Position numbers and translations under genes: made by a program. This document shows, in pieces, positions 1 through 64,000 of a DNA stretch of 64,000 nucleotides. Position 1 is the first letter of the stretch; every line of letters begins with the position of its first letter. Source of the stretch: Pelosinus sp. UFO1 (GTDB lineage Bacteria > Bacillota > Negativicutes > DSM-13327); NCBI RefSeq assembly GCF_000725345.1, contig NZ_CP008852.1:4208001-4272000 (forward strand), written 5' to 3'. Under the pieces are notes generated by a model. It did no database searches and was not told the origin of the DNA. It saw only the letters and a list, made by a program, of their open reading frames with translations.

Positions 1-563
1 TCAATTTTACCTCGCAAAATAACTTCATAGGTTTTATCCAAAAGGTCCTCTCTAAGCATGTACAATGATGGTCCAGCCTGATAAACAGGCGCGCCCACCA
101 TTGGTTGAACAATAAAACTATACCGTTTAAGAACTTTTAGTAGCCCACCAATCATTGTTTTAGAATCATATCGCTTATGTCTGAACTTTTCTCCATAATT
201 AAGAAAAATTTCATCAAATGAGATACTTAAAATCTCCTTTTCATCTGCTGTTCCCATTTTTTTAGGTAGGATAAGTTTAACAAAGAGGATGTTAATCATT
301 GCCAAGTGATTGCGGTTAAAATCTCGATTACGCCGATGGAAAACATCAAAAGCATCAATATCATATTCTTTTTTTAAACGCAGCACATACCATTCAGGTG
401 TAATGACCATTTCATAGCCAATAACACTAAAAACTTCCTGTACTTGGCAGAAGGTAGAGTAGTTTTCTAACTGTGGCACGTCCTTTTTAGGAATCCAACC
501 AAAGTGAAACATTGTACATATTTGCCTAATCTCAGAAGTCACTGTAATTGTTGTTGCCTCCAT
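1..563 (-). CDS. MukE/JetB-like condensin accessory subunit, cut by the window edge
   Basis: The ATG lies at 563-561 and the frame stays open for 187 codons to the edge, so the C-terminus is missing. It starts one base after the stop codon of the upstream gene, so the two are co-transcribed and probably translationally coupled. The visible protein reads as tandem winged-helix segments, with a region near RNRDFNRNHLAMINILF and another near SFDEIFLNYG. That is the style of MukE/JetB (DUF4194-like) subunits that sit on a kleisin. Family assignment is by pattern and by gene order only. In Wadjet and Mks operons the SMC ATPase gene and a nuclease gene would follow, here to the left of the window. 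Another two-winged-helix protein remains possible. Confidence 0.5.
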   Translation of the reverse strand, partial: MEATTITVTSEIRQICTMFHFGWIPKKDVPQLENYSTFCQVQEVFSVIGYEMVITPEWYVLRLKKEYDIDAFDVFHRRNRDFNRNHLAMINILFVKLILPKKMGTADEKEILSISFDEIFLNYGEKFRHKRYDSKTMIGGLLKVLKRYSFIVQPMVGAPVYQAGPSLYMLREDLLDKTYEVILRGKI

Positions 564-564
564 T

Positions 565-1812
565 TTATTCGCCTCGCTTATCTTTGAATATGGAAACATC
601 ATTCATTTCCTCAACGGGACCAATGGATTGTCTAAACACATCTCTCACATCCATATTGAATTTCCACTCACGACCTAATCCATCTATAGTAGAGAGTTCA
701 TGTGTAAGCTGTACGGCTTGACCTGTTCGATATAGGGCTATGCCAAATTTATCTCCATGATCAAATAACAATTCATCCAGCGCAGTGCAATCCACATCTC
801 TCATTTTGGCTGCTATTTCGTGATACAGTAATTCCAGAGGATTTTTCACTTTTTCAATAATAAATTCCTCTTCAATAAAATCTACAATTTCTGGTGGCGG
901 AGTAATTTCAATTATTTCTTCAGGTTGATCATTCAATAGCGATAGTGTTTTTGTCTCAATCGTCTCTTCTCGAAGCTGACTCACTTGTTTCAACGAAGCA
1001 AAAGTATCCCTTGTAAGTCCTGACAAAAGCTCAACCGAAGCATTGCGAAGATAATCATCTAGCATGTCTGGTGTAATAAACTCTCCAATAGATTTTGAGT
1101 TTTCACTAACTAGTTCTTGACCCATTCTTACAATTTGAGAGACAAGATCTATCATTTGACTAAGAAGAGTATGAATTTCAAACTCCTTCTCGCTATTAGA
1201 GAATATATTGAGATGACTTTTTTTTAGATTTTTACGTAGACGACTAACTTCAGCGATAATTTCCTGTCCCTCGTGGAATATTTTCCATATCCGACGCCGA
1301 TCTTTTTTTTGTAAAATCCGCTGCATATCATCACATTTATTTCTTAATCCAGATAAAAGGCGAAGAAAATAGAGATTTTCCTTCTCATCTTCATCAAGGT
1401 TATAGAAACTTCCACTACCCGCCTCATGCTCATCCAACCTTAATGACTGTGAAAAAGACATATCTCCACGTGGCAATGATGTGAACATAAAATGCACCAG
1501 CGATCTCGCTCGGTCTGGCATCTCGAAATCAACACCATTATATTGTAGCCATCCTGCATCTCGCAGGTGTTTTATAACCTGTACACGAGTCTGTTTTTTC
1601 ATGTAGCTCAGGGCGCTGTCGATTTCGGAGTTTGTCATTGTCCCAAATTTGCCCGCCAATGTCCGAGCAGCGGCTAAAATCAAAGTCACTAGTTGAGTAT
1701 CACGAATTTTAAAAATATCGAATAAGGCATAGTGTTCTTCAAGTTTTTTCGCAGCGGTGATATCAGGTTGATTAAGTTCGTAATCAAATCCTCTTACATC
1801 AGGCACTTGCAC
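565..1812 (-). CDS. Kleisin-like (MukF/JetA-type) subunit of a condensin-related defence complex
   Basis: This 415-residue protein starts at GTG 1812, behind AGAGGGTG. It has an N-terminal winged-helix-like region (about 20-110), a long charged helical middle (about 140-300), an acidic linker rich in E, I and P (about 295-325), and a C-terminal small domain. This layout is that of kleisins which bridge SMC heads in MukBEF, MksBEF and Wadjet JetABCD. The next gene, one base downstream, is a MukE-like protein, which supports the reading. Wadjet complexes recognise and cleave small circular DNA; whether this operon has the cleaving subunit cannot be seen because it runs out of the window. I am moderately sure of 'condensin-like' and less sure of the exact type. 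Confidence 0.5.
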   Translation of the reverse strand: MQVPDVRGFDYELNQPDITAAKKLEEHYALFDIFKIRDTQLVTLILAAARTLAGKFGTMTNSEIDSALSYMKKQTRVQVIKHLRDAGWLQYNGVDFEMPDRARSLVHFMFTSLPRGDMSFSQSLRLDEHEAGSGSFYNLDEDEKENLYFLRLLSGLRNKCDDMQRILQKKDRRRIWKIFHEGQEIIAEVSRLRKNLKKSHLNIFSNSEKEFEIHTLLSQMIDLVSQIVRMGQELVSENSKSIGEFITPDMLDDYLRNASVELLSGLTRDTFASLKQVSQLREETIETKTLSLLNDQPEEIIEITPPPEIVDFIEEEFIIEKVKNPLELLYHEIAAKMRDVDCTALDELLFDHGDKFGIALYRTGQAVQLTHELSTIDGLGREWKFNMDVRDVFRQSIGPVEEMNDVSIFKDKRGE

Positions 1813-2094
1813 ATAAACACCCTCTTAATCTAATTTCATTCATCGATCAGTTATATTTAAAATTTGAAATATATGCGGGTGCTACTATATCCCACACCCT
1901 CTCTTACAGGAATTCTTTAAGACTATAAGTGAGCGCATAAATATCACTAAACAATTCTTTCCAGTCCCTTGATGCTATCGAAAAATTCAATCTTTGCGCC
2001 GTACATGCATATATAGAGATATGGCACTATGGGAAAAGCAATGCAGAAAAGTCCTCAGCAACTGCTTCTATTGGCAGAAATAAAAGATCTTATA
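1813..2094. other. Intergenic gap upstream of the kleisin-like operon
   Basis: About 280 AT-rich bases separate the start of the kleisin-like gene from the stop of the WYL regulator gene. The gap should hold the promoter of the defence operon on the minus strand. I see no convincing ORF, and no clear -35/-10 pair that I would defend. Confidence 0.4.
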
Positions 2095-3081
2095 TCAGCT
2101 ATAAACCTTTGCCATTTGTACCGTCTGCTCCATCAAATAAAGCCGAAGATCCTCCGGCTCCAGCACCTCAACTTCCGGTCCATATCCTAATATCCAGCGG
2201 CTGATCTCACGTCTTCCGTTTACTGTTGCCTCAAAAATGATGGCTCCGTCATCAAGTTCAGTAATACGCTGCGAAGGATGAAATGTCTCTGACCTAACCC
2301 AGCGGGCTGCCTCGGGCAAAAATCGCAGTTTGACATGGACCAGTTCGCCACGTTCAATAAGCCAGCTGTCGCTAAAATACGCTTGGATAGAAAAATCTTT
2401 AGGCATATGAAATGATTCAGTAGTTTCTTCCGCCTGTTTTATCCGGTCCATGCGGAACATCAGCACAGCCTGCCGCAAATGACAATACGCAATTAAATAC
2501 CAGGCCGAACCACGAAAGGTGATGACATATGGATCTATCTTCCTCTCCGTCTCAGACTCCCTTTGCTTAGTATAATAGCGTATTTTTATCCTACGCTCCT
2601 GTTCAATAGCTTTTTCCACGCAAATAAAAAGCTTCTGGCAAACATCCGCCGGCTTTGATGTAACCCGAATATCTACCCCTTTACGGGCTTTATCAACTTG
2701 ACATTGACGTTCATGTGGGAGGCTAGCTAAAACTTTCTCCTGAGCTACACGTAATGAATTACCCAATGGATTATTTTCTTTTGAAAAATCCTGTAGACAT
2801 GCTAAAACTGCTGTAGCCTCATCAACAGTAAACGTCAACGGCCGAAGAAATACTTTTTCCATAAAGCGATATCTTTTTGTATCCTCATCCAAATAAACTG
2901 GAAGACCGCTTTGATTCAATGCGTCCAAATCGCGATAAATAGTGCGCTCACATACATCGCACTCTTCTACTAAATTATTCAACGAAACCCCGCGCCTGTG
3001 TTCTATTAGAGATATAATTTTTAGTAAGCGAAGGAGTTTTTCTGAATTCGACACATTTATCACCTCAAATGGTAAATTCAT
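2095..3081 (-). CDS. WYL-domain transcriptional regulator (HTH-WYL)
   Basis: A 328-residue DNA-binding regulator with a DeoR-like helix-turn-helix at about residues 14-65 (ECDVCERTIYRDLDAL) and a WYL domain at about 150-235 containing the diagnostic stretch GSAWYLIAYCHLR. A C-terminal WCX-like extension follows. The WYL family binds ligands, often nucleic acids or nucleotides, and frequently controls defence systems. The gene lies immediately upstream, in the same direction, of the condensin-like operon, so control of that operon is a reasonable inference. The start at 3081 has an AAGGAGG ribosome site. The length is normal for the family. Confidence 0.85.
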   Translation of the reverse strand: MNLPFEVINVSNSEKLLRLLKIISLIEHRRGVSLNNLVEECDVCERTIYRDLDALNQSGLPVYLDEDTKRYRFMEKVFLRPLTFTVDEATAVLACLQDFSKENNPLGNSLRVAQEKVLASLPHERQCQVDKARKGVDIRVTSKPADVCQKLFICVEKAIEQERRIKIRYYTKQRESETERKIDPYVITFRGSAWYLIAYCHLRQAVLMFRMDRIKQAEETTESFHMPKDFSIQAYFSDSWLIERGELVHVKLRFLPEAARWVRSETFHPSQRITELDDGAIIFEATVNGRREISRWILGYGPEVEVLEPEDLRLYLMEQTVQMAKVYS

Positions 3082-3185
3082 GAAAATGCCCTCCTTTCCT
3101 GCAAAATTTACATATTTTGCACAAAATTATTTTTATACCAAGAAAATGCTTTGTCAATTTTCATATACCAGCATGAAAAGTAAAG

Positions 3186-3797
3186 TTATTCGTGCAAGCA
3201 CTGGTCAACTTCATCTTCCGTATAATGGGGGATAACACTCTCTAAAAGCCGTTCAATCCGGTTGACTTTATGTCGATAAATACTTGCATCGTGCTGTTTG
3301 ATATATTGAAGCAAATCCAGAGTGGTATTAAATTTTTTCTGTGAATGTACAGCACAGCCTTTTCCTCTTTTATTAAGATGTTTAAGGTGAAATATTTTAT
3401 CTGTGTAGTCAAAATACCATTCGTCAGCTATAGATATTATTTTTGCTATAGTCCCCATAAAATTGCACTGAAATTTATTTCTATGACTGAAAAATACTAT
3501 ATCCTCCATACGTTCTCTTATTTGCTGACTAGCCCAGGAATATTCGGGTTTCTTTTGTAGCCATTTCTTTTCATTTTTAGATATTAGCTTTTTCCGTGGA
3601 TTTTCCTTAAATTTATTTTCTATTTGATCATTTGAAGAACACTCTATGCTGCCTGCCGCTTCAATTAAAATGTAAAACTTATCTCCTATTTGATCACTCG
3701 GCTCATATACTGAACATATATAACAGATAGGTTCCTTATCAAAAAGAATAAAATTAGCTGCATCAGATGATTTATACTCACATTTACTGCATTTCAT
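3186..3797 (-). CDS. Hypothetical protein with N-terminal zinc ribbon
   Basis: A 203-residue protein I do not recognise. Residues 1-30 carry two CxxC pairs (MKCSKCEY and ICYICS) that probably bind one zinc ion. The rest is basic and rich in aromatic residues, with a conserved-looking stretch EWYFDYTDKIFHL. It has no signal peptide or membrane segment. The start ATG follows AAGGGAG. It lies between the WYL gene and a DUF3841-like gene, all on the minus strand, within an accessory region of unrelated small genes. No function is proposed. Confidence 0.6.
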   Translation of the reverse strand: MKCSKCEYKSSDAANFILFDKEPICYICSVYEPSDQIGDKFYILIEAAGSIECSSNDQIENKFKENPRKKLISKNEKKWLQKKPEYSWASQQIRERMEDIVFFSHRNKFQCNFMGTIAKIISIADEWYFDYTDKIFHLKHLNKRGKGCAVHSQKKFNTTLDLLQYIKQHDASIYRHKVNRIERLLESVIPHYTEDEVDQCLHE

Positions 3798-3830
3798 AAA
3801 ATCCTACTCCCTTAAAATAAAGTGCTCCTT

Positions 3831-4439
3831 CTATTTTGCAACAAATTCTCGTACTGATCGTATTTGTTCCAATCTAACTTCCCACATGGTCGCTTGAATA
3901 GATTTATCATTTTGGGTACTAGTAATTTCCTGTTCATCATCTACCCAATCTAAATCAAATATTTTTTCCCAGCTACGTACTATTTTCATATGGAAATCTT
4001 TATTAGGCAGCGGTTTTTGCCTGTAAAAAGATAGATTGATTTTTCTTAACGCCTCTTCAAACTGGTTCATATCCTGTAAAGAAGATGGCAGATACCAATA
4101 GTTCAGAACAAAATGCCACAATTCAAAATCCGAAAGCAATACGCTATCCTGTTCAATTTCAAACTCAATCAGCACACCTTTTTCCCCTCGCCTTAAAAGG
4201 GCTGAAGATCGTAAGTCTGGCTTCTTTTTCTTGTCATTTTTCCACTGATACCAAGCCCAAACAGGATGAGAATAGGCATTATCATGTGACGGCTCCTTAA
4301 TTCTGAGGCGCATTTGTTCAATCATCCATTGATAGCAAGAAATCCAATCCTCTTCCACATGTGCTACATTTCCTCTAAGATATCCAACTTCTTGCATCTT
4401 CTGCCAAACTTCATAAGTTTGAACTGTCCATAATATCAA
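3831..4439 (-). CDS. DUF3841-like protein
   Basis: A 202-residue cytoplasmic protein. The frame can be extended to an ATG at 4457, but AGAGGTGG sits inside that extension and is followed six bases later by TTG at 4439-4437. The TTG start yields a protein beginning MILWTVQTYEVW, which is how DUF3841 proteins begin. Family-style features are WMIEQMRLR, PVWAWYQW, the PDLR segment and LLSDFELWHFVLNYWYL. The biochemical role of DUF3841 is not known to me. Gene neighbours are small accessory genes, so the context says little beyond horizontal transfer. Confidence 0.7.
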   Translation of the reverse strand: MILWTVQTYEVWQKMQEVGYLRGNVAHVEEDWISCYQWMIEQMRLRIKEPSHDNAYSHPVWAWYQWKNDKKKKPDLRSSALLRRGEKGVLIEFEIEQDSVLLSDFELWHFVLNYWYLPSSLQDMNQFEEALRKINLSFYRQKPLPNKDFHMKIVRSWEKIFDLDWVDDEQEITSTQNDKSIQATMWEVRLEQIRSVREFVAK

Positions 4440-4753
4440 GATAATCCACCTCTGCATAAATACTTTATGAGATTTCCATATTCTTTAGTGATTAGTTATC
4501 AGAAATACCTAAAGCAGCTTTAATTTGCAACATTATCTTCACCCCGTATCTTTGTTTTATCTTAATAATAGCAAATGGCACTGACAGCATGTTGTCAGTG
4601 CCAAATTTGTTTTTTAAATTTATATACTTTCAATAAAAATATCTAAAGCAGTTATAATGTAAGGCACTATGAAATCCCATTGGAATAGCAGTTTGTGTCC
4701 TCCAATAAAAGCCAATTCTCTTTATATATAGTTTTTATCAAATATTGTCAGTG
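4440..4753. other. Intergenic gap with a hairpin and a short direct repeat
   Basis: This gap of about 310 bases holds a perfect 11-bp hairpin (listed separately) and two copies of a 24-base direct repeat at 4503-4526 and 4637-4660 of the form AAATAYCTAAAGCAGYTWTA. No coding frame was supported. The DUF3841-like gene's promoter probably lies here on the minus strand. Confidence 0.5.
4574..4605. terminator. Hairpin, probable terminator of the gene at 4754-5278
   Basis: TGGCACTGACA at 4576-4586 pairs perfectly with TGTCAGTGCCA at 4593-4603 across a six-base loop. A T-rich stretch follows on the plus strand and a weaker one on the minus strand. It lies about 150 bases past the stop of the minus-strand gene. 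Confidence 0.5.
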
Positions 4754-5278
4754 TTACTCTTTTGCAATAAATTTGTTCTCCTCATTGCTACACCTAGCCT
4801 CTTTCATTGATGAAAGTATTTCGTGTGGCTTTCTTGTGTCGGTAATTGGTTTAATTTTTGACATTTGATTAATAGGATCATCGAGTCCTTTTAGTATCTT
4901 TTCTATCAAAGTAGTATTATTAATATCAATACATCCTACCTCGCCAGTTTCAGAATTATATGCGACAATTTCTTCTATTCCATTTGGCATAGTTACCCTT
5001 TTAATTAGTCTATTTTGTCCATAATATAATTCTATTTTAGTTGCATTAGGAAAGTTTTGTTTGATAAACTCATTCACATATCTTGCATTTTCCCATTCAA
5101 TTTGATTCCACAACTCCCCTGCCATAGGGTATGTAATATGCCTCCCAATTGCGTCCCATTTATCAATAATCTGCCCGACTTCTTCATAAGTTGGAGGTTC
5201 TTTGTCGGGGTCTATTGCGATATATTTAGAAATATACTTATCAATCTTCCAGTCTCTACTTTCAGGATCTTTCGCCAT
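4754..5278 (-). CDS. Hypothetical protein
   Basis: A soluble 174-residue protein that I do not recognise. I place the start at the ATG 5278-5276 because GAGAGAG lies ten bases upstream; a GTG nine bases earlier is also possible. The sequence is hydrophilic, with WDAIGRHITYPMAGELWNQ near the N-terminal third and a repeated beta-like segment IELYYGQNRLIKRVTMPNG. The bases just ahead of this start (GAGAGAGCGTGGTAATA) match those ahead of the next upstream gene, which suggests shared origin of the leader. Confidence 0.5.
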   Translation of the reverse strand: MAKDPESRDWKIDKYISKYIAIDPDKEPPTYEEVGQIIDKWDAIGRHITYPMAGELWNQIEWENARYVNEFIKQNFPNATKIELYYGQNRLIKRVTMPNGIEEIVAYNSETGEVGCIDINNTTLIEKILKGLDDPINQMSKIKPITDTRKPHEILSSMKEARCSNEENKFIAKE

Positions 5279-5303
5279 TATTACCACGCTCTCTCTTCAA
5301 TAT

Positions 5304-5585
5304 TTACATTAACTTTTTAAAAGTATCACAATTTTTAGGGATAACCCATGCTTCAAATCTAGAGCCTTGAAAAGGGATTTCCATTTGCCGATTTAGCGCA
5401 TCTTGTTCAATAATTGCAGACGAAAAACTAATATTATGAATTCCTAATGGTATACCAGAACCGCTATATGTAGCGTGTAACCCATCCTCTTCATACTGTC
5501 CATATACTTTACCACAAGTACAACTTTTTTTAGAGAAGGCAAGGTTAAAAACATCCCCACATTCACGGCAATATAATAATTTCAT
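5304..5585 (-). CDS. Small zinc-ribbon protein
   Basis: A 93-residue protein. The ATG at 5585-5583 is preferred to an upstream in-frame start because GGAGAGGGAGAG sits just ahead of it. Residues 1-35 have the pattern CREC then CTCG, a four-cysteine zinc ribbon (C6, C9, C27, C29 approximately). The C-terminal part (SFSSAIIEQDALNRQ, RFEAWVIPKNCD) has no match I can name. It is 25 bases upstream of the previous hypothetical gene and likely co-transcribed with it. Confidence 0.55.
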   Translation of the reverse strand: MKLLYCRECGDVFNLAFSKKSCTCGKVYGQYEEDGLHATYSGSGIPLGIHNISFSSAIIEQDALNRQMEIPFQGSRFEAWVIPKNCDTFKKLM

Positions 5586-5796
5586 TATTACCACTCTCCC
5601 TCTCCTCAACCATTCCTATTAAGATATTCCTTTGCTGTATCTGTTGGACTAATCATTATAAATAAACCCCCGTCATAACCATTAATTGTAGAGGTTTTGT
5701 ATGGCTATTCCGCATTAACTCGTATAATCTCGCAATTTTCAAGGACTATATCAATAAATTTCAATTTTGGTGACTTTATTTTTTATTGTCCATTCT

Positions 5797-6576
5797 TCAG
5801 TCCTCCCACTTAATAATTTCACAATTATTAAAACGTGGCAATTCTCTGAAATGGCTCATAAGACACTTTGCGTCCTCACTATTACTAGTGTCTAAAACGT
5901 GCATAGCCCGCATGAATTGAGCGTGGGTAAACATTACTATAAACCTTTCTTCGAGTCGGCTTAGACGGTCAATTGCGGTCTTTGCACGGGATAGCAGCAT
6001 ATTAAAACTCTCCGCTCCTTCTCCATCTACATAGTCAGGATCAAGCCGTTCCCAGTATTCATTTACCCTTTTCTTGCGTTCGTCAGCGGTTGTCCCTATA
6101 CAAGTCTCAGGGGATAGGTATGTAAACTCTTCCACACTCCACACCTCGCGCCTAACATTCGGAAAACGCTTAATTGTTGGTTCTGCTGTCTGTTGTGTTC
6201 GGGTAAAAGGTGAGGTAATGATTAAGGTAGGTGGTTCTTGGAATGATTGGCTTATCTGTTCCGCTTGTGCTTGTCCATCAGGAGATAAAGGAATGGTTTT
6301 GTGATTATTTGTAACGGCTCCGGCATTAGCTGTACTCTCACCATGTCTTATAATCCAAATCTTTTTATCAACTAAAAACTGGTTTCGCTCGTTTATAGTT
6401 AATTTTTCTACATCTTTGCCGTTTTCTTTTGCCCACTTGTACATATCACGAAGTCTATATGATGGTGTCTCAAAGGTGGTATCTAAGTAGCCCCCTGCTT
6501 CCATGGCAGCGTCATCAAATTCAATTGCTTTTTTTATGTCTTCTTTTGTAAGCAAGATAATCGAACTCCTACTCAT
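5797..6576 (-). CDS. Histidine phosphatase superfamily protein
   Basis: A 259-residue phosphatase of the phosphoglycerate-mutase-like fold. The catalytic signature IIRHGESTANAG is at about residues 75-86, a second arginine motif is in SPFTRTQQTAE, and the second catalytic histidine is in MFTHAQFMRAM. The first 70 residues (ILLTKEDIKKAIEFDD and onward) form an extra N-terminal piece not part of the core fold. The gene start overlaps the end of the upstream metallophosphatase gene by 8 bases, so the two phosphatases are made together. The substrate cannot be read from the sequence; small phosphorylated metabolites or nucleotides are both possible. Confidence 0.85.
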   Translation of the reverse strand: MSRSSIILLTKEDIKKAIEFDDAAMEAGGYLDTTFETPSYRLRDMYKWAKENGKDVEKLTINERNQFLVDKKIWIIRHGESTANAGAVTNNHKTIPLSPDGQAQAEQISQSFQEPPTLIITSPFTRTQQTAEPTIKRFPNVRREVWSVEEFTYLSPETCIGTTADERKKRVNEYWERLDPDYVDGEGAESFNMLLSRAKTAIDRLSRLEERFIVMFTHAQFMRAMHVLDTSNSEDAKCLMSHFRELPRFNNCEIIKWED

Positions 6577-7273
6577 AAAATTCTCTATAAGAAGGCAACT
6601 CTATTGCCGCCAATCTTCCCCCAAATACACCGCCACAGTCGATTCCGATTTTGTCATTCCAATCTTTGTCATACCATATTTTCGCATTTTTCTTTTTGAA
6701 TTTTTTATCGTATGAGTACAGTAGCCAAGTGGGTACGTGCCCAAAGACCATTATTTTATTCTTATATGCCGGACAATAGGGGAACCTATCCTCCATCCAA
6801 ACTAAATCATCTTCGCTGTTTTTTTCAATAGGTATTCTTGTATTGGCTCCGGCGTGGCTGAAGATATATTTGCCACTTGTGAAATAGGTAGGTAGGCTTC
6901 GAACGTAGTTTAGAATATTAATTAGCTTTTTTTGAGATAGATTCTTTATCTCGTCATAGGTACTCGCTCCACCATTATGACCTACCCAAAGATTGATATT
7001 TTCAGAAGAAGTGGTGTCATTGATTATCATTTCTTTTAAACACGCTTCTAAAAATTGCTCGTGATTGCCTTTTAAAATGATTGCTCCCTTTTTCCGTAAA
7101 TCAATACAGGTAGTAAGAGTAGCTAGGTTTTCTTCTCCCCTGTCTACTAAATCACCGCAGACTACTAATAAGTCTTTATCTGGTTCATATGCCGTCTTTT
7201 CTAGTAACTTAAGAAGTTTTTTATTCTCTCCATGCACGTCTGAAGTCGCCAAAATCCTATCAACAGTACGCAT
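6569..7273 (-). CDS. Calcineurin-like metallophosphoesterase (PrpE/ApaH type)
   Basis: A 234-residue two-metal phosphatase. Motifs appear in the family order: SDVHGE, GDLVDRGEEN, LKGNHEQFLE, FSHAGAN and FGHVP. The start ATG at 7273 follows AAGAGGGGTG; an upstream in-frame ATG at 7303 lacks such a site. Relatives are PrpA/PrpB protein phosphatases and ApaH diadenosine tetraphosphatase. It overlaps the histidine phosphatase gene by 8 bases, an unusual pairing of two unrelated phosphatase folds that suggests they act on consecutive or related phosphoesters. Confidence 0.88.
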   Translation of the reverse strand: MRTVDRILATSDVHGENKKLLKLLEKTAYEPDKDLLVVCGDLVDRGEENLATLTTCIDLRKKGAIILKGNHEQFLEACLKEMIINDTTSSENINLWVGHNGGASTYDEIKNLSQKKLINILNYVRSLPTYFTSGKYIFSHAGANTRIPIEKNSEDDLVWMEDRFPYCPAYKNKIMVFGHVPTWLLYSYDKKFKKKNAKIWYDKDWNDKIGIDCGGVFGGRLAAIELPSYREFYE

Positions 7274-7363
7274 AATATCACCCCTCTTAACGATACCAAT
7301 CAATCAATCGTGAATAACGCAGACTTATGGTCTTTTTAGATCAACAACTTTCTAAAAAACTAA

Positions 7364-8065
7364 TCAGGACATTTCCTCTATCCTGATTAGTTTTTCACAT
7401 TTCCTTAAGTCCTCTAAAGTACCCTTGGGAGAAATAAAAGTTTGCCCCTTCAACATATTTTTATATTTTAGATAAAAAAACAATAAGTAACGTTTACAGC
7501 TTGCATAATTCGGGCAACTTTCCCTAGAACAAGCTTCATAAGAAGGTGTGATAAAAGCTGTTGTTTCTGTCACAACATCACAACAGCTTTCAAATGAAAG
7601 TTCTATGTTCTTTTCATGAGCAACTTTTTTAAATTGTATTATATCTTTCAAGGTTTGAGCTTCAATCCCTTCATCCTTGACCATATCCAGTATCTTAAGT
7701 GCATCTGTACTAAGCTCAAAACCTTCCATTTTATTCATTTCCATTATAGATTCTACAGTTTTTGTCAGAATGGTCTTTAAATCAACATCACGCCTAGCAG
7801 AATCCGCTACCGCTAAGAGTAAGTAACTATATTTATCTCCTGGATGAGTTGAAGCCTTGCAAACATCAAACCAGCAATGTTCATCCCCAGTATCGAAAAC
7901 TACAAGATAGTCATTAGGAACTTTGCGTAAGACTTCTTTTAATTCCAGTACATTAATGCATTCATCATCTCGCCAACCGATATCATAAATCATAGACGCA
8001 TCAAATATAACATTTTTAGTAGTTTTTACTTTTTCTTTTCTTGAAAATTCTAAGACCCTTCCCAT
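7364..8065 (-). CDS. Hypothetical protein with C-terminal cysteine cluster
   Basis: A 233-residue protein I do not recognise. The N-terminal half has alternating strands and helices (VPNDYLVVFDTGDEHCWFD), and the C-terminal third carries closely spaced cysteines (CSRESCPNYASCKR, later CEKL) that could bind zinc or an iron-sulfur cluster. The ATG at 8065 follows GGAGG at good spacing. It is the first gene downstream of tnsC in the direction of transcription, separated from it by 158 bases, so it may be transposon cargo. Confidence 0.6.
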   Translation of the reverse strand: MGRVLEFSRKEKVKTTKNVIFDASMIYDIGWRDDECINVLELKEVLRKVPNDYLVVFDTGDEHCWFDVCKASTHPGDKYSYLLLAVADSARRDVDLKTILTKTVESIMEMNKMEGFELSTDALKILDMVKDEGIEAQTLKDIIQFKKVAHEKNIELSFESCCDVVTETTAFITPSYEACSRESCPNYASCKRYLLFFYLKYKNMLKGQTFISPKGTLEDLRKCEKLIRIEEMS

Positions 8066-8087
8066 AAAATTACCTCCAAGGCAGTTT

Positions 8088-8106
8088 CATCTCTTTACAA
8101 GAGATG
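8088..8106. terminator. Short hairpin downstream of tnsC
   Basis: CATCTCTT at 8088-8095 pairs with AAGAGATG at 8099-8106. It lies between the tnsC stop and the next gene. No long T-run follows, so termination would be weak at best. Confidence 0.3.
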
Positions 8107-8223
8107 ACTTTATCCCTTGCCTCCATTATAAAAATATGTGAACATTTCTTGTTTACAGTTCAATTACATACTTTATTTCATTCTCCAATTTACTGCCAAA
8201 AACCTGTTTAATGGGGGTACTTT

Positions 8224-9336
8224 CTAACGTCCAACGATATCTCTCACTGGACTGCGAAGACCAACATCCCGCTTATTAGTTTTTCGTTTATTTTCTTCAA
8301 GATTGGCACCGTTAGTATTGTTCAATCCAAGCATCATTAATAATCGATCACGATTTTCCTCTAGTTCTATTAATTTAGTTTCCCCCTCCAATATATCGGA
8401 GATCATTTTGTCACACTGGGCTACTGACAAACATCTATCTTCTAGATGCTTTAGTGTGACCGTTGTTGCACCTTCTTTTAATGCCATTTGCAAAGCCTTA
8501 TTTAACCATAACTTCAATGTACCTACGCAACCTACAGAACGTTCGTACAGGTATTGCCAATGACCAACCAAGTTTGGTTCTTCCAGAAGCGGCATTTTTT
8601 TCTGAAACGTATATACCACCTGGAAAAAGTCTTTTGCCTCACTAGAAACATCTGCTCGATATCGTGGGAAATGTACATCAATATTACGACGACTAAGCTG
8701 TCCACTTAAGTTTCGGAATGGGAGCAATTCATATGTACCAAATAATACATGTACAACTTTAGTAGTGCTGGCTAAGGATTTTATGTAGTTAATCTGATCA
8801 CCCAATTTCCTTCCACTAGCTATCATTGACAAATGCTGCGCTTCATCAATTAGAAATGCTTTGGGATCTCGATATATACAGCTATTTTCAAGTGTCCTTC
8901 GAAGTTCAGCTTCGCTGCGACGCTCTTTGGGTATAGTAGGGTAATCGAATAAATTTATATTTCTTCTTTCGCATACTGGATCTTTCAGCATCTGGAGACA
9001 TCTAATATAATAATCTCGCCAATCAAATTTTCCAAAGCTTGGAACAACAATCTCAGTATTCACTACAGGAACATGTCCCGGATCTTCAACTATTTTTTCT
9101 TTTGATGACTCAATGATCTTCTGGATACTCTTTTGACAGAGAGTTGATTTACCCACACCACTTGGCCCATACACTAATATTATTGACGACCCACAAGGTT
9201 CCATAATACTTGTCATAAGTTTTTGATGAGCCTCTTGTAATTTAGGATGAGCAATTGTAATTCCTTCAAAGTATGCGAGGCGATCACTAATAGATTGCTC
9301 AAGAAGCGATTGTGGAAAATTATCTTCCTTTACCAT
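8224..9336 (-). CDS. tnsC: TnsC/TniB-like AAA+ transposition ATPase
   Basis: A 370-residue AAA+ ATPase that links target choice to the transposase in Tn7-like elements. The Walker A motif is GPSGVGKSTL and the Walker B motif is AFLIDEAQHLS, followed by a sensor region VLFGTYELLPF. The ATG at 9336 directly follows the TAG stop of tnsAB and has GAGGAG upstream; a longer in-frame start inside tnsAB has no good site. Order tniQ-tnsAB-tnsC is a single minus-strand unit. TniB and TnsC are close relatives; the TnsA fusion next door makes the Tn7 label better. Confidence 0.9.
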   Translation of the reverse strand: MVKEDNFPQSLLEQSISDRLAYFEGITIAHPKLQEAHQKLMTSIMEPCGSSIILVYGPSGVGKSTLCQKSIQKIIESSKEKIVEDPGHVPVVNTEIVVPSFGKFDWRDYYIRCLQMLKDPVCERRNINLFDYPTIPKERRSEAELRRTLENSCIYRDPKAFLIDEAQHLSMIASGRKLGDQINYIKSLASTTKVVHVLFGTYELLPFRNLSGQLSRRNIDVHFPRYRADVSSEAKDFFQVVYTFQKKMPLLEEPNLVGHWQYLYERSVGCVGTLKLWLNKALQMALKEGATTVTLKHLEDRCLSVAQCDKMISDILEGETKLIELEENRDRLLMMLGLNNTNGANLEENKRKTNKRDVGLRSPVRDIVGR

Positions 9337-9337
9337 A

Positions 9338-12013
9338 CTAATACTCCTCGTACACATCAAAATTTTTTAAATCATTCAAAAATGGGATAAATTCAGATTT
9401 ATCATCTTTGATATCATCATTAGGCAAAGTTTTTTTACCCAATCCGCCATTAATAACTTCTAGTACTTGTTTAGTCTCCAAGTCCTTTTTACTCTGTAAA
9501 AGCTGGCTTTCTTGCTCTTCAACTGGAGCTAAAAACTTAGCAATATTTCCTGCTGTAATAGTAAAGTTTCTTCCATGAACATTCTTTTGCTTACGAATCT
9601 CTTCCGTTGCAATTCTGATTTCTTTTTCCGTCCGATCCTTGAATACTATATAGTATTCTGATGTACAGACAACCCACTGTCCTTTTACATACGCATATGC
9701 GGTACCAGCATCAAAAGGATCGTATCGAATATTAACTTGTTTTTTTTCAATTTCTGGATCACGGAATGCATCTGCCCAATAATAGATATATTTAATTTTT
9801 ACACCACGACCTGGATCAACTTTTGCAGAGCCCTTACTGGTAGTTGGCAACGTGTAGATTCTAAATTCTTCATCATAAGGAATCATGGTATTAAGTCTCT
9901 TTCCACTAGTAAGTAACGCAGTTTCAAAAGCTTCACGAGGGGATTGTCCTAATGCTGGATGTTCTACAGTATCATAAAAGTCATATGCCCATTTACAGAT
10001 CCTATCGTAAAATGTAGCTATGGTCCAAATCGCTTGACCTTTTGGATTGACGGATTTAGTGACTTGACGAACATTTTTTGTTATTTGTGTATTTCCCGTT
10101 AAATTATGTACAAATTCTGTATTCGCTGTTCCAAATAAACGTTCACAAACTGAGCCAAACCTTGCTTTGGCTGGCGGTCTAGTCTTTTTAGTAACTTCAA
10201 AACGAGCCAAAAGAGTTTCGAAATATGTACTATGAAATTCTTTTCCGCCATCAACAACAATCGTCTGCGGCATTCTTAAATGCAACCTAACACATTCTCT
10301 AATTACCATCATACATGACCTATAACTTGGTGCATCATAAGTCAAATATATAGCGAGGATACGTCTTGAGTACGCGTCCATAAGAAATGTTGCCCAAGGG
10401 CGTCCATAATTTTTACCGGTGCGAGAACTTACCAGTTCAATATCCAATTCGGTATGATCAATATGACAAATTTCAAAAGGACGATCCCCATGACGCGGTG
10501 TTTTTACTTCTAGTTCCATATAAAATGCCTCATGTTTATATGCGGCTCGCCTCCCTTGTCTTTTCAGGGTCTGTTCATAAATGGGTCTACTCTTTATCGC
10601 TTTTAAAAATGTTTTATAACTAGGAGCCACTATTCCGCCTTCTAAACACTTATTAACAAGGCCACAGTAGGAAATATATTTTGTTTTTTGCTTTTTAGTT
10701 TCATAGTCTTGCTCAACTGTTTCTTTTATCAATTCTATAGTATTGTCCGGTAATTTACTGTTTCTGTTGCCTCTATTTTTAGTTTTTGGTAAGAGACCAG
10801 CATATCCACAGTTCCAGACTTCCATGCCTTTACGATAATTTGCCACCCACCTACGAACAGTACGACCCGGTATCCCTAAACTATTTTTACACCCTGCTAA
10901 ATACTTTTCCACGATTTCGCATCGTTGGTTAGCAACTTCCATGTCATGACTACTTGCACCTTGTAATAGCATACGTACTGCCGAGCATAGTGAAGCTTTT
11001 TCTGTTTGTTCATGACGTTTTATTTGACCTGACTGGATTAAGGATTTCAAATTATCGCCTGAAAGAATTATTATTTTGCCTTCATCAGATTGGAGTGTCG
11101 AGGAAGAAATACCTGCATTTAAGATAGTCCACAGTATTCCATCCCATTCAAATACTTCCCCTCCCACAACTTTTATAATATTTATATCTATTGGCTTATA
11201 TGACACTACGCTTTGTTTATTTGCCTGTATATGAAATTTAGCAGCATCAATATTGGCATAAACAGAGATTTTATCTACCTCAGCTAAAACTTCAGCATAT
11301 AGATCAACATATATGTCACCTGCAACAATCAAAGCAAAGATATCATCCGCAGTATAATTGTTGCTATATTTAATAAGATTGGATAAGGAGATTCCTCCTT
11401 CGGAATGCACTGCGGAATAAATAGCAAGCCGAGCAATTTCATCAACTTCATGAATTTCACGAAAATAGTCTTCAAGAAATAGTAAGTTCCGCTGATAGAC
11501 CCAATTTATTTTTTGCGAAGATCTTACTTTGAAATATAAACCATACTGCATAGCAAAGGATTCTGCCGGCAGACAGTGCCAGTTTCCATCTTGACCTTTC
11601 GAGTATCGATTAGGCTGTTCAATAGATAATTTCACTAATTCTTCTTCTGTCTTACACTCTTCAAATCCAGCTGAATCAGATCGAATTACAAAAAAATCCG
11701 GTGTATATAAGATGCCAACATTTTTACCTTTGAGAGATTTATAATTTAGTTTAATTGTAGTCGGCTGATCATAATATTCCAGAACACTTTTATTCTGCTC
11801 CAGCTCAAGTACAATCGGTAACTCAACACGATGGCTTTCGAATTGAATCGTTACTCCCATTTTCCGGCTGCAATACCTTCCACTTACGTTGGAAGCATTT
11901 GATGTAACCCTCCTCACTGGATTTGAGTTTCGAATATTCTCAATAAGGGCTTTTGTTCGTTCTGGTATCCTTAAATCATGGCACCATAAATCAAATCCTA
12001 TCTTATCGAACAC
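9338..12013 (-). CDS. tnsAB: TnsA-TnsB fusion transposase
   Basis: An 891-residue fusion. Residues 45-125 resemble the TnsA endonuclease that cuts the 5' strand: a glutamate in QFESHR (E59), TPDFF (D106) and EECK (E119, K121). Residues 380-420 look like a helix-turn-helix (IPGRTVRRWV). The DDE integrase core follows, with D519 in HIDH, D588 in VVDGGKEF and E624 in SVCERLFG, giving a DD(35)E spacing. TnsA and TnsB are separate in Tn7 itself; fusions are known in some Tn7-like groups. Both catalytic sites appear intact, so cut-and-paste movement is expected. Confidence 0.9.
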   Translation of the reverse strand: MFDKIGFDLWCHDLRIPERTKALIENIRNSNPVRRVTSNASNVSGRYCSRKMGVTIQFESHRVELPIVLELEQNKSVLEYYDQPTTIKLNYKSLKGKNVGILYTPDFFVIRSDSAGFEECKTEEELVKLSIEQPNRYSKGQDGNWHCLPAESFAMQYGLYFKVRSSQKINWVYQRNLLFLEDYFREIHEVDEIARLAIYSAVHSEGGISLSNLIKYSNNYTADDIFALIVAGDIYVDLYAEVLAEVDKISVYANIDAAKFHIQANKQSVVSYKPIDINIIKVVGGEVFEWDGILWTILNAGISSSTLQSDEGKIIILSGDNLKSLIQSGQIKRHEQTEKASLCSAVRMLLQGASSHDMEVANQRCEIVEKYLAGCKNSLGIPGRTVRRWVANYRKGMEVWNCGYAGLLPKTKNRGNRNSKLPDNTIELIKETVEQDYETKKQKTKYISYCGLVNKCLEGGIVAPSYKTFLKAIKSRPIYEQTLKRQGRRAAYKHEAFYMELEVKTPRHGDRPFEICHIDHTELDIELVSSRTGKNYGRPWATFLMDAYSRRILAIYLTYDAPSYRSCMMVIRECVRLHLRMPQTIVVDGGKEFHSTYFETLLARFEVTKKTRPPAKARFGSVCERLFGTANTEFVHNLTGNTQITKNVRQVTKSVNPKGQAIWTIATFYDRICKWAYDFYDTVEHPALGQSPREAFETALLTSGKRLNTMIPYDEEFRIYTLPTTSKGSAKVDPGRGVKIKYIYYWADAFRDPEIEKKQVNIRYDPFDAGTAYAYVKGQWVVCTSEYYIVFKDRTEKEIRIATEEIRKQKNVHGRNFTITAGNIAKFLAPVEEQESQLLQSKKDLETKQVLEVINGGLGKKTLPNDDIKDDKSEFIPFLNDLKNFDVYEEY

Positions 12014-12027
12014 GCTTCCACTTCCTA

Positions 12028-13347
12028 TTAATTAGTAGATACCAAGGCTTTCCACACACTTTGAATATTTTTTCTTCTTAAAGCAGCCCTATATGGCATC
12101 GCATTTTCAACAGCTCTTCTGCTTGGATAAATTCCAATGGAATATAAGCGTAATACGGTTTGAGTAATTTTCTTTTTCGCAAGGTCTAATCTTTCCTCAG
12201 CCTGTTGTCTTTGATAGTCTCTATTCTTTTGAATTATCACTTCACATAATTCAGGAAAATATGATTTAAGAATTTTAGTATCTACGTTTAGCCTACGCGC
12301 AGTTTCCTTCAGTGGTAAAGGTGTATTTTCTATATCTGATAAAATCTCATTTAATTGCTGCTGAAGAAACTCTTTATCTAGTTTTCTTCTTTCTTGTTTT
12401 TGATTTTCGTCTGAAGAAGGACGGCTTACGAAAACTTCTTTAAATACAAGAGGCTCTCCTGAGAATATATCCATTACTGATACTCCTGAAATCTTGCAAA
12501 TATGTGCTAATGATTCAATCGGCGGCAGATTCTTTCCTTTTACCCATCCCCACACGGTTGATTTGGGCTTGCATAGAATTCTGGAATATTCCGCTATATT
12601 ACCTCCAGTAGTATGATTAATACATGTTTCAATAAAGTTTCTGATGGTATTTGGCTTTATATCTATTGATATGGTCGGAAATTCTGCAATTGTTTTAGCA
12701 ATTTCTTGTGCAATTATATAAGATAACTCATCACTGTTTATTATTAAAACGTCTGATACAGTTGTCCCCAACCAGCATCTACATTTTGAACAATGCCCTG
12801 GTTTTGAACGGCGCTCTAATATAGGAATCGTTTGGTTGCAACTTGGACAATATTCCTGCAATAATACACCATGATCTATGCAAACGGAAACAGGTTGAAG
12901 CGCCCACAAAAGAGGTTCATATATGGTTTGATTATTATCTTTCCATTCCTTAAGGCAAAATGGGCACCAAGCCTTTTTATTCCGACACAAGTTCCTGTCA
13001 GGTATTACATTGGACAGCAGCATCATTGTAAGGTGATGCAGATCTGAACATAACGTAAGCTCTTCCAATGCCTCTACAAAATCCCGTGCGGCATTTCCAA
13101 TTCCATTCAACATTGAGGCATTTTCGTAAAAGCGTGTTCCACCATCCGCGGCAATGTTGGTTAAGTATGGTTTTTTCAGTATTGGTGTCATTTCTTTAGC
13201 AATTAATTCACCAGTAGTCATACAATGAGCTTCTGCTAAACGAGCAATGTAACTGGTCAAGCTCTCTGAAAGATATGTCCCAACATTAATGGGTTTCAAA
13301 TGGAACAATCGACTTCGGCTAGAAAGCAATCCAATAAAGTTGTCCAT
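12028..13347 (-). CDS. tniQ: TniQ/TnsD-family target-selection protein
   Basis: A 439-residue protein starting at ATG 13347 behind TGGAGG. The TniQ domain begins at once and contains paired zinc ligands (C128/C131, C156/H159, C167/C170, C186/C189). A Cro-like helix-turn-helix follows at about 250-300 (KPKSTVWGWVKGKNLPP), then a tail ending in a TnsD-like segment YPSRRAVENAMPYRAAL. TnsD proteins bind a fixed attachment sequence; the length and extra DNA-binding parts favour TnsD over the short TniQ of CRISPR-guided elements. It is the first gene of the unit, upstream of tnsAB by 14 bases. Confidence 0.88.
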   Translation of the reverse strand: MDNFIGLLSSRSRLFHLKPINVGTYLSESLTSYIARLAEAHCMTTGELIAKEMTPILKKPYLTNIAADGGTRFYENASMLNGIGNAARDFVEALEELTLCSDLHHLTMMLLSNVIPDRNLCRNKKAWCPFCLKEWKDNNQTIYEPLLWALQPVSVCIDHGVLLQEYCPSCNQTIPILERRSKPGHCSKCRCWLGTTVSDVLIINSDELSYIIAQEIAKTIAEFPTISIDIKPNTIRNFIETCINHTTGGNIAEYSRILCKPKSTVWGWVKGKNLPPIESLAHICKISGVSVMDIFSGEPLVFKEVFVSRPSSDENQKQERRKLDKEFLQQQLNEILSDIENTPLPLKETARRLNVDTKILKSYFPELCEVIIQKNRDYQRQQAEERLDLAKKKITQTVLRLYSIGIYPSRRAVENAMPYRAALRRKNIQSVWKALVSTN

Positions 13348-13409
13348 AGATACCTCCACGAAAATATTCCTATATTAAAAGATTTTGCTAATCTAAAAAT
13401 TTTTATACG

Positions 13410-13437
13410 GCAATGGTTTGTATAGTTTTTATCCAAC
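13410..13437 (-). repeat. 28-bp repeat, copy 1, putative TnsB-binding site
   Basis: Minus-strand GTTGGATAAAAACTATACAA followed by ACCATTGC. Matches copy 2 at 13545-13572 in 23 of 28 positions by eye, in the same orientation and 135 bases apart. It is located just upstream of tniQ, where a Tn7-like end carries several TnsB sites. Confidence 0.55.
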
Positions 13438-13544
13438 TCATACTCACAAATAATTATTTAAAACTTGATATAATGTATCGTTGGCTTTTTCCCCGTTTTA
13501 CATGTTAAATCTATAACATATTTTTTCTAGTATTTACTATACAT

Positions 13545-13572
13545 GTAATGACTTGTATAAATTTTATCCAAC
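13545..13572 (-). repeat. 28-bp repeat, copy 2, putative TnsB-binding site
   Basis: Minus-strand GTTGGATAAAATTTATACAA followed by GTCATTAC. It is the outer of the two repeats. A weaker third resemblance (TTGGTCGTACAAATTCTTA) begins near 13616 on the minus strand, but is too degenerate to list. Confidence 0.55.
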
Positions 13573-13593
13573 GCCTAAATATATAATTCTGCC

Positions 13594-13628
13594 AGTTAGT
13601 AAGAATTTGTACGACCAATACACTAACT
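13594..13628. repeat. Inverted repeat AGTTAGT...ACTAACT
   Basis: Perfect 7-bp arms at 13594-13600 and 13622-13628, 21 bases apart. It lies between the putative transposon repeats and the stop of the STAS-winged-helix gene. It could be an operator or part of the transposon end. Confidence 0.35.
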
Positions 13629-13662
13629 ACAATGATTCCTCTACCTGGAAAAATATTATTGT

Positions 13663-14235
13663 TTATCTCGGTAGTGTATATACATACTGCTTTCCGAAAC
13701 TATCAATTACTTCTCGTCTATAGATAACCCTAAACTCATATAGTTTTCTAAGCCTTGTACTTGCAGTACTTAATACTAAATTCTTAGTTTCAGATAACTG
13801 TCTCGCAGTTACCTCTTTGTTTATCAGGCATACGTCAAAAGCCTCAAGTAAATTGGCTTCCATTTTGCCAACTATTTCGTATTTATCATTATGAAAACAT
13901 AAAACAGGAATGCGTAGTCCATCAACTTCCCAAGACTTAATCAGTCTGGTCAAGTTTTCGAAAACCCATATATCCACATTTGATACAAATATCATAGAAT
14001 CAGGATAGCTATCTAAAATTAAACGCTGAAACCCCAATACAAACTCATCTAAAAATGATGTATCAGTAGCCTGTATTCCAGCAAGGCTTAATTCAATCAC
14101 ATCACCAGCATTAATTTTATCTAACTTCTTCAGTGCTAAAAGATAAAATTGCTCCCCAACTGGACGAGTAGCTAATGTTTTTCCTGACAAACCTAATTCA
14201 CATGCTATTTCGTTTAACTCAAGCTTTCTAATCAT
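13663..14235 (-). CDS. STAS-like (DUF4325-type) domain plus winged-helix protein
   Basis: A 190-residue protein. Residues about 35-110 look like a STAS-like domain (GDVIELSLAGIQATDTSFLD, then the LILDSYPDSMIFVSN strand-helix). Residues about 130-190 look like a winged helix (TARQLSETKNLVLSTASTRLRKLYE and a hairpin ending in YVYTLPR). It is divergent from the STAS-ATPase gene at 14373 across 137 bases. The pair resembles anti-sigma or partner-switch modules in which a STAS domain is controlled by a GHKL ATPase. The winged helix suggests direct DNA binding. Confidence 0.6.
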   Translation of the reverse strand: MIRKLELNEIACELGLSGKTLATRPVGEQFYLLALKKLDKINAGDVIELSLAGIQATDTSFLDEFVLGFQRLILDSYPDSMIFVSNVDIWVFENLTRLIKSWEVDGLRIPVLCFHNDKYEIVGKMEANLLEAFDVCLINKEVTARQLSETKNLVLSTASTRLRKLYEFRVIYRREVIDSFGKQYVYTLPR

Positions 14236-14372
14236 AGCTACCTACCCTTTGGATATATTTAATACAAGTCCTATTTATAGATTATATTATGTTTCCATTT
14301 TTGTCAATCAGTTGCAGGACTTATTATTTTTATGAAGTAGTACTTATTATAACGGTTTTGGGAGTGAATACT

Positions 14373-15275
14373 TTGCATAATAAAATAACAAACTATAGCC
14401 CCGAAAACAATACAATAATAGTAACCAACTTAAGTGATTGGCGTGAAATTGATATATTATGGCATGCTTCTGATCGAATTGAAATCGGCAATATCTGCAC
14501 ATTAGATATGTATAATATAAGTTCACTAAATCCTCAAGCCATTGTAATGCTATTTATGCTGTGCAAAAAAATAAAAATGCAATCTGGTTCTGAGGTTTTC
14601 CTTGATAATTTGACACCTCAAATAGATGGCTATCTGCGCCGAGTTAATTTTTTCGACTATGAAGTTGCCACTTCCAAAGGCGAATCTATTGAATTTAGCA
14701 AAAATCCACTTTCTAAGAACTTACTTGAGCTCACGAAGGTGGATTCTTTAATGCAAATTAATAAACTGGGCGATTGGTTTTATGATAATTTTGAACATTG
14801 GTTTCCCGATAAATCCCAATCAATGTACCGACAGCTCTCTTTCGAAGCAATTAACGAGTTGTGTAGTAACAGCGTAGAACATAGTGCCTTTGAAAATAAC
14901 GGTGAAGGTTATTTTATCTTACAAAAGTACTTCGATTTTGCTGGTAAAACAAACGTTATTATGTCCGTCGGAGATTGTGGGATTGGTGTTCGCAACCACT
15001 TGATCAGAAAATATCCTGAGTTATCTTCCAGTGATGAGGCTCATGTGCTATTCGAGGCCCTTTCTGGAAAAAGTGGTAGATTAAGAACCGGCGGTGGCCG
15101 TGGTCTAAAATCTATTTGCAATCTTACTAGAGATTATGGCGGATATTTTGTTATTCGTTCGGGATATGGGCTAGTCCTTATACAGAATGGTACTGTTTTT
15201 TCTGAGATATATTCATATCCTCTTCCTGGCACTCAGTGTGCATTTTGCCTGCGAATCAATAATCCAATGCCCTAA
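14373..15275 (+). CDS. STAS-like domain fused to GHKL ATPase (anti-sigma-factor-like)
   Basis: A 300-residue protein. The start is taken as TTG 14373, eight bases after GGGAGTG, because the upstream in-frame ATG at 14289 has no ribosome site. Residues 1-115 form a STAS-like region (SSLNPQAIVMLFMLCKK, FLDNLTPQIDGYLRRV). Residues 150-280 form a histidine-kinase-type ATPase: N-box E162-N166-H170, G1 motif GDCGIG, and G2 motif GGGRGLKSI. There is no histidine phosphoacceptor, so it should act as an SpoIIAB-like protein kinase or a nucleotide switch. It is the only plus-strand gene in the accessory block. Confidence 0.7.
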   Translation: MHNKITNYSPENNTIIVTNLSDWREIDILWHASDRIEIGNICTLDMYNISSLNPQAIVMLFMLCKKIKMQSGSEVFLDNLTPQIDGYLRRVNFFDYEVATSKGESIEFSKNPLSKNLLELTKVDSLMQINKLGDWFYDNFEHWFPDKSQSMYRQLSFEAINELCSNSVEHSAFENNGEGYFILQKYFDFAGKTNVIMSVGDCGIGVRNHLIRKYPELSSSDEAHVLFEALSGKSGRLRTGGGRGLKSICNLTRDYGGYFVIRSGYGLVLIQNGTVFSEIYSYPLPGTQCAFCLRINNPMP

Positions 15276-15280
15276 TAAAG

Positions 15281-15326
15281 AACTGGGTCTGCAGAGGAGT
15301 GTAAATCCTCTGTAGACCCAGTTTTA
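15281..15326 (+). terminator. Strong intrinsic terminator after the STAS-ATPase gene
   Basis: AACTGGGTCTGCAGAGGA at 15281-15298 pairs with TCCTCTGTAGACCCAGTT at 15306-15323, 17 of 18 pairs, and a short T stretch follows on the plus strand. Confidence 0.85.
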
Positions 15327-15398
15327 ACAAAAATATTATACCTCCAGCGAATCCAAAATGCGGATTATTTCTTCTTACTAAATGATTAAATATCGTTT

Positions 15399-18300
15399 TT
15401 ATTCTAAATACTTTTTTAATATGATTTCTTTTTCTTCATTGATACCAAATAATCTTACTTCTATCTGCTCTATTTCAGCTTCAAGCATTTTTATTTGAGA
15501 AACGATTTTCTGCTGTTCAGAAATAGGTGGCATTGGAACTTTGATTGACATAAAATCACTTACCCTTAATCTTGGTAAACTTGTTCCTTGCATTAAAGCA
15601 GATGATTGGTTTACAAAATTTTTACTCAATATAATTTGTTTTAACAATATTGGTTGTTGGGTTTTGAGGACTAAAATATCAGTAGAGCATACCCCATCAA
15701 ATTCAGCAACCCAAACTTTATTTAGGTATGGGCGTAATTTCCCATATAAAATATCTCCTTTTCTAAAAACAAATTTTGTGCTTTGTATATTGAGAGCAAT
15801 AGTAGGATTAAAATCAATACATTTTCCCGTATTGCTCTCAATATTTTCCAATCCAATGTAGTTTAAAGTTTCACTTGGATTGTTTTGCGGGTCTATTTTA
15901 TCATTTGAAATTGAGCAGATCTCCATGATTACTTTTTCCTCAATAAAAGATCCTAAAATATTTTCAATTTTCTTTTTTAAAGCATCAATTTTTTCTTTAT
16001 CTTCTTTGTCTTTCTTTTCAATTGCTTCAATTTCTCCTATGATTTTTTCTTGTATATCCTTAGGCGGCAATGGGATTATAAAATTTTTAATTATATCCTG
16101 AGATATATTTAAACGAGCTACCCCACTTCGCAAACTTAGAAAATTGTCTAATTGAGTTCTTAAATAATTGTAGAGATACAGCGGCAAAACATGCTCACTT
16201 GGTAATATCCCACATATTGCCTGATTTGTGGTAGCCTCAATTCCCAAAACACCAACTTGTCCAGCAGTTGCTCCATACATTGCCACTAAAACCGTATCTT
16301 TAGGAAATAATTTAGCAGACGAATTATCTACCCCTAATGGTGTTATTTTTTTTTCCGTTTCATAAATAATGCCCTGACGTACTTCACCACTGTTTACCCA
16401 AGGAATAGTACCATTTGTGTAATATTTAGATATAGATTTTAATGGAGTACCACCTGAACTTGTTTCACAAATCTGACTAATTTTAGTCAGATTCCACTTA
16501 CTTTTAACATCTATTTTTTTTATGTTCAACGAAATATTTTTTTCAAACAACATTTTACTAAAATCCAGCAATTGGACCGTATCAATAGAAAAAATATTTT
16601 CATTTAGTGATTTATGTATATCCAATTTCTCCCCTAGGAACGCCCTATAAACATAACTATTTGCTTTCTCTGGATTTAGAGGATTCGTCTCATCATATAG
16701 CCTTGTTGTAGCCTTCCCGTTTTCATCACGATACATTTTTATGCCTTCATGTCCTCTGCGGTTGCTAAACTCATAACCAATAAAATCCTTTTCAGACTGC
16801 TTTTCGCCCACTTTTATTAGCACTGTTTGCTGAGAATATGCAAGGAAGAAGTATAACATTTTGTCTTGTTCTCGTTCAAACACTTTTTGATAAAAGAGCT
16901 TATCAAGTTCATTTTGTTGGTTGATTTTATTCATGTCTTTAAACACATTTTTAGCTTTAAGCTGCTTAACTTCAGTTAGCCCTGCAAACCAGTTTTTATA
17001 ATCTTTATACAGTTCTTGGTTTTGAATTGTATCGTTTGGCTTTTGGTCTATCAAAGAAATATAATCACCAAAACTAATATCCTCAAAAACTTCACTAACA
17101 TATTTACTAAATGCTTTTTCTATACCGTTTACTGTAGCATCTTTAGGATTGTCAAAAAAGCTGTTAATTGCTACCTGTATTTTTTTATGATCAATATTTG
17201 CTCTACGTTCTAAAAATAAAGTAACAGTATTTGTACCTGTTGCCATAAAGGTATTTGAACCAAATTCAGCAATAGCCTTAATATTGAAATACTTAAGAAT
17301 AAGTTCACGTGCAGCGGTATAAATTCCAGAATTGCTTAGTATAGAACTTGGTAGTATTATTCCTGCCCAACCACCAACTTTTAACAGTTGTTTTGTACGT
17401 TCAATAAACAAACATTCAATTTCCGAACTATCTTCTGTAAGCCTATCAAATAATTCAAATGATTCTCTGCCATGCTTAACAGTGTTTTTGAACGCAGAAA
17501 CACTGTATGGGGGATTTGCCACCAAAACATCAAACTGTCCGTTGTCTTTTGGGTCATCTTTTGTAGTCTCTTTAAGTTTTCCTTTATAATCATTTGATTT
17601 TTTGAAATGATCTAACCCATCAGCACGTATAATTATAGCTTCACCATCGCCATTAAGAAATGAGCTTACTTTCGTAGTCTTAACTAATCGGTAATCTGCT
17701 TCAATTCCATATACATATTCCTTTGCCCATTCAAATTGATCTTGTTTCCACCCTCTGATTTTTTTTGTTGCATTAGGTCTTAATCCAGCTGTGTCAAAAT
17801 TATCAATAATCGTTTGAACTTCGTCCATCCATTCAGTGAGAAAATGTCCGCTACCTGTTGCATAGTCAATAGCGGCTGGTAATATATCTACTTCGTTTTT
17901 TTGTATTTGATTTGCAATAAACTCTTTAATCGGAAGAGATGAGATAATAAACTTTGTAATAGGAACAGGGGTGAAGAATTGTCCTGACTCTTGTTTAATA
18001 CTTGTGTTTAAAAGCAATTCAAAAAAGTCGCCTAAGAATTGTTGTTTATGTCCATATCTAAATTGATATGGCTGTAATAACTCAACTATTTCTTTTACAA
18101 CTGTTCCATTATCTATAAAAGACTGATTGTTATATACTTCTTTAAAAGCAAATTCAGGATTCTTTTGCAATCTAATTTGTAAAAACATGTCTTTAATTTG
18201 CTTTTTTATCTCTATCTCATTTATATTGTACAGCTTATCGTCAAGATCTGTATTAGAGTAATCGGTAACCTCAATATCAAGAAACCGTTTCATTCCCTCA

Positions 18301-19193
18301 CGATATAAATCATTTAATCTTATTTGCAGACTTTCATTAGTATCATTTTCTAACCATTGAAAATCTACTTCTTCAGTTTCATTTTTGTCTTCATCTATTA
18401 TTTTACAAATAAAAAGATTGAGTATTTTATTGAACGCATTTGGCTTATCAGAAACTACATTATGACGTAGTATTTCTGCAAATTGATTATAAATTCGACC
18501 ACTGTCATCAGAACTCAATTCTTTTAATCTAGCACGTATAAGAGCCTTGATTTCAACATGATATGCATTTGCCCATTCGTCAAAAATACCGTTGTCTTTA
18601 AAATTCTTACTCCAGTAGTCAAATATCTCTTTTTGATCGTTAAGTGCTCGCCATTGCTCATCCACTATTATTATGTCGTTTACAAACTCAATACAACTGT
18701 TTTTAAGGCGAGATGCATATAAACAAAGATATTGTGTGGCTTTGCTTTGAACATAGTAAGAAAATAATTGCCCACCATCACGCAACATTTTCTTTTTTTC
18801 TTTTTCGTATTCTTCTCCCCATGTTTTACACTCTATCATCAAAAAGGCTTTTTTATCGCTGTCAAAAACCAAAATATCAAGCTTGCCTTTTTCGTTTCTT
18901 CCCATAGGCCATTTATGTTCAAGTGATAAACATTCAGGTGGGTATCCTTTTAGCAACAGCCTGTCAACGCATTCAAGGACAACAAAATTTTCTGAATGAT
19001 CAAAATTACTTGTTGTAAGGTCACCTAAATTTATCTCTGTGCCATATTCAATTTTTTCGGTTTCAAAATTCACTTTAATAAAATAGTTTTTATGATGTGG
19101 ATAATTTTTGTAAAAGACATCCTTGTCACCCTCCTGCGAAAGAAATCCAAGAGCCTTAATAAATGACTTTATTTCAATATTTTTTAATTTCAT
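15399..19193 (-). CDS. Type IIG/IIB-style restriction-modification-specificity enzyme (single polypeptide)
   Basis: A 1264-residue enzyme starting at ATG 19193 behind GAGGAG. Residues about 80-125 hold a PD-(D/E)xK nuclease core like type I HsdR N-termini (D106 in KLDIL, E121 and K123 in IECKTW). Residues about 375-700 are an N6-adenine methyltransferase, with AdoMet motif YATGSGHF (444-451) and catalytic NPPY (560-563). The last 400 residues contain two specificity half-domains: one starts at KISQICETSSGGTP, and the other at MEICSISNDKIDP; each ends in a helical spacer (IQEKIIGEIEAIEKK, ISEQQKIVSQIKML). All activities appear intact. It would methylate and cut at a bipartite site. Confidence 0.9.
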   Translation of the reverse strand: MKLKNIEIKSFIKALGFLSQEGDKDVFYKNYPHHKNYFIKVNFETEKIEYGTEINLGDLTTSNFDHSENFVVLECVDRLLLKGYPPECLSLEHKWPMGRNEKGKLDILVFDSDKKAFLMIECKTWGEEYEKEKKKMLRDGGQLFSYYVQSKATQYLCLYASRLKNSCIEFVNDIIIVDEQWRALNDQKEIFDYWSKNFKDNGIFDEWANAYHVEIKALIRARLKELSSDDSGRIYNQFAEILRHNVVSDKPNAFNKILNLFICKIIDEDKNETEEVDFQWLENDTNESLQIRLNDLYREGMKRFLDIEVTDYSNTDLDDKLYNINEIEIKKQIKDMFLQIRLQKNPEFAFKEVYNNQSFIDNGTVVKEIVELLQPYQFRYGHKQQFLGDFFELLLNTSIKQESGQFFTPVPITKFIISSLPIKEFIANQIQKNEVDILPAAIDYATGSGHFLTEWMDEVQTIIDNFDTAGLRPNATKKIRGWKQDQFEWAKEYVYGIEADYRLVKTTKVSSFLNGDGEAIIIRADGLDHFKKSNDYKGKLKETTKDDPKDNGQFDVLVANPPYSVSAFKNTVKHGRESFELFDRLTEDSSEIECLFIERTKQLLKVGGWAGIILPSSILSNSGIYTAARELILKYFNIKAIAEFGSNTFMATGTNTVTLFLERRANIDHKKIQVAINSFFDNPKDATVNGIEKAFSKYVSEVFEDISFGDYISLIDQKPNDTIQNQELYKDYKNWFAGLTEVKQLKAKNVFKDMNKINQQNELDKLFYQKVFEREQDKMLYFFLAYSQQTVLIKVGEKQSEKDFIGYEFSNRRGHEGIKMYRDENGKATTRLYDETNPLNPEKANSYVYRAFLGEKLDIHKSLNENIFSIDTVQLLDFSKMLFEKNISLNIKKIDVKSKWNLTKISQICETSSGGTPLKSISKYYTNGTIPWVNSGEVRQGIIYETEKKITPLGVDNSSAKLFPKDTVLVAMYGATAGQVGVLGIEATTNQAICGILPSEHVLPLYLYNYLRTQLDNFLSLRSGVARLNISQDIIKNFIIPLPPKDIQEKIIGEIEAIEKKDKEDKEKIDALKKKIENILGSFIEEKVIMEICSISNDKIDPQNNPSETLNYIGLENIESNTGKCIDFNPTIALNIQSTKFVFRKGDILYGKLRPYLNKVWVAEFDGVCSTDILVLKTQQPILLKQIILSKNFVNQSSALMQGTSLPRLRVSDFMSIKVPMPPISEQQKIVSQIKMLEAEIEQIEVRLFGINEEKEIILKKYLE

Positions 19194-19392
19194 AATGATT
19201 CTCCTCGTATACATTTCTCATTTAACTCGTATTTTATTAAATTTCTCAATGAATTCACCGTCCACCTTAGATTTGCGGCTTACATGAGAGCATCATTTTT
19301 AAATCTATCAAGAGTAAATTTGCTTGTATTATAAAATTTAAATCCTGTCTCCTGTTCGAAAAATGAACTTAATTATTATATTGAATTATTCA

Positions 19393-19605
19393 CTAAGGGG
19401 TATTTATGTCAACTCCGTCTTCTAATAATTTTTTGTATTTTTCATACGAGATAACCACTACCTTGGGTTTGCCATTTTTAAGTACAAATGCCGTAGTGTT
19501 ATTATCAGATATGCCTGTCAAAATTTTAGACGCTTGTCCTTTTAAAAATTCACTCATGTTATAATGTTCTATTGGCTTTTTAAAGTTGTTTTTTTTATTT
19601 GGCAC
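19393..19605 (-). CDS. Phd/YefM-like antitoxin, no toxin gene adjacent
   Basis: A 70-residue protein. The GTG at 19605 is preferred because AAAGGAGG precedes it at seven bases; the longer in-frame ATG has none. The sequence MSEFLKGQASKILTGI followed by AFVLKNGKPKVVVISYEKY is the usual N-terminal DNA-binding fold of Phd/YefM antitoxins. The C-terminus is short and lacks the long toxin-binding tail. No RelE or Doc partner lies either side; the next gene downstream is the restriction enzyme 200 bases away. It may be an orphan or act as a repressor for the restriction gene. Confidence 0.7.
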   Translation of the reverse strand: MPNKKNNFKKPIEHYNMSEFLKGQASKILTGISDNNTTAFVLKNGKPKVVVISYEKYKKLLEDGVDINTP

Positions 19606-19688
19606 ATAGCATCCTCCTTTTAACTTTATGCTATAATTATAGCAATTATGATTATAATTGTACATAATTTAAACTAATATATTATAAT

Positions 19689-19710
19689 TAAAAAAGTAAT
19701 TACTTTTTTA
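19689..19710. repeat. Perfect 22-bp palindrome
   Basis: TAAAAAAGTAA and its exact complement TTACTTTTTTA abut. It lies upstream of the antitoxin-like gene and could be its operator. Confidence 0.45.
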
Positions 19711-19725
19711 AAAAAATTACAATAA

Positions 19726-19769
19726 AAAAAGCGGTGATTAAAACTTTTCAGTTCTAACCACTGCTTTTT
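19726..19769. terminator. AT-rich hairpin with flanking A and T runs
   Basis: A 19-bp stem (AAAAAGCGGTGATTAAAAC at 19726-19744 with GTTCTAACCACTGCTTTTT at 19751-19769), three positions being G-T or mismatched, and a six-base loop. It looks like a two-way terminator at the edge of the accessory block. Confidence 0.6.
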
Positions 19770-19812
19770 CTTTGACTAACATCGACATTTATATGTTTAA
19801 ATTTGCAAATCT

Positions 19813-19998
19813 CTAATTCTTTACTTGAAATGCCCAATTGTGAACCCAATTTCCGATTAGCCTCTCCATTATCTTATAACATGTTAAATTCCAATATTGC
19901 GAAGTATTAGGTACAACATCCGGCACATCACTTATTATTTTAAAGGAAGGATAAAATGACCGAACTAAAAAGGAAGCATATCTTGGCCAATTGGCCAT
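19813..19998 (-). CDS. Doubtful 61-residue ORF downstream of ssrA
   Basis: The ATG at 19998 has GGAAGG five bases upstream. The protein (ending RLIGNWVHNWAFQVKN) is rich in tryptophan and has no family that I recognise. Its start lies inside one arm of a 14-bp inverted repeat, so it may be a remnant of a mobile element rather than a gene. Confidence 0.25.
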   Translation of the reverse strand: MANWPRYASFLVRSFYPSFKIISDVPDVVPNTSQYWNLTCYKIMERLIGNWVHNWAFQVKN

Positions 19999-20009
19999 TT
20001 TATCCTTCC
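19945..20009. repeat. Inverted repeat downstream of ssrA
   Basis: GGAAGGATAAAATG at 19945-19958 and CATTTTATCCTTCC at 19996-20009 are perfect inverse complements, and a second small palindrome (TTGGCCAATTGGCCA) sits inside the loop. Located 36 bases past the end of the tmRNA gene. Confidence 0.5.
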
Positions 20010-20044
20010 AGTCACATCTATACTAGGTGGAGGGGATATTCAAT

Positions 20045-20391
20045 TGGTGGAGGCGAGGAGAATCGAACTCCTGTCCAAAGGCATCACTACATAGGCTTCT
20101 CCGAGCGCATTCTGTATTTTAGATTTCGCCCCATTGACGCTTACAGACAAGCTTCGCTGGCGCTATCTCTTTAAAATTTCCCAGTTGGTCCGCGGAGAAT
20201 TAGACCTCAGGTATCCTGCATTGTGACGTCCTAGCCTTCCCCACAGGAAGAGGGACGGTAGAACGTTAGCATTAAGCTGCTAAAGCGTATTCGTTGTTTG
20301 CATTTATAACTTTCCACCGTATTGACGGGCTGATGGAATCCCGGCTCGCTACCTATGCCACAACCACCCCTGTCGAAACCATTACGCCCCC
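20045..20391 (-). ncRNA. ssrA: Transfer-messenger RNA (tmRNA)
   Basis: A 347-base tmRNA that rescues stalled ribosomes with SmpB. The 5' end GGGGGCG pairs with CGCCTCC ahead of the 3' ACCA, making a tRNA-like acceptor stem, and the T-arm GTTCGATTC is present near the 3' end. The tag-coding part runs from 20301 to 20272 and reads ANNEYALAA then TAA, so the full tag after the alanine from tmRNA is AANNEYALAA. The smpB gene is 1.2 kb away. Its 3' end marks the boundary to the accessory DNA, a frequent integration site. Confidence 0.97.
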
Positions 20392-20545
20392 GATTTCAAC
20401 AATATGATCTTAGGCAAGAAATTATCTACGTACGCTTCAACGTATATAATCTCCCTATTTATCATTGTTTATTTATTATATCATATAACTTCTAATTCCA
20501 CCAACTATAAGTATTACCATTTTTAATTCCATTTTATTTCTTTTC

Positions 20546-20576
20546 GCAGGAGATTACTTTTAGGAACAGGAATATA
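20546..20576 (+). promoter_or_regulatory. GCAGGA-N18-GAAT motif, sigma-H-like promoter of the EamA gene
   Basis: GCAGGA at 20546-20551 and GAATATA from 20570. The 18 bases between AGGA and GAA match the spacing of the other copies. It lies 15 bases ahead of the EamA start, which is close. Confidence 0.4.
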
Positions 20577-20590
20577 CTATTTAAAAGGAG

Positions 20591-21523
20591 ATGGTTCTAC
20601 TGAGTCAACAAAATTTCGGTGCATTGTTAGTATTATTTTCAGCTGCTGGCTTCAGCACATTAGCAATTTTTATTAAACTAGCCTTTGCAGCAGGAGCGAA
20701 CACCCTTACGATACTTACTATGCGCTTTGCCCTCGCATCACTCTGTTTGTGGATGCTACTAAAATTACTTCATATTTCCCCAAAAGTGAAGATAAAAACA
20801 GCGCTCAAGCTAGGTTTGATGGGAGCTGTTGGCTATGGGTCAATGTCCTTGTTGTTTGCCGCATCTCTACAATATTTACCTGCTTCCTTGTCAGAGATGT
20901 TGCTCTTTACCTATCCTACCCTAGTCAGCATCCTCTCCTTCCTCATTGGTGATGAACAATTTAGTTGGCAAAAAGGTCTTGCCCTTGCCATTTGTTTCCT
21001 TGGACTCTTTTTTATTCTGGGCGTCTCGCTAACTGGCATTAGTCACTTGGGTATTATACTAGGTTTAGGCAGCGCAATCATTTACTCTTGCTATATTATT
21101 ATTGGCAAACGAGTATTACAAAATGTACATCCATTAGTAGCCACCACCTATGTTTCTACTGCCGCAGCTTTTGCTTTTACTATCTATAGCAGCACTACCA
21201 ATCAACTTATTCTTACCCTCCCCTTCCAGGGTTGGTTAGCCTTACTTGGCACAGCCTCTTTTGGCACGATTGTAGGCATTCTAGGATTCTTTGCCGGTCT
21301 TAATAAAATTGGGGCAGCAAATGCTTCCATCATTAGTACTGCAGAACCTGTTCTTACTGTTTTATTATCGGTTTTGGTACTAGGGGAACAACTTACCTTC
21401 CTCCAAGGTCTTGGCGGACTATTGGTCGTTGCTAGCATATTGCTTTTACAATTATGTACGGAAGATAAGAAAATGGATAATAGAACCTTAAATGTAGCTT
21501 CCTGTCAGACATCCGATCAATAA
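20591..21523 (+). CDS. EamA/DMT-family membrane transporter
   Basis: A protein of about 310 residues with ten hydrophobic segments in two five-helix EamA halves (a conserved glutamate and proline in PASLSEMLLFTYPTL in the first half, STAEPVLTVLLSVLVLGE in the second). It exports or imports an unknown small metabolite at the cytoplasmic membrane. The start is odd: the ATG at 20591 directly abuts AAAAGGAG with no spacer, while a CTG three codons later (20600) has proper spacing, so the real start may be CTG. It ends at a shared terminator with smpB. Confidence 0.85.
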   Translation: MVLLSQQNFGALLVLFSAAGFSTLAIFIKLAFAAGANTLTILTMRFALASLCLWMLLKLLHISPKVKIKTALKLGLMGAVGYGSMSLLFAASLQYLPASLSEMLLFTYPTLVSILSFLIGDEQFSWQKGLALAICFLGLFFILGVSLTGISHLGIILGLGSAIIYSCYIIIGKRVLQNVHPLVATTYVSTAAAFAFTIYSSTTNQLILTLPFQGWLALLGTASFGTIVGILGFFAGLNKIGAANASIISTAEPVLTVLLSVLVLGEQLTFLQGLGGLLVVASILLLQLCTEDKKMDNRTLNVASCQTSDQ

Positions 21524-21542
21524 ACCTTTTTCACCTACAAAT

Positions 21543-21576
21543 AAAAATCAGGCTCCATTAACGGAGCCTGATTTTT
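21543..21576. terminator. Two-way terminator between the EamA gene and smpB
   Basis: AAAAATCAGGCTCC and GGAGCCTGATTTTT form a perfect 14-bp stem over a six-base loop, with A and T runs on both strands. It overlaps the last bases of smpB. Confidence 0.9.
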
Positions 21577-22057
21577 ATTCTCTTTGTCGATCACGAAAAG
21601 CACGATCAATTTCTCGTTTCGCATCCCGTTCCGCTGCATCCTGACGTTTGTCATAATTCTTTTTACCCGTGGCTAAGCCTAATTGCAGTTTTGCCATACC
21701 GTGAGTAAAATATATTTTTAGGGGCACTAAAGTATAACCCTTCTCTTGGGTTTTACCAATCAATTTGTCAATCTCACTGCGATGCATCAAAAGCTTACGT
21801 GTGCGTAATGGTTCATGATTAAAGCGGTTTCCTTGGTCATAAGGGCTAATGTGCACATTATGCAGCATAAGCTCTGCTTTTTCAATTCTTGCATAAGCAT
21901 CTTTAAGATTCGCTTTACCCGCCCGCAAAGACTTTACTTCTGTGCCAGTTAATACCAACCCTGTTTCATAGCTTTCATGAATATGATAATCATGCCTAGC
22001 CTTTCTATTTTCCGCAACAATTTTAATGCCTGCTGTCGCTTCTTTCAAAACAATCAC
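21575..22057 (-). CDS. smpB: SsrA-binding protein SmpB
   Basis: A 160-residue beta-barrel protein that binds tmRNA and carries it into stalled ribosomes. Family features are [37 protein letters not shown], and the basic tail [20 protein letters not shown] that becomes helical in the decoding site. It has a normal length. It is 20 bases downstream of rnr, in the usual secG-rnr-smpB-ssrA neighbourhood, so translation-quality genes are grouped. Confidence 0.97.
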
Positions 22058-22077
22058 CTCGATACTACGTTTTCTCT

Positions 22078-24402
22078 TTATTTTTTCTTTGATTTATTAC
22101 GTTTCGGTTTTGCTCTAGCTACCCCGCCTTTTGGCTTATTACCTTTACTCTTGGTTGTCGATACCGTTTTTTTGCTAGGGCTAAAAGAATCTTTCTTTGG
22201 TCCCCGTGAACCTTGCCCTTGTGGTCTAGCTCCGCTAGGCCTCCGATTCGCTGCTCGCTCAATCCAAGCACTATTGGCTTCCAGAACAAAATCAATATTA
22301 CGTTCTTCTGGACTTACCCTAACGAGAATCACTTTAACAGCATCACCTAAACGATATATCTTATGACTGCGTTCGCCAATTAAGGAGTACTGTTCTTCAA
22401 TATATTGATAATAATCATCTTCCATACTGGATACACGTACTAGGCCCTCTACTCCATTATCGAGTTCCACAAAAATACCGAAAGCCGTAACACCGTTAAT
22501 AATACCATCAAAATGTTCTCCCACAAACTGAGCCATATACTCTACTGTCTTGAGAGACACTGTTTCACGTTCTGCTTCTGCCGCTGCCCTCTCTCTTTCT
22601 GAGGAATGTAAGGCAATTTGTGGCAGCATTGCTGTCAGTTTTTCTTTCCGTTTTGCTGATATATCTCCCGTACTAAAAGTCTCGCGAATTACGCGATGAA
22701 CAATTAAGTCCGGATAGCGGCGGATCGGTGAAGTAAAATGGGTATAATAAGTTGCTGCCAAACCAAAATGGCCTAAATTTTGCGATTCATATCTCGCTTG
22801 CTTCAAAGAACGTAACATAACGGTGCTAATAATGCGTTCTTCTGGTCGTCCCGAAATGCGGCTTAAAATTTTCTGTAGGGCGCTAGGTTGTACTTCATCT
22901 ACCTTTGCTAAACTTTGTCCAAAATTATGTAATAAGTTATTTAACTTAACCATTTTTTCCGAGTCTGGTTCTTCGTGTACGCGAAACACAAAAGGAACTT
23001 TTAATTTGTGCATATGTTCTGCTACTGTTTCATTGGCAACCAGCATAAACTCTTCAATGATGGATTCTGCCAAACTACGGACGCGTTTGACAATTTCAAT
23101 TGGTTTACCCGTTTCATCTAGTTTTACTTTTAGTTCAGGAAAATCAAAATCAATTGCCCCTCGGCGCATACGGCGATCTCGTAGGATACGGCACAAACGT
23201 TCCATATTTTCTAATTGGCTTAGCAATTCTTGATTTTCACTGATTAACTCTTCGTCATGCTCCACTAAGATCTTTCGCACTACCGTATAAGAAAACCGTT
23301 TCTTTACCCGAATAACACTGGGGAAGAGTTCATACTTCACCACTTGTCCTTGATGATTGACTTCCATATGGGCAGACATTGCCAGCCTATCTTCTCCCGC
23401 ATTAAGACTGCAGATGCCATTTGATAGGCGACGTGGCAGCATAGGGAGTACCCGGTCTACTAAGTATACACTGGTTCCTCGCTCACGGGCTTCTTTATCG
23501 AGTACTGTATTTTCTCGTACGTAGTGACTTACATCCGCAATATACACTCCGAGAAGATAATTTCCGTTTTTTAATCGTTCAACATATACCCCATCATCCA
23601 AATCTTTCGCATCTTCTCCGTCGATGGTCATAATTGGCAAGTGGCGTAAATCTCTGCGACCTGCAATTTCATCCTCACTAATGGTGTCAGGGGCCTTCTC
23701 CGCTGCCTGTTCTACCTCAGGCGGAAAATCAATAGGCAGATTATGTCGCTTGATAATTGATAAAATCTCAATACCCGTATCCCCGGTATTACCCAGCACC
23801 TCAATAATTTTACCTTCTGCACTTCGTTTTTTTTCTGGCCATTTGGTAATTTCCACTACAACTTTCGTGCCACTTTTTACGATGGTCTTTCCATCTTTCG
23901 GAACAAAAATATCCTGCCCCAAACGAAGATCATCTGGAGTTACGAAGCCAAAATTACGACTAGCCTCATAAGTCCCAACAATACGAGGGTTGGCCCGTTG
24001 TACAATACGAATTATTTCTCCGTCCCGAGACTTGCCGTGCCCACTTTGGCAATGTACGCGAGCGACAACTCGATCATGATGCATCGCACTCATCATTCCA
24101 TCTGGGGGAATAAAAACATCCGTTTCGTCGGGCGATTTTACTTTTTCAGGAATGACAAAGCCATACCCTTTATTACTTGCACTTAATTTACCCACTACTA
24201 AGTTCATACGTTCAGGTACACCGTATTTGTCATAGCGAGTTTTTATAATATCTGCATTGTTTTCTAGCTCTTCAATAACTTTCCAGAGTTCCCCCAGCTC
24301 CGTACCTTTTAATTCCATGTGTTCTGCTAATTCTTCCGCCGTTAACGGTTTGTAAGCCTCTGTCTTCATAAATTCTAGGATTCTATTTTTCAGTATCATC
24401 AT
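22078..24402 (-). CDS. rnr: Ribonuclease R
   Basis: A 774-residue 3'-to-5' exoribonuclease. The start at ATG 24402 has GGAGG nine bases upstream; the longer frame has no site. Order of parts: an N-terminal helix-turn-helix-like region (1-65), two cold-shock domains (about 70-220), and the RNB catalytic domain with the aspartates in [17 protein letters not shown]. An S1 domain follows near 635-715 ([20 protein letters not shown]), then a basic lysine-rich tail. The tail fits the tmRNA-SmpB partnership in decay of non-stop mRNA. It overlaps the thioesterase gene by 20 bases. Confidence 0.96.
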
Positions 24403-24799
24403 GATGTGTATCCTCCACAACTGCAACGGTGGCTTTACCTTCTGCGGTAACAGTCCCGTCAGGCAGTGTCATTTTTCCCCTTACCTCATATAGCTTGCCA
24501 CGTTGGGATTGGATTGTTGCTCTTATGGTAAGTTTCTCTCCGATTGGTGTTGGTTGACGAAACCGTACTTCCAAACGGGCTGTCACAGCGGTGAAGCCTT
24601 TCGCATAAAGATAACGGACCATAACTTCATCCAGTATGGTGCTGATAAGTCCGCCGTGCATAATACCATCATAGCTCTGGTGCTCTGGGCCTGCTGTAAA
24701 GGTTGTACTATAGCTATCCTCATCTTCGATAAATTCCAGTTTTAAGCCGATAGGATTGTCCTTACCACATGCAAAGCACCACTGATTGCTTTCATCCAT
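24383..24799 (-). CDS. PaaI-family hotdog thioesterase
   Basis: A 138-residue hotdog-fold acyl-CoA thioesterase. The start ATG at 24799 is chosen because CGGAG lies eight bases upstream. It begins with WCFACGKDNPIGLKL, typical of the YigI/PaaI-like group, and the active-site helix is MHGGLISTILDEVM. The preferred acyl chain cannot be read. It lies between an esterase gene and rnr and overlaps the start of rnr, so it is probably part of the same transcript. Confidence 0.85.
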   Translation of the reverse strand: MDESNQWCFACGKDNPIGLKLEFIEDEDSYSTTFTAGPEHQSYDGIMHGGLISTILDEVMVRYLYAKGFTAVTARLEVRFRQPTPIGEKLTIRATIQSQRGKLYEVRGKMTLPDGTVTAEGKATVAVVEDTHHDDTEK

Positions 24800-24821
24800 T
24801 CCAATCACTCCGATCCTTATT

Positions 24822-25574
24822 TTAGCACTCTGTTATTCTGGAGGGCAGAATCCAATCTGCAACTTCTTCAAATACCTGTTCCCGTTCAACATCCAATGTT
24901 ATAATGTGTCCAGACTTCTCCAGCCAAATTATCTTTTTATCTTTACTACCTACTTTATCATAGATATGACTTGCACTCTTAGGCTCTACAGTATGTTCAA
25001 AGCGAGCCTGCATAATAAGCAATGGAATTGTTATTTTCGGTAAAAGCGAATCAACATGCTGAATCAAATCAAGTAAACTGCTTAAACTACTCAGAGGAGT
25101 TGCACTATACCCCGCCGAATATTTCGGTTTAATACCAGCATACACCCTGCGTTTTTTTGGTACAAATTCACGAAATACACGATACACAGGCAGCATGTCC
25201 AAACGTTTATCTACAATGTAAATCGGCGTGCTTAACGACACGAGGCAATCAACTGGATACTCTGACCCTAACTTTAGCGCCAGTAGCCCTCCCATTGATA
25301 ATCCTACCACTGCTATATATTTACATAATGACTTTAGTATATGATAACCATCTTCAACACCAGCATACCAATGGGACCATCTTGTTTTAGACATTTCCTC
25401 TACCGTTGCCCCATGCCCACAAAGCCGTGGAGCTAAGACAGTATAGCCTTTTTGATGTAAATACTCACCGAGGAGGCGAATTTCTCCAGGTGAACCAGTA
25501 AATCCATGTATTAACAAAACGCCCTGCTCACCGCCGGGTAAAAAAAACGGTTCTGCTCCTTCCATTATGGCCAA
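24822..25574 (-). CDS. Carboxylesterase (Est30-like alpha/beta hydrolase)
   Basis: A 250-residue soluble esterase. The oxyanion region is LIHGFTGSPGEIR, the nucleophile sits in GLSMGG, and the histidine sits in SGHIITLD. Where Est30 has its catalytic aspartate (ARHDEMI), this protein reads ARFEHTV, so the acid may be a glutamate. A lid-like segment near PVYRVFREFVPKKRRVY matches Est30. ATG 25574 is the first in frame; an internal ATG three codons on is equally possible. The natural substrate is unknown. Confidence 0.85.
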   Translation of the reverse strand: MAIMEGAEPFFLPGGEQGVLLIHGFTGSPGEIRLLGEYLHQKGYTVLAPRLCGHGATVEEMSKTRWSHWYAGVEDGYHILKSLCKYIAVVGLSMGGLLALKLGSEYPVDCLVSLSTPIYIVDKRLDMLPVYRVFREFVPKKRRVYAGIKPKYSAGYSATPLSSLSSLLDLIQHVDSLLPKITIPLLIMQARFEHTVEPKSASHIYDKVGSKDKKIIWLEKSGHIITLDVEREQVFEEVADWILPSRITEC

Positions 25575-25693
25575 AAAGCAAACCCCCTAATAAATGCTAT
25601 TATTACAATTATACCATTTTAAAGAATAAAAATTCTATATACCACAAATAAAACTTGATTTCTGGTAATCTACCTTATCAATAGCAATTAGAA

Positions 25694-25723
25694 GCAGGAG
25701 AAAAAGATATTTTCGTCGAAGTA
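25694..25723 (+). promoter_or_regulatory. GCAGGA-N15-GTCGAAGTA motif, sigma-H-like promoter of the carbonic anhydrase gene
   Basis: GCAGGA at 25694-25699 and GTCGAAGTA at 25715-25723, with 18 bases between AGGA and GAA. It lies 109 bases before the start codon. It is the clearest full match on the plus strand. Confidence 0.5.
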
Positions 25724-25831
25724 TTTATTGTAATTTTATTTCATAATTATATAATTTTCTGGCAATATTTTTCATACTCTATAATAATTCAACTCACTAT
25801 ATTACGTTTTTCAAATAGAGGAGGACAGCTT

Positions 25832-26410
25832 ATGCAAATTTTAGATCAAGTATTAGCAGCCAACAAGGACTTTGTTGGGAACTTATCCGATGAATTTATT
25901 TACCATTATGCGGTAACTGATAAATTGCCAAAACGTCAGCTGGCCATTTTTACCTGCATGGATACTAGATTGGTAGATTTCTTGGAACCGGCAATGGGAA
26001 TCAATCATGGTGAAGCAAAAGTAATAAAAAATGCAGGTAATTCTGTAACAGGTCCCTTTGAAGCAACAATCCGCAGTCTGATTGTTGGTATTTTTGAGTT
26101 AGGTGTTAAAGAGGTAATTGTCATCGGTCACTTAGATTGTGGTGTATCCCACACTACATCAAAAAAGCTTACTGAAAAAATGCTTAAGCGGGGAATTTCG
26201 CCAGATGCAATCAAGATGATAGAAAAAGAATTAGAAGACTGGTTAGATGATTTTCACCAACCTATAGATAATGTTGAAAAGGTGGTCATCAAAATTCGCA
26301 GCAATCCACTTATTCCTAAGGATGTACCTATACATGGGTTGATGTTCAACCCTCATACAGGGGAACTTAAAGTGGTGGTAGACGGCTATAAGTTTGCAGT
26401 TTCAAAATAA
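25832..26410 (+). CDS. Beta-class carbonic anhydrase
   Basis: A 192-residue enzyme converting CO2 and bicarbonate. Zinc and active-site signatures are FTCMDTRLVDF (cysteine, aspartate, arginine) and GHLDCGV (histidine and second cysteine), as in the short Cab-type beta class. The GNAGNS-like stretch KNAGNSVTGPFEATIRSL fits. RBS GAGGAGG precedes ATG 25832. It stands alone between divergent and convergent genes, with its own promoter motif upstream and a hairpin downstream. Confidence 0.92.
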   Translation: MQILDQVLAANKDFVGNLSDEFIYHYAVTDKLPKRQLAIFTCMDTRLVDFLEPAMGINHGEAKVIKNAGNSVTGPFEATIRSLIVGIFELGVKEVIVIGHLDCGVSHTTSKKLTEKMLKRGISPDAIKMIEKELEDWLDDFHQPIDNVEKVVIKIRSNPLIPKDVPIHGLMFNPHTGELKVVVDGYKFAVSK

Positions 26411-26454
26411 TGAAGCTGTACTTCTTTGAACTAAGAAATTATTACTATAAGAAA

Positions 26455-26476
26455 AGACTTGGCTTAGGCCAAGTCC
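26455..26476 (+). terminator. Hairpin after the carbonic anhydrase gene
   Basis: GACTTGGC and GCCAAGTC form an 8-bp stem with a TTAG loop. No T-run follows, so termination may be weak. Confidence 0.4.
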
Positions 26477-26545
26477 TCAGACGCAGGCAGAAGCCTTAGT
26501 CGTTCTTACTTGGAATCAAGGAAGTGTTAACCTTTCCGATTCCGT

Positions 26546-26584
26546 AAAAAAGGTCATTCATCCTTAAGATGAATGACCTTTTCT
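26546..26584 (-). terminator. Terminator of hppA
   Basis: AAAAGGTCATTCATC pairs with GATGAATGACCTTTT over a five-base loop, directly after the hppA stop, with a run of six T on the minus strand. Confidence 0.9.
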
Positions 26585-26585
26585 C

Positions 26586-28586
26586 TTATGAAAATAACAA
26601 GGGGGCAATGATTAAAGATATGGTTCCAGCTACTTTGATGAGTGGATTCATCGCTGGACCAGAGGTATCCTTAAAGGGATCGCCTACCGTATCACCGATA
26701 ACAGCTGCAGCATGGGCAGGTGTACCTTTGCCTCCATGCTTTCCTGTTTCAATGTACTTTTTCGCATTATCCCAAGCACCACCCGCATTAGCCATAAATA
26801 ATGCTAGCAGTACACCAGTAGCTGTTGCTCCAGCAAGAAATCCAGCCAGAGCCTTCGCACCCATAGTAAAGCCAACCAAGAGAGGCATGCCTACTGCAAA
26901 GATGCCCGGCATCAACATTTCTTTAATGGCGGCTTTGGTACTGATATCTACACAGGCCGCATAATCAGGGCGACCAGTGCCTTCCATGATACCAGGAATT
27001 TCACGAAACTGGCGGCGAACCTCTGCAATCATTTCAAAAGCAGCTTTTCCTACTGCTTCCATCGTCATAGCACATACTAAAAATGGCAAAGTAGCGCCAA
27101 GGAATATACCAATAATAACGGTAGGTTCTGTTAAATTAATGACTAAATGTCCGTTAACCAATAATTCTGATAACTTTGGATTTTTAGCAACTTCTTCGCC
27201 AAAGGCAGTAAAGAGAGCTAAGGCTGTTAAAGCAGCAGAGCCAATGGCAAACCCTTTGGCAATGGCCGCTGTCGTATTGCCTACCGCATCTAACTTATCT
27301 GTAGTCTTACGAACTTCTGGGCCTAGTTCTGCCATTTCGGCAATCCCCCCTGCATTATCTGCAACGGGTCCAAAAGAATCTACTGCTACTACCATGCCAG
27401 CAGTACATAACATCCCCATGGCTGCCATAGCAATCCCATAAATGCCCGCCTGACTAAAAGCTACCCAAATGGCTACAGAAAACACAACCATGGGAATCGC
27501 TGTACTCTTAAGACCAGTAGCAACACCGGCAATAATATTCGTTGCTGCACCAGTTTGACAAGCTTCTGCAATGCGCTGAGTTGGCGGCTTATCACTTGAA
27601 GTATAATATTCCGTAATCATACCAACCAATACATTAACCACCAAGCCTGCGACAATGGCAACAAAGATACCAAAACCTTTGTTTCCAAAAACCATGGTCG
27701 ACAAACCATAAGCCATAATCGCTGTCAAAAGATTTGTGCCCCATAGGCCTCGATTCAATGCAGCCTGTGGATCTCCATCTTCCCCTGTTCTTACTAAGAA
27801 AATACTGACAATCGCAGCAAATATTCCGGCGGCACCGATCAGCAAAGGAAACAATACGCCATTCACACCATACAAGGTATTACCGATTAACATGGCAGCG
27901 ATGGCAGTTGCCCCGTAAGATTCAAATAAGTCGGCCCCCATGCCTGCTGTATCGCCTACATTATCCCCAACATTATCGGCAATAACAGCTGGATTACGCG
28001 GATCGTCTTCGGGAATTCCAGCCTCTATTTTACCAACTAAATCAGCTCCCACATCCGCGGCTTTGGTAAAGATACCACCGCCAATACGGGCAAAAAATGC
28101 AATAGCGCTAGCACCAAAAGCAAAACTATTGATAACAACAGGATCACGAAATAATATGTATAGTACGGACACGCCTAATAAACCAAGACCGACAACTGAC
28201 ATACCCATAACTGCTCCAGCTCTAAAAGAGACACTTAATGCCTTATTGAGACTATGACGAGCAGCTTCTGTTGTACGAGCGTTGGCCTTGGTTGTTGAAG
28301 TCATTCCCACATAACCAGCGATTGCTGAAGATACAGCACCTACTAAAAAGGATATTGCTAGTTTATAGCCATCAACAAAAAACAAAACGGCAAAAATAAT
28401 GACAGTAAAAGGAATTAGCGTCTTATACTGTCGATTTAGATAAGCCATTGCCCCTTCAAATATTGCTTGGGACAATTCCTGCATTTTTTCATTACCAGAA
28501 CTTTCACTAAGCACACTTTTCATAAAATATGCTGCGAATAGTAGTGCTACTATTCCAGCAATCGGTGCAATATACAATAAGTCCAT
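26586..28586 (-). CDS. hppA: Membrane pyrophosphatase, K+-stimulated ion pump
   Basis: A 666-residue protein with about 16 membrane helices that couples pyrophosphate hydrolysis to H+ or Na+ export. The start MDLLYIAP at 28586 has AGGAGGAG upstream. The pyrophosphate site is in [18 protein letters not shown] and [14 protein letters not shown], and a second acidic site is in [12 protein letters not shown]. The segment GNTTAA has alanine where K+-independent enzymes have lysine, so it should need K+. In a fermenting anaerobe it recovers energy from pyrophosphate. Confidence 0.95.
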
Positions 28587-28728
28587 TATAACGTCTCCTC
28601 CTATGTTGAACATTATGTTCCTCATTTAATAAAGGCCTTTGCTACATGGTTTGCATAATATACATACTACATTGTACTGCTTTAATTTCTTCTACAAAAT
28701 TTTGTGCATGTCCCGGTATAAGCTTACT

Positions 28729-28959
28729 TTAATGCATTATTTTTACTAACGTCAAAGTGACAATAGCAAATAAAGCTCCTAAAAACATGGTTATTTTGGA
28801 TAAGGCAGCATCTAGACCTTTTTTCTGACCACCTAATACACTATCAGACCCACCACCGATAGATCCAGCTAGTCCTCCTCCTTTACCTGATTGCAAAACA
28901 ACAACGGCAATCAAGGCAACAGAGATAATGGCTTCTACAATCATTAAAAATGTAACCAA
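28729..28959 (-). CDS. secG: Preprotein translocase subunit SecG
   Basis: A 76-residue inner-membrane protein with two hydrophobic helices (about 2-22 and 54-74), separated by the glycine-rich loop SGKGGGLAGSIGGGSDSVLG. This is the standard SecG layout in the SecYEG channel. It lies upstream of hppA on the same strand, with rnr and smpB further on, as in many Firmicutes. Confidence 0.95.
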   Translation of the reverse strand: MVTFLMIVEAIISVALIAVVVLQSGKGGGLAGSIGGGSDSVLGGQKKGLDAALSKITMFLGALFAIVTLTLVKIMH

Positions 28960-28994
28960 TTTTATTAAAGCCCCCTTATACTCTTAGTTGTTTT

Positions 28995-29024
28995 ATTGTA
29001 TCATAATCAAAATGAAATTGACAA
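28995..29024 (-). promoter_or_regulatory. Sigma-A-type promoter of secG
   Basis: On the minus strand TTGTCA (29024-29019), 18 bases, then TACAAT (29000-28995), with a TGA just before the -10. It is about 36 bases upstream of the secG start. Confidence 0.6.
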
Positions 29025-29107
29025 TATTTTAGCCACTTTTTATTTAAATTTCCAGTATTTTGAATACAAAATTCCTTTTGCTCTTCATTTCTCTTTATCT
29101 AAGCACA

Positions 29108-29157
29108 AAGAAACACGAGATAACAGCAAATAATCTACTATCATCCCGTGTTTTCTT
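29108..29157 (-). terminator. Terminator after pyk copy 2
   Basis: AAGAAACACG and CGTGTTTTCTT flank a 30-base loop, about 70 bases downstream of the pyk stop and ending in a T-rich stretch on the minus strand. Confidence 0.55.
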
Positions 29158-29225
29158 GGTTATACTAGTGGCCCTTTTTATCAATGGCTAACTCTAACTG
29201 CTAGAGCCTTTTTTCCTTACCGAAA

Positions 29226-30980
29226 CTACTTTGCGTTAATTTCACCTTGATATACCAATCCACGAGCTGCGTCCACAGTAATAATAGTACCATCTGTTAA
29301 GCGTTCGGTTGCTCCATCTACACCAACAATAACGGGAATGCCAGCACTAATACCAACAATAGCAGCGTGGGAAGTCAATCCGCCTTCTTCCGCAATGATA
29401 GCAGATGCCTTAGCAGCAAATCTTGCTGTTTCTTCGTCTACATTGGATACTACTAAAATCTCGCCTGGTTTGAATTTGCTTTCTACATCTTTCATAGAAT
29501 GGGCTATACAAACTTTACCAGTTACTGCTGATTGACCAATCCCTACGCCACGTAACAAAACATTACCTACAACATGTACACGAATCATATTCGTAGTTCC
29601 TGTGCCAGTTGCATGAACGCCAGCAGTAATGACAACTAAGTCGCCTTCATTTACAATACCGGACGCCAATGCACTTTGAATGGCATTTCCAACCATTTCA
29701 TCACTATTTTTTGCAGTAGCACGTAGAACAGGTTGTACGCCCCACATAACTTGCATTTTACGAACTGTTCTTTCATTAGGAGTAACAGCCACGATATGGG
29801 ATAATGGACGATATTTTGATACCATACGAGCAGTATATCCAGTTTGCGTGTCAGTAATAATTGATGCAGCACTTAATTCATGAGCTACTTGTACCGTCGC
29901 ATGACTGATTGCTTCTGTCGTAGTACGTTGGGTTAAAACACCTTTATTGTGTAACATTTCGCTATATTGTAAAGCTTGTTCGGTGCGAATTGCGATTTTT
30001 GCCATCATTTGAACTGCTTCTACTGGATAGTCTCCGCTAGCCGTTTCACCACTCAGCATGATCGCATCAGTACCGTCCATAATAGCATTAGCGACATCAC
30101 TTGCTTCTGCCCGAGTTGGACGAGGATTGTTAATCATAGATTCTAACATTTGTGTTGCTGTAATAACAGGTTTGCCTAGTTTATTACACTTTTCGATAAT
30201 CATTTTTTGTACTATAGGCACTTCTTCGGTAGGAATTTCTACGCCAAGGTCACCACGAGCTACCATAATTCCGTCGGATACTTTGATGATTTCATCAATG
30301 TTTTTTACGCCTTCTGCATTTTCAATTTTAGAAATGATATGGATGTCAGAATTGGCTTCTTCCAATAATTTTCTAATTGTCAATACATCGGCAGCTCTTT
30401 GGATAAAAGATGCAGCAATAAAATCCATACCTTCTTTAGCAGCAAACAATACATCCTTCACATCTTGTTCAGACAAAGGTGGTAAGTTCACAGACACGCC
30501 AGGTGCTGCCACACGTTTTCTGTTGCCAATTACGCCTGTATTTAAAACAGTTGTATAAATGTCATCGCCTTCTACTTTATCAACGGCAAGACAGATTAAT
30601 CCATCAGACAGAAGAATTTGATTGCCTGGTGCTACTTCTTGAGGCAAGAATCTATGGTTGACGGAACAAATTTCTTTGGTCCCTTCCACGTCTCTAGAAG
30701 TTAAAATGAATTTTTGTCCTTGTTCAATGGTAACTTTACCTTCGACAAAATTACCAAGACGCATTTCTGGGCCTTTGGTATCTAATAAGACCGCTACAGG
30801 AGTATTCTTTTTTGCAGCGGCAGCCCGCAACATATTAATACGTACACTATGTTCTTCATGGTTGCCATGAGAAAAGTTAAACCGAGCTACATTCATGCCA
30901 GCTTCAATTATTTTCTCCATAATTTCTTGTTTTCCAGTGCTTGGCCCCATAGTACAAACTAATTTTGTTTTCTTTATCAT
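29226..30980 (-). CDS. pyk: Pyruvate kinase, copy 2
   Basis: A 584-residue enzyme making pyruvate and ATP from PEP and ADP. Signatures include NFSHGNHEEH, the active-site helix ISKIENAEGV, and MVARGDLGVEIP. The last 110 residues form the PEP-utiliser swivelling domain (GGLTSHAAIVG) found in Bacillus-type enzymes. It is nearly identical to the copy at 41202-42956 from residue 69 onward, apart from a patch at about 430-455 and scattered changes. It is separated from secG by a terminator, and preceded by glycerate kinase on the same strand. Confidence 0.97.
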   Translation of the reverse strand: MIKKTKLVCTMGPSTGKQEIMEKIIEAGMNVARFNFSHGNHEEHSVRINMLRAAAAKKNTPVAVLLDTKGPEMRLGNFVEGKVTIEQGQKFILTSRDVEGTKEICSVNHRFLPQEVAPGNQILLSDGLICLAVDKVEGDDIYTTVLNTGVIGNRKRVAAPGVSVNLPPLSEQDVKDVLFAAKEGMDFIAASFIQRAADVLTIRKLLEEANSDIHIISKIENAEGVKNIDEIIKVSDGIMVARGDLGVEIPTEEVPIVQKMIIEKCNKLGKPVITATQMLESMINNPRPTRAEASDVANAIMDGTDAIMLSGETASGDYPVEAVQMMAKIAIRTEQALQYSEMLHNKGVLTQRTTTEAISHATVQVAHELSAASIITDTQTGYTARMVSKYRPLSHIVAVTPNERTVRKMQVMWGVQPVLRATAKNSDEMVGNAIQSALASGIVNEGDLVVITAGVHATGTGTTNMIRVHVVGNVLLRGVGIGQSAVTGKVCIAHSMKDVESKFKPGEILVVSNVDEETARFAAKASAIIAEEGGLTSHAAIVGISAGIPVIVGVDGATERLTDGTIITVDAARGLVYQGEINAK

Positions 30981-31030
30981 GAATTACTCTTCCTTTCTAT
31001 CTAGATAACGCACAAAGTTTTTTTAACCCC

Positions 31031-32170
31031 TCATATTTCCATACCTACTTTGATGACCTGACAAAGTCGTTTTGTTCCCATTTCAATAAATTCGGCTCCC
31101 TGTTCGATACATTCTTCTAATGTCATCGGACAGGGAACTGTACTCATCAATCCATCTATCCCCTGTTTTAGTACATCCTCGTATCCTTGCCCTAAACCAC
31201 CAGAAAGACAGATAGTAGAAACATTGTATTTCTTAGCCACTTTAGCTACCCCTACTGGCGCTTTGCCGAAAGCAGTTTGAAAATCCGTTCGCCCCTCTCC
31301 GGTGATAACCAGCTGAGCAGATTTAACTAACGATTCAAATCCAGTAGTCTCCAAAACAATTTCTACACCGGGCCTAAGAGCTGCATTGGTAAAAAACAAA
31401 AGACCTGCACCAAGTCCACCGGCAGCACCTGCGCCAGGATGCTCTGCAATATTTTTACCAGTTGCTTCTCCCACTTTACTGGCGAAATTCTTCAACGCCG
31501 CATCAAGTTCAACCACCATTTCAGGACTTGCCCCTTTTTGGGGACCGTATACAGCCGTTGCTCCCCTTGGTCCACACAAGGGATTATCCACATCACAGGC
31601 AACGATAATTACTGTACTAGCAAGTCTTGCATCCATACCATTGAGATCAACTCTATTCAATTTTGCTAGAGCGGCTCCCCCATAGGATAACTCTTGTCCA
31701 TCAGCATCTAAAAATTTCCCGCCTAAAGCTTGCGCCATACCACAACCACCATCATTCGTTGCACTGCCACCAATACCGATTATGATTTTTTTCAGCCCTC
31801 TGTCAAGGGCCGCCTTTATCAATTGACCTGTTCCGTAGGTAGTCGTAACCCGTGGATCCCTCTTTTCATTTGGAACAAGGGGTAAGCCAGAAGCTGCTGC
31901 CATTTCAATCACCGCCGTTTTGCCATCCCCCAAAATACCCCAATAGGATGATACCGTACGCCCGAGCGGACCAATTACATCTTGATATATCATTTGTCCA
32001 TTCGTAGCCGTAACAAGAGCTTCTACTGTCCCCTCGCCACCATCTGCAATTGGTACCTTAATGACTTCTGCCTCAGGAAATACTGCTTTAATTCCTTTCT
32101 CCATGGCGTTAGCAGTACCCACTGCTGATACACTGCCTTTATAAGAATCAGGAGCAACTACAATACGCAT
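31031..32170 (-). CDS. glxK: Glycerate kinase (GlxK/GarK family)
   Basis: A 379-residue enzyme phosphorylating D-glycerate to 2- or 3-phosphoglycerate. The start ATG at 32170 follows AGAAAGG at nine bases. The family motifs are APDSYKGSVSA at the N-terminus, PIADGGEGTVEAL, GIGGSATNDGGCGMAQALG and GAAGGLGAGLL. It feeds glycolysis just above enolase and pyruvate kinase, whose genes flank it. The divergent neighbour is a CdaR regulator, which controls the equivalent gene in E. coli. Confidence 0.93.
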   Translation of the reverse strand: MRIVVAPDSYKGSVSAVGTANAMEKGIKAVFPEAEVIKVPIADGGEGTVEALVTATNGQMIYQDVIGPLGRTVSSYWGILGDGKTAVIEMAAASGLPLVPNEKRDPRVTTTYGTGQLIKAALDRGLKKIIIGIGGSATNDGGCGMAQALGGKFLDADGQELSYGGAALAKLNRVDLNGMDARLASTVIIVACDVDNPLCGPRGATAVYGPQKGASPEMVVELDAALKNFASKVGEATGKNIAEHPGAGAAGGLGAGLLFFTNAALRPGVEIVLETTGFESLVKSAQLVITGEGRTDFQTAFGKAPVGVAKVAKKYNVSTICLSGGLGQGYEDVLKQGIDGLMSTVPCPMTLEECIEQGAEFIEMGTKRLCQVIKVGMEI

Positions 32171-32525
32171 ATCCATCAACCTTTCTATTCTTAGATTTTT
32201 TAAACCCCAAATCTCTAGGTTAAGCAGGACTACGATTCAACGAGGACACTATACGTAAATCGTAGTCTTATCTATCGACTACTACTACTATTATTCTATG
32301 TAAAATCCATTTCCATTACAATTATAAAAACACATAACATTTGCTTCTCGATTGGGGCAAATAATGTACAAATTATCTAATGAATAAAAAATCATAATTT
32401 GATATAATCGATACAAGATACTAATACTAATCATGCTTCACAAAAAAGACTACACCTTTACCTACCACATCATTGATTCAAATAATCATACACATTGTAC
32501 ATTTTTACTAATTGAGGTGAATACA
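32171..32525. promoter_or_regulatory. Divergent control region with an inverted repeat
   Basis: GACTACGATT at 32228-32237 and AATCGTAGTC at 32258-32267 form a perfect 10-bp inverted repeat between the divergent glycerate kinase and cdaR genes, a likely CdaR operator. A TATAAT at 32403-32408 could be the -10 box of cdaR; I see no strong -35. Nothing else is recognisable. Confidence 0.5.
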
Positions 32526-33689
32526 TTGCTTCTGACAAGTAGTCTAGCGCAACCAATCGTTGATAACATCATGCCCATTGCTAGGCAGAACATTAATATT
32601 ATGGACAGCCAAGGCATGATTATTGCGTCCGGACAAAAACACCGAATTAACACCTTCCATAAAGGTGCAAAAGAGGTAATTAACAATGCGCAAATAGTAG
32701 AAATATTTCCTGACAACCTGGATCAGTACACAGGATCACTTCCTGGCCTTAATATGCCCATTGTATCAAATGGCCAAGTGATCGGAGTTGTCGGGATATC
32801 TGGTCACCCTGACAAAGTTAGAGATCTAGCTAGAATGGTAAAAATGGTAACTGAATTAATCATAGAACAAGAAGCACTGCAAGAAGAAGTCCGATCTCAA
32901 TACCAATTACGAGAAAATTTTGCAGCCTTACTCTTATCAGATCATGCAAATACCAATTACGATAAATTATTGAAAACGGCTAAACTGTTAAAATATGAGC
33001 TAGATTTACCTCGTCTAGTACTTGTAATAGATATTCAGCCCATTCTCGACCTTGCTCATAAAAACTATGGTTGTAATGATCTAGTATCATCTAGAGCTAG
33101 AGAAAATATTGTAAATTTAATATCAGCTCCTCCTTATGTTACGGCTCAGGATTTAGTTGTTTTTATCGAGGATCGATTAATAGTTCTTAAACATTTTGAG
33201 CACAAAACTTGGGAAATCGATTATCAAAGCTGGGGATCTGATTTATTACAATTGCTGCGGGAGAATAATATAGCTTTACGCCTAGGTCTCGGAAGCCTAG
33301 TTATGAGTTATGCAGCATTAGGACAATCATACCAAGAAGCCCTGTTTGCCCTTAATAGTCTTAACTCCAACAATACTCTTGCTACCATTCATGATTTTGA
33401 CATCCTGTCTGCTTATCTGATAAAAAAAATAAACATAACCGAGACATGCCAATCACTGCAAGTCATTAAAGCAAAGCTAACAAGTAACCTAGTGCGTAGG
33501 TATGACATGAAAAATACCATTGTTAGCCTGCTAAACAATAATATGAATATTAGCACCACCGCGAAAAACCTTTACATTCACCGCAACACTTTATTATTCC
33601 GGTTAAAAAAATTCAAAGAAACGACAGGACTTGATCCCTGCAGTTCCTTTAATCACGCCATGTTATGCAAAATACTCTTTGAAGAATAA
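32526..33689 (+). CDS. cdaR: CdaR-family sugar diacid regulator
   Basis: A 387-residue activator. The TTG at 32526 is chosen because GAGGTGA lies nine bases upstream; the longer frame to 32433 has no site. The N-terminal 135 residues are the diacid recognition domain (IARQNINIMDSQGMIIASG, then GQVIGVVGISGHPDKV), the middle is a GGDEF-like linker region, and the C-terminal PucR-type helix-turn-helix is STTAKNLYIHRNTLLFRLKK. CdaR responds to glycerate, glucarate or galactarate. It probably activates the divergent glycerate kinase gene. Confidence 0.9.
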   Translation: MLLTSSLAQPIVDNIMPIARQNINIMDSQGMIIASGQKHRINTFHKGAKEVINNAQIVEIFPDNLDQYTGSLPGLNMPIVSNGQVIGVVGISGHPDKVRDLARMVKMVTELIIEQEALQEEVRSQYQLRENFAALLLSDHANTNYDKLLKTAKLLKYELDLPRLVLVIDIQPILDLAHKNYGCNDLVSSRARENIVNLISAPPYVTAQDLVVFIEDRLIVLKHFEHKTWEIDYQSWGSDLLQLLRENNIALRLGLGSLVMSYAALGQSYQEALFALNSLNSNNTLATIHDFDILSAYLIKKINITETCQSLQVIKAKLTSNLVRRYDMKNTIVSLLNNNMNISTTAKNLYIHRNTLLFRLKKFKETTGLDPCSSFNHAMLCKILFEE

Positions 33690-33708
33690 GAGAATCGTCG
33701 GCGTATCT

Positions 33709-33790
33709 TTTTAACCGCAGAGACGCAGAGAAAAGATAGATAGGGCTAAAAAATCCCTCTCAGCGCACTCTGCGCCTCTGTGGTTAAAAA
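33709..33790. repeat. Palindromic CCRCAGAGACGCAGAG-type element, copy 1
   Basis: TTAACCGCAGAGACGCAGAG on the left and CTCTGCGCCTCTGTGGTTAA on the right can fold into a long imperfect hairpin. It follows cdaR. Two more copies sit at 37546-37645 and 62620-62706. Confidence 0.75.
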
Positions 33791-33839
33791 CGTTCTTTCC
33801 TCACTCTCTTCTAGAAAAACATATCTCTTGCGTAAATAA

Positions 33840-33887
33840 AAAACACCGAACTAACAACAGTGCAGGCTGCTGTCAGTTCGGTGTTTT
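33840..33887 (-). terminator. Terminator of the glycolytic operon after eno
   Basis: AAAACACCGAACT and AGTTCGGTGTTTT form a 13-bp stem around an inner CAGTGCAGGCTGCTG hairpin, 14 bases past the eno stop. Confidence 0.85.
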
Positions 33888-33900
33888 ACTTTTAAATCGC

Positions 33901-35181
<1,281 letters not shown>

Positions 35182-35197
35182 TTATTGAAACCTCCAT

Positions 35198-36739
35198 TTA
35201 TTTTATTAAGCTTTTACCAGTCATCTCAGCAGGAATGTCAATTCCCGCTAAATCTAAAATTGTTGGGGCAAGATCTGCCAAAATTCCTTTTTTCATGGTA
35301 GACCCGCGATGTTTTTCTGATACGAGAATCAAAGGAACATCATTTGTCGTATGAGCCGTAAATGGTTCACCCGTAACATGATCAAGCATCATCTCTGCAT
35401 TACCGTGATCAGCAGTAATAAGAGTGATTCCTCCTTGGTTACGCATGGCATCGACTACACGACCTACACAATTGTCAACCGTAGTTACAGCCTTCATAGC
35501 GGCATCTAGTTTACCAGTATGACCAACCATATCACTGTTGGCAAAGTTCAAGATAATAACATCAAATTTACCAGTTTTGATTGCTTCAACTAGTTTATCT
35601 GTTACTTCAATAGCGCTCATTTCTGGTTGCAAATCATAAGTAGCTACTTTGGGGGAAGCAACTAAAATACGTTCTTCACCTTGATAAGGCTTTTCGTCTC
35701 CTCCATTGAAGAAGAAAGTAACGTGAGCATATTTTTCCGTTTCTGCAATCCTAAGCTGAGTTAGTCCATTATTTTCTAATACTTGACCCAATGTATTCTT
35801 TAAGGCTTCAGGTTTGTAAGCCACAGGCACAACCACAGTTTCATCGTACTGGGTCATACTTGCGAAGTGTATTGGTAACAATCCTCCGCAACGAGCAAAA
35901 CCATCAAACTTCTCATCAACAAAGACACGAGTCAATTCCCGCGCCCGGTCAGGACGGAAATTAAAGAAAATAACACTATCATTGGCCTTAACACCACAAT
36001 CACCACATCCTGCAATCACCGTTGGAGCTACAAATTCATCGGTTTTACCAAGTTTATAGGAGGCTTCCACAGCTTCGCTAGCAGAAGTTGCTTCTTCTCC
36101 CTCACGGCAAACCATAGCATTGTATGCTTTTTCAACGCGTTCCCAACGTTTATCACGATCCATGGCATAATATCGGCCTGCGACTGTCGCAATACTGCCG
36201 ATACCAATTTCTTTGATTTTTTCTTCCAAGGCTTTGATATATTCAATACCGCTAGACGGTGGCACATCCCGACCGTCCAGGAAGGCATGGACATATACCT
36301 TTTTCAAATCATGGCGTTTTGCAAGTTCTAATAAAGCGTATAAGTGGTTGATGTGACTATGTACGCCTCCATCAGACACAAGACCCATTAAATGAAGAGC
36401 ACTATCCTTGGTTTTTGCTTGTTCAACGGCATTAACCAAAACTGGATTTGTGAAAAAATCACCTTCCCGTATTTCTTTGGTAATACGCGTCAATTCCTGA
36501 TATACAACACGCCCAGCACCAATATTTAAATGTCCTACTTCCGAATTACCCATTTGACCTTCTGGTAATCCAACAGCTTCACCGGAACAAGTTAATGTTG
36601 TACTCGGATATAATTCAGATAGTAGTTTCATGTGAGGTGTTTCAGATTGACAAATTGCATTGTACAAATCTTTTTCGTCTCCCATGCCCCATCCATCTAA
36701 AATTACAAGTGCAATCGGTGCCTTTAATTTACCCACCAA
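35198..36739 (-). CDS. gpmI: 2,3-bisphosphoglycerate-independent phosphoglycerate mutase
   Basis: A 513-residue Mn2+-dependent enzyme interconverting 3- and 2-phosphoglycerate. It is of the alkaline phosphatase fold: LDGWGMG and the active-site serine in [14 protein letters not shown] near the N-terminus, [11 protein letters not shown] in the transferase part, and [10 protein letters not shown] with the metal ligands near the C-terminus. It starts eight bases after the tpiA stop. No cofactor-dependent GpmA is seen in the window. Confidence 0.98.
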
Positions 36740-36747
36740 ATCGCCTC

Positions 36748-37497
36748 CTAAAATTTAACGATTTTGCTAAAACCAACAGCGTCAAGACTTGCGCCACCTA
36801 CTAATGCGCCATCAATGTCGCTTTTACCCATTAATTCAGCAATATTATCTGCTTTTACACTACCGCCGTATTGTACACGAGTTTTATCAGCCGTTTCTTG
36901 GCCAAAAACTTCAGCCACAGTACGACGAACAAAAGCGCAAACATCATTGGCTTGATCAGCAGTAGCAGTACGGCCTGTACCAATTGCCCAAATTGGCTCA
37001 TAAGCAATTACTAAAGAAGCAACTTGGTCTTTTGTCAAACCTTCAAGACCTGCACGTACTTGTTTACCAACAAGCACTTCTGTAGTACCTGCTTCTCTTT
37101 CTTCTAAGGATTCGCCTACACACATAATAGGAACAAGGTTTGCTTCTAGAGCAGCCTTAACTTTTTTGTTTACTGTTTCATCTGTTTCAGCGAAATATTG
37201 ACGGCGCTCGGAATGTCCAACCAATACATACTCGCAACATACATCGCGAAGCATTTCAGCAGTGACTTCACCAGTAAAAGCACCTTTCTTTTCCCAATGT
37301 AAGTTTTGTGCGCCAAGATGAATGTTAGTACCAGCTAATGCATTTGCTACAGCTGTTAAAGCTGTAAAAGTAGGACATACTACGATGTCTACATTTTTTG
37401 CATCAGCAGTTAATTTTGCTAATTCTTGTACTAAAGCCACACCTTGGCTTCCTGTATTATGTAACTTCCAGTTACCTGCAATAATTGGTTTACGCAT
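36748..37497 (-). CDS. tpiA: Triosephosphate isomerase
   Basis: A 249-residue barrel enzyme. The ATG at 37497 lies behind GGAGG. Catalytic residues are visible as the lysine in GNWKLH, the histidine in [10 protein letters not shown] and the glutamate in [12 protein letters not shown] palindromic repeat separates it from pgk upstream, within the same operon. Confidence 0.98.
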
Positions 37498-37545
37498 TGT
37501 AAATTCCTCCATTTATACTACTTTTGAGTTGAAAACATAGAACCG

Positions 37546-37645
37546 TTGAACCACAGAGACGCAGAGGACACTGAGAAGATTTTTTAAATCTCCTAACCTC
37601 ATCACATTCTCCCCTCTGCGCTCTCTGTGTCCTCTGTGGTTCAAA
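37546..37645. repeat. Palindromic CCACAGAGACGCAGAG-type element, copy 2, inside the glycolytic operon
   Basis: TTGAACCACAGAGACGCAGA at the left and CTCTGTGTCCTCTGTGGTTC at the right. It lies between pgk and tpiA, so it would be transcribed as a large hairpin in the operon mRNA. Confidence 0.8.
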
Positions 37646-37663
37646 CATTTTTTAGGCTACAGC

Positions 37664-38851
37664 TTACTTATCAGCTAACGCTGCAATACCTGGCAGTACT
37701 TTGCCTTCTAAGAATTCTAAAGATGCACCGCCACCAGTGGAAATGTGAGTGATTTTATTCGATAAACCCACTTTTTCTAAGGCTGCAATGGAATCCCCGC
37801 CACCAACAATACTAATGGCGCTGGATGCAGCTACGGCCTTAGCTACAGTTTCTGTACCATTTGCAAAAGCATCCATTTCAAACACACCCATAGGTCCATT
37901 CCAAACTACCGTTTTTGCTGTTTCTAAAGCCTTGGCATAACCTTCAGCAGTGTTAGGTCCAATATCAAGAGCCATCCATTCACTGTCAATTTGATCTACG
38001 GCTACTGCTTTTTTCTCTGCATCAGCAGCAAATTTATCAGCAATCACAACATCCGTAGGTAATAGTAAGTTTACACCACGTTCTTTAGCTGTAGTAATTA
38101 GACTTTTTGCTAAATCTACTTTATCAGCTTCCAGCAAAGATTTCCCAATATTATAACCTTGGGCTGCAAGGAAGGTATTCGCCATACCGCCACCAATAAT
38201 TAGTGTATCTACTTTGCTAAGTAGATTTTCAATTACGCCAATTTTATCAGAAACTTTTGCACCACCAATGATTGCTACAAATGGATGGGTTGGATTGGCT
38301 ACTGTCTGACCAACAAACTGAATTTCTTTCTCCATTAAGAGGCCAGCTACAGCTGGTAAGTACTGAGTAATTCCTTCTACGGAAGCATGTGCTCGGTGAG
38401 ATACACCAAATGCATCATTCACTGCTACATCTGCTAAACTTGCTAATTGGCGAGAAAATTCTGGATCGTTCTTTTCTTCTGCTTTATGATAGCGAAGATT
38501 TTCTAGCAATAAAATTTGTCCTGGTTTCAGATCTTTGGCAAGAGCTTCTACTTCAGAACCAACACAATCAGGAGCAACGATTACTTCTTTTCCAATTAAG
38601 GTAGAAAGTCTTTCTGCTACCGGTGCTAAAGAGAACTCAGGCACAACTGCCCCTTTAGGACGTCCTAAATGGCTGGCAATGATGATAGCAGCATTCTTTT
38701 CTAGCAAATAGTTAAGCGTTGGCAATGTAGCGCGAATACGAGTATCCTCGGTAATATTACCTGCTTTATCCATAGGAACATTATAGTCAACGCGAATAAA
38801 AACTTTCTTGCCGGCAACATCGATGTCTCTAATAGACTTTTTATTCAACAT
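37664..38851 (-). CDS. pgk: Phosphoglycerate kinase
   Basis: A 395-residue two-domain kinase that makes ATP from 1,3-bisphosphoglycerate. The N-terminal signature is [13 protein letters not shown], the basic patch residues are in ASHLGRPKG and [11 protein letters not shown], and the nucleotide-binding loop is [13 protein letters not shown]. It follows gapA by about 60 bases, which contain a GC-rich hairpin. Length is standard. Confidence 0.98.
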
Positions 38852-38874
38852 TTTTCTTTCTCCTTAAAAATATT

Positions 38875-38896
38875 GCCCGGCCCAAAGAGGCCGGGC
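38875..38896. other. GC-rich hairpin between gapA and pgk
   Basis: GCCCGGCC and GGCCGGGC form a perfect 8-bp stem with a six-base loop. It could cap gapA mRNA after processing, giving more GapA than Pgk, as seen in other cggR operons. Followed by a T-rich stretch, so partial termination is also possible. Confidence 0.6.
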
Positions 38897-38913
38897 CGTA
38901 AAATCCTTAAAAA

Positions 38914-39927
38914 CTATGCAAGTTCTGAAAAATACTTAATTGTACGAACCATTTGGCTTGTGTAGCTATTTTCATTGTCGTACCAAGAAACAACTTGGAC
39001 TTGTGTCATTCCATTATCCATAGGAGCTACCATTGTTTGTGTAGCATCGAATAAGGAACCATATCTGATACCAACGATGTCGCTGGATACCAATTCTTCT
39101 TCAGTGTAGCCGAAAGATTCATCAGCTGCTGCTTTCATAGCTGCATTAACTTGATCTTTTGTAACAGAACCTTCAACAACTGCGATTAAAATCGTGCTAG
39201 AACCAGTTGGTGTAGGAACGCGTTGTGCGGAACCGATCAATTTACCGTTTAATTCAGGGATAACTAAACCGATTGCTTTAGCAGCACCAGTAGAGTTAGG
39301 AACGATATTAACTGCTGCAGCACGGGATCTTCTCAAATCACCATTTCTTTGAGGGCCGTCAAGAGTCATTTGATCGCCAGTATAAGCGTGAATTGTTGTC
39401 ATAATACCGCTTTTAATAGCAGCCAATTTGTGAAGCGCTTGAGCCATAGGAGCTAAGCAGTTTGTTGTGCAAGAAGCTGCTGAAATAACTGTATCACTAG
39501 CTTTTAATATATCGTGATTTACATTATAAACAACTGTAGGAAGATCCGTTCCAGCTGGAGCAGAGATAACAACTTTTTTAGCGCCTGCTTTGATATGTGC
39601 AGAAGCTTTTTCTTTGGAAGTATAGAAACCTGTACATTCAAGAACAACATCTACACCAATTTCGCCCCAAGGTAGTTCTTCTGCTTTTGCTGATTTGTAG
39701 ATTTTAATTTCTTTGCCGTCAACAGTGATAGAATCTTCACCAAAAGATACTTTACTAGCTAAAGCGTAAGTACCTTGAGCTGAATCATACTTCAATAAGT
39801 GTGCAAGCATTTTAGGGCTAGTTAAGTCATTGATTGCAACAACATCATATCCTTCTGCCCCGAACATTTGCCGAAATGCAAGACGTCCAATACGTCCAAA
39901 ACCATTGATCGCTACTTTTACTGCCAT
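38914..39927 (-). CDS. gapA: Glyceraldehyde-3-phosphate dehydrogenase
   Basis: A 337-residue NAD-dependent enzyme. The start [15 protein letters not shown] at 39927 has GGGGAGG upstream; the frame extends further but without a site. The catalytic cysteine is in [12 protein letters not shown], and the phosphate-binding region is in [14 protein letters not shown]. It directly follows cggR, as in the Bacillus operon. Confidence 0.98.
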
Positions 39928-39996
39928 TTTAAAAAACCTCCCCATTATAATATGTTTGTTTTTGCCTAATAACATTCATGGATATGCTATTAAAGC

Positions 39997-41022
39997 TTAT
40001 ATTATACTCTGAATGGCTTTGGCAGCCGATTCGTCTGTAATCAGTACGTCCTCTCCACCTGCGCTAGTAACAGCTACAATAGCCTCGGCCTTTTTTTGGC
40101 CTCCGGCTACAGCTACTACTACACCGATATCTGCCAAATCATCCAAATGTAAACCCACACTACTGGTAATATAAATATTCTTGCCTTCTAGGGTACAATA
40201 ATGACCTAAAGCTTCACCAACTGCACCACTACTAATTAATTTAGATACAAATTCCTCATCAAAGCCTCGTCTTACAGCCATTTCTCTGGCTTGACCGATA
40301 CCATGTATCAGAACATCAGCACGCTTAATCATATCTGCCACAGTAAGAATATTACTATTATTCGCCAGCATCGCACCTACCATTTCTTCACTGACACCTT
40401 CTGGAACGTGGATCATGCGATACTTACCACCTAGTTTGTTCGCCATCGCAGCAGCGATGGTATTGGCCTGGTTTTCCACCTTTTCACCAAGTCCGCCCCG
40501 GGCTGGAACAACAGTAACTGTCGGTTGTGTAAAATGAATTGATTCTGCCACATTGGCCATAATGGTTCCACCACTGACGGCAACAATCATATCATCTTTA
40601 ATTAAGTACTGGGCCAAAACACTAGCAGCAGCTCGACCTAGCTCCCTGCGAACCGTTGTATCAGTCTCACTATCACCAGGAATGATAATAACCTGCTTAA
40701 GTCCTAATTTCTCCGAAAGTTCATCTTCTAATACGGTAAGTCCATGAAGAACTTTTATATATTCCGACAAATCCTTCAACATGAGCTGTCCTTCCCGGGT
40801 GATTGTCATCCCCATAGAAGAAACATCTACTAAACCAGCATTTTTCAAAAAATCTACTTGGGCTCTTACAACTCGCTCGCCTTTATCTAAGATAGCAGCT
40901 AACGCCCTACGCCCTACAGGCTCGACATGTTGAATCGACCGCAAAATATCATATCTTTCTTCAATGGTAGCAATAAACTCAGGAGCAATTTTTCGATGAA
41001 GTTGGACAGTTTTTTTCCACAT
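39997..41022 (-). CDS. cggR: Central glycolytic genes regulator CggR
   Basis: A 341-residue SorC-family repressor that falls off DNA when fructose-1,6-bisphosphate binds. The start ATG at 41022 has AGAGGAAGAG just upstream; the longer frame to 41055 would put the operator inside the gene and lacks a site. The N-terminal winged helix spans about 20-85 (GRRALAAILDKGERVVRAQVD), and the sugar-phosphate domain follows from about 90 (VAVSGGTIMANVAE). It heads the gapA-pgk-tpiA-gpmI-eno operon. Confidence 0.95.
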   Translation of the reverse strand: MWKKTVQLHRKIAPEFIATIEERYDILRSIQHVEPVGRRALAAILDKGERVVRAQVDFLKNAGLVDVSSMGMTITREGQLMLKDLSEYIKVLHGLTVLEDELSEKLGLKQVIIIPGDSETDTTVRRELGRAAASVLAQYLIKDDMIVAVSGGTIMANVAESIHFTQPTVTVVPARGGLGEKVENQANTIAAAMANKLGGKYRMIHVPEGVSEEMVGAMLANNSNILTVADMIKRADVLIHGIGQAREMAVRRGFDEEFVSKLISSGAVGEALGHYCTLEGKNIYITSSVGLHLDDLADIGVVVAVAGGQKKAEAIVAVTSAGGEDVLITDESAAKAIQSII

Positions 41023-41035
41023 TAACTCTTCCTCT

Positions 41036-41072
41036 GGGACTTTTTTCGTCCCCATGGCGCAAATTTTGTCCC
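41036..41072 (-). promoter_or_regulatory. Candidate CggR operator
   Basis: On the plus strand GGGAC (41036-41040), seven bases, GTCCC (41048-41052), and a second GTCCC at 41068-41072. The two GTCCC boxes are 20 bases apart, two helical turns, as in the Bacillus subtilis CggR operator, which repeats at about 21. It sits just upstream of the cggR ribosome site. Confidence 0.65.
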
Positions 41073-41121
41073 ATCTTGCTAAAAAAATATAACACAGCGT
41101 AAGCTATACTATCTTAATTAG

Positions 41122-41152
41122 TATTCTTCGCCATACAACAGGTAACTCCTGC
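41122..41152 (-). promoter_or_regulatory. GCAGGA-N14-GGCGAAGAATA motif upstream of cggR
   Basis: Minus strand GCAGGA at 41152-41147 and GAA at 41129-41127, with 17 bases between AGGA and GAA. It lies about 100 bases upstream of cggR, and downstream of pyk copy 1. Confidence 0.45.
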
Positions 41153-41201
41153 TTCTATTTCCAAAATTCATAAGAAATAATTGTAAGTAATATTCAAACT
41201 A

Positions 41202-42956
41202 CTATCTTGCGTTGATTTCACCGCTATATACAAGTCCACGAGCTGCATCCACAGTAATAACAGTGCCATCTGTTAAACGTTCGGTTGCTCCATCTACACC
41301 AACAATAACAGGAATTCCTGCACTAATACCAACAATAGCAGCGTGAGAAGTCAATCCGCCTTCTTCCGCAATGATAGCAGATGCCTTAGCAGCAAATCTC
41401 GCTGTTTCTTCGTCTACATTGGATACTACTAAAATTTCGCCTGGTTTGAATTTACTTTCTACATCCTTCATAGAATGCGCTATACAAACTTTACCAGTTA
41501 CTGCTGATTGACCAATCCCTACGCCACGTAACAAAACATTACCTACAACATGTACACGAATCATATTCGTAGTTCCTGTGCCAGTTGCATGAACGCCAGC
41601 TGTAATGACAACTAAATCGCCTTCACTTACAATACCTGAAGTTACTGCACTATTAATTGCATTTTCAACCATTTCATCACTATTTTTTGCAGCAGCACGT
41701 AGAACAGGTTGTACGCCCCACATAACTTGCATTTTACGAACTGTTCTTTCATTAGGAGTAACAGCCACGATGTGGGATAATGGACGATATTTTGATACCA
41801 TACGAGCAGTATATCCAGTTTGCGTGTCAGTAATAATTGATGCAGCACTTAATTCATGAGCTACTTGTACCGTCGCATGACTGATTGCTTCTGTCGTAGT
41901 ACGTTGAGTTAAAACACCTTTATTGTGTAACATTTCGCTATATTGTAAAGCTTGTTCGGTGCGAATTGCGATTTTTGCCATCATTTGAACTGCTTCTACT
42001 GGATAGTCTCCACTAGCCGTTTCACCACTCAGCATGATCGCATCAGTACCGTCCATAATAGCATTAGCAACATCACTTGCTTCTGCCCGAGTTGGACGAG
42101 GATTGTTAATCATAGATTCTAACATTTGTGTTGCTGTAATAACAGGTTTTCCTAGTTTATTACACTTCTCGATAATCATTTTTTGTACTAAAGGCACTTC
42201 TTCGGTAGGAATTTCTACGCCAAGGTCACCACGAGCTACCATAATTCCGTCGGAAACTTTGATAATTTCATCAATGTTTTTTACGCCTTCTGCATTTTCA
42301 ATTTTAGAAATGATATGGATATCAGAATTCACTTCTTCCAATAATTTTCTAATTGTCAATACATCAGCAGCTCTTTGGATAAAAGATGCAGCAATAAAAT
42401 CCATACCTTCTTTAGCAGCAAACAATACATCCTTCACATCTTGTTCAGACAAAGGAGGTAAGTTTACAGACACGCCAGGTGCTGCCACACGTTTTCTGTT
42501 GCCAATTACACCTGTATTAAGTACAGTTGTATAAATGTCATCGCCTTCTACTTTGTCAACGGCAAGACAGATTAATCCATCAGACAAAAGAATTTGATTG
42601 CCTGGTGCTACTTCTTGAGGCAAGAATCTATGGTTGACGGAACAAATTTCTTTGGTCCCTTCCACGTCTCTAGAAGTTAAAATGAATTTTTGTCCTTGTT
42701 CAATGGTAACTTTACCTTCGACAAAATTACCAAGACGCATTTCTGGGCCCTTAGTGTCTAGAAGCAATGCAACTGGTTTATTTAATTTTGCACTCGCAGT
42801 ACGCATCATGTTAATACGAACACCGTGTTCTGCATGATCACCATGAGAAAAATTAAAACGTGCTACATTCATACCTGATTCAATTAATTTTTCCATGATT
42901 TCTGGTTTACCAGTGCTTGGTCCCATTGTACAAACAATTTTCGTCTTTTTGATCAT
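41202..42956 (-). CDS. pyk: Pyruvate kinase, copy 1
   Basis: A 584-residue enzyme with the same domain order as copy 2, including the swivelling phosphohistidine-like C-terminal domain. Residues 1-68 differ at about 17 places from copy 2 (for example NFSHGDHAEH versus NFSHGNHEEH), then long stretches are identical at protein and almost identical at DNA level. A second patch of differences lies at about 430-455. It is upstream of cggR, separated from it by about 180 bases with a promoter-like motif. Confidence 0.97.
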   Translation of the reverse strand: MIKKTKIVCTMGPSTGKPEIMEKLIESGMNVARFNFSHGDHAEHGVRINMMRTASAKLNKPVALLLDTKGPEMRLGNFVEGKVTIEQGQKFILTSRDVEGTKEICSVNHRFLPQEVAPGNQILLSDGLICLAVDKVEGDDIYTTVLNTGVIGNRKRVAAPGVSVNLPPLSEQDVKDVLFAAKEGMDFIAASFIQRAADVLTIRKLLEEVNSDIHIISKIENAEGVKNIDEIIKVSDGIMVARGDLGVEIPTEEVPLVQKMIIEKCNKLGKPVITATQMLESMINNPRPTRAEASDVANAIMDGTDAIMLSGETASGDYPVEAVQMMAKIAIRTEQALQYSEMLHNKGVLTQRTTTEAISHATVQVAHELSAASIITDTQTGYTARMVSKYRPLSHIVAVTPNERTVRKMQVMWGVQPVLRAAAKNSDEMVENAINSAVTSGIVSEGDLVVITAGVHATGTGTTNMIRVHVVGNVLLRGVGIGQSAVTGKVCIAHSMKDVESKFKPGEILVVSNVDEETARFAAKASAIIAEEGGLTSHAAIVGISAGIPVIVGVDGATERLTDGTVITVDAARGLVYSGEINAR

Positions 42957-42988
42957 ATTACTACGTTCACTCTCACTTTACTTTTTTC

Positions 42989-44908
42989 TTACTTTAATAC
43001 TTTGGCTGCTTTTCTAATGACATCATACACTTGGTCCTGGGCTTCAATAAAACCATTTAATCCAGTATTTTTCATTAATGAAGCGTGTTTTGATGTCTTA
43101 TCCGTGTTTTCTATAAAAACCTGTTTTAAACTTGCCAACAATTGTTGATCAAGCCCAGGTCGCCCAGCAATAACATCTTTGGGTATAGATTCCGTTTGTT
43201 TTAATATTACCAAATTATGAACTGCAAGTCCATTTGCTTTGGCACTATCCATTGCCTCTGAGTAAGTAGCACCTGCATCGACACTGCCTTCTAAGACTGC
43301 ATCAATTACCCGATTGTGACTGCCTAAGAAGACTGTTTCAGCAAAAAACTTGTCGGGATTTTTCCCTTGTTCTAATAACATAGCCTTAGGATACACATAG
43401 CCAGAAGCAGACTGTTTATCAACAAAGGCAAAACGCTTACCCTGTAAACTATCTATTGATTGAAACGCTTTATCTTTACGAGCAATGATATAACCATGAT
43501 AGGACGGATTTTGATTCACTACCGTGGTTACCAGTGGATTAATGTCACCTTTATCTTTTGCAGAAACATAAGCAAAAGGCGAAAACCACCCTATATCAAT
43601 TGTACCATTCAGTAAGGACCGTCCTAAAGAATCATAATCAGAAACGATAATAACTCTTGACTGAAATCCTAATTTCTTGGCAATCTCCTCTAATATCGGC
43701 GTATAGTTTTCCTTAATCACTTGTGGAGATGTAAAAGGATTAAATCCAAATACTAATTCTTTCCCTGTTTTAAATAAGCTAGCAACTTCTTGTATTTTAT
43801 CGACAGCGGCTGTCATTTTTTTTGTTAAAACATAAACTTCTTCAATATCTTTTTCCTGTTGACCAATACTTTGTAACGCTTCTTGTGTGCCCGCTGCAAT
43901 TTCAACAGTAGCTGTTCCAATACTCTCTACTGCCATGGCCATTTGTTCTGTAGTCATCTGTTGATCTCTTGACAAATTGCATAACTTTGCTACAGTATCT
44001 TCGATTTGGTTAACGTTATCGACAACTTCCTGCATACTGTCTGCAGATTGTCTTGCTATTTGTTCAATCCCATGAATTTGCTCTTTGCTCCCCTGCATAT
44101 GAGAAGTAACATAATTTGTGCGATTTGTAACATCTTTTACCGTTTCCTCTACTTCACGGGTAATGGCTTCACTCTCACTAGCCAATTTACGTACTTCTTC
44201 TGCCACTACGGCAAAACCTCGTCCTTGCTCGCCAGCACGAGCCGCTTCAATCGCTGCATTGAGTGCGAGTAAGTTAGTTTGGCTGGCAATTCCTTGAATT
44301 TTACCAACAAAAGCGCCAATTTTTTTGGACGCGATAGTAAGCTCTTCCATATCATTAACAGAGGTTTGCACTACCTGAGCTACTTCTAGCATGGTATTGC
44401 TAGCCTGGGTAATCTGTTGCTGATTTTTCAGTACCAGTTGAGAAGAATGTTGGCATTGCTCTAGAGCTTGCTGCGAGGCATTCGCTACAACAGCTGCATT
44501 CGAAGCAATTTCTTCTACACCAGCTGAAGCCTCTTGGGCACTGCTAGCAGTTGTTTCACTTTCGCCTGCAATACTATTTGATTGTTGCGTGAGTTTTTTG
44601 AGAGCTGTGTTACTATGTCCTGTTACCCAAGCTAATTGTTGGGATATAAAAGATAAGTCTTCAGCAATACCATACATATCTACCTTAGTTATGGAATCGT
44701 CCCTTATTACAGAAGATTGAGCCTGACTTTTCTCTATGTCTCCAGCCTTAGGCCAAGTTCTGAACAAGGCAATCGTGGAAATAATTGCCATAACTATAAC
44801 GAATAGTAACGTTCCTAGGCTCCCAATATATTCTACTAACCATGATGTTAATATACCAATGAGCAACACTGTTGTCAAATGAAATAGAACCACTTTTTTT
44901 TGCAACAT
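42989..44908 (-). CDS. Chemoreceptor with C-terminal PhnD-like binding domain
   Basis: A 639-residue fusion. Two adjacent membrane helices lie within residues 1-45 with almost no loop between them, and no HAMP domain follows. A methyl-accepting signalling domain spans about 110-370, with hairpin tip [20 protein letters not shown] and [12 protein letters not shown]. The C-terminal 290 residues resemble PhnD phosphonate or phosphite binding proteins ([45 protein letters not shown]). Binding proteins are normally outside the membrane, but here that domain follows the signalling domain, so both should face the cytoplasm. RBS GGGGGAAAA precedes ATG 44908. Confidence 0.85.
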
Positions 44909-45074
44909 AAGGTTTTCCCCCATTCCAAAATGCTATAAGTTTGTCTTTATTTTTTATTACATAACAATCTTAACGTAGAACCTAACTTCATTTTTCCCAA
45001 CAGCTATTTGCTATTGCATGGCAATTAGTACCACTCGTTAGCATATACGAGGAATCTATGAACCACTCTTCAAG

Positions 45075-46271
45075 CTACTTTTGTTTTGCCTCATAAGCTC
45101 TACGTACTAACGTCATTGGATGCAATGTTTTCACATTAGCGCCGTGTCCAATTTGTAGACGGCATGTTCCGCATTCAGAAACAACCGTATCAAGACGGCT
45201 CTCTTTAATCTTATCAAATAAAGTCGAACCAATACTCATGGCAATATCATATTTTTCAGCTTTAAAGCCATAGTTACCGGAAATACCACAGCAACCACCA
45301 TCCACATCTTGCACATCAAGTCCTGGAATTAAAGCCAATAAATCTAAACCTGGCAATCCCATGCCTTGCGCCCGCAAATGGCAAGGAGAGTGATACATGT
45401 ATTTTTCATTTAGAGTACCAAAATCCGTATTTAAACGTCCTTGATCATGAAGATCTAGCAAGAACTCACCTGCATCATACAAATGTTTTGCATATTCTTG
45501 AACACCTTCAATATGGAATAATTCTTGATACTCCTGCTTAAGCATTAAGCCACAGCTTGTGCAGCAAGTAATAACAGGGTAGCCTTTATCCGTCCATTTT
45601 TTAAGGATTTGTATATTAGTTTTAGCATTTTCTTCTGCCTCATCTAAAAAACCATTTACGACTAAAGGTGAACCACAGCATACAAGACCATCTTCTACAA
45701 TCACTTCAAATTTATTGGCTTGCATAACAGCGACAAAATCCATCCCTACTTGAGGGTCGTTATAATTAATAAAACAGCCAGGATAAAAAACAACTTTATC
45801 AGGATAACTTTTTTGTTTTAACGCCTTAAACAACTTACTAAAGGATTTAGGGGCATAAGGTGGCAACGGAGCTTTCTCAGAAATACCAATCTGTTTCAAA
45901 ATGCCACGACTCATTTTCATGCCGAAGTTAGCCATACCAGGTGTGGCCGCACTCAACTTTGCCATTTTTTCGCCATGAGATAAAATCCAATCCCGTAAGC
46001 TATGTTTACGAGTTTTATAGTATTTAGCTCTCGCTAACATATTAAGAGTAGAAATAGGAACGCCAGAAGGACATGACATATCACAATTCTTACAATTAGA
46101 GCAATATTCTAAAGAAGGTTCAACATCCTCGTGAGATAATCTCATTCTCTCTAAGGTTGGGCCAACCATTTTAGGGCCACGAAATTTACGTGTCGCAGCT
46201 GTCACTGGGCAATTAGCAATACATACTGTACAAGCTGTACAACTATCTGGATTATTATGATGTTTCTTCAT
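45075..46271 (-). CDS. glpC: Anaerobic glycerol-3-phosphate dehydrogenase subunit C
   Basis: A 398-residue iron-sulfur subunit that anchors GlpAB to the membrane and passes electrons to menaquinone or another carrier. Two [4Fe-4S] ferredoxin motifs lie near the start (CTACTVCIANCPV, CSNCKNCDMSCPSGVP), and two CCG domains follow (YPGCFINY with CCGSPLVVNG, then CHLRAQG with GGCCGISGNYG). It ends the glpA-B-C unit, 14 bases after glpB. Confidence 0.95.
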   Translation of the reverse strand: MKKHHNNPDSCTACTVCIANCPVTAATRKFRGPKMVGPTLERMRLSHEDVEPSLEYCSNCKNCDMSCPSGVPISTLNMLARAKYYKTRKHSLRDWILSHGEKMAKLSAATPGMANFGMKMSRGILKQIGISEKAPLPPYAPKSFSKLFKALKQKSYPDKVVFYPGCFINYNDPQVGMDFVAVMQANKFEVIVEDGLVCCGSPLVVNGFLDEAEENAKTNIQILKKWTDKGYPVITCCTSCGLMLKQEYQELFHIEGVQEYAKHLYDAGEFLLDLHDQGRLNTDFGTLNEKYMYHSPCHLRAQGMGLPGLDLLALIPGLDVQDVDGGCCGISGNYGFKAEKYDIAMSIGSTLFDKIKESRLDTVVSECGTCRLQIGHGANVKTLHPMTLVRRAYEAKQK

Positions 46272-46285
46272 TATTTTTTCTCCCC

Positions 46286-47536
46286 TTACACTGACATAGC
46301 CGCTTGATAACCCGACGCAATTGCTACACCATTACCTGATTTCTCAAAAGAGTAATCGTAACCGCGCAGATTTCGTCCAGCAACAAAGACGTTATTTAAA
46401 ATGACTTTGCCATCGGCATCAAGAGGACGCATTTTTTCGTCAACTTCTAAACCAAGTTTTGCAAAAGGCTGTGCTTCATTGGAGAATAAAGAATAATTCG
46501 CCCACATTTCATGGTCTTCAGGAGCCTCTACAGGCAAATTGAAAATAGGTTCGATAACTTTTCCTGGTTCTGCAAGCAAGCCACCACCGTAGAAACCACC
46601 ATTTGCTAAAATAAATGATTTTGCATAATAGGTACGTTCTCTATCAATACCTTCCGTTACTACAGCCACACATTTATCAGCTTCCACAATGGACTTAGCG
46701 ACTGTCGCTTGTTCCACGATACGAACGCCGATTTTTTTCAAATAGCTAACCATCATCGTACGAAGACGTAAACCAGTAATGGAAGGAGGCACAGATGCCG
46801 TTTCAATAAAATGACATTGCAGAGCTTGTTCCAATCGATCAGCGATGCGGTAATTAGGACGTGTCCCAAGTACTGGTGGAATGATAACTACGCTGCCTGG
46901 CTGAATTACTTTACGCATTTTAGTGATACATTCGGAAATTCCTTCTTCTGTATCAAGCCAACGAGCTACATCCAAAGCAGTAACATCACGGCCCTCTGCC
47001 AAATTCGGATCAATCATAACTGTTTCATACTCTTTATCTTTAAATCGAGAAATCTTCTTAAAGTTTTTAGTGATTAATTGTGGGTAAAAATCTTTAAGTG
47101 ATTCAAATCCCAATACAATTACCTTGTTTGCTTTTTGAAGTTCTTCTGTATTCATGGTTTTTGGAATCAAACAGGTAGGTTTGATTGTACCAGCTGCCGT
47201 TGGTACCCATTGCATGGTATCAAGGTTCCCCATATAAGGATATCCCTCTTCTTCGCAGATTTCTTTAAAGAATTTGATTGCATCTTCAATGGCAGGACGG
47301 CCAATTTTTTTGTATGGATGTTCCGCTGGTAATTGCAGTAAGCCTGCACTTGGCGTAGCTACTGGTTTATTACCTTCCAAATATCCAATTACATCAACAA
47401 TACCGCCGCCAATTGTCAAAGTACCTGCCCCTAAGGACAATACCATTACCTTTTTACCGCGTTTCGCCGCTACAGCTGCCGCTGTCAGACCTGCTAACCC
47501 GCCGCCTATTACTATGATATCATTTTCCCTCATCAT
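46286..47536 (-). CDS. glpB: Anaerobic glycerol-3-phosphate dehydrogenase subunit B
   Basis: A 416-residue flavoprotein with FAD-binding fold IIVIGGGLAGLTAAAVAAKRG at the start, and a matching C-terminal FAD segment (NVFVAGRNLRGYDY). The ATG at 47536, behind GGAG, overlaps the 3' end of glpA by 17 bases, so it is translationally coupled. Length is typical. Confidence 0.95.
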   Translation of the reverse strand: MMRENDIIVIGGGLAGLTAAAVAAKRGKKVMVLSLGAGTLTIGGGIVDVIGYLEGNKPVATPSAGLLQLPAEHPYKKIGRPAIEDAIKFFKEICEEEGYPYMGNLDTMQWVPTAAGTIKPTCLIPKTMNTEELQKANKVIVLGFESLKDFYPQLITKNFKKISRFKDKEYETVMIDPNLAEGRDVTALDVARWLDTEEGISECITKMRKVIQPGSVVIIPPVLGTRPNYRIADRLEQALQCHFIETASVPPSITGLRLRTMMVSYLKKIGVRIVEQATVAKSIVEADKCVAVVTEGIDRERTYYAKSFILANGGFYGGGLLAEPGKVIEPIFNLPVEAPEDHEMWANYSLFSNEAQPFAKLGLEVDEKMRPLDADGKVILNNVFVAGRNLRGYDYSFEKSGNGVAIASGYQAAMSV

Positions 47537-49136
47537 CAATCGCTCCATTTATGTTTAAAGTTCCTTCATAGATTCCTCGGGTCAGTTCCATTTCACGCAT
47601 AACATTTCCCCATAAAATAGGACGAATCCCCTTCCAGCGACCTTGTAGAAATTCTTTAAATAATACATTGGTATCTTTGCCCCATGATAATCCATTGGCA
47701 TCTACTGCACCAACACTACGGAAAGTACAAAAAGCACCTTGGCAAGTTCCCATACCCATACGGGTCTTACGGCGAACATCACTAATCATAAAGCTGGTAC
47801 TATCGGCTGCTGCCTCTTCCACCTCAGCCATAGTTACATTTTCACATTCACATAATAACTGACGTTTTTCAGGTTTTGCCTGCATACGATCAATTACTTT
47901 TTCCAAACCTTCTGAACCTAAACGAGAAGCTGCAAGCTCCGCTCCATAAGCAGGGAAATATAAGCGTGCTTTTGCCATAAGTGCTGGAGATGCGTCATCA
48001 ACAAGATCCTCTAGCGCCGTACGACAAGGCGTTTTTACATTCAGATAATTACATACTAAATCTGTTACTTTTTCCGCCATTAAGCGATAGGTAGTAAACT
48101 TACCGCCAACTACGCTGACAAAACCCTTAAGTCCATCATGAGCATGATCTAGAGTGACAAAACCACGGGATGCACCACGGCCTTTTGCATTAGGATCCGC
48201 GCTATAAAGTGGTCTCGTGCCTGCAAATGCTCTAAGCATACGGTAACTTCTTAAATCTTCGAATAAAGCTTCCCCGATATTTAACAATTCTACTACTTCT
48301 TTTGCATTAGGAATCGTATCATCTGGTTTATTTACAGATGCAGAAGTAGTACCTAAAATAGTAATGGAACCATGGGGAACAAAAATATCTCCATCCGATG
48401 CGGGACGCAAACGATTGATAATACGACTTGCAATACGATGATTAAATGCAATCAACGTACCTCTATCTGGTTGTACATTGACTGTAATCCCTGCCAAAGC
48501 AGCAATTTCTCCAGCCCAAGAACCAGCAGCACTAACGATAAAATCACAAGCAATATTACTGATTTCGCCTGTTAACGTATTCCTGACTTTCATACCTACT
48601 ACTTGATTGTTGCTATGTTCAATACCAACAACAGTAGTATAGGTCATGACCCTTCCGCCGTACTTACGAGCAGATGCCACGTTTTGCCAAACCATACGAA
48701 AACCATCAATGGCAGCATCAGGTACACGATATACAGATTTTATTTTAGCACTCAAATTTGGTTCTAGACGACGTGCTTCTTCTACAGAAATAGGAATCGT
48801 CGGAATACCAACCTTAGCACAAGCTTCTACCCATTTCCCTTCGAAATCCTCATCATCCAAGTGAGTTCGAGCAAAAAAACCTTCTGTTTGCTCTACACAA
48901 TGTCTACCGATTTTACGTAAAATTGTATTTTCTTCAATACATTCTTTACCTGCCTCAGCATCTTTTACTGCATAACGTCCGCCGCTATGCAAGAGTCCAT
49001 GATAACGAGAGCTAGTACCATACGCTAGATCTTGCTGCTCAATAAGAATCGCATCGACTCCCCGCATGCACAAATCGCGCAGAATTCCAACTCCTGTGGC
49101 ACCGCCACCAATTACAACAACTGTCGCCTTTTGCAT
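47520..49136 (-). CDS. glpA: Anaerobic glycerol-3-phosphate dehydrogenase subunit A
   Basis: A 538-residue catalytic subunit oxidising glycerol-3-phosphate to dihydroxyacetone phosphate. The ATG at 49136 follows GAAGGGG; the frame upstream to 49229 is without a site. The FAD fold is VVVIGGGATGVGILRDL, and the DAO family stretch is YGTSSRYHGLLHSGGRY. A BFD-like iron-sulfur domain is at the C-terminus (LLCECENVTMAEVEE, then MGMGTCQGAFC). It follows glpK across 266 bases with a hairpin. Confidence 0.96.
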   Translation of the reverse strand: MQKATVVVIGGGATGVGILRDLCMRGVDAILIEQQDLAYGTSSRYHGLLHSGGRYAVKDAEAGKECIEENTILRKIGRHCVEQTEGFFARTHLDDEDFEGKWVEACAKVGIPTIPISVEEARRLEPNLSAKIKSVYRVPDAAIDGFRMVWQNVASARKYGGRVMTYTTVVGIEHSNNQVVGMKVRNTLTGEISNIACDFIVSAAGSWAGEIAALAGITVNVQPDRGTLIAFNHRIASRIINRLRPASDGDIFVPHGSITILGTTSASVNKPDDTIPNAKEVVELLNIGEALFEDLRSYRMLRAFAGTRPLYSADPNAKGRGASRGFVTLDHAHDGLKGFVSVVGGKFTTYRLMAEKVTDLVCNYLNVKTPCRTALEDLVDDASPALMAKARLYFPAYGAELAASRLGSEGLEKVIDRMQAKPEKRQLLCECENVTMAEVEEAAADSTSFMISDVRRKTRMGMGTCQGAFCTFRSVGAVDANGLSWGKDTNVLFKEFLQGRWKGIRPILWGNVMREMELTRGIYEGTLNINGAIDDEGK

Positions 49137-49325
49137 CTCAATACCCCTTCGTAAAATAAATAAATGAAACAGGGCGTTTCCCTGCATCTTTGGCTTTCTC
49201 CGCCTTGTAAACCAATTCCTTCTTGCCATAAATAATCGATTTTTTTCGAATTTATAGTCAAATTGAACATTTATTTCTAATAAGTAACATAAGTTGTTAC
49301 CTTATTAGTCGATACAAGCAAAGGG

Positions 49326-49362
49326 GATCCCTTTGTATCCGTTTGACGAACACAAAGGGATC
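49326..49362. terminator. Hairpin between glpK and glpA
   Basis: GATCCCTTTGT at 49326-49336 and ACAAAGGGATC at 49352-49362 form a perfect 11-bp stem. Only a few T follow, so it probably reduces rather than stops transcription into glpA, or protects the glpFK mRNA. Confidence 0.6.
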
Positions 49363-49402
49363 TCATATCTCAGCCCTTTACATTATTAAATTAATACTAG
49401 AA

Positions 49403-50977
<1,575 letters not shown>

Positions 50978-50988
50978 CTATTTACTTA

Positions 50989-51723
50989 TTAAACAATACC
51001 AGCAGCTTTACATACTACGAAAGCAAGACCAGCACCAACCATTGGACCAACTACAGGAATCCAAGAATAACCCCAATCGGAATCGCCTTTGCCTGCGATA
51101 GGAAGAATTGCATGAGCAATACGAGGACCAAGGTCACGAGCCGGGTTCAAAGCATAGCCAGTAGGACCGCCTAAGCATAAACCAAGAGCCCAAATCAACA
51201 TTGCAACCATGTAAGGACCAACGCCTACGCCAAAACCAGCAGTACCAGTTACACCTTTACTAAAGATAGTAAAGATACCAATTAACAAGAAGGCAGTTGC
51301 AATAATTTCGCAAAGCAAGTTAGCAAAAGTATTACGAATGGCAGGACCTGTAGCAAAAACAGCAAGTTTCAAACCTTTATCTTCAGTAACTTCCCAGTGA
51401 GGTAAGTATAATAACCAGCAAAGAGCACCACCTGCAATACCACCAGCCATTTCAGCACACATAGTAGCAATAGCTTGTGGAAGAGTATATACACCCAACA
51501 ACATTTTAAAGAAAGTAACAGCTGGATTTAAATCAGCTTGAGGAGCACCTGTAGCAACAGCACCGAAAACACCAAGTAATACAGCAAATGCCCAACCTGC
51601 GGTGATAACGATCCAACCGCCACCGTTACCCTTAGAATCTTTTAAAAGAACGTTAGCAACAACACCACAACCAAAAGTTAAAAGAATCATAGTACCAAAA
51701 AATTCACCAAATAAATTTGTCAT
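50989..51723 (-). CDS. glpF: Glycerol uptake facilitator (aquaglyceroporin)
   Basis: A 244-residue channel with six membrane helices and the two pore-loop signatures NPA in DLNPAVTFFK and ALNPARDLGPR. The aspartate after the second motif is a mark of glycerol rather than water channels. It is the first structural gene of the glycerol unit and is preceded by an antiterminator leader. Confidence 0.96.
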   Translation of the reverse strand: MTNLFGEFFGTMILLTFGCGVVANVLLKDSKGNGGGWIVITAGWAFAVLLGVFGAVATGAPQADLNPAVTFFKMLLGVYTLPQAIATMCAEMAGGIAGGALCWLLYLPHWEVTEDKGLKLAVFATGPAIRNTFANLLCEIIATAFLLIGIFTIFSKGVTGTAGFGVGVGPYMVAMLIWALGLCLGGPTGYALNPARDLGPRIAHAILPIAGKGDSDWGYSWIPVVGPMVGAGLAFVVCKAAGIV

Positions 51724-51850
51724 AAGTCCAATTCCTCCTTAAATGTACGTTAGAGTTTTTTCTACGTCTCACTAAACTCCCCGATCCTTACATTTCAAGT
51801 TTTTCCTTTTATTTCAAAAACCACCACCCTTTTCCATTAAATATTTAGAC

Positions 51851-51945
51851 AAAAAAGAGAACTCCATTCACGCCCCCATATATACATATCAAGAGGAATA
51901 AACGGACTTCTCTTTATCTCTAGCCCAAAGTTATTCATTTTAGGT
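51851..51945 (-). promoter_or_regulatory. GlpP-dependent antiterminator leader of glpFK
   Basis: The terminator arms are AAGAGAAGTCCGTTTAT (minus strand, 51914-51898) and GTGAATGGAGTTCTCTT (51871-51855), 17 positions with one mismatch and three G-U pairs, followed by six T. Upstream lies a 40-base core (51932-51893) that matches the core of the glpP1 leader in 37 positions, the part expected to bind GlpP. Confidence 0.75.
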
Positions 51946-51981
51946 TTCCCAACAAAAGCAATTTGTACTCTGTATATTTAT

Positions 51982-52010
51982 TACTTCTACATCATATTTG
52001 AAAATCCTGC
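51982..52010 (-). promoter_or_regulatory. GCAGGA-N14-GTAGAAGTA motif, proximal copy upstream of glpF
   Basis: Minus strand GCAGGA at 52010-52005 and GTAGAAGTA ending at 51982, 17 bases between AGGA and GAA. About 40 bases upstream of the antiterminator leader, as a promoter would be. Confidence 0.5.
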
Positions 52011-52101
52011 AAATATACTGAAAATTTAAATTATTTTTTTATATTCTTTAAATCTTCATTCTAACTAACTATCTATAGGATTCCTTCTGTCTATATTGCT
52101 A

Positions 52102-52130
52102 TATTTCTACATCGTAATAAGATCTCCTGC
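52102..52130 (-). promoter_or_regulatory. GCAGGA-N14-GTAGAAATA motif, distal copy upstream of glpF
   Basis: Minus strand GCAGGA at 52130-52125 and GTAGAAATA, same 17-base spacing. It lies 120 bases upstream of the proximal copy. Confidence 0.45.
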
Positions 52131-52222
52131 CACAATATACTGAATTTATAATATTTTTTTAGTAGATTACAAAAATAGCTAATACAATCAATAATATTAT
52201 CCTAAATTCCGAAAAGTTGCAA

Positions 52223-52810
52223 CTATATTTTACTAATCATAATATCGTCCCATAAGTCAGAACGACTGGTACTGACTGCTGAGATCCCACTCTTGATGGC
52301 ATGGTCCACATCTTCTTTTGTACGAATTAAGCCACCTGCTAAAATGGGTAAACCTGTTTGCTCTACTAGTTCTTGCACTACGCTTTCAGGTACGGAACCA
52401 GGCAATATTTCTATCGCATCCGGCTTAAAATTATGCACTAAATGGAGTCCCGTACATAGCGAGGCGGAGTCCATTAGAAATAATCTCTGTACAACAATCA
52501 TACCTTCTTCTCGGGCGAACCTGCACAAGTGAGGTTTCGTTGTAATAATAGCATGAATGCCTGAGCGTGCCAAATATTTAATACCTGCTTTATCCTTAGC
52601 AATACCATTAAATAAATCCAAATGCAGCACAATATGTTTTTTATGCTTCTTTGCCTGGGTTATTAAGGATGGGAGAATATTAATATCACCAAATAGTAAC
52701 ACTATGCTCGGAGAAACCGTATGACTTAGCGCAACTTTAAAATCTTCCATGGACCGAGCAGCCGGAATGACAGGACCATTTGCCAGATATTCAAGAACGT
52801 CTAAATTCAC
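52223..52810 (-). CDS. glpP: Glycerol-3-phosphate-responsive antiterminator GlpP, copy 1
   Basis: A 195-residue GlpP-family protein, an RNA-binding barrel that with glycerol-3-phosphate lets polymerase pass the leader terminators. Conserved stretches are LLFGDINILP, HIVLHLDLFNGIAKDKAGI, the KPDAIEILPGS segment and PILAGGLIRTKEDVDHAIKSG. It is similar throughout to copy 2. Its own gene is preceded by a matching leader, so it should activate itself. It lies upstream of glpF. Confidence 0.93.
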   Translation of the reverse strand: MNLDVLEYLANGPVIPAARSMEDFKVALSHTVSPSIVLLFGDINILPSLITQAKKHKKHIVLHLDLFNGIAKDKAGIKYLARSGIHAIITTKPHLCRFAREEGMIVVQRLFLMDSASLCTGLHLVHNFKPDAIEILPGSVPESVVQELVEQTGLPILAGGLIRTKEDVDHAIKSGISAVSTSRSDLWDDIMISKI

Positions 52811-52868
52811 TACTTACTCACCTCAATTCCTTATTCCTTTAGCAAATATTTCATACTAAATCATAAAT

Positions 52869-52950
52869 AAGAAGAGACTCCCATTTACACCTCTTGCATA
52901 TATTCCGAGGAATAAACGGACTTCTCTTAATCTCTAGTCCAAAGCTATTT
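52869..52950 (-). promoter_or_regulatory. GlpP-dependent antiterminator leader of glpP copy 1
   Basis: Core 52946-52907 differs from the glpF leader core at three of 40 positions. The left terminator arm is the same AAGAGAAGTCCGTTTAT, and the right arm GTAAATGGGAGTCTCTT (52888-52872) is less perfectly paired, with a T-rich tail TCTTATT. A weaker terminator than the glpF one. Confidence 0.72.
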
Positions 52951-53073
52951 ATTTAAATATCACCAAAATGACATTTCAGCATTGCTTTCCCTGCTTAGTA
53001 TTTTCTTTTTTTACAAGCTTCTAATACCAAATGCAATTTTTCTATACATAGGATTCTTTTTTTCTATAATAAA

Positions 53074-53103
53074 TTACTTCTCTATATAAACTAATATTCC
53101 TTC
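53074..53103 (-). promoter_or_regulatory. GAAGGA-N15-GAGAAGTAA motif upstream of glpP copy 1
   Basis: Minus strand GAAGGA at 53103-53098 and GAA at 53080-53078, again 17 bases between AGGA and GAA. It lies ahead of the second antiterminator leader in the same relative position as at glpF. Confidence 0.4.
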
Positions 53104-53377
53104 TAAATAAACTGAAAATTTTATTTTTTAAGTTTGAAGAATTCGCGCTCTCTATTTCTTGGCTTTCTAATATAGGAGCTAATTTATATTATTTTTTATT
53201 AAATTATTTTACCGAATAATAAAATCCTCCTGATATAAGAGAAATATGCTGAATCATACTTCTTTTTTTATAGCAAGAGGATTTTATTAAAGCTTCCAGT
53301 TTCAATTTGTAAAAGCTAGAGCAATTTAGATTGCTTTTTGCACTATGAGACTTTTATCTTCTTTGGTCCCTAGATTC

Positions 53378-53968
53378 TTAATTATTGGTTATCATAATAT
53401 CATCCCACAGATCACGACGGCTGGTACTAACTGCCGAGATACCCCGTTCAATGGCATGATCCACATCTTCTTTTGTACGTATTAGCCCCCCTGCCAAAAT
53501 TGGCAAACCTGTTTCTCTCACTAGTTCTTCTACCACGCTTGCAGGTACGGATCCTGGTAATATCTCAATCGCATCAGGCTTAAAATTACGCACTAAATTA
53601 AGACCCGTACGTAAAGAATCTGAATCCATTAAAAATAATCGTTGTACGACAATCATACCTTCCTCTCGAGCAAATCGGCACAGATGGGATTTTGTTGTAA
53701 TTATGGCATGAATACCCAACCTTGCCAAAAATTTAATACCTGCTTTATCCTTGCCAACACCATCGAATAAATCTAAATGCAGCACAATACGTTTTTTATG
53801 CTCATTAGCCTGGGCTATTAAGACTGGGAGAGTATTAATATCACCAAAAAGTAACACTACGCTAGGAGAAACCGTATGGGTTAAAGCTACTTTAAAATCT
53901 TCCAGGGATCGGGCTGACGGAATTACAGGTCCGTTAGCTAAAAATTTAAGCACGTCTAAAGATGCCAT
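53378..53968 (-). CDS. glpP: Glycerol-3-phosphate-responsive antiterminator GlpP, copy 2
   Basis: A 196-residue paralogue of copy 1, with scattered substitutions over its whole length (for example LARLGIHAIITTKSHLCRFA versus LARSGIHAIITTKPHLCRFA). Signature stretches LLFGDINTLP and PILAGGLIRTKEDVDHA are kept, so it should be active. Unlike copy 1, it has no antiterminator leader in front, so it may supply the constitutive or differently timed pool of GlpP. Confidence 0.92.
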   Translation of the reverse strand: MASLDVLKFLANGPVIPSARSLEDFKVALTHTVSPSVVLLFGDINTLPVLIAQANEHKKRIVLHLDLFDGVGKDKAGIKFLARLGIHAIITTKSHLCRFAREEGMIVVQRLFLMDSDSLRTGLNLVRNFKPDAIEILPGSVPASVVEELVRETGLPILAGGLIRTKEDVDHAIERGISAVSTSRRDLWDDIMITNN

Positions 53969-54030
53969 TTATTCCACCTCAATTTTATTTTTACTTAGTA
54001 AAAACTACGCCAATTCTCAGATTCTTATAA

Positions 54031-54060
54031 CAATTCTGCGAAGTCTAAGGGTTCCCCTGC
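54031..54060 (-). promoter_or_regulatory. GCAGGG-N15-GCAGAATTG motif upstream of glpP copy 2
   Basis: Minus strand GCAGGG at 54060-54055 and GCAGAATTG ending at 54031, with 18 bases between AGGG and GAA. One change from the GCAGGA box. It lies about 65 bases upstream of the glpP copy 2 start. Confidence 0.4.
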
Positions 54061-54223
54061 CACTATCGTGTATATAATATTCTTTAAGCAATGTCCACCG
54101 CAATCCGATTTGTTAACTAGGACAGTAGCTAAGTGCGTAGTTTCGTGGTGTCACTTGATTAGGGTAGGGTTTTCAGCCTCATGGTTATAATATCCTATTC
54201 TATTACTCTTAATTAAGTGTATA

Positions 54224-54889
54224 TTAAGAATTAAAGTTTACACAAGTAATACCAGGAATATCAAGGATAGCAAGGGTTACGTCATTACCTTGTACCTGTC
54301 TAGGTACATAGACCATAAAAACCATTTCGAGTCGGTCTTGTTCTTGTTCTTGTTCCTTTATTTTTACATCTCTTATTTGAATTCCATATAGGCCAAGTAT
54401 AGAACCAATCTTCCCAACTTGTCCCGGTTTATCCGCTGTCGTAAGGGACAACTCTACTAAACATTTATGATCCTTATTCTCTATCCTGGCCAAAATGGTC
54501 AAGGTCAGAAATACAAAACCTGTCGTCATAAACGCACCCATGTAATAACCACTTCCGACAGCTAAGCCTACACCAGATACTACCCATAAACTTGCTGCAG
54601 TTGTCAGACCTTTAACTGTTGATCCCTCTTTCATAATACTGCCTGCCCCAAGAAAACCAATACCGCTGACTACTTGAGCCGCTAAACGAGCTGGATCAGC
54701 GTTAGTGAAACCTTGCACTGACGAATAAATCTTAATCGATAATATCATGATAAGACAAGAACCAATAGATACTAAAATATGAGTTCTAAGACCTGCCGCC
54801 TTATGATGTGCTTCCCGTTCATAACCAATAAACCCCCCTAGAATACTTGATAACAATAAGCGAATGGCCATCTCCCATTCAACTAACAT
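54224..54889 (-). CDS. mgtC: MgtC/SapB-family membrane protein
   Basis: A 221-residue protein. The first 140 residues hold about five membrane helices with family marks GGFIGYEREAHHKAAGLRTH, ARLAAQVVSGIGFLGAGSI and GLTTAASLWVVSGVGLAVG. The C-terminal 75 residues form an ACT-like domain (LVELSLTTADKPGQVGKIG), interrupted by a run EQEQEQD encoded by a repeated triplet pair. MgtC proteins act in magnesium shortage or membrane potential control; the substrate is unsettled. Upstream on the minus strand TATACT near 54957 is a likely -10 box. Confidence 0.9.
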   Translation of the reverse strand: MLVEWEMAIRLLLSSILGGFIGYEREAHHKAAGLRTHILVSIGSCLIMILSIKIYSSVQGFTNADPARLAAQVVSGIGFLGAGSIMKEGSTVKGLTTAASLWVVSGVGLAVGSGYYMGAFMTTGFVFLTLTILARIENKDHKCLVELSLTTADKPGQVGKIGSILGLYGIQIRDVKIKEQEQEQDRLEMVFMVYVPRQVQGNDVTLAILDIPGITCVNFNS

Positions 54890-54988
54890 ACTTTATACCC
54901 TCCCTGCAGCAAAGGTACCAAACCAGATTTTCTCTCTTTTCTCTATTATAAAGTATAGCATACATTCTTTTTTTCATACACAAAATCA

Positions 54989-55208
54989 TTGACAATATCA
55001 TAGTAAATCTTACATGTGCTGACAAGTAACGAAGTGAGCATAAGGATATAGCTCATTCCAACCACAGTCAGTCCGCCATTTTTTATCAGCTGAAGCTTCC
55101 TATGGTAAGCTGTATTTTGCTGATACAGTTACTGCCCTTATCGTAATCTTTAATGAAACGCAGCTCATGCGAAAAAAGACGTAACTTTTACAGTTACGTC
55201 TTTTTTTT
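54989..55208 (+). ncRNA. Candidate structured RNA with promoter and terminator
   Basis: On the plus strand TTGACA (54989-54994) and a weak -10 (TACATG at 55011-55016) precede about 190 bases without a good reading frame. The stretch has a TGAGC/GCTCA hairpin near 55034-55054, a TATCAGC/GCTGATA hairpin enclosing AGCTT/AAGCT near 55084-55126, and a strong terminator at 55172-55208. It matches no RNA family I can name. It may also simply be the leader of mgtC and the rpoN tail, so confidence is low. Confidence 0.3.
55172..55208. terminator. Two-way terminator after rpoN
   Basis: AAAAAAGACGTAACT and its partner AGTTACGTCTTTTTT form a strong stem with a short loop; T-runs of eight (plus strand) and six (minus strand) follow. 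It serves rpoN on the minus strand. Confidence 0.9.
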
Positions 55209-56604
55209 AATATCGTTTGCGTTTTGCGGAAGAAGCGATACCTTGCTCCTCCCGATATTTTGCCACAGTGCGTCTAGATATTTTCATACCATGTTGGCAG
55301 AGAATTTCCGACAAGGTCTGATCACTATAGGGATCAGATGAATCTTCAGCAACAATTAACTCTTTAATTTTTTGTTTTACCTTAGTTGCTGAAACATCTT
55401 GACCACCCTCACTATTATGCACTGCTGTTGAAAAAAAGCTACGTAAACTTACAAGGCCATGAGGCGTGTCAACATATTTATTGGCAATGGCCCGACTTAC
55501 CGTAGATTCATGAACTTCTATCTTCTCAGCCACTTTCTTCATTACTAAAGGCCGCAAAAACTTCGGCCCCTTATCGAAAAAGTCCTGTTGCAACTCAATA
55601 ATCGCTTCCATAACATTGTATAAAGTACGACGACGCTGTTCAATACTCTTAATAAGCCAAACGGCAGAATTTAGGCGGCCTTCAATGAATTTTTTTGACT
55701 CACTATCAGCTCCCATAGCTACACGTCGATAATAAGGATTGATGGTTAATTGAGGAATACTGGTATCATTTACCGTAATAACATATTTTCCATTAACACG
55801 TTCTACGGACATATCAGCAATAATATAGCTGCACTGCTCACCACCAAATGCCCTTCCCGGTTTTGGATCTAAGGTACGAATCACATCCACAGCTTGTTGC
55901 ACGTCTTGAGGTTTACATGCTAATTTTTCCGCAATTGCTTTATAACGTCCCGCGGCCACATCGGGTAAATGGTTGGAAATAATATCAGCTACTAAGTGGT
56001 CATAGATTCCTTTTTGTTGATACTGGATTAGTAAACACTCTTGTAAATCACGAGCTCCTACACCTAGGGGATCAAAGGTCTGAATGAGCTCTAGTACTTC
56101 AAGAACCATCTCTTCCTTGACACCTAAATTACTAGCAGCCTCTGATAAAGTACCACATAAATAACCATTTTCATCAATACAACCAATTAAATAGTTCCCT
56201 ACTATTTTGGTTGCCTCATCTCTCACTGCTAAATGCAATTGAAATTCCAAATGTTCATGCAAGGAAACATTACTATTGACAAATTTTTCTACGGTAGTTT
56301 TTTCATCTGCTACCATATATTCGGACTTCTTGTCCATTCCTTGGTTAAAATAATCGTCCCAATTTAGATAATCATCCAATTGTTCCTTTTCCCTTTGGGG
56401 CTCATCCATCTCTGCTTCCGGTTCATCGCTTTGCTTTTCTGCTATTTCTAATACAGGGTTTTCCAACACTTCTTGTTCTATCATCTCAGAAAGTTCTAAA
56501 GCAGAAAGTTGCAAAATTGCGATTGCTTGACGTAACTCAGGTGTCATCATCAGTTTTTGGTTTAACTCTAATTTAAGACCATAACTCAGGTTGATAGGAA
56601 TCAC
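55207..56604 (-). CDS. rpoN: RNA polymerase sigma-54 factor
   Basis: A 465-residue factor. The glutamine- and leucine-rich activator region is at 1-50 (MMTPELRQAIAILQLSALEL). An acidic linker follows, then the core-binding part (LIQTFDPLGVGARDLQECLL), the DNA-binding helix-turn-helix (IEVHESTVSRAIANKYV), and the RpoN box near the end (ISRRTVAKYREEQGI). It is full length. It follows hypE by 14 bases on the same strand, so sigma-54 is transcribed with the hydrogenase maturation genes, a suggestive link since sigma-54 often drives hydrogenase genes. Confidence 0.96.
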   Translation of the reverse strand: MIPINLSYGLKLELNQKLMMTPELRQAIAILQLSALELSEMIEQEVLENPVLEIAEKQSDEPEAEMDEPQREKEQLDDYLNWDDYFNQGMDKKSEYMVADEKTTVEKFVNSNVSLHEHLEFQLHLAVRDEATKIVGNYLIGCIDENGYLCGTLSEAASNLGVKEEMVLEVLELIQTFDPLGVGARDLQECLLIQYQQKGIYDHLVADIISNHLPDVAAGRYKAIAEKLACKPQDVQQAVDVIRTLDPKPGRAFGGEQCSYIIADMSVERVNGKYVITVNDTSIPQLTINPYYRRVAMGADSESKKFIEGRLNSAVWLIKSIEQRRRTLYNVMEAIIELQQDFFDKGPKFLRPLVMKKVAEKIEVHESTVSRAIANKYVDTPHGLVSLRSFFSTAVHNSEGGQDVSATKVKQKIKELIVAEDSSDPYSDQTLSEILCQHGMKISRRTVAKYREEQGIASSAKRKRY

Positions 56605-56618
56605 CTCCTATAACGTAT

Positions 56619-57629
56619 TTAACATATGCGGGGCAATTGATCGCCTACCAGCATATCTAATAACCTTACTCCACCAATATTGGTACGAAGCCCCACCTGT
56701 CCGTTAGGCTCTTTGACAACTTTACCGATTACTCGAGCCTCACGTCCATAAACATGTTGTTGCATGATATCTAGTACTTGCCTTGTGCATTCATGTTCCA
56801 CAAAGACTATCATTTTTCCTTCATTCGCTAGATATAAGGGATCAAAGCCTAAAATATCACAGGCAGCTTGTACCGCTGGCGATATTGGGATACTACTTTC
56901 CTCTAGCATAATACCTACTTGGGATTGAAGAGCAATCTCATTAAGAGTAGTCGCTAGTCCACCTCGCGTCGGATCCCGCAATACAGCAATAGTAGGAACT
57001 GCAGTTAGTATGCTTTTTACCAAGCCATTCAAAGGCGCACAATCACTCACTACACTTTGCGGAAATTGTAAGCCATGACGTTCACTCATTACTGCCAAGG
57101 CATGATCTCCTAAATAACCACTTAAAATAATGTCCTGACCAACTTTTGCATTGCTGCCCGAAACATTAGTCCCATCGATGATACTTCCAATACCCGCAGT
57201 ATTTATATAAATACCATCGACTGCGCCTTTTTCCACAACCTTTGTATCCCCTGTTACAATCTTTACTCCTGCCTCAGCTGCCGCTCTTTGCATCGAGGCA
57301 ACAATCCGCTGTAAACTTTCCATAGGGAAACCTTCTTCTAGTATAAATCCAGCACTTAAATATAAAGGAATTGCACCGCTCATAGCCACATCATTCACTG
57401 TACCGCATACCGCCAACTTGCCAATATCGCCACCAGAAAAGAATAATGGTTTCACAACATAGGAGTCTGTAGAAAATGCTAAACGGCAGCCATTCATATC
57501 CAATTGAGCGCCATCATCCATCTGTCCTAATATTTCATTGGCAAAAGCAGGCCACATAACATTTTTCACCAGATCATGACTCAGTTTACCACCACTGCCA
57601 TGGGCTAGCTGAACATAGTCTTTTTTCAT
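56619..57629 (-). CDS. hypE: Hydrogenase maturation protein HypE
   Basis: A 336-residue ATP-dependent dehydratase that makes the thiocyanate on its own C-terminal cysteine for the [NiFe] site cyanides. The start ATG at 57629 overlaps the hypD stop as ATGA. The N-terminal mark is LAHGSGGKLSHDLV, the PurM-like region carries VNDVAMSGAIPLYLSAGF, and the terminal residues are PRIC, the exact cysteine-ending motif needed. It is intact. Confidence 0.97.
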   Translation of the reverse strand: MKKDYVQLAHGSGGKLSHDLVKNVMWPAFANEILGQMDDGAQLDMNGCRLAFSTDSYVVKPLFFSGGDIGKLAVCGTVNDVAMSGAIPLYLSAGFILEEGFPMESLQRIVASMQRAAAEAGVKIVTGDTKVVEKGAVDGIYINTAGIGSIIDGTNVSGSNAKVGQDIILSGYLGDHALAVMSERHGLQFPQSVVSDCAPLNGLVKSILTAVPTIAVLRDPTRGGLATTLNEIALQSQVGIMLEESSIPISPAVQAACDILGFDPLYLANEGKMIVFVEHECTRQVLDIMQQHVYGREARVIGKVVKEPNGQVGLRTNIGGVRLLDMLVGDQLPRIC

Positions 57630-58717
57630 ACCTGCCACCTCCCGGCTCCATACTTATACCATGCTGCGCAAGTACCTTCTATAGATACCATACAGGATCC
57701 AACAGGATGTTCAGGTTTGCAGGTTTTACCAAACAAAGGACAAGATGTTGGCAGCATCAGTCCCCTCAATACACTTCCACACTGGCATCCCTTAGCCTCT
57801 TTGGTCTCCTCCACTGTAACTGGAATATTTAACAAGGCATCAAACTTTTGATACTTTTCTCGCATGACCAGTCCAGAATTTTTTAGATGGCCTATGCCGC
57901 GCCACTGAGCATCTGCTGCTTGATATACTGTTGATAGAACCTCACAAGCTGCTGGATTGCCTTCCTTTGGCACAATACGACGATACTGATTTTCCACTTT
58001 AGCTACGCCACAGTCTAGTTGCCGCAGTAACATGTATACCGACTGTAAAATATCCAAAGGTTCAAAGCCAGCAACAACAGCTGGCGTATTATACTCCTTG
58101 CTTAAAAATTCGTAAGGCGTCAAGCCAATCATAGCACTAACATGACCTGGCAATAAAAACCCATGTACTTTACTATCTCCCGACGACAATAAAGCCCTAA
58201 GTGCAGGTGGCACCAATTTATGAGAAGATAACACGTAAAAATTAGCAACCTTTTCTGCCTCTGCCATCAAAATTGCTGCCGCTGCAGTAGGAGCAGTAGT
58301 TTCAAAACCTACCGCTAAAAAAATCACTTTTTTATCTGGATACCTTTTAGCAAGCTCCAATCCCTCTAATGAGGAATATACAATACGAATATCTGCTCCT
58401 TGCGCTTTTTCAGCCGCTAACGTAGAAGAAGATCCAGGTACTTTTAGCATATCCCCAAAAGTAGCAATCATAACATCTGATTTTCGGCTGAAGGCAATGG
58501 CTGTATCTAAATATTCATTTGGTGTTACACATACAGGACATCCAGGGCCGCTGACTAGCTGAACATTTTCGGGTAAAAGTTGGCGAATACCAGCCTTAAA
58601 AATAGCGACAGTATGAGTACCGCATACTTCCATTAAACGAAATGATTTATCACCCGCCAATTTTGCAATTTCGTGAGTAAAAAAATCTGCTGCCTTCCTT
58701 ATTTCCTCATTATTCAT
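57626..58717 (-). CDS. hypD: Hydrogenase maturation protein HypD
   Basis: A 363-residue iron-sulfur scaffold protein for Fe(CN)2CO assembly with HypC. The ATG at 58717 lies inside the end of hypC, overlapping by 8 bases. Marks are MEVCGTHTVAIFKAGI, SGPGCPVCVTPNEYLD, FEPLDILQ, and cluster-binding cysteines in CQCGSVLRGLMLPTSCPLFG. Typical length. Confidence 0.97.
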   Translation of the reverse strand: MNNEEIRKAADFFTHEIAKLAGDKSFRLMEVCGTHTVAIFKAGIRQLLPENVQLVSGPGCPVCVTPNEYLDTAIAFSRKSDVMIATFGDMLKVPGSSSTLAAEKAQGADIRIVYSSLEGLELAKRYPDKKVIFLAVGFETTAPTAAAAILMAEAEKVANFYVLSSHKLVPPALRALLSSGDSKVHGFLLPGHVSAMIGLTPYEFLSKEYNTPAVVAGFEPLDILQSVYMLLRQLDCGVAKVENQYRRIVPKEGNPAACEVLSTVYQAADAQWRGIGHLKNSGLVMREKYQKFDALLNIPVTVEETKEAKGCQCGSVLRGLMLPTSCPLFGKTCKPEHPVGSCMVSIEGTCAAWYKYGAGRWQV

Positions 58718-58937
58718 TTGCAGCATATTGTTCCAACTCCTTGAATAATGCAAGTGTCTTTTCTGCCTCTTCTTCATCAATCCTCTGCACAGCAAATCCG
58801 GCATGAATCAAAACAAAATCTCCAACCTGGGTCTCAGGCAAAAGCATCAGACTTACTTTTCTCGTCACACCACCAACTTCAATTGTTGCCAACATATCTT
58901 GCCGTTCTAATACTTTCCCTGGTACTGCTAAACACAT
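58710..58937 (-). CDS. hypC: Hydrogenase maturation chaperone HypC
   Basis: A 75-residue chaperone. It starts MCLAVPGKV, with the essential cysteine at position 2 that carries the iron ligand. VGDFVLIHAGFAVQRIDE completes the beta barrel. The gene starts four bases after the hypF stop and overlaps hypD. Confidence 0.97.
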   Translation of the reverse strand: MCLAVPGKVLERQDMLATIEVGGVTRKVSLMLLPETQVGDFVLIHAGFAVQRIDEEEAEKTLALFKELEQYAANE

Positions 58938-58941
58938 AAAA

Positions 58942-61200
58942 TCACCTCTCCCTTATACGGGCCCCAGCGACAACAGCTTGCCCCAAGGCAAGTCCTCCAT
59001 CATTCGGCGGAACCTGTTGGTTACTATATACATAAAAACCATCTTGTTGTAACATTCCGAATACTTTTTGTAGAATCGTTATATTTTGCCATACACCACC
59101 GCTTAAAGCTACTTTTTTTATCCCCGTATCTTGTCCAATTCGCTTAACCATTTTCACGATGGCGTCGGCAATCGTGACATGGAAACAAGCTGCTAAAAAT
59201 GGTACTTTACCACCTTTCCTAAGAGCCTCTGTTAGAGCGGCAAAAGTCGGCATGAAATCCAAAACATAAGGATTCCCCCCTGAAATACAATATGGTAATA
59301 TTTCCCCAAACTCTCCTTGCCCTGCATACTCTAGTATAATCGCGGCTTGTCCTTCATAATGAATTTCACTACAAAGCCCTAATATTCCAGATGCAATATC
59401 AAATAACCTGCCAGCACTCGATGTAATTGGAGCATTAATTCCTTTATAAGTCGCATCCATCAGCAACTGCCATCCTGCAGGCAAACTACGATTCACATCC
59501 AATGGAAAGTTAACAAATTCATTTCCATATAGATTATATAACACCCAAGCTGCCATGCGCCATGGTTGTTTTATGGCTTTTGCACCTCCAGGCAAAGGCA
59601 AATACTTACAGTGGCCCACCCGGACAAAATCTCGACAATCCGCTAGGAAGAATTCCCCCCCCCATAAGTTCCCATCCGTTCCATAACCAGTCCCATCAAA
59701 AGAAACACCAATTACCTTCTCTTCGAGCCCATATTCAGCCAGTACAGAAGCAATATGAGCGTGATGATGCTGCACCCCGACCTTAGGGATATCAAGAGAT
59801 AATGCATATTTCGTGGCAATATATTCAGGATGTAAATCATAAGCCACCACTGTAGGATGAATAGCAAATAACTTTTGATAATGCTCCATTGAGGCAAGAT
59901 AAGCCTGATATGTCGCCAAATTTTCCAAATCCCCCATATGACAACTCATAAAGACAAAAGGCCCTCGAGTTAGACAAAAGGTATTTTTCACTTCGCCACC
60001 AACTGCCAAAATGGACGACATTTCCTGGGAAATTTTTAGCGGTTTCGGGGCAAAGCCTCGACTGCGTCGCAAGATTTGTCGCTTATCATCTACAATCCGG
60101 GCTACAGAGTCATCACTAGGCTGAAATATTTCCCGATTATGCACCAAAAAATAATCTGCAATATTTCCCAGTTTTTTTAATGCATCCTGATCCTCATAAG
60201 TTATAGGCTCATCACTTACGTTACCGCTCGTCATTACCCAGACATCGTCTTCTGCAAGTAGTAGATAATGAAGAGGAGTATAGGGCAGCATTACGCCTAG
60301 AAAACGAGTGCCTACCCCAATACTTTCTGCTAAATTATAATCCGTTTTTTTCGTCAGTAACACAATCGGCCTTGAAGAGTCAACTAATAAGGCTTCTTCT
60401 TCATCTGATACTTCACACAATTTTTTCACGGTTTCGATACTACCGCACATTACAGCAAAGGGTTTGGCCTCGCGAAGTTTACGCTGACGTAAACTATTTA
60501 CGGCCTTCTCTTGACGAGCATCACAAGCTAAGTGATAACCGCCAATCCCTTTTACTGCTATGACATGACCTAATGCAATCAATCTTTTGGTTTCCGCAAA
60601 TACATTAGAGGATAAACTTTCCCCTGACTTTGTAAGAAGTTGATAATGTGGGCCGCATTCTGAACAAACATTGGGCTGGGCATGAAATCGGCGATTGGCA
60701 GGATCCTCATACTCAGCTTGGCAAATAGGGCACATAGAGAAATCCTTCATCGTGGTAGTGTCTCTGTCATAAGGAACATCTTGAATAATACTGTAACGGG
60801 GACCGCAATTAGTACAATTAGTAAAAGCATAACCATATCGTCTATCTTTAGGATCCTTAATTTCCCTTTGACAATCAGCACAAGTTCCTATATCGGCAGA
60901 TACCCAAGCTGTTCTTGTGTCCTGCCCAAGACTATACCGAATGGTAAAACCAGCTCCTCCCTTAAGACTACAGGGAGTAACAAGAATTTCATCCATTACT
61001 GCTAAAGGAGGAGCCGAATTTTTTAGTTCTTGTAAAAAAAGAGAGACCTCCATGGAGGTCCCTTCTATTTCAATCTCCACACCTTCAGAGTTATTCAGCA
61101 CCCAACCAACCAAATGGTAGCGCTGCGCCAGATTATAAACAAAGGGGCGGAAACCCACCCCTTGTACAATACCGTGTATGTGAATGGTAAGACGCTGCAT
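58942..61200 (-). CDS. hypF: Carbamoyltransferase HypF
   Basis: A 752-residue enzyme feeding carbamoyl groups to HypE. Order: acylphosphatase-like domain (1-90, GIVQGVGFRPFVYN), zinc fingers (CADCQREI, CTNCGPRY, CPICQAEY, CSECGPHY), YrdC-like domain (about 195-380), and a Kae1-like carbamoyltransferase domain with HHHAHIASVLAEYGL and GVSFDGTGYG. It heads the hypF-C-D-E-rpoN unit. hypA, hypB and hydrogenase subunits are not in the window. Confidence 0.96.
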   Translation of the reverse strand: MQRLTIHIHGIVQGVGFRPFVYNLAQRYHLVGWVLNNSEGVEIEIEGTSMEVSLFLQELKNSAPPLAVMDEILVTPCSLKGGAGFTIRYSLGQDTRTAWVSADIGTCADCQREIKDPKDRRYGYAFTNCTNCGPRYSIIQDVPYDRDTTTMKDFSMCPICQAEYEDPANRRFHAQPNVCSECGPHYQLLTKSGESLSSNVFAETKRLIALGHVIAVKGIGGYHLACDARQEKAVNSLRQRKLREAKPFAVMCGSIETVKKLCEVSDEEEALLVDSSRPIVLLTKKTDYNLAESIGVGTRFLGVMLPYTPLHYLLLAEDDVWVMTSGNVSDEPITYEDQDALKKLGNIADYFLVHNREIFQPSDDSVARIVDDKRQILRRSRGFAPKPLKISQEMSSILAVGGEVKNTFCLTRGPFVFMSCHMGDLENLATYQAYLASMEHYQKLFAIHPTVVAYDLHPEYIATKYALSLDIPKVGVQHHHAHIASVLAEYGLEEKVIGVSFDGTGYGTDGNLWGGEFFLADCRDFVRVGHCKYLPLPGGAKAIKQPWRMAAWVLYNLYGNEFVNFPLDVNRSLPAGWQLLMDATYKGINAPITSSAGRLFDIASGILGLCSEIHYEGQAAIILEYAGQGEFGEILPYCISGGNPYVLDFMPTFAALTEALRKGGKVPFLAACFHVTIADAIVKMVKRIGQDTGIKKVALSGGVWQNITILQKVFGMLQQDGFYVYSNQQVPPNDGGLALGQAVVAGARIRER

Positions 61201-61216
61201 AGTATTGTCTCCTCTA

Positions 61217-62572
61217 CTATTTTCCGCTCTCCAATGTTAGTAAGGACTGAATCATCAGAGCACACTCTAACCGCTTTTTCTGTAGTTCACAACCAATTTT
61301 ATAAGGAATATTAATGTCCTTATTAAATAAATCTGCATTAGCATGACAGCCACCGCTACAGTAAAAACGTGCCCAACAATCACGGCACTCTGCCTTATTT
61401 AATACATGACTCTGACGGAATTTTTCTGGTAATTGGGTATTCTTCACACCCTCAAAAACATCACCTAATAAGAATTCTTCCCGCCCAACGAATTGATGAC
61501 AAGGGTACAAGTCTCCTTCTGGAGTAACAGCATAATACTCATGACCAGCACCGCAGCCACTTAAACGCTTGGCCACACAGGGTCCATTATTAAGATCTAA
61601 ATTAAAGTGAAAGAATTCAAACCCTTGTCCCTTACGTTTGCGCTCTAAATAAGCTTTTGCCAACGTTTCATATTCTTTAAATAATTGGGGAAGGTGTTCT
61701 TCCTTTAACGCATAATCACAATCCTCTGCAACAACTGGTTCCACAGACAATTGGGTAAATCCTTTATCGGCAATATCTAGAACATCCGCAGCAAAGTCTA
61801 AGTTATGTGCCGTAAAAGTACCGCGCAAATAATAGTTTTGTCCATTACGAGATTCAATGGTTTTTGTTACATTTTTCAAAATCATATCGTAACTACCGGC
61901 ACCATTGACACAAGGACGCATTTTGTCGTGCACTTCACGTCTGCCATCTAAACTAAGCACCAAACTAATATTATTTTCATTCAGATATTGATTAATTTCA
62001 TCATTTAAAAGTACGCCATTGGTCGTCAAAGTTAGTTTAAACTTTTTACCAGTTTCCAATTCACGACGGCGAATATAGGTTACAGCATGACGTACAGTAT
62101 CCATATTCATCAAAGGTTCGCCACCAAAAAAGTCAATTTCGCTATTAATTCTTGGCCCACTATTTTCAATAATAAATTCCACGGCACGTTCTGCTACTTC
62201 TTTACTCATCAAACCCCGGGTATGTCCAAAATCTCCTGTTCCTGCGAAACAATAATTACAGCGTAAATTACAATCATGAGCCACATGCAAACATACAGAT
62301 TTAACCAAAGGTTTTTGACTAAAGTGCAAAGGCACTTCTGGCATTTTTGAAAATAACTTATTATCATTCATTAGTTCATGAAGTTCTACTAATACATCTG
62401 CCAGATCATCGGCAGCATATTGACCAGAAAATGCGGACATTACAGCCTCATCATTACTACCATCAAACACGTCCATCATATCAAAAACCATTTTATCTAC
62501 AACGTGGACAGCCCCACTATTAATATCCAATATAATATATAAACCATTTAAATAAAACTTATGTATATTCAT
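61217..62572 (-). CDS. SCIFF maturase, radical SAM/SPASM thioether-forming enzyme
   Basis: A 451-residue maturase that links cysteines of the SCIFF peptide to other residues. It has an N-terminal peptide-binding (PqqD/RRE-like) region, the radical SAM cluster site CNLRCNYCF at about 100-108, FFGGEPLMN, and the SPASM C-terminal clusters (CGAGHEYYAV, YPCHQFVG, CWARFYCSGGCH). The precursor gene lies 188 bases upstream on the same strand. The pair is nearly universal in Clostridia and Negativicutes, and its physiological role is not established. Confidence 0.95.
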   Translation of the reverse strand: MNIHKFYLNGLYIILDINSGAVHVVDKMVFDMMDVFDGSNDEAVMSAFSGQYAADDLADVLVELHELMNDNKLFSKMPEVPLHFSQKPLVKSVCLHVAHDCNLRCNYCFAGTGDFGHTRGLMSKEVAERAVEFIIENSGPRINSEIDFFGGEPLMNMDTVRHAVTYIRRRELETGKKFKLTLTTNGVLLNDEINQYLNENNISLVLSLDGRREVHDKMRPCVNGAGSYDMILKNVTKTIESRNGQNYYLRGTFTAHNLDFAADVLDIADKGFTQLSVEPVVAEDCDYALKEEHLPQLFKEYETLAKAYLERKRKGQGFEFFHFNLDLNNGPCVAKRLSGCGAGHEYYAVTPEGDLYPCHQFVGREEFLLGDVFEGVKNTQLPEKFRQSHVLNKAECRDCWARFYCSGGCHANADLFNKDINIPYKIGCELQKKRLECALMIQSLLTLESGK

Positions 62573-62619
62573 TTTTTCACCTTTAAACTAATTTATTTGT
62601 ACTAAACTACTAAAAAATT

Positions 62620-62706
62620 TAAACCACAAAGACACAGAGGACACAAAGAAACTTTCATTTTTCCCTTTGTGTGTCGCACTAGCGACATTGTGCCTTTGTG
62701 GTTCAT
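62620..62706. repeat. Palindromic CCACAAAGACACAGAGG-type element, copy 3
   Basis: AAACCACAAAGACACAGAGG and the right arm with TTGTGCCTTTGTGGTT fold into an imperfect hairpin. It lies between the SCIFF maturase and the SCIFF gene, so it is part of their transcript. Confidence 0.75.
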
Positions 62707-62759
62707 TCATTCTTAAAATCAAGCCCTCTGCCAACTGGACAGAGGGCTGTCTTTACGGT

Positions 62760-62900
62760 CTACTTCTGGCAGACCTGATTGCCAACGGTGCATGATGTCT
62801 TGCAGGCCGATTGGCAGGAAGTTTGGCACTCTCCACAGCCACCAGTATGTACAGTTTCTTGTAGAGAAGCTTTATTAACAGTAATAATATGCTTTGCCAT
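62760..62900 (-). CDS. SCIFF ribosomally made peptide (six cysteines in forty-five residues)
   Basis: A 46-residue precursor starting at ATG 62900 behind AAGGAGGG. It begins MAKHIITVNKASL, then carries the six-cysteine core in the order GCGEC, TSCQSACKTSC and VC near the C-terminus. This is the hallmark of the SCIFF family, whose maturase follows. Its small size kept it out of long-ORF searches. Confidence 0.95.
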   Translation of the reverse strand: MAKHIITVNKASLQETVHTGGCGECQTSCQSACKTSCTVGNQVCQK

Positions 62901-62941
62901 GATAATCCCTCCTTGCCCTTATTTTTATTCTTGCTTAACCT

Positions 62942-62970
62942 ATTTTATACGTTTTTCTAATACTAAGCAA
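62942..62970 (-). promoter_or_regulatory. Sigma-A-type promoter of the SCIFF operon
   Basis: Minus strand TTGCTT (62970-62965), 17 bases, TAAAAT (62947-62942), about 42 bases upstream of the SCIFF start. Confidence 0.5.
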
Positions 62971-63024
62971 TAGGTATTAGAAATTGTGTTCAATCGTAAA
63001 ATAGTATCTTATTCGAAAATGAGA

Positions 63025-63059
63025 AAAGGAAACCATCGTTTATTACGATAGTTTCCTTT
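63025..63059 (-). terminator. Terminator after the TRAP permease gene
   Basis: AAAGGAAACCATCG (63025-63038) and CGATAGTTTCCTTT (63046-63059) form a 14-bp stem with one mismatch. T-rich sequence follows on the minus strand. Confidence 0.85.
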
Positions 63060-63090
63060 CCTGAGTCAGGAGCTAACCAAACTAGTTAGT

Positions 63091-64000
63091 TCATTTTAGC
63101 ATTCCCATCATGCCAGGCAATATTTGGACAATCCAAGGACAAGCTGTGACTACGGACAAAACGATTAAGTTAGCCAATGCGAATGGCCATACCGCTTTGG
63201 TAACAGCCTCTAGACTAATATTAGTAATTGCTGTTGACACAAATAAGCAAATTCCAATTGGCGGTAAAATCATACCTAAAGCCGAATTGATCGCTACAAT
63301 AATACCAAAATGAATCGGATCAACCCCTGCAGCTAACATTGCTGGTAAGAGGATAGGGACGACCACTAAAATGCACGTTCCTGTTTCTAGTACCGTATGA
63401 ATTAAAATCAGGAAGATATTAACGATTACTAAAATCCAGAAAGGATCATTGGTGATACTAAACAGCATGCCAGCTATTTCTTGAGGTATTTGCTGAGATG
63501 CTAAATACCAAGCTAATAGCATTCCAGCTGAGGCGATAGACATAACTCGTGCCGTATTAACAGCGCCAGTCGTCACGACTTCTGGGATTTTACTAAGTGG
63601 CAATTCCTTATAAAAAACAGTACTCACAAGTAACGCATATACTACCGTCACAGCACCCGCTTCTGTGGCAGTAAATAAGCCCCCTAATATGCCACCTAAA
63701 ATTAAAATAGGCGTAAATAAGGCCCATATTGAATGAATAAACGCTTTACCTAGATTTTTAAATCCTACCCACTTCTCAGCAGGATAGTTATGTCTACGGG
63801 CTATGATTAGACCAGTAATGATAAATGACAGAGCTACTAAAAAGCCAGGTATAAAAGAAGCCATAAATAAATGAGTAATAGAAACATTGGCTACAAAGGC
63901 ATATAACAACATACCCGAACTTGGTGGAAATTGAACACCTAATGATCCAGCAGCAGCCTGCAATGCGGTAACAAAGTTTTTCTCGTAACCCCGTTTAATC
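63091..64000 (-). CDS. dctM: TRAP transporter large permease subunit (DctM), 5' end beyond the window
   Basis: The frame is open to the window edge, and the visible part (303 residues) starts in IKRGYEKNFVTALQAAAGSL, a well-known internal DctM region, so about 125 N-terminal residues are missing. Membrane helices continue to the end. Family signatures are GVQFPPSSGMLLYAF, the second PP motif LGMILPPIGICLF and FTATEAGAVTVVYALL. It takes up an organic acid in symport with Na+, with DctQ and DctP subunits expected to the right of the window. Confidence 0.93.
   Translation of the reverse strand, partial: IKRGYEKNFVTALQAAAGSLGVQFPPSSGMLLYAFVANVSITHLFMASFIPGFLVALSFIITGLIIARRHNYPAEKWVGFKNLGKAFIHSIWALFTPILILGGILGGLFTATEAGAVTVVYALLVSTVFYKELPLSKIPEVVTTGAVNTARVMSIASAGMLLAWYLASQQIPQEIAGMLFSITNDPFWILVIVNIFLILIHTVLETGTCILVVVPILLPAMLAAGVDPIHFGIIVAINSALGMILPPIGICLFVSTAITNISLEAVTKAVWPFALANLIVLSVVTACPWIVQILPGMMGMLK

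Follow-up and report, generated by a model that had tools for sequence, protein, structure and literature searches.

A CapK+CapS-type pair of kinase and repressor genes beside the transposition genes of a Tn7-like element of Pelosinus, with a possible role in their control

The window which we have studied is a stretch of 64,000 nucleotides from Pelosinus sp. UFO1 (contig NZ_CP008852.1, positions 4,208,001 to 4,272,000). It contains the right end of a Tn7-like transposon, with a divergent pair of genes, capS-like and capK-like, next to the transposition genes. The features needed for the discussion are the following, in window positions:

8224..9360, minus strand: tnsC ATPase (Pfam AAA_22, TniB)
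9338..12013, minus strand: tnsAB fusion transposase (TnsA N-terminal domain 1e-8, Mu-transpos_C 3.2e-8; rve 3.4e-6, below cut-off)
12028..13359, minus strand: tniQ, whose product is a target selector like TnsD; it would be the first gene of the regulated operon (Pfam TniQ 4.4e-19; TniQ_IB 6.4e-46)
13418..13436, plus strand: dyad 3, a proposed operator for CapS, 58 bp from the start of tniQ (pattern count)
13553..13571, plus strand: dyad 2, a proposed operator for CapS between capS and tniQ (pattern count)
13663..14235, minus strand: capS-like gene (ORF list, alignment, profile search, AlphaFold2, VIA-align)
14236..14372, no strand: divergent control region, 137 bp (from the sequence)
14249..14267, minus strand: dyad 1 (TTGTATTAAATATATCCAA), a proposed operator for CapS which lies 13 bp ahead of the capS start codon (pattern count)
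14307-14281, minus strand: candidate capS promoter TTGACA-15-TATAAT (by eye)
14373..15275, plus strand: capK-like gene, STAS and GHKL kinase without N-terminal HTH (alignments, fold prediction; start codon by inspection)
20017..20021, no strand: TCTAT target duplication, right copy; the last position of the element is 20016 (TGTGACTGGAAGG, minus strand)

The genes capS, tniQ, tnsAB and tnsC are all on one strand: tnsAB starts 14 bp after tniQ and tnsC overlaps tnsAB by 23 bp. On the other side of the pair there is a type IIG restriction enzyme. A preliminary description of the window had placed a divergent pair of STAS-winged-helix and STAS-GHKL genes between a transposon and a restriction enzyme. 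This arrangement is confirmed: both open reading frames are found as given above, on opposite strands, and the shared control region has the 137 bp described when TTG at 14373 is the kinase start.

The transposon has tnsA/B, tnsC and tniQ, inverted TGT ends and a 5-bp target duplication, which are hallmarks of Tn7-like elements. Its ends are inverted TGTGACTGGAA, with a TCTAT duplication. The left end is outside the window (G000:C1:4195778); with the right end at 20016 this gives a length of 32,239 bp. The insertion site is the loop of the terminator hairpin after the tmRNA gene (ssrA), at 20016-20045 in the window and at L062:7773-7800; the tmRNA gene itself lies at 20045-20391. A relative (G005) has the same hairpin uninterrupted. 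Among the literature titles and passages searched, none describes a tmRNA-terminator target for Tn7-like elements, and a survey of Tn7-like cargo gave no hit in a word search for tmRNA, ssrA, STAS, histidine kinase or Xre (PMC8649781).

Wadjet-like JetC and JetD genes are found in the left part of the element (L062:15743-19924; PADLOC 2e-19 and 7.6e-21). The gene at 565-1812 is a JetA candidate from its position only, with no PADLOC match. A further cargo cluster (L062:9828-14343) contains a second GHKL-like protein of 350 aa, with motifs recognised by eye, and a 366-aa protein which appears phosphoribosyltransferase-like by eye, both of them with no Pfam match; it also has a calcineurin-like phosphoesterase and a ThyX-type thymidylate synthase (Pfam Thy1 8.2e-53). 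As for the restriction enzyme, which the preliminary description offered as a possible target of the pair, it is an unlikely one, since its gene is convergent with capK, starts about 4 kb away (19214) and has no dyad near its start, even with up to two mismatches.

The pair can be compared with CapK+CapS, a switch formed by a kinase and a DNA-binding repressor (PMC13373217, EMBO J, June 2026). In that system the repressor CapS occupies palindromes in two promoters, its own and that of an immune operon downstream. Single-stranded DNA (ssDNA) activates CapK, which phosphorylates a serine of the STAS domain (S54 in E. roggenkampii CapS); the CapS dimer then splits and transcription rises (PMC13373217). 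A profile of six homologues of the window repressor finds the CapS chains 9Z72/9Z73 with 1.3e-33 and 9Z71 with 7.8e-31, the next match being at 0.0003. The proteins in these entries are CapS from two species, Vibrio cholerae (as an S58A mutant) and Enterobacter roggenkampii (PMC13373217). To judge by sequence, it is nearly certain that the window pair belongs to the CapK+CapS family. The statement of the preliminary description that no characterised example was known has thus been overtaken. Its idea of a self-contained STAS/GHKL pair which acts on DNA without a sigma factor is kept, as is a possible control of the transposon; the term partner switch is loose, as the published phosphorylation splits a repressor dimer.

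The capS-like gene has 190 codons on the minus strand. The AlphaFold2 model of its protein, from a 22-row alignment, has a mean pLDDT of 92.0. With VIA-align its residues 1-116 resemble the STAS protein TM1442 (1vc1; Z 10.1, rmsd 2.3, 93 residues), the model resembles SpoIIAA (1til; Z 9.6, rmsd 2.8, 100 residues) and residues of about 124-190 resemble winged helices of the MarR/ArsR type. The predicted layout is a STAS domain (about 1-116) followed by a winged helix (about 124-190), so that the STAS fold assigned earlier is recovered in the structure prediction. The best 50 Foldseek matches of the repressor are mostly winged-helix proteins, and no title among them names a STAS protein. The CapS entries 9Z71-9Z73 are absent among the fold-search matches listed, which come from library entries released up to 8 April 2026.

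The proposed target serine is S60, within TDTSFLDE: it aligns with the target serine of CapS in the profile alignment. D58, S60 and F61 are invariant in all 22 aligned CapS-like proteins, i.e. the window and 21 of the 22 genome-contig loci (L022 was omitted as a copy of L021), and S60 is also conserved in all six proteins of a smaller alignment. The positions through which CapS contacts DNA are less similar: one of four matches (G170), while the CapS contacts N145, K151 and G169 correspond to T157, R163 and F180 in the window protein, as read by eye from the alignments.

The longest frame of the kinase gene is 14289-15275 on the plus strand, with a likely start at TTG 14373, after a GGGAG ribosome site recognised by eye. 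The match of the longer frame in Pelosinus propionicus DSM 13327 (G024) is interrupted by one TAG, which favours the shorter protein of 300 residues. Its model has a pLDDT of 83.7. The second domain resembles SpoIIAB (1tid_C; Z 11.0, rmsd 2.5, 131 residues with VIA-align), RsbW (Z 10.3) and the anti-sigma-F factor UsfX (Z 9.4). On weaker grounds the first domain is considered STAS-like: they are Foldseek matches of unstated range on the model (6m36_H, TMt 0.65; 4hyl, TMt 0.56), weak profile matches to TM1442 (E 0.0077, profile positions 32-90) and SpoIIAA (E 0.074), and membership in the family. The residues of the ATP site are E162, N166, H170, D201, G203 and G205 in the 300-aa numbering. The last five are invariant in 19 aligned kinases and E162 is found in at least 90% of them; the alignment comprises the kinases of the window and of 18 loci out of the 20 that have a match, a split gene (L021) and a short one (L029) being omitted.

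According to alignment and model the window kinase starts at the STAS domain, with no N-terminal HTH. Kinases of this kind pair with CapS-like proteins in cyanobacterial, Chloroflexota and Bacillota loci, and a CapK with its HTH deleted retained activity (PMC13373217); we therefore do not treat the HTH as a defining feature of the family. W23 is a candidate for stacking on ssDNA: it aligns with CapK W68 in four sequences of a six-sequence alignment, but not across the two kinase groups in the alignment of 19. In Pfam, PADLOC and NCBIfam the pair has no named family: the only matches are sub-threshold ones to DUF4325 (E=0.0039 in Pfam), HTH_10 and HATPase (HATPase_c 26.1 bits, with a threshold of 26.4). 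None of the titles found in a literature search for DUF4325 concerns this two-gene system. The kinase has no match in the phage records searched, and the 11 pattern matches in viral contigs include no confirmed relative.

The preliminary description would be in doubt if homologues of the two proteins were consistently found apart. We have compared 25 homologous loci, 22 from a scan of genome contigs and three from plasmids; plasmid L008, which is a near-copy of L007, and second matches in Vibrio and Cytobacillus were left out. The partners stay together: capK adjoins capS in 23 loci, directly upstream and co-directional in 22 of them, divergent in the remaining one, P. propionicus. As for the other two, in L034 the contig ends there and L028 has no kinase match. 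Five loci found by profile (L013-L017) are outside this set; a kinase gene is present in three, which would make 26 of 30. In L029 the kinase frame has only 166 aa. In a Lachnospiraceae locus (L021:7420-9903) capK appears by eye to be interrupted by a transposase-like gene, while its capS is still present, as are the ubiquitin-like conjugation genes downstream.

A set of ubiquitin-like conjugation or CBASS genes is found within about 7 kb downstream of capS in 16 of the 25 loci. Nine are of ThiF/E1 type and form one BLAST cluster, five are of E2-E1-JAB type and form another, L020 has DUF2604/JAB/E2-ThiF and L023 a CBASS-type synthase; Pfam was run on four of the nine and one of the five. Two further loci have a downstream DUF1508 protein, a family which we take to be YegP-like. 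YegP is named in the CapKS paper (PMC13373217). This spectrum of downstream genes resembles the published neighbours of CapK+CapS: there each of 443 capK genes is immediately upstream of capS and 348 are then followed by a known or predicted immune operon (PMC13373217). Such an operon is thus usual, not required.

Genes of the tns type downstream of capS are found only in two related elements, those of the window and of P. propionicus. Three other loci (L020, L037 and L039) have capKS within about 9 kb of Tn7-like genes (TnsD, TnsE, TniB/TnsC, TniQ and TnsB-like, the TnsB-like Pfam matches in L020 and L037 being just below cut-off), but there capKS reads toward other genes. Their presence suggests that capKS may ride on Tn7-like elements more than once.

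A different neighbour is found in five genomes of the same phylum, where a capS-like gene lies directly before recA-recX: L069 (G306), L070 (G341), L071 (G228), L072 (G226) and L014 (G269). Pfam identifies RecA and RecX in L072 and RecA in L071; the others were recognised by eye. A capK-like gene precedes capS in G226, G306 and G341; none is found in the 14.8 kb available of G228 and the 3.5 kb of G269. Four of the five genomes are all those examined from one order. The LexA DNA-binding family is found in G226 and G341, is below cut-off in G306 (a genome 81% complete) and is not found in G228 and G269. These loci possibly represent control of recA by a kinase and repressor. A word search for recA in the CapKS paper finds it only with a knockout strain (PMC13373217).

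A related element is found in P. propionicus DSM 13327, at the same site and with the same arrangement capK-capS-tniQ-tnsAB-tnsC. DNA identity is 92-93% from capK through tnsC to window position 6569. The cargo between capK and the tmRNA gene is unrelated, save the last 80 bases or so at the transposon end. The CapS-like proteins are 98.4% identical, with four synonymous and three nonsynonymous changes between the genes; capK has dN 0.088, dS 0.69 and dN/dS 0.127, and its identity drops toward the 3' end, as if the junction with the cargo had recombined within the gene. The P. propionicus cargo (L009:8104-10809) contains FRG (PADLOC PDC-S15), Beta_protein and a cll-like gene at the place where the window has the type IIG enzyme. 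Its tniQ (L009:13002-14222) codes for 406 aa, compared with 443 in the window: near the 3' end (window 12091-12151) the alignment is interrupted, as if some 60 bases had been deleted.

A more distant element is found in G078, with tniQ 36%, TnsAB 42-43% and tnsC 39% identical. In the equivalent place it has an Xre-type HTH gene which diverges from tniQ. This suggests, without proving it, that the place is occupied by a regulator of the tns genes. Such regulators have been described for CRISPR-associated Tn7-like elements: RtaC/RtbC, of the Xre family, and CvkR, of the MerR type (PMC11406308).

We will now consider the control regions. The promoter scan was limited to spacers of 16-18, and the capS candidate TTGACA-15-TATAAT is not in its list; nor does it list any sigma-70-like promoter before tniQ on the tniQ strand. 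The capS-tniQ gap (303 bp) contains two 31-mers which are 81% identical to each other. Their dyad gave the pattern TTGTATN6TATCCAA, which is therefore derived from sites that were then counted; the third dyad, before capS, had been spotted by eye ahead of the genome count. There are exactly three copies in the genome of 5,115,410 bp, all of them within 850 bp at capS: one before capS and two between capS and tniQ. The same pattern written backwards has no exact copy. Near-copies are not rare: with at most one mismatch there are 28 sites in the genome, 25 of them outside the capS locus, versus 12 for the backwards control. An exact dyad appeared in three of 100,000 gaps of 137 bp simulated with a first-order Markov model. 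The three equivalent places of P. propionicus have exact dyads before capS and before tniQ and a dyad with one mismatch at the remaining place. Six other Pelosinus genomes, which have no capS match, contain 0, 0, 1, 1, 1 and 2 exact dyads, five in total.

Three other Bacillota lineages have a different dyad, also of 19 bp. In Sporomusa (L019) and in Lachnospiraceae/Enterocloster (L021, L022) an exact TTCAC-N9-GTGAA is found 3-12 bp before and 22-34 bp after capS; in Peptococcaceae (L020) capS is flanked by two copies, each with one mismatch. As L021 and L022 have both sites in common, the number of independent cases is three. Dyads just before and just after capS are, to judge from their positions, the layout published for CapS. 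The pattern was picked after viewing the comparison of 19-bp matches between the two gaps, and at one mismatch or less its matches per locus do not exceed the maximum of 20 shuffles: exactness and placement carry weight, not the number of matches. When the best 19-bp match between both gaps is compared with 30 mononucleotide shuffles, the window, L021 and L007 beat all of them and the other 21 of the 24 loci do not; in P. propionicus two of the 30 shuffles reach its score. By analogy with CapS we propose that the dyads are binding sites of the repressor. A terminator scan from 13340 to 15400 lists none; its silence has little weight, as it also missed an evident hairpin with a T run after capK (15281-15325). 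The folding of the capS-tniQ gap is not unusual (z -0.34).

Altogether the pair is probably a switch of the CapK+CapS type which responds to DNA damage and regulates both itself and the transposition genes. Control of the transposase operon, which we consider rather likely, is its best-supported function. The observations behind it are that both proteins belong to the family, with the serine of the one and the kinase residues of the other conserved, that the dyads are clustered, that the ends of the element and its target duplication are found, and that a second species has the same gene arrangement. Dimerisation, phosphorylation and activation by ssDNA would follow from analogy with the published system, and we infer that tns expression and transposition respond to the switch. 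Unphosphorylated dimers of the CapS-like protein would bind the 19-bp dyads before capS and before tniQ and keep capS and tniQ-tnsAB-tnsC low. When ssDNA builds up upon DNA damage, phage infection or perhaps conjugative entry, the CapK-like kinase would phosphorylate S60 and the dimer would fall apart. The repressor and the transposition genes would then be expressed, and the element would move when its host is endangered. As to how this came about, we are evenly divided on a further proposal: that a Tn7-like transposon took a damage-sensing kinase and repressor pair from immunity as an on-switch for its transposase, so that ssDNA triggers transposition through phosphorylation of the repressor and not through LexA/SOS.

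Another explanation, which appears unlikely though it deserves attention, is that capKS is ordinary defence cargo and regulates only itself: it would formerly have regulated an immune operon too, since lost or swapped, and turnover of the cargo would have left it next to tniQ by accident. Several features agree with it. Ubiquitin-like conjugation or CBASS genes are downstream of capS in the 16 loci mentioned above; in L020 and L037 capKS is beside tns-like genes and yet faces ubiquitin-like conjugation genes and a DUF1508 gene; in P. propionicus the FRG gene follows capK on the same strand; and the falling identity of capK toward its 3' end is what is expected at a cargo junction. However, two of the three exact dyads are between capS and tniQ, one of them 58 bp from the tniQ start, and the pair has been kept with the tns genes in two species while the cargo changes. 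The dyads of this gap might instead be sites for a transposon protein, as in autoregulation of the TnsB type, and not CapS sites. We have kept this quite improbable reading because of a shared core of nine bases: the repeats of the right end contain GGATAAAAT, which is also found inside the reverse strand of dyad 2. These repeats continue into GGCC or GACC, though, without the TTG...CAA dyad; moreover a third dyad precedes capS, and in other lineages, too, the capS gene of the capKS loci is flanked by 19-bp dyads.

Two further explanations concern the nature of the pair itself, and both seem very improbable to us. It could be the relic of a toxin-antitoxin system of the VapKSC type, as its STAS-GHKL kinase lacks the HTH like VapK, and it was through HTH-less CapK homologues that VapK was reached (PMC13373217). 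But its partner has a full winged helix and matches CapS, and none of seven window proteins run through Pfam has a PIN-domain (VapC-like) match. The SpoIIAB-like fold of the kinase domain would also fit a classical switch of anti-sigma and anti-anti-sigma factors acting on a host sigma factor; against this, its partner has a DNA-binding domain of its own, and direct action on DNA is what the characterised members of the family show (PMC13373217).

Should CapKS indeed control the transposase operon, the module would be a portable damage sensor which times the movement of a mobile element, beyond the regulation of immune operons. It would provide a simple route from ssDNA to Tn7-like transposition without SOS, and elements with defence cargo would be predicted to mobilise during phage attack on their host.

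Several known systems are related to this pair. RtaC/RtbC and CvkR are also transcriptional regulators of Tn7-like transposition functions carried by the element, but they are single-protein regulators and not a kinase-driven switch, as described there (PMC11406308). SpoIIAB/SpoIIAA and RsbW/RsbV share the folds of GHKL kinase and STAS protein, with a serine at the start of a STAS helix; the difference is that the STAS protein of the window would itself bind DNA and a sigma factor is not needed. VapKSC also has an HTH-less STAS-GHKL kinase with a STAS partner, but VapS has no winged helix and guards the VapC toxin (PMC13373217), whereas the window partner has one. The closest system is CapK+CapS, with adjacent genes for a STAS-winged-helix repressor with its target serine and a STAS-GHKL kinase, and dyads ahead of capS and after it, before the next gene. 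In its main text a word search finds neither Tn7 nor any word starting with transpos (PMC13373217), and none of the literature titles searched links CapKS with a transposon. The window pair differs in several respects: its genes are divergent, while the published capK is always directly followed by capS; its kinase has no N-terminal HTH; its dyad is TTGTATN6TATCCAA instead of 'wide' and 'narrow' sites with TTAA half-sites (PMC13373217), although size and placement are alike; and the gene downstream of capS is tniQ of a transposase operon, not an immune operon. The divergent order is not treated as defining, since gene order is outside the CapK+CapS mechanism. What is new in comparison with the published system is the gene order and the kind of target; the mechanism, by analogy, is presumably the same in outline.
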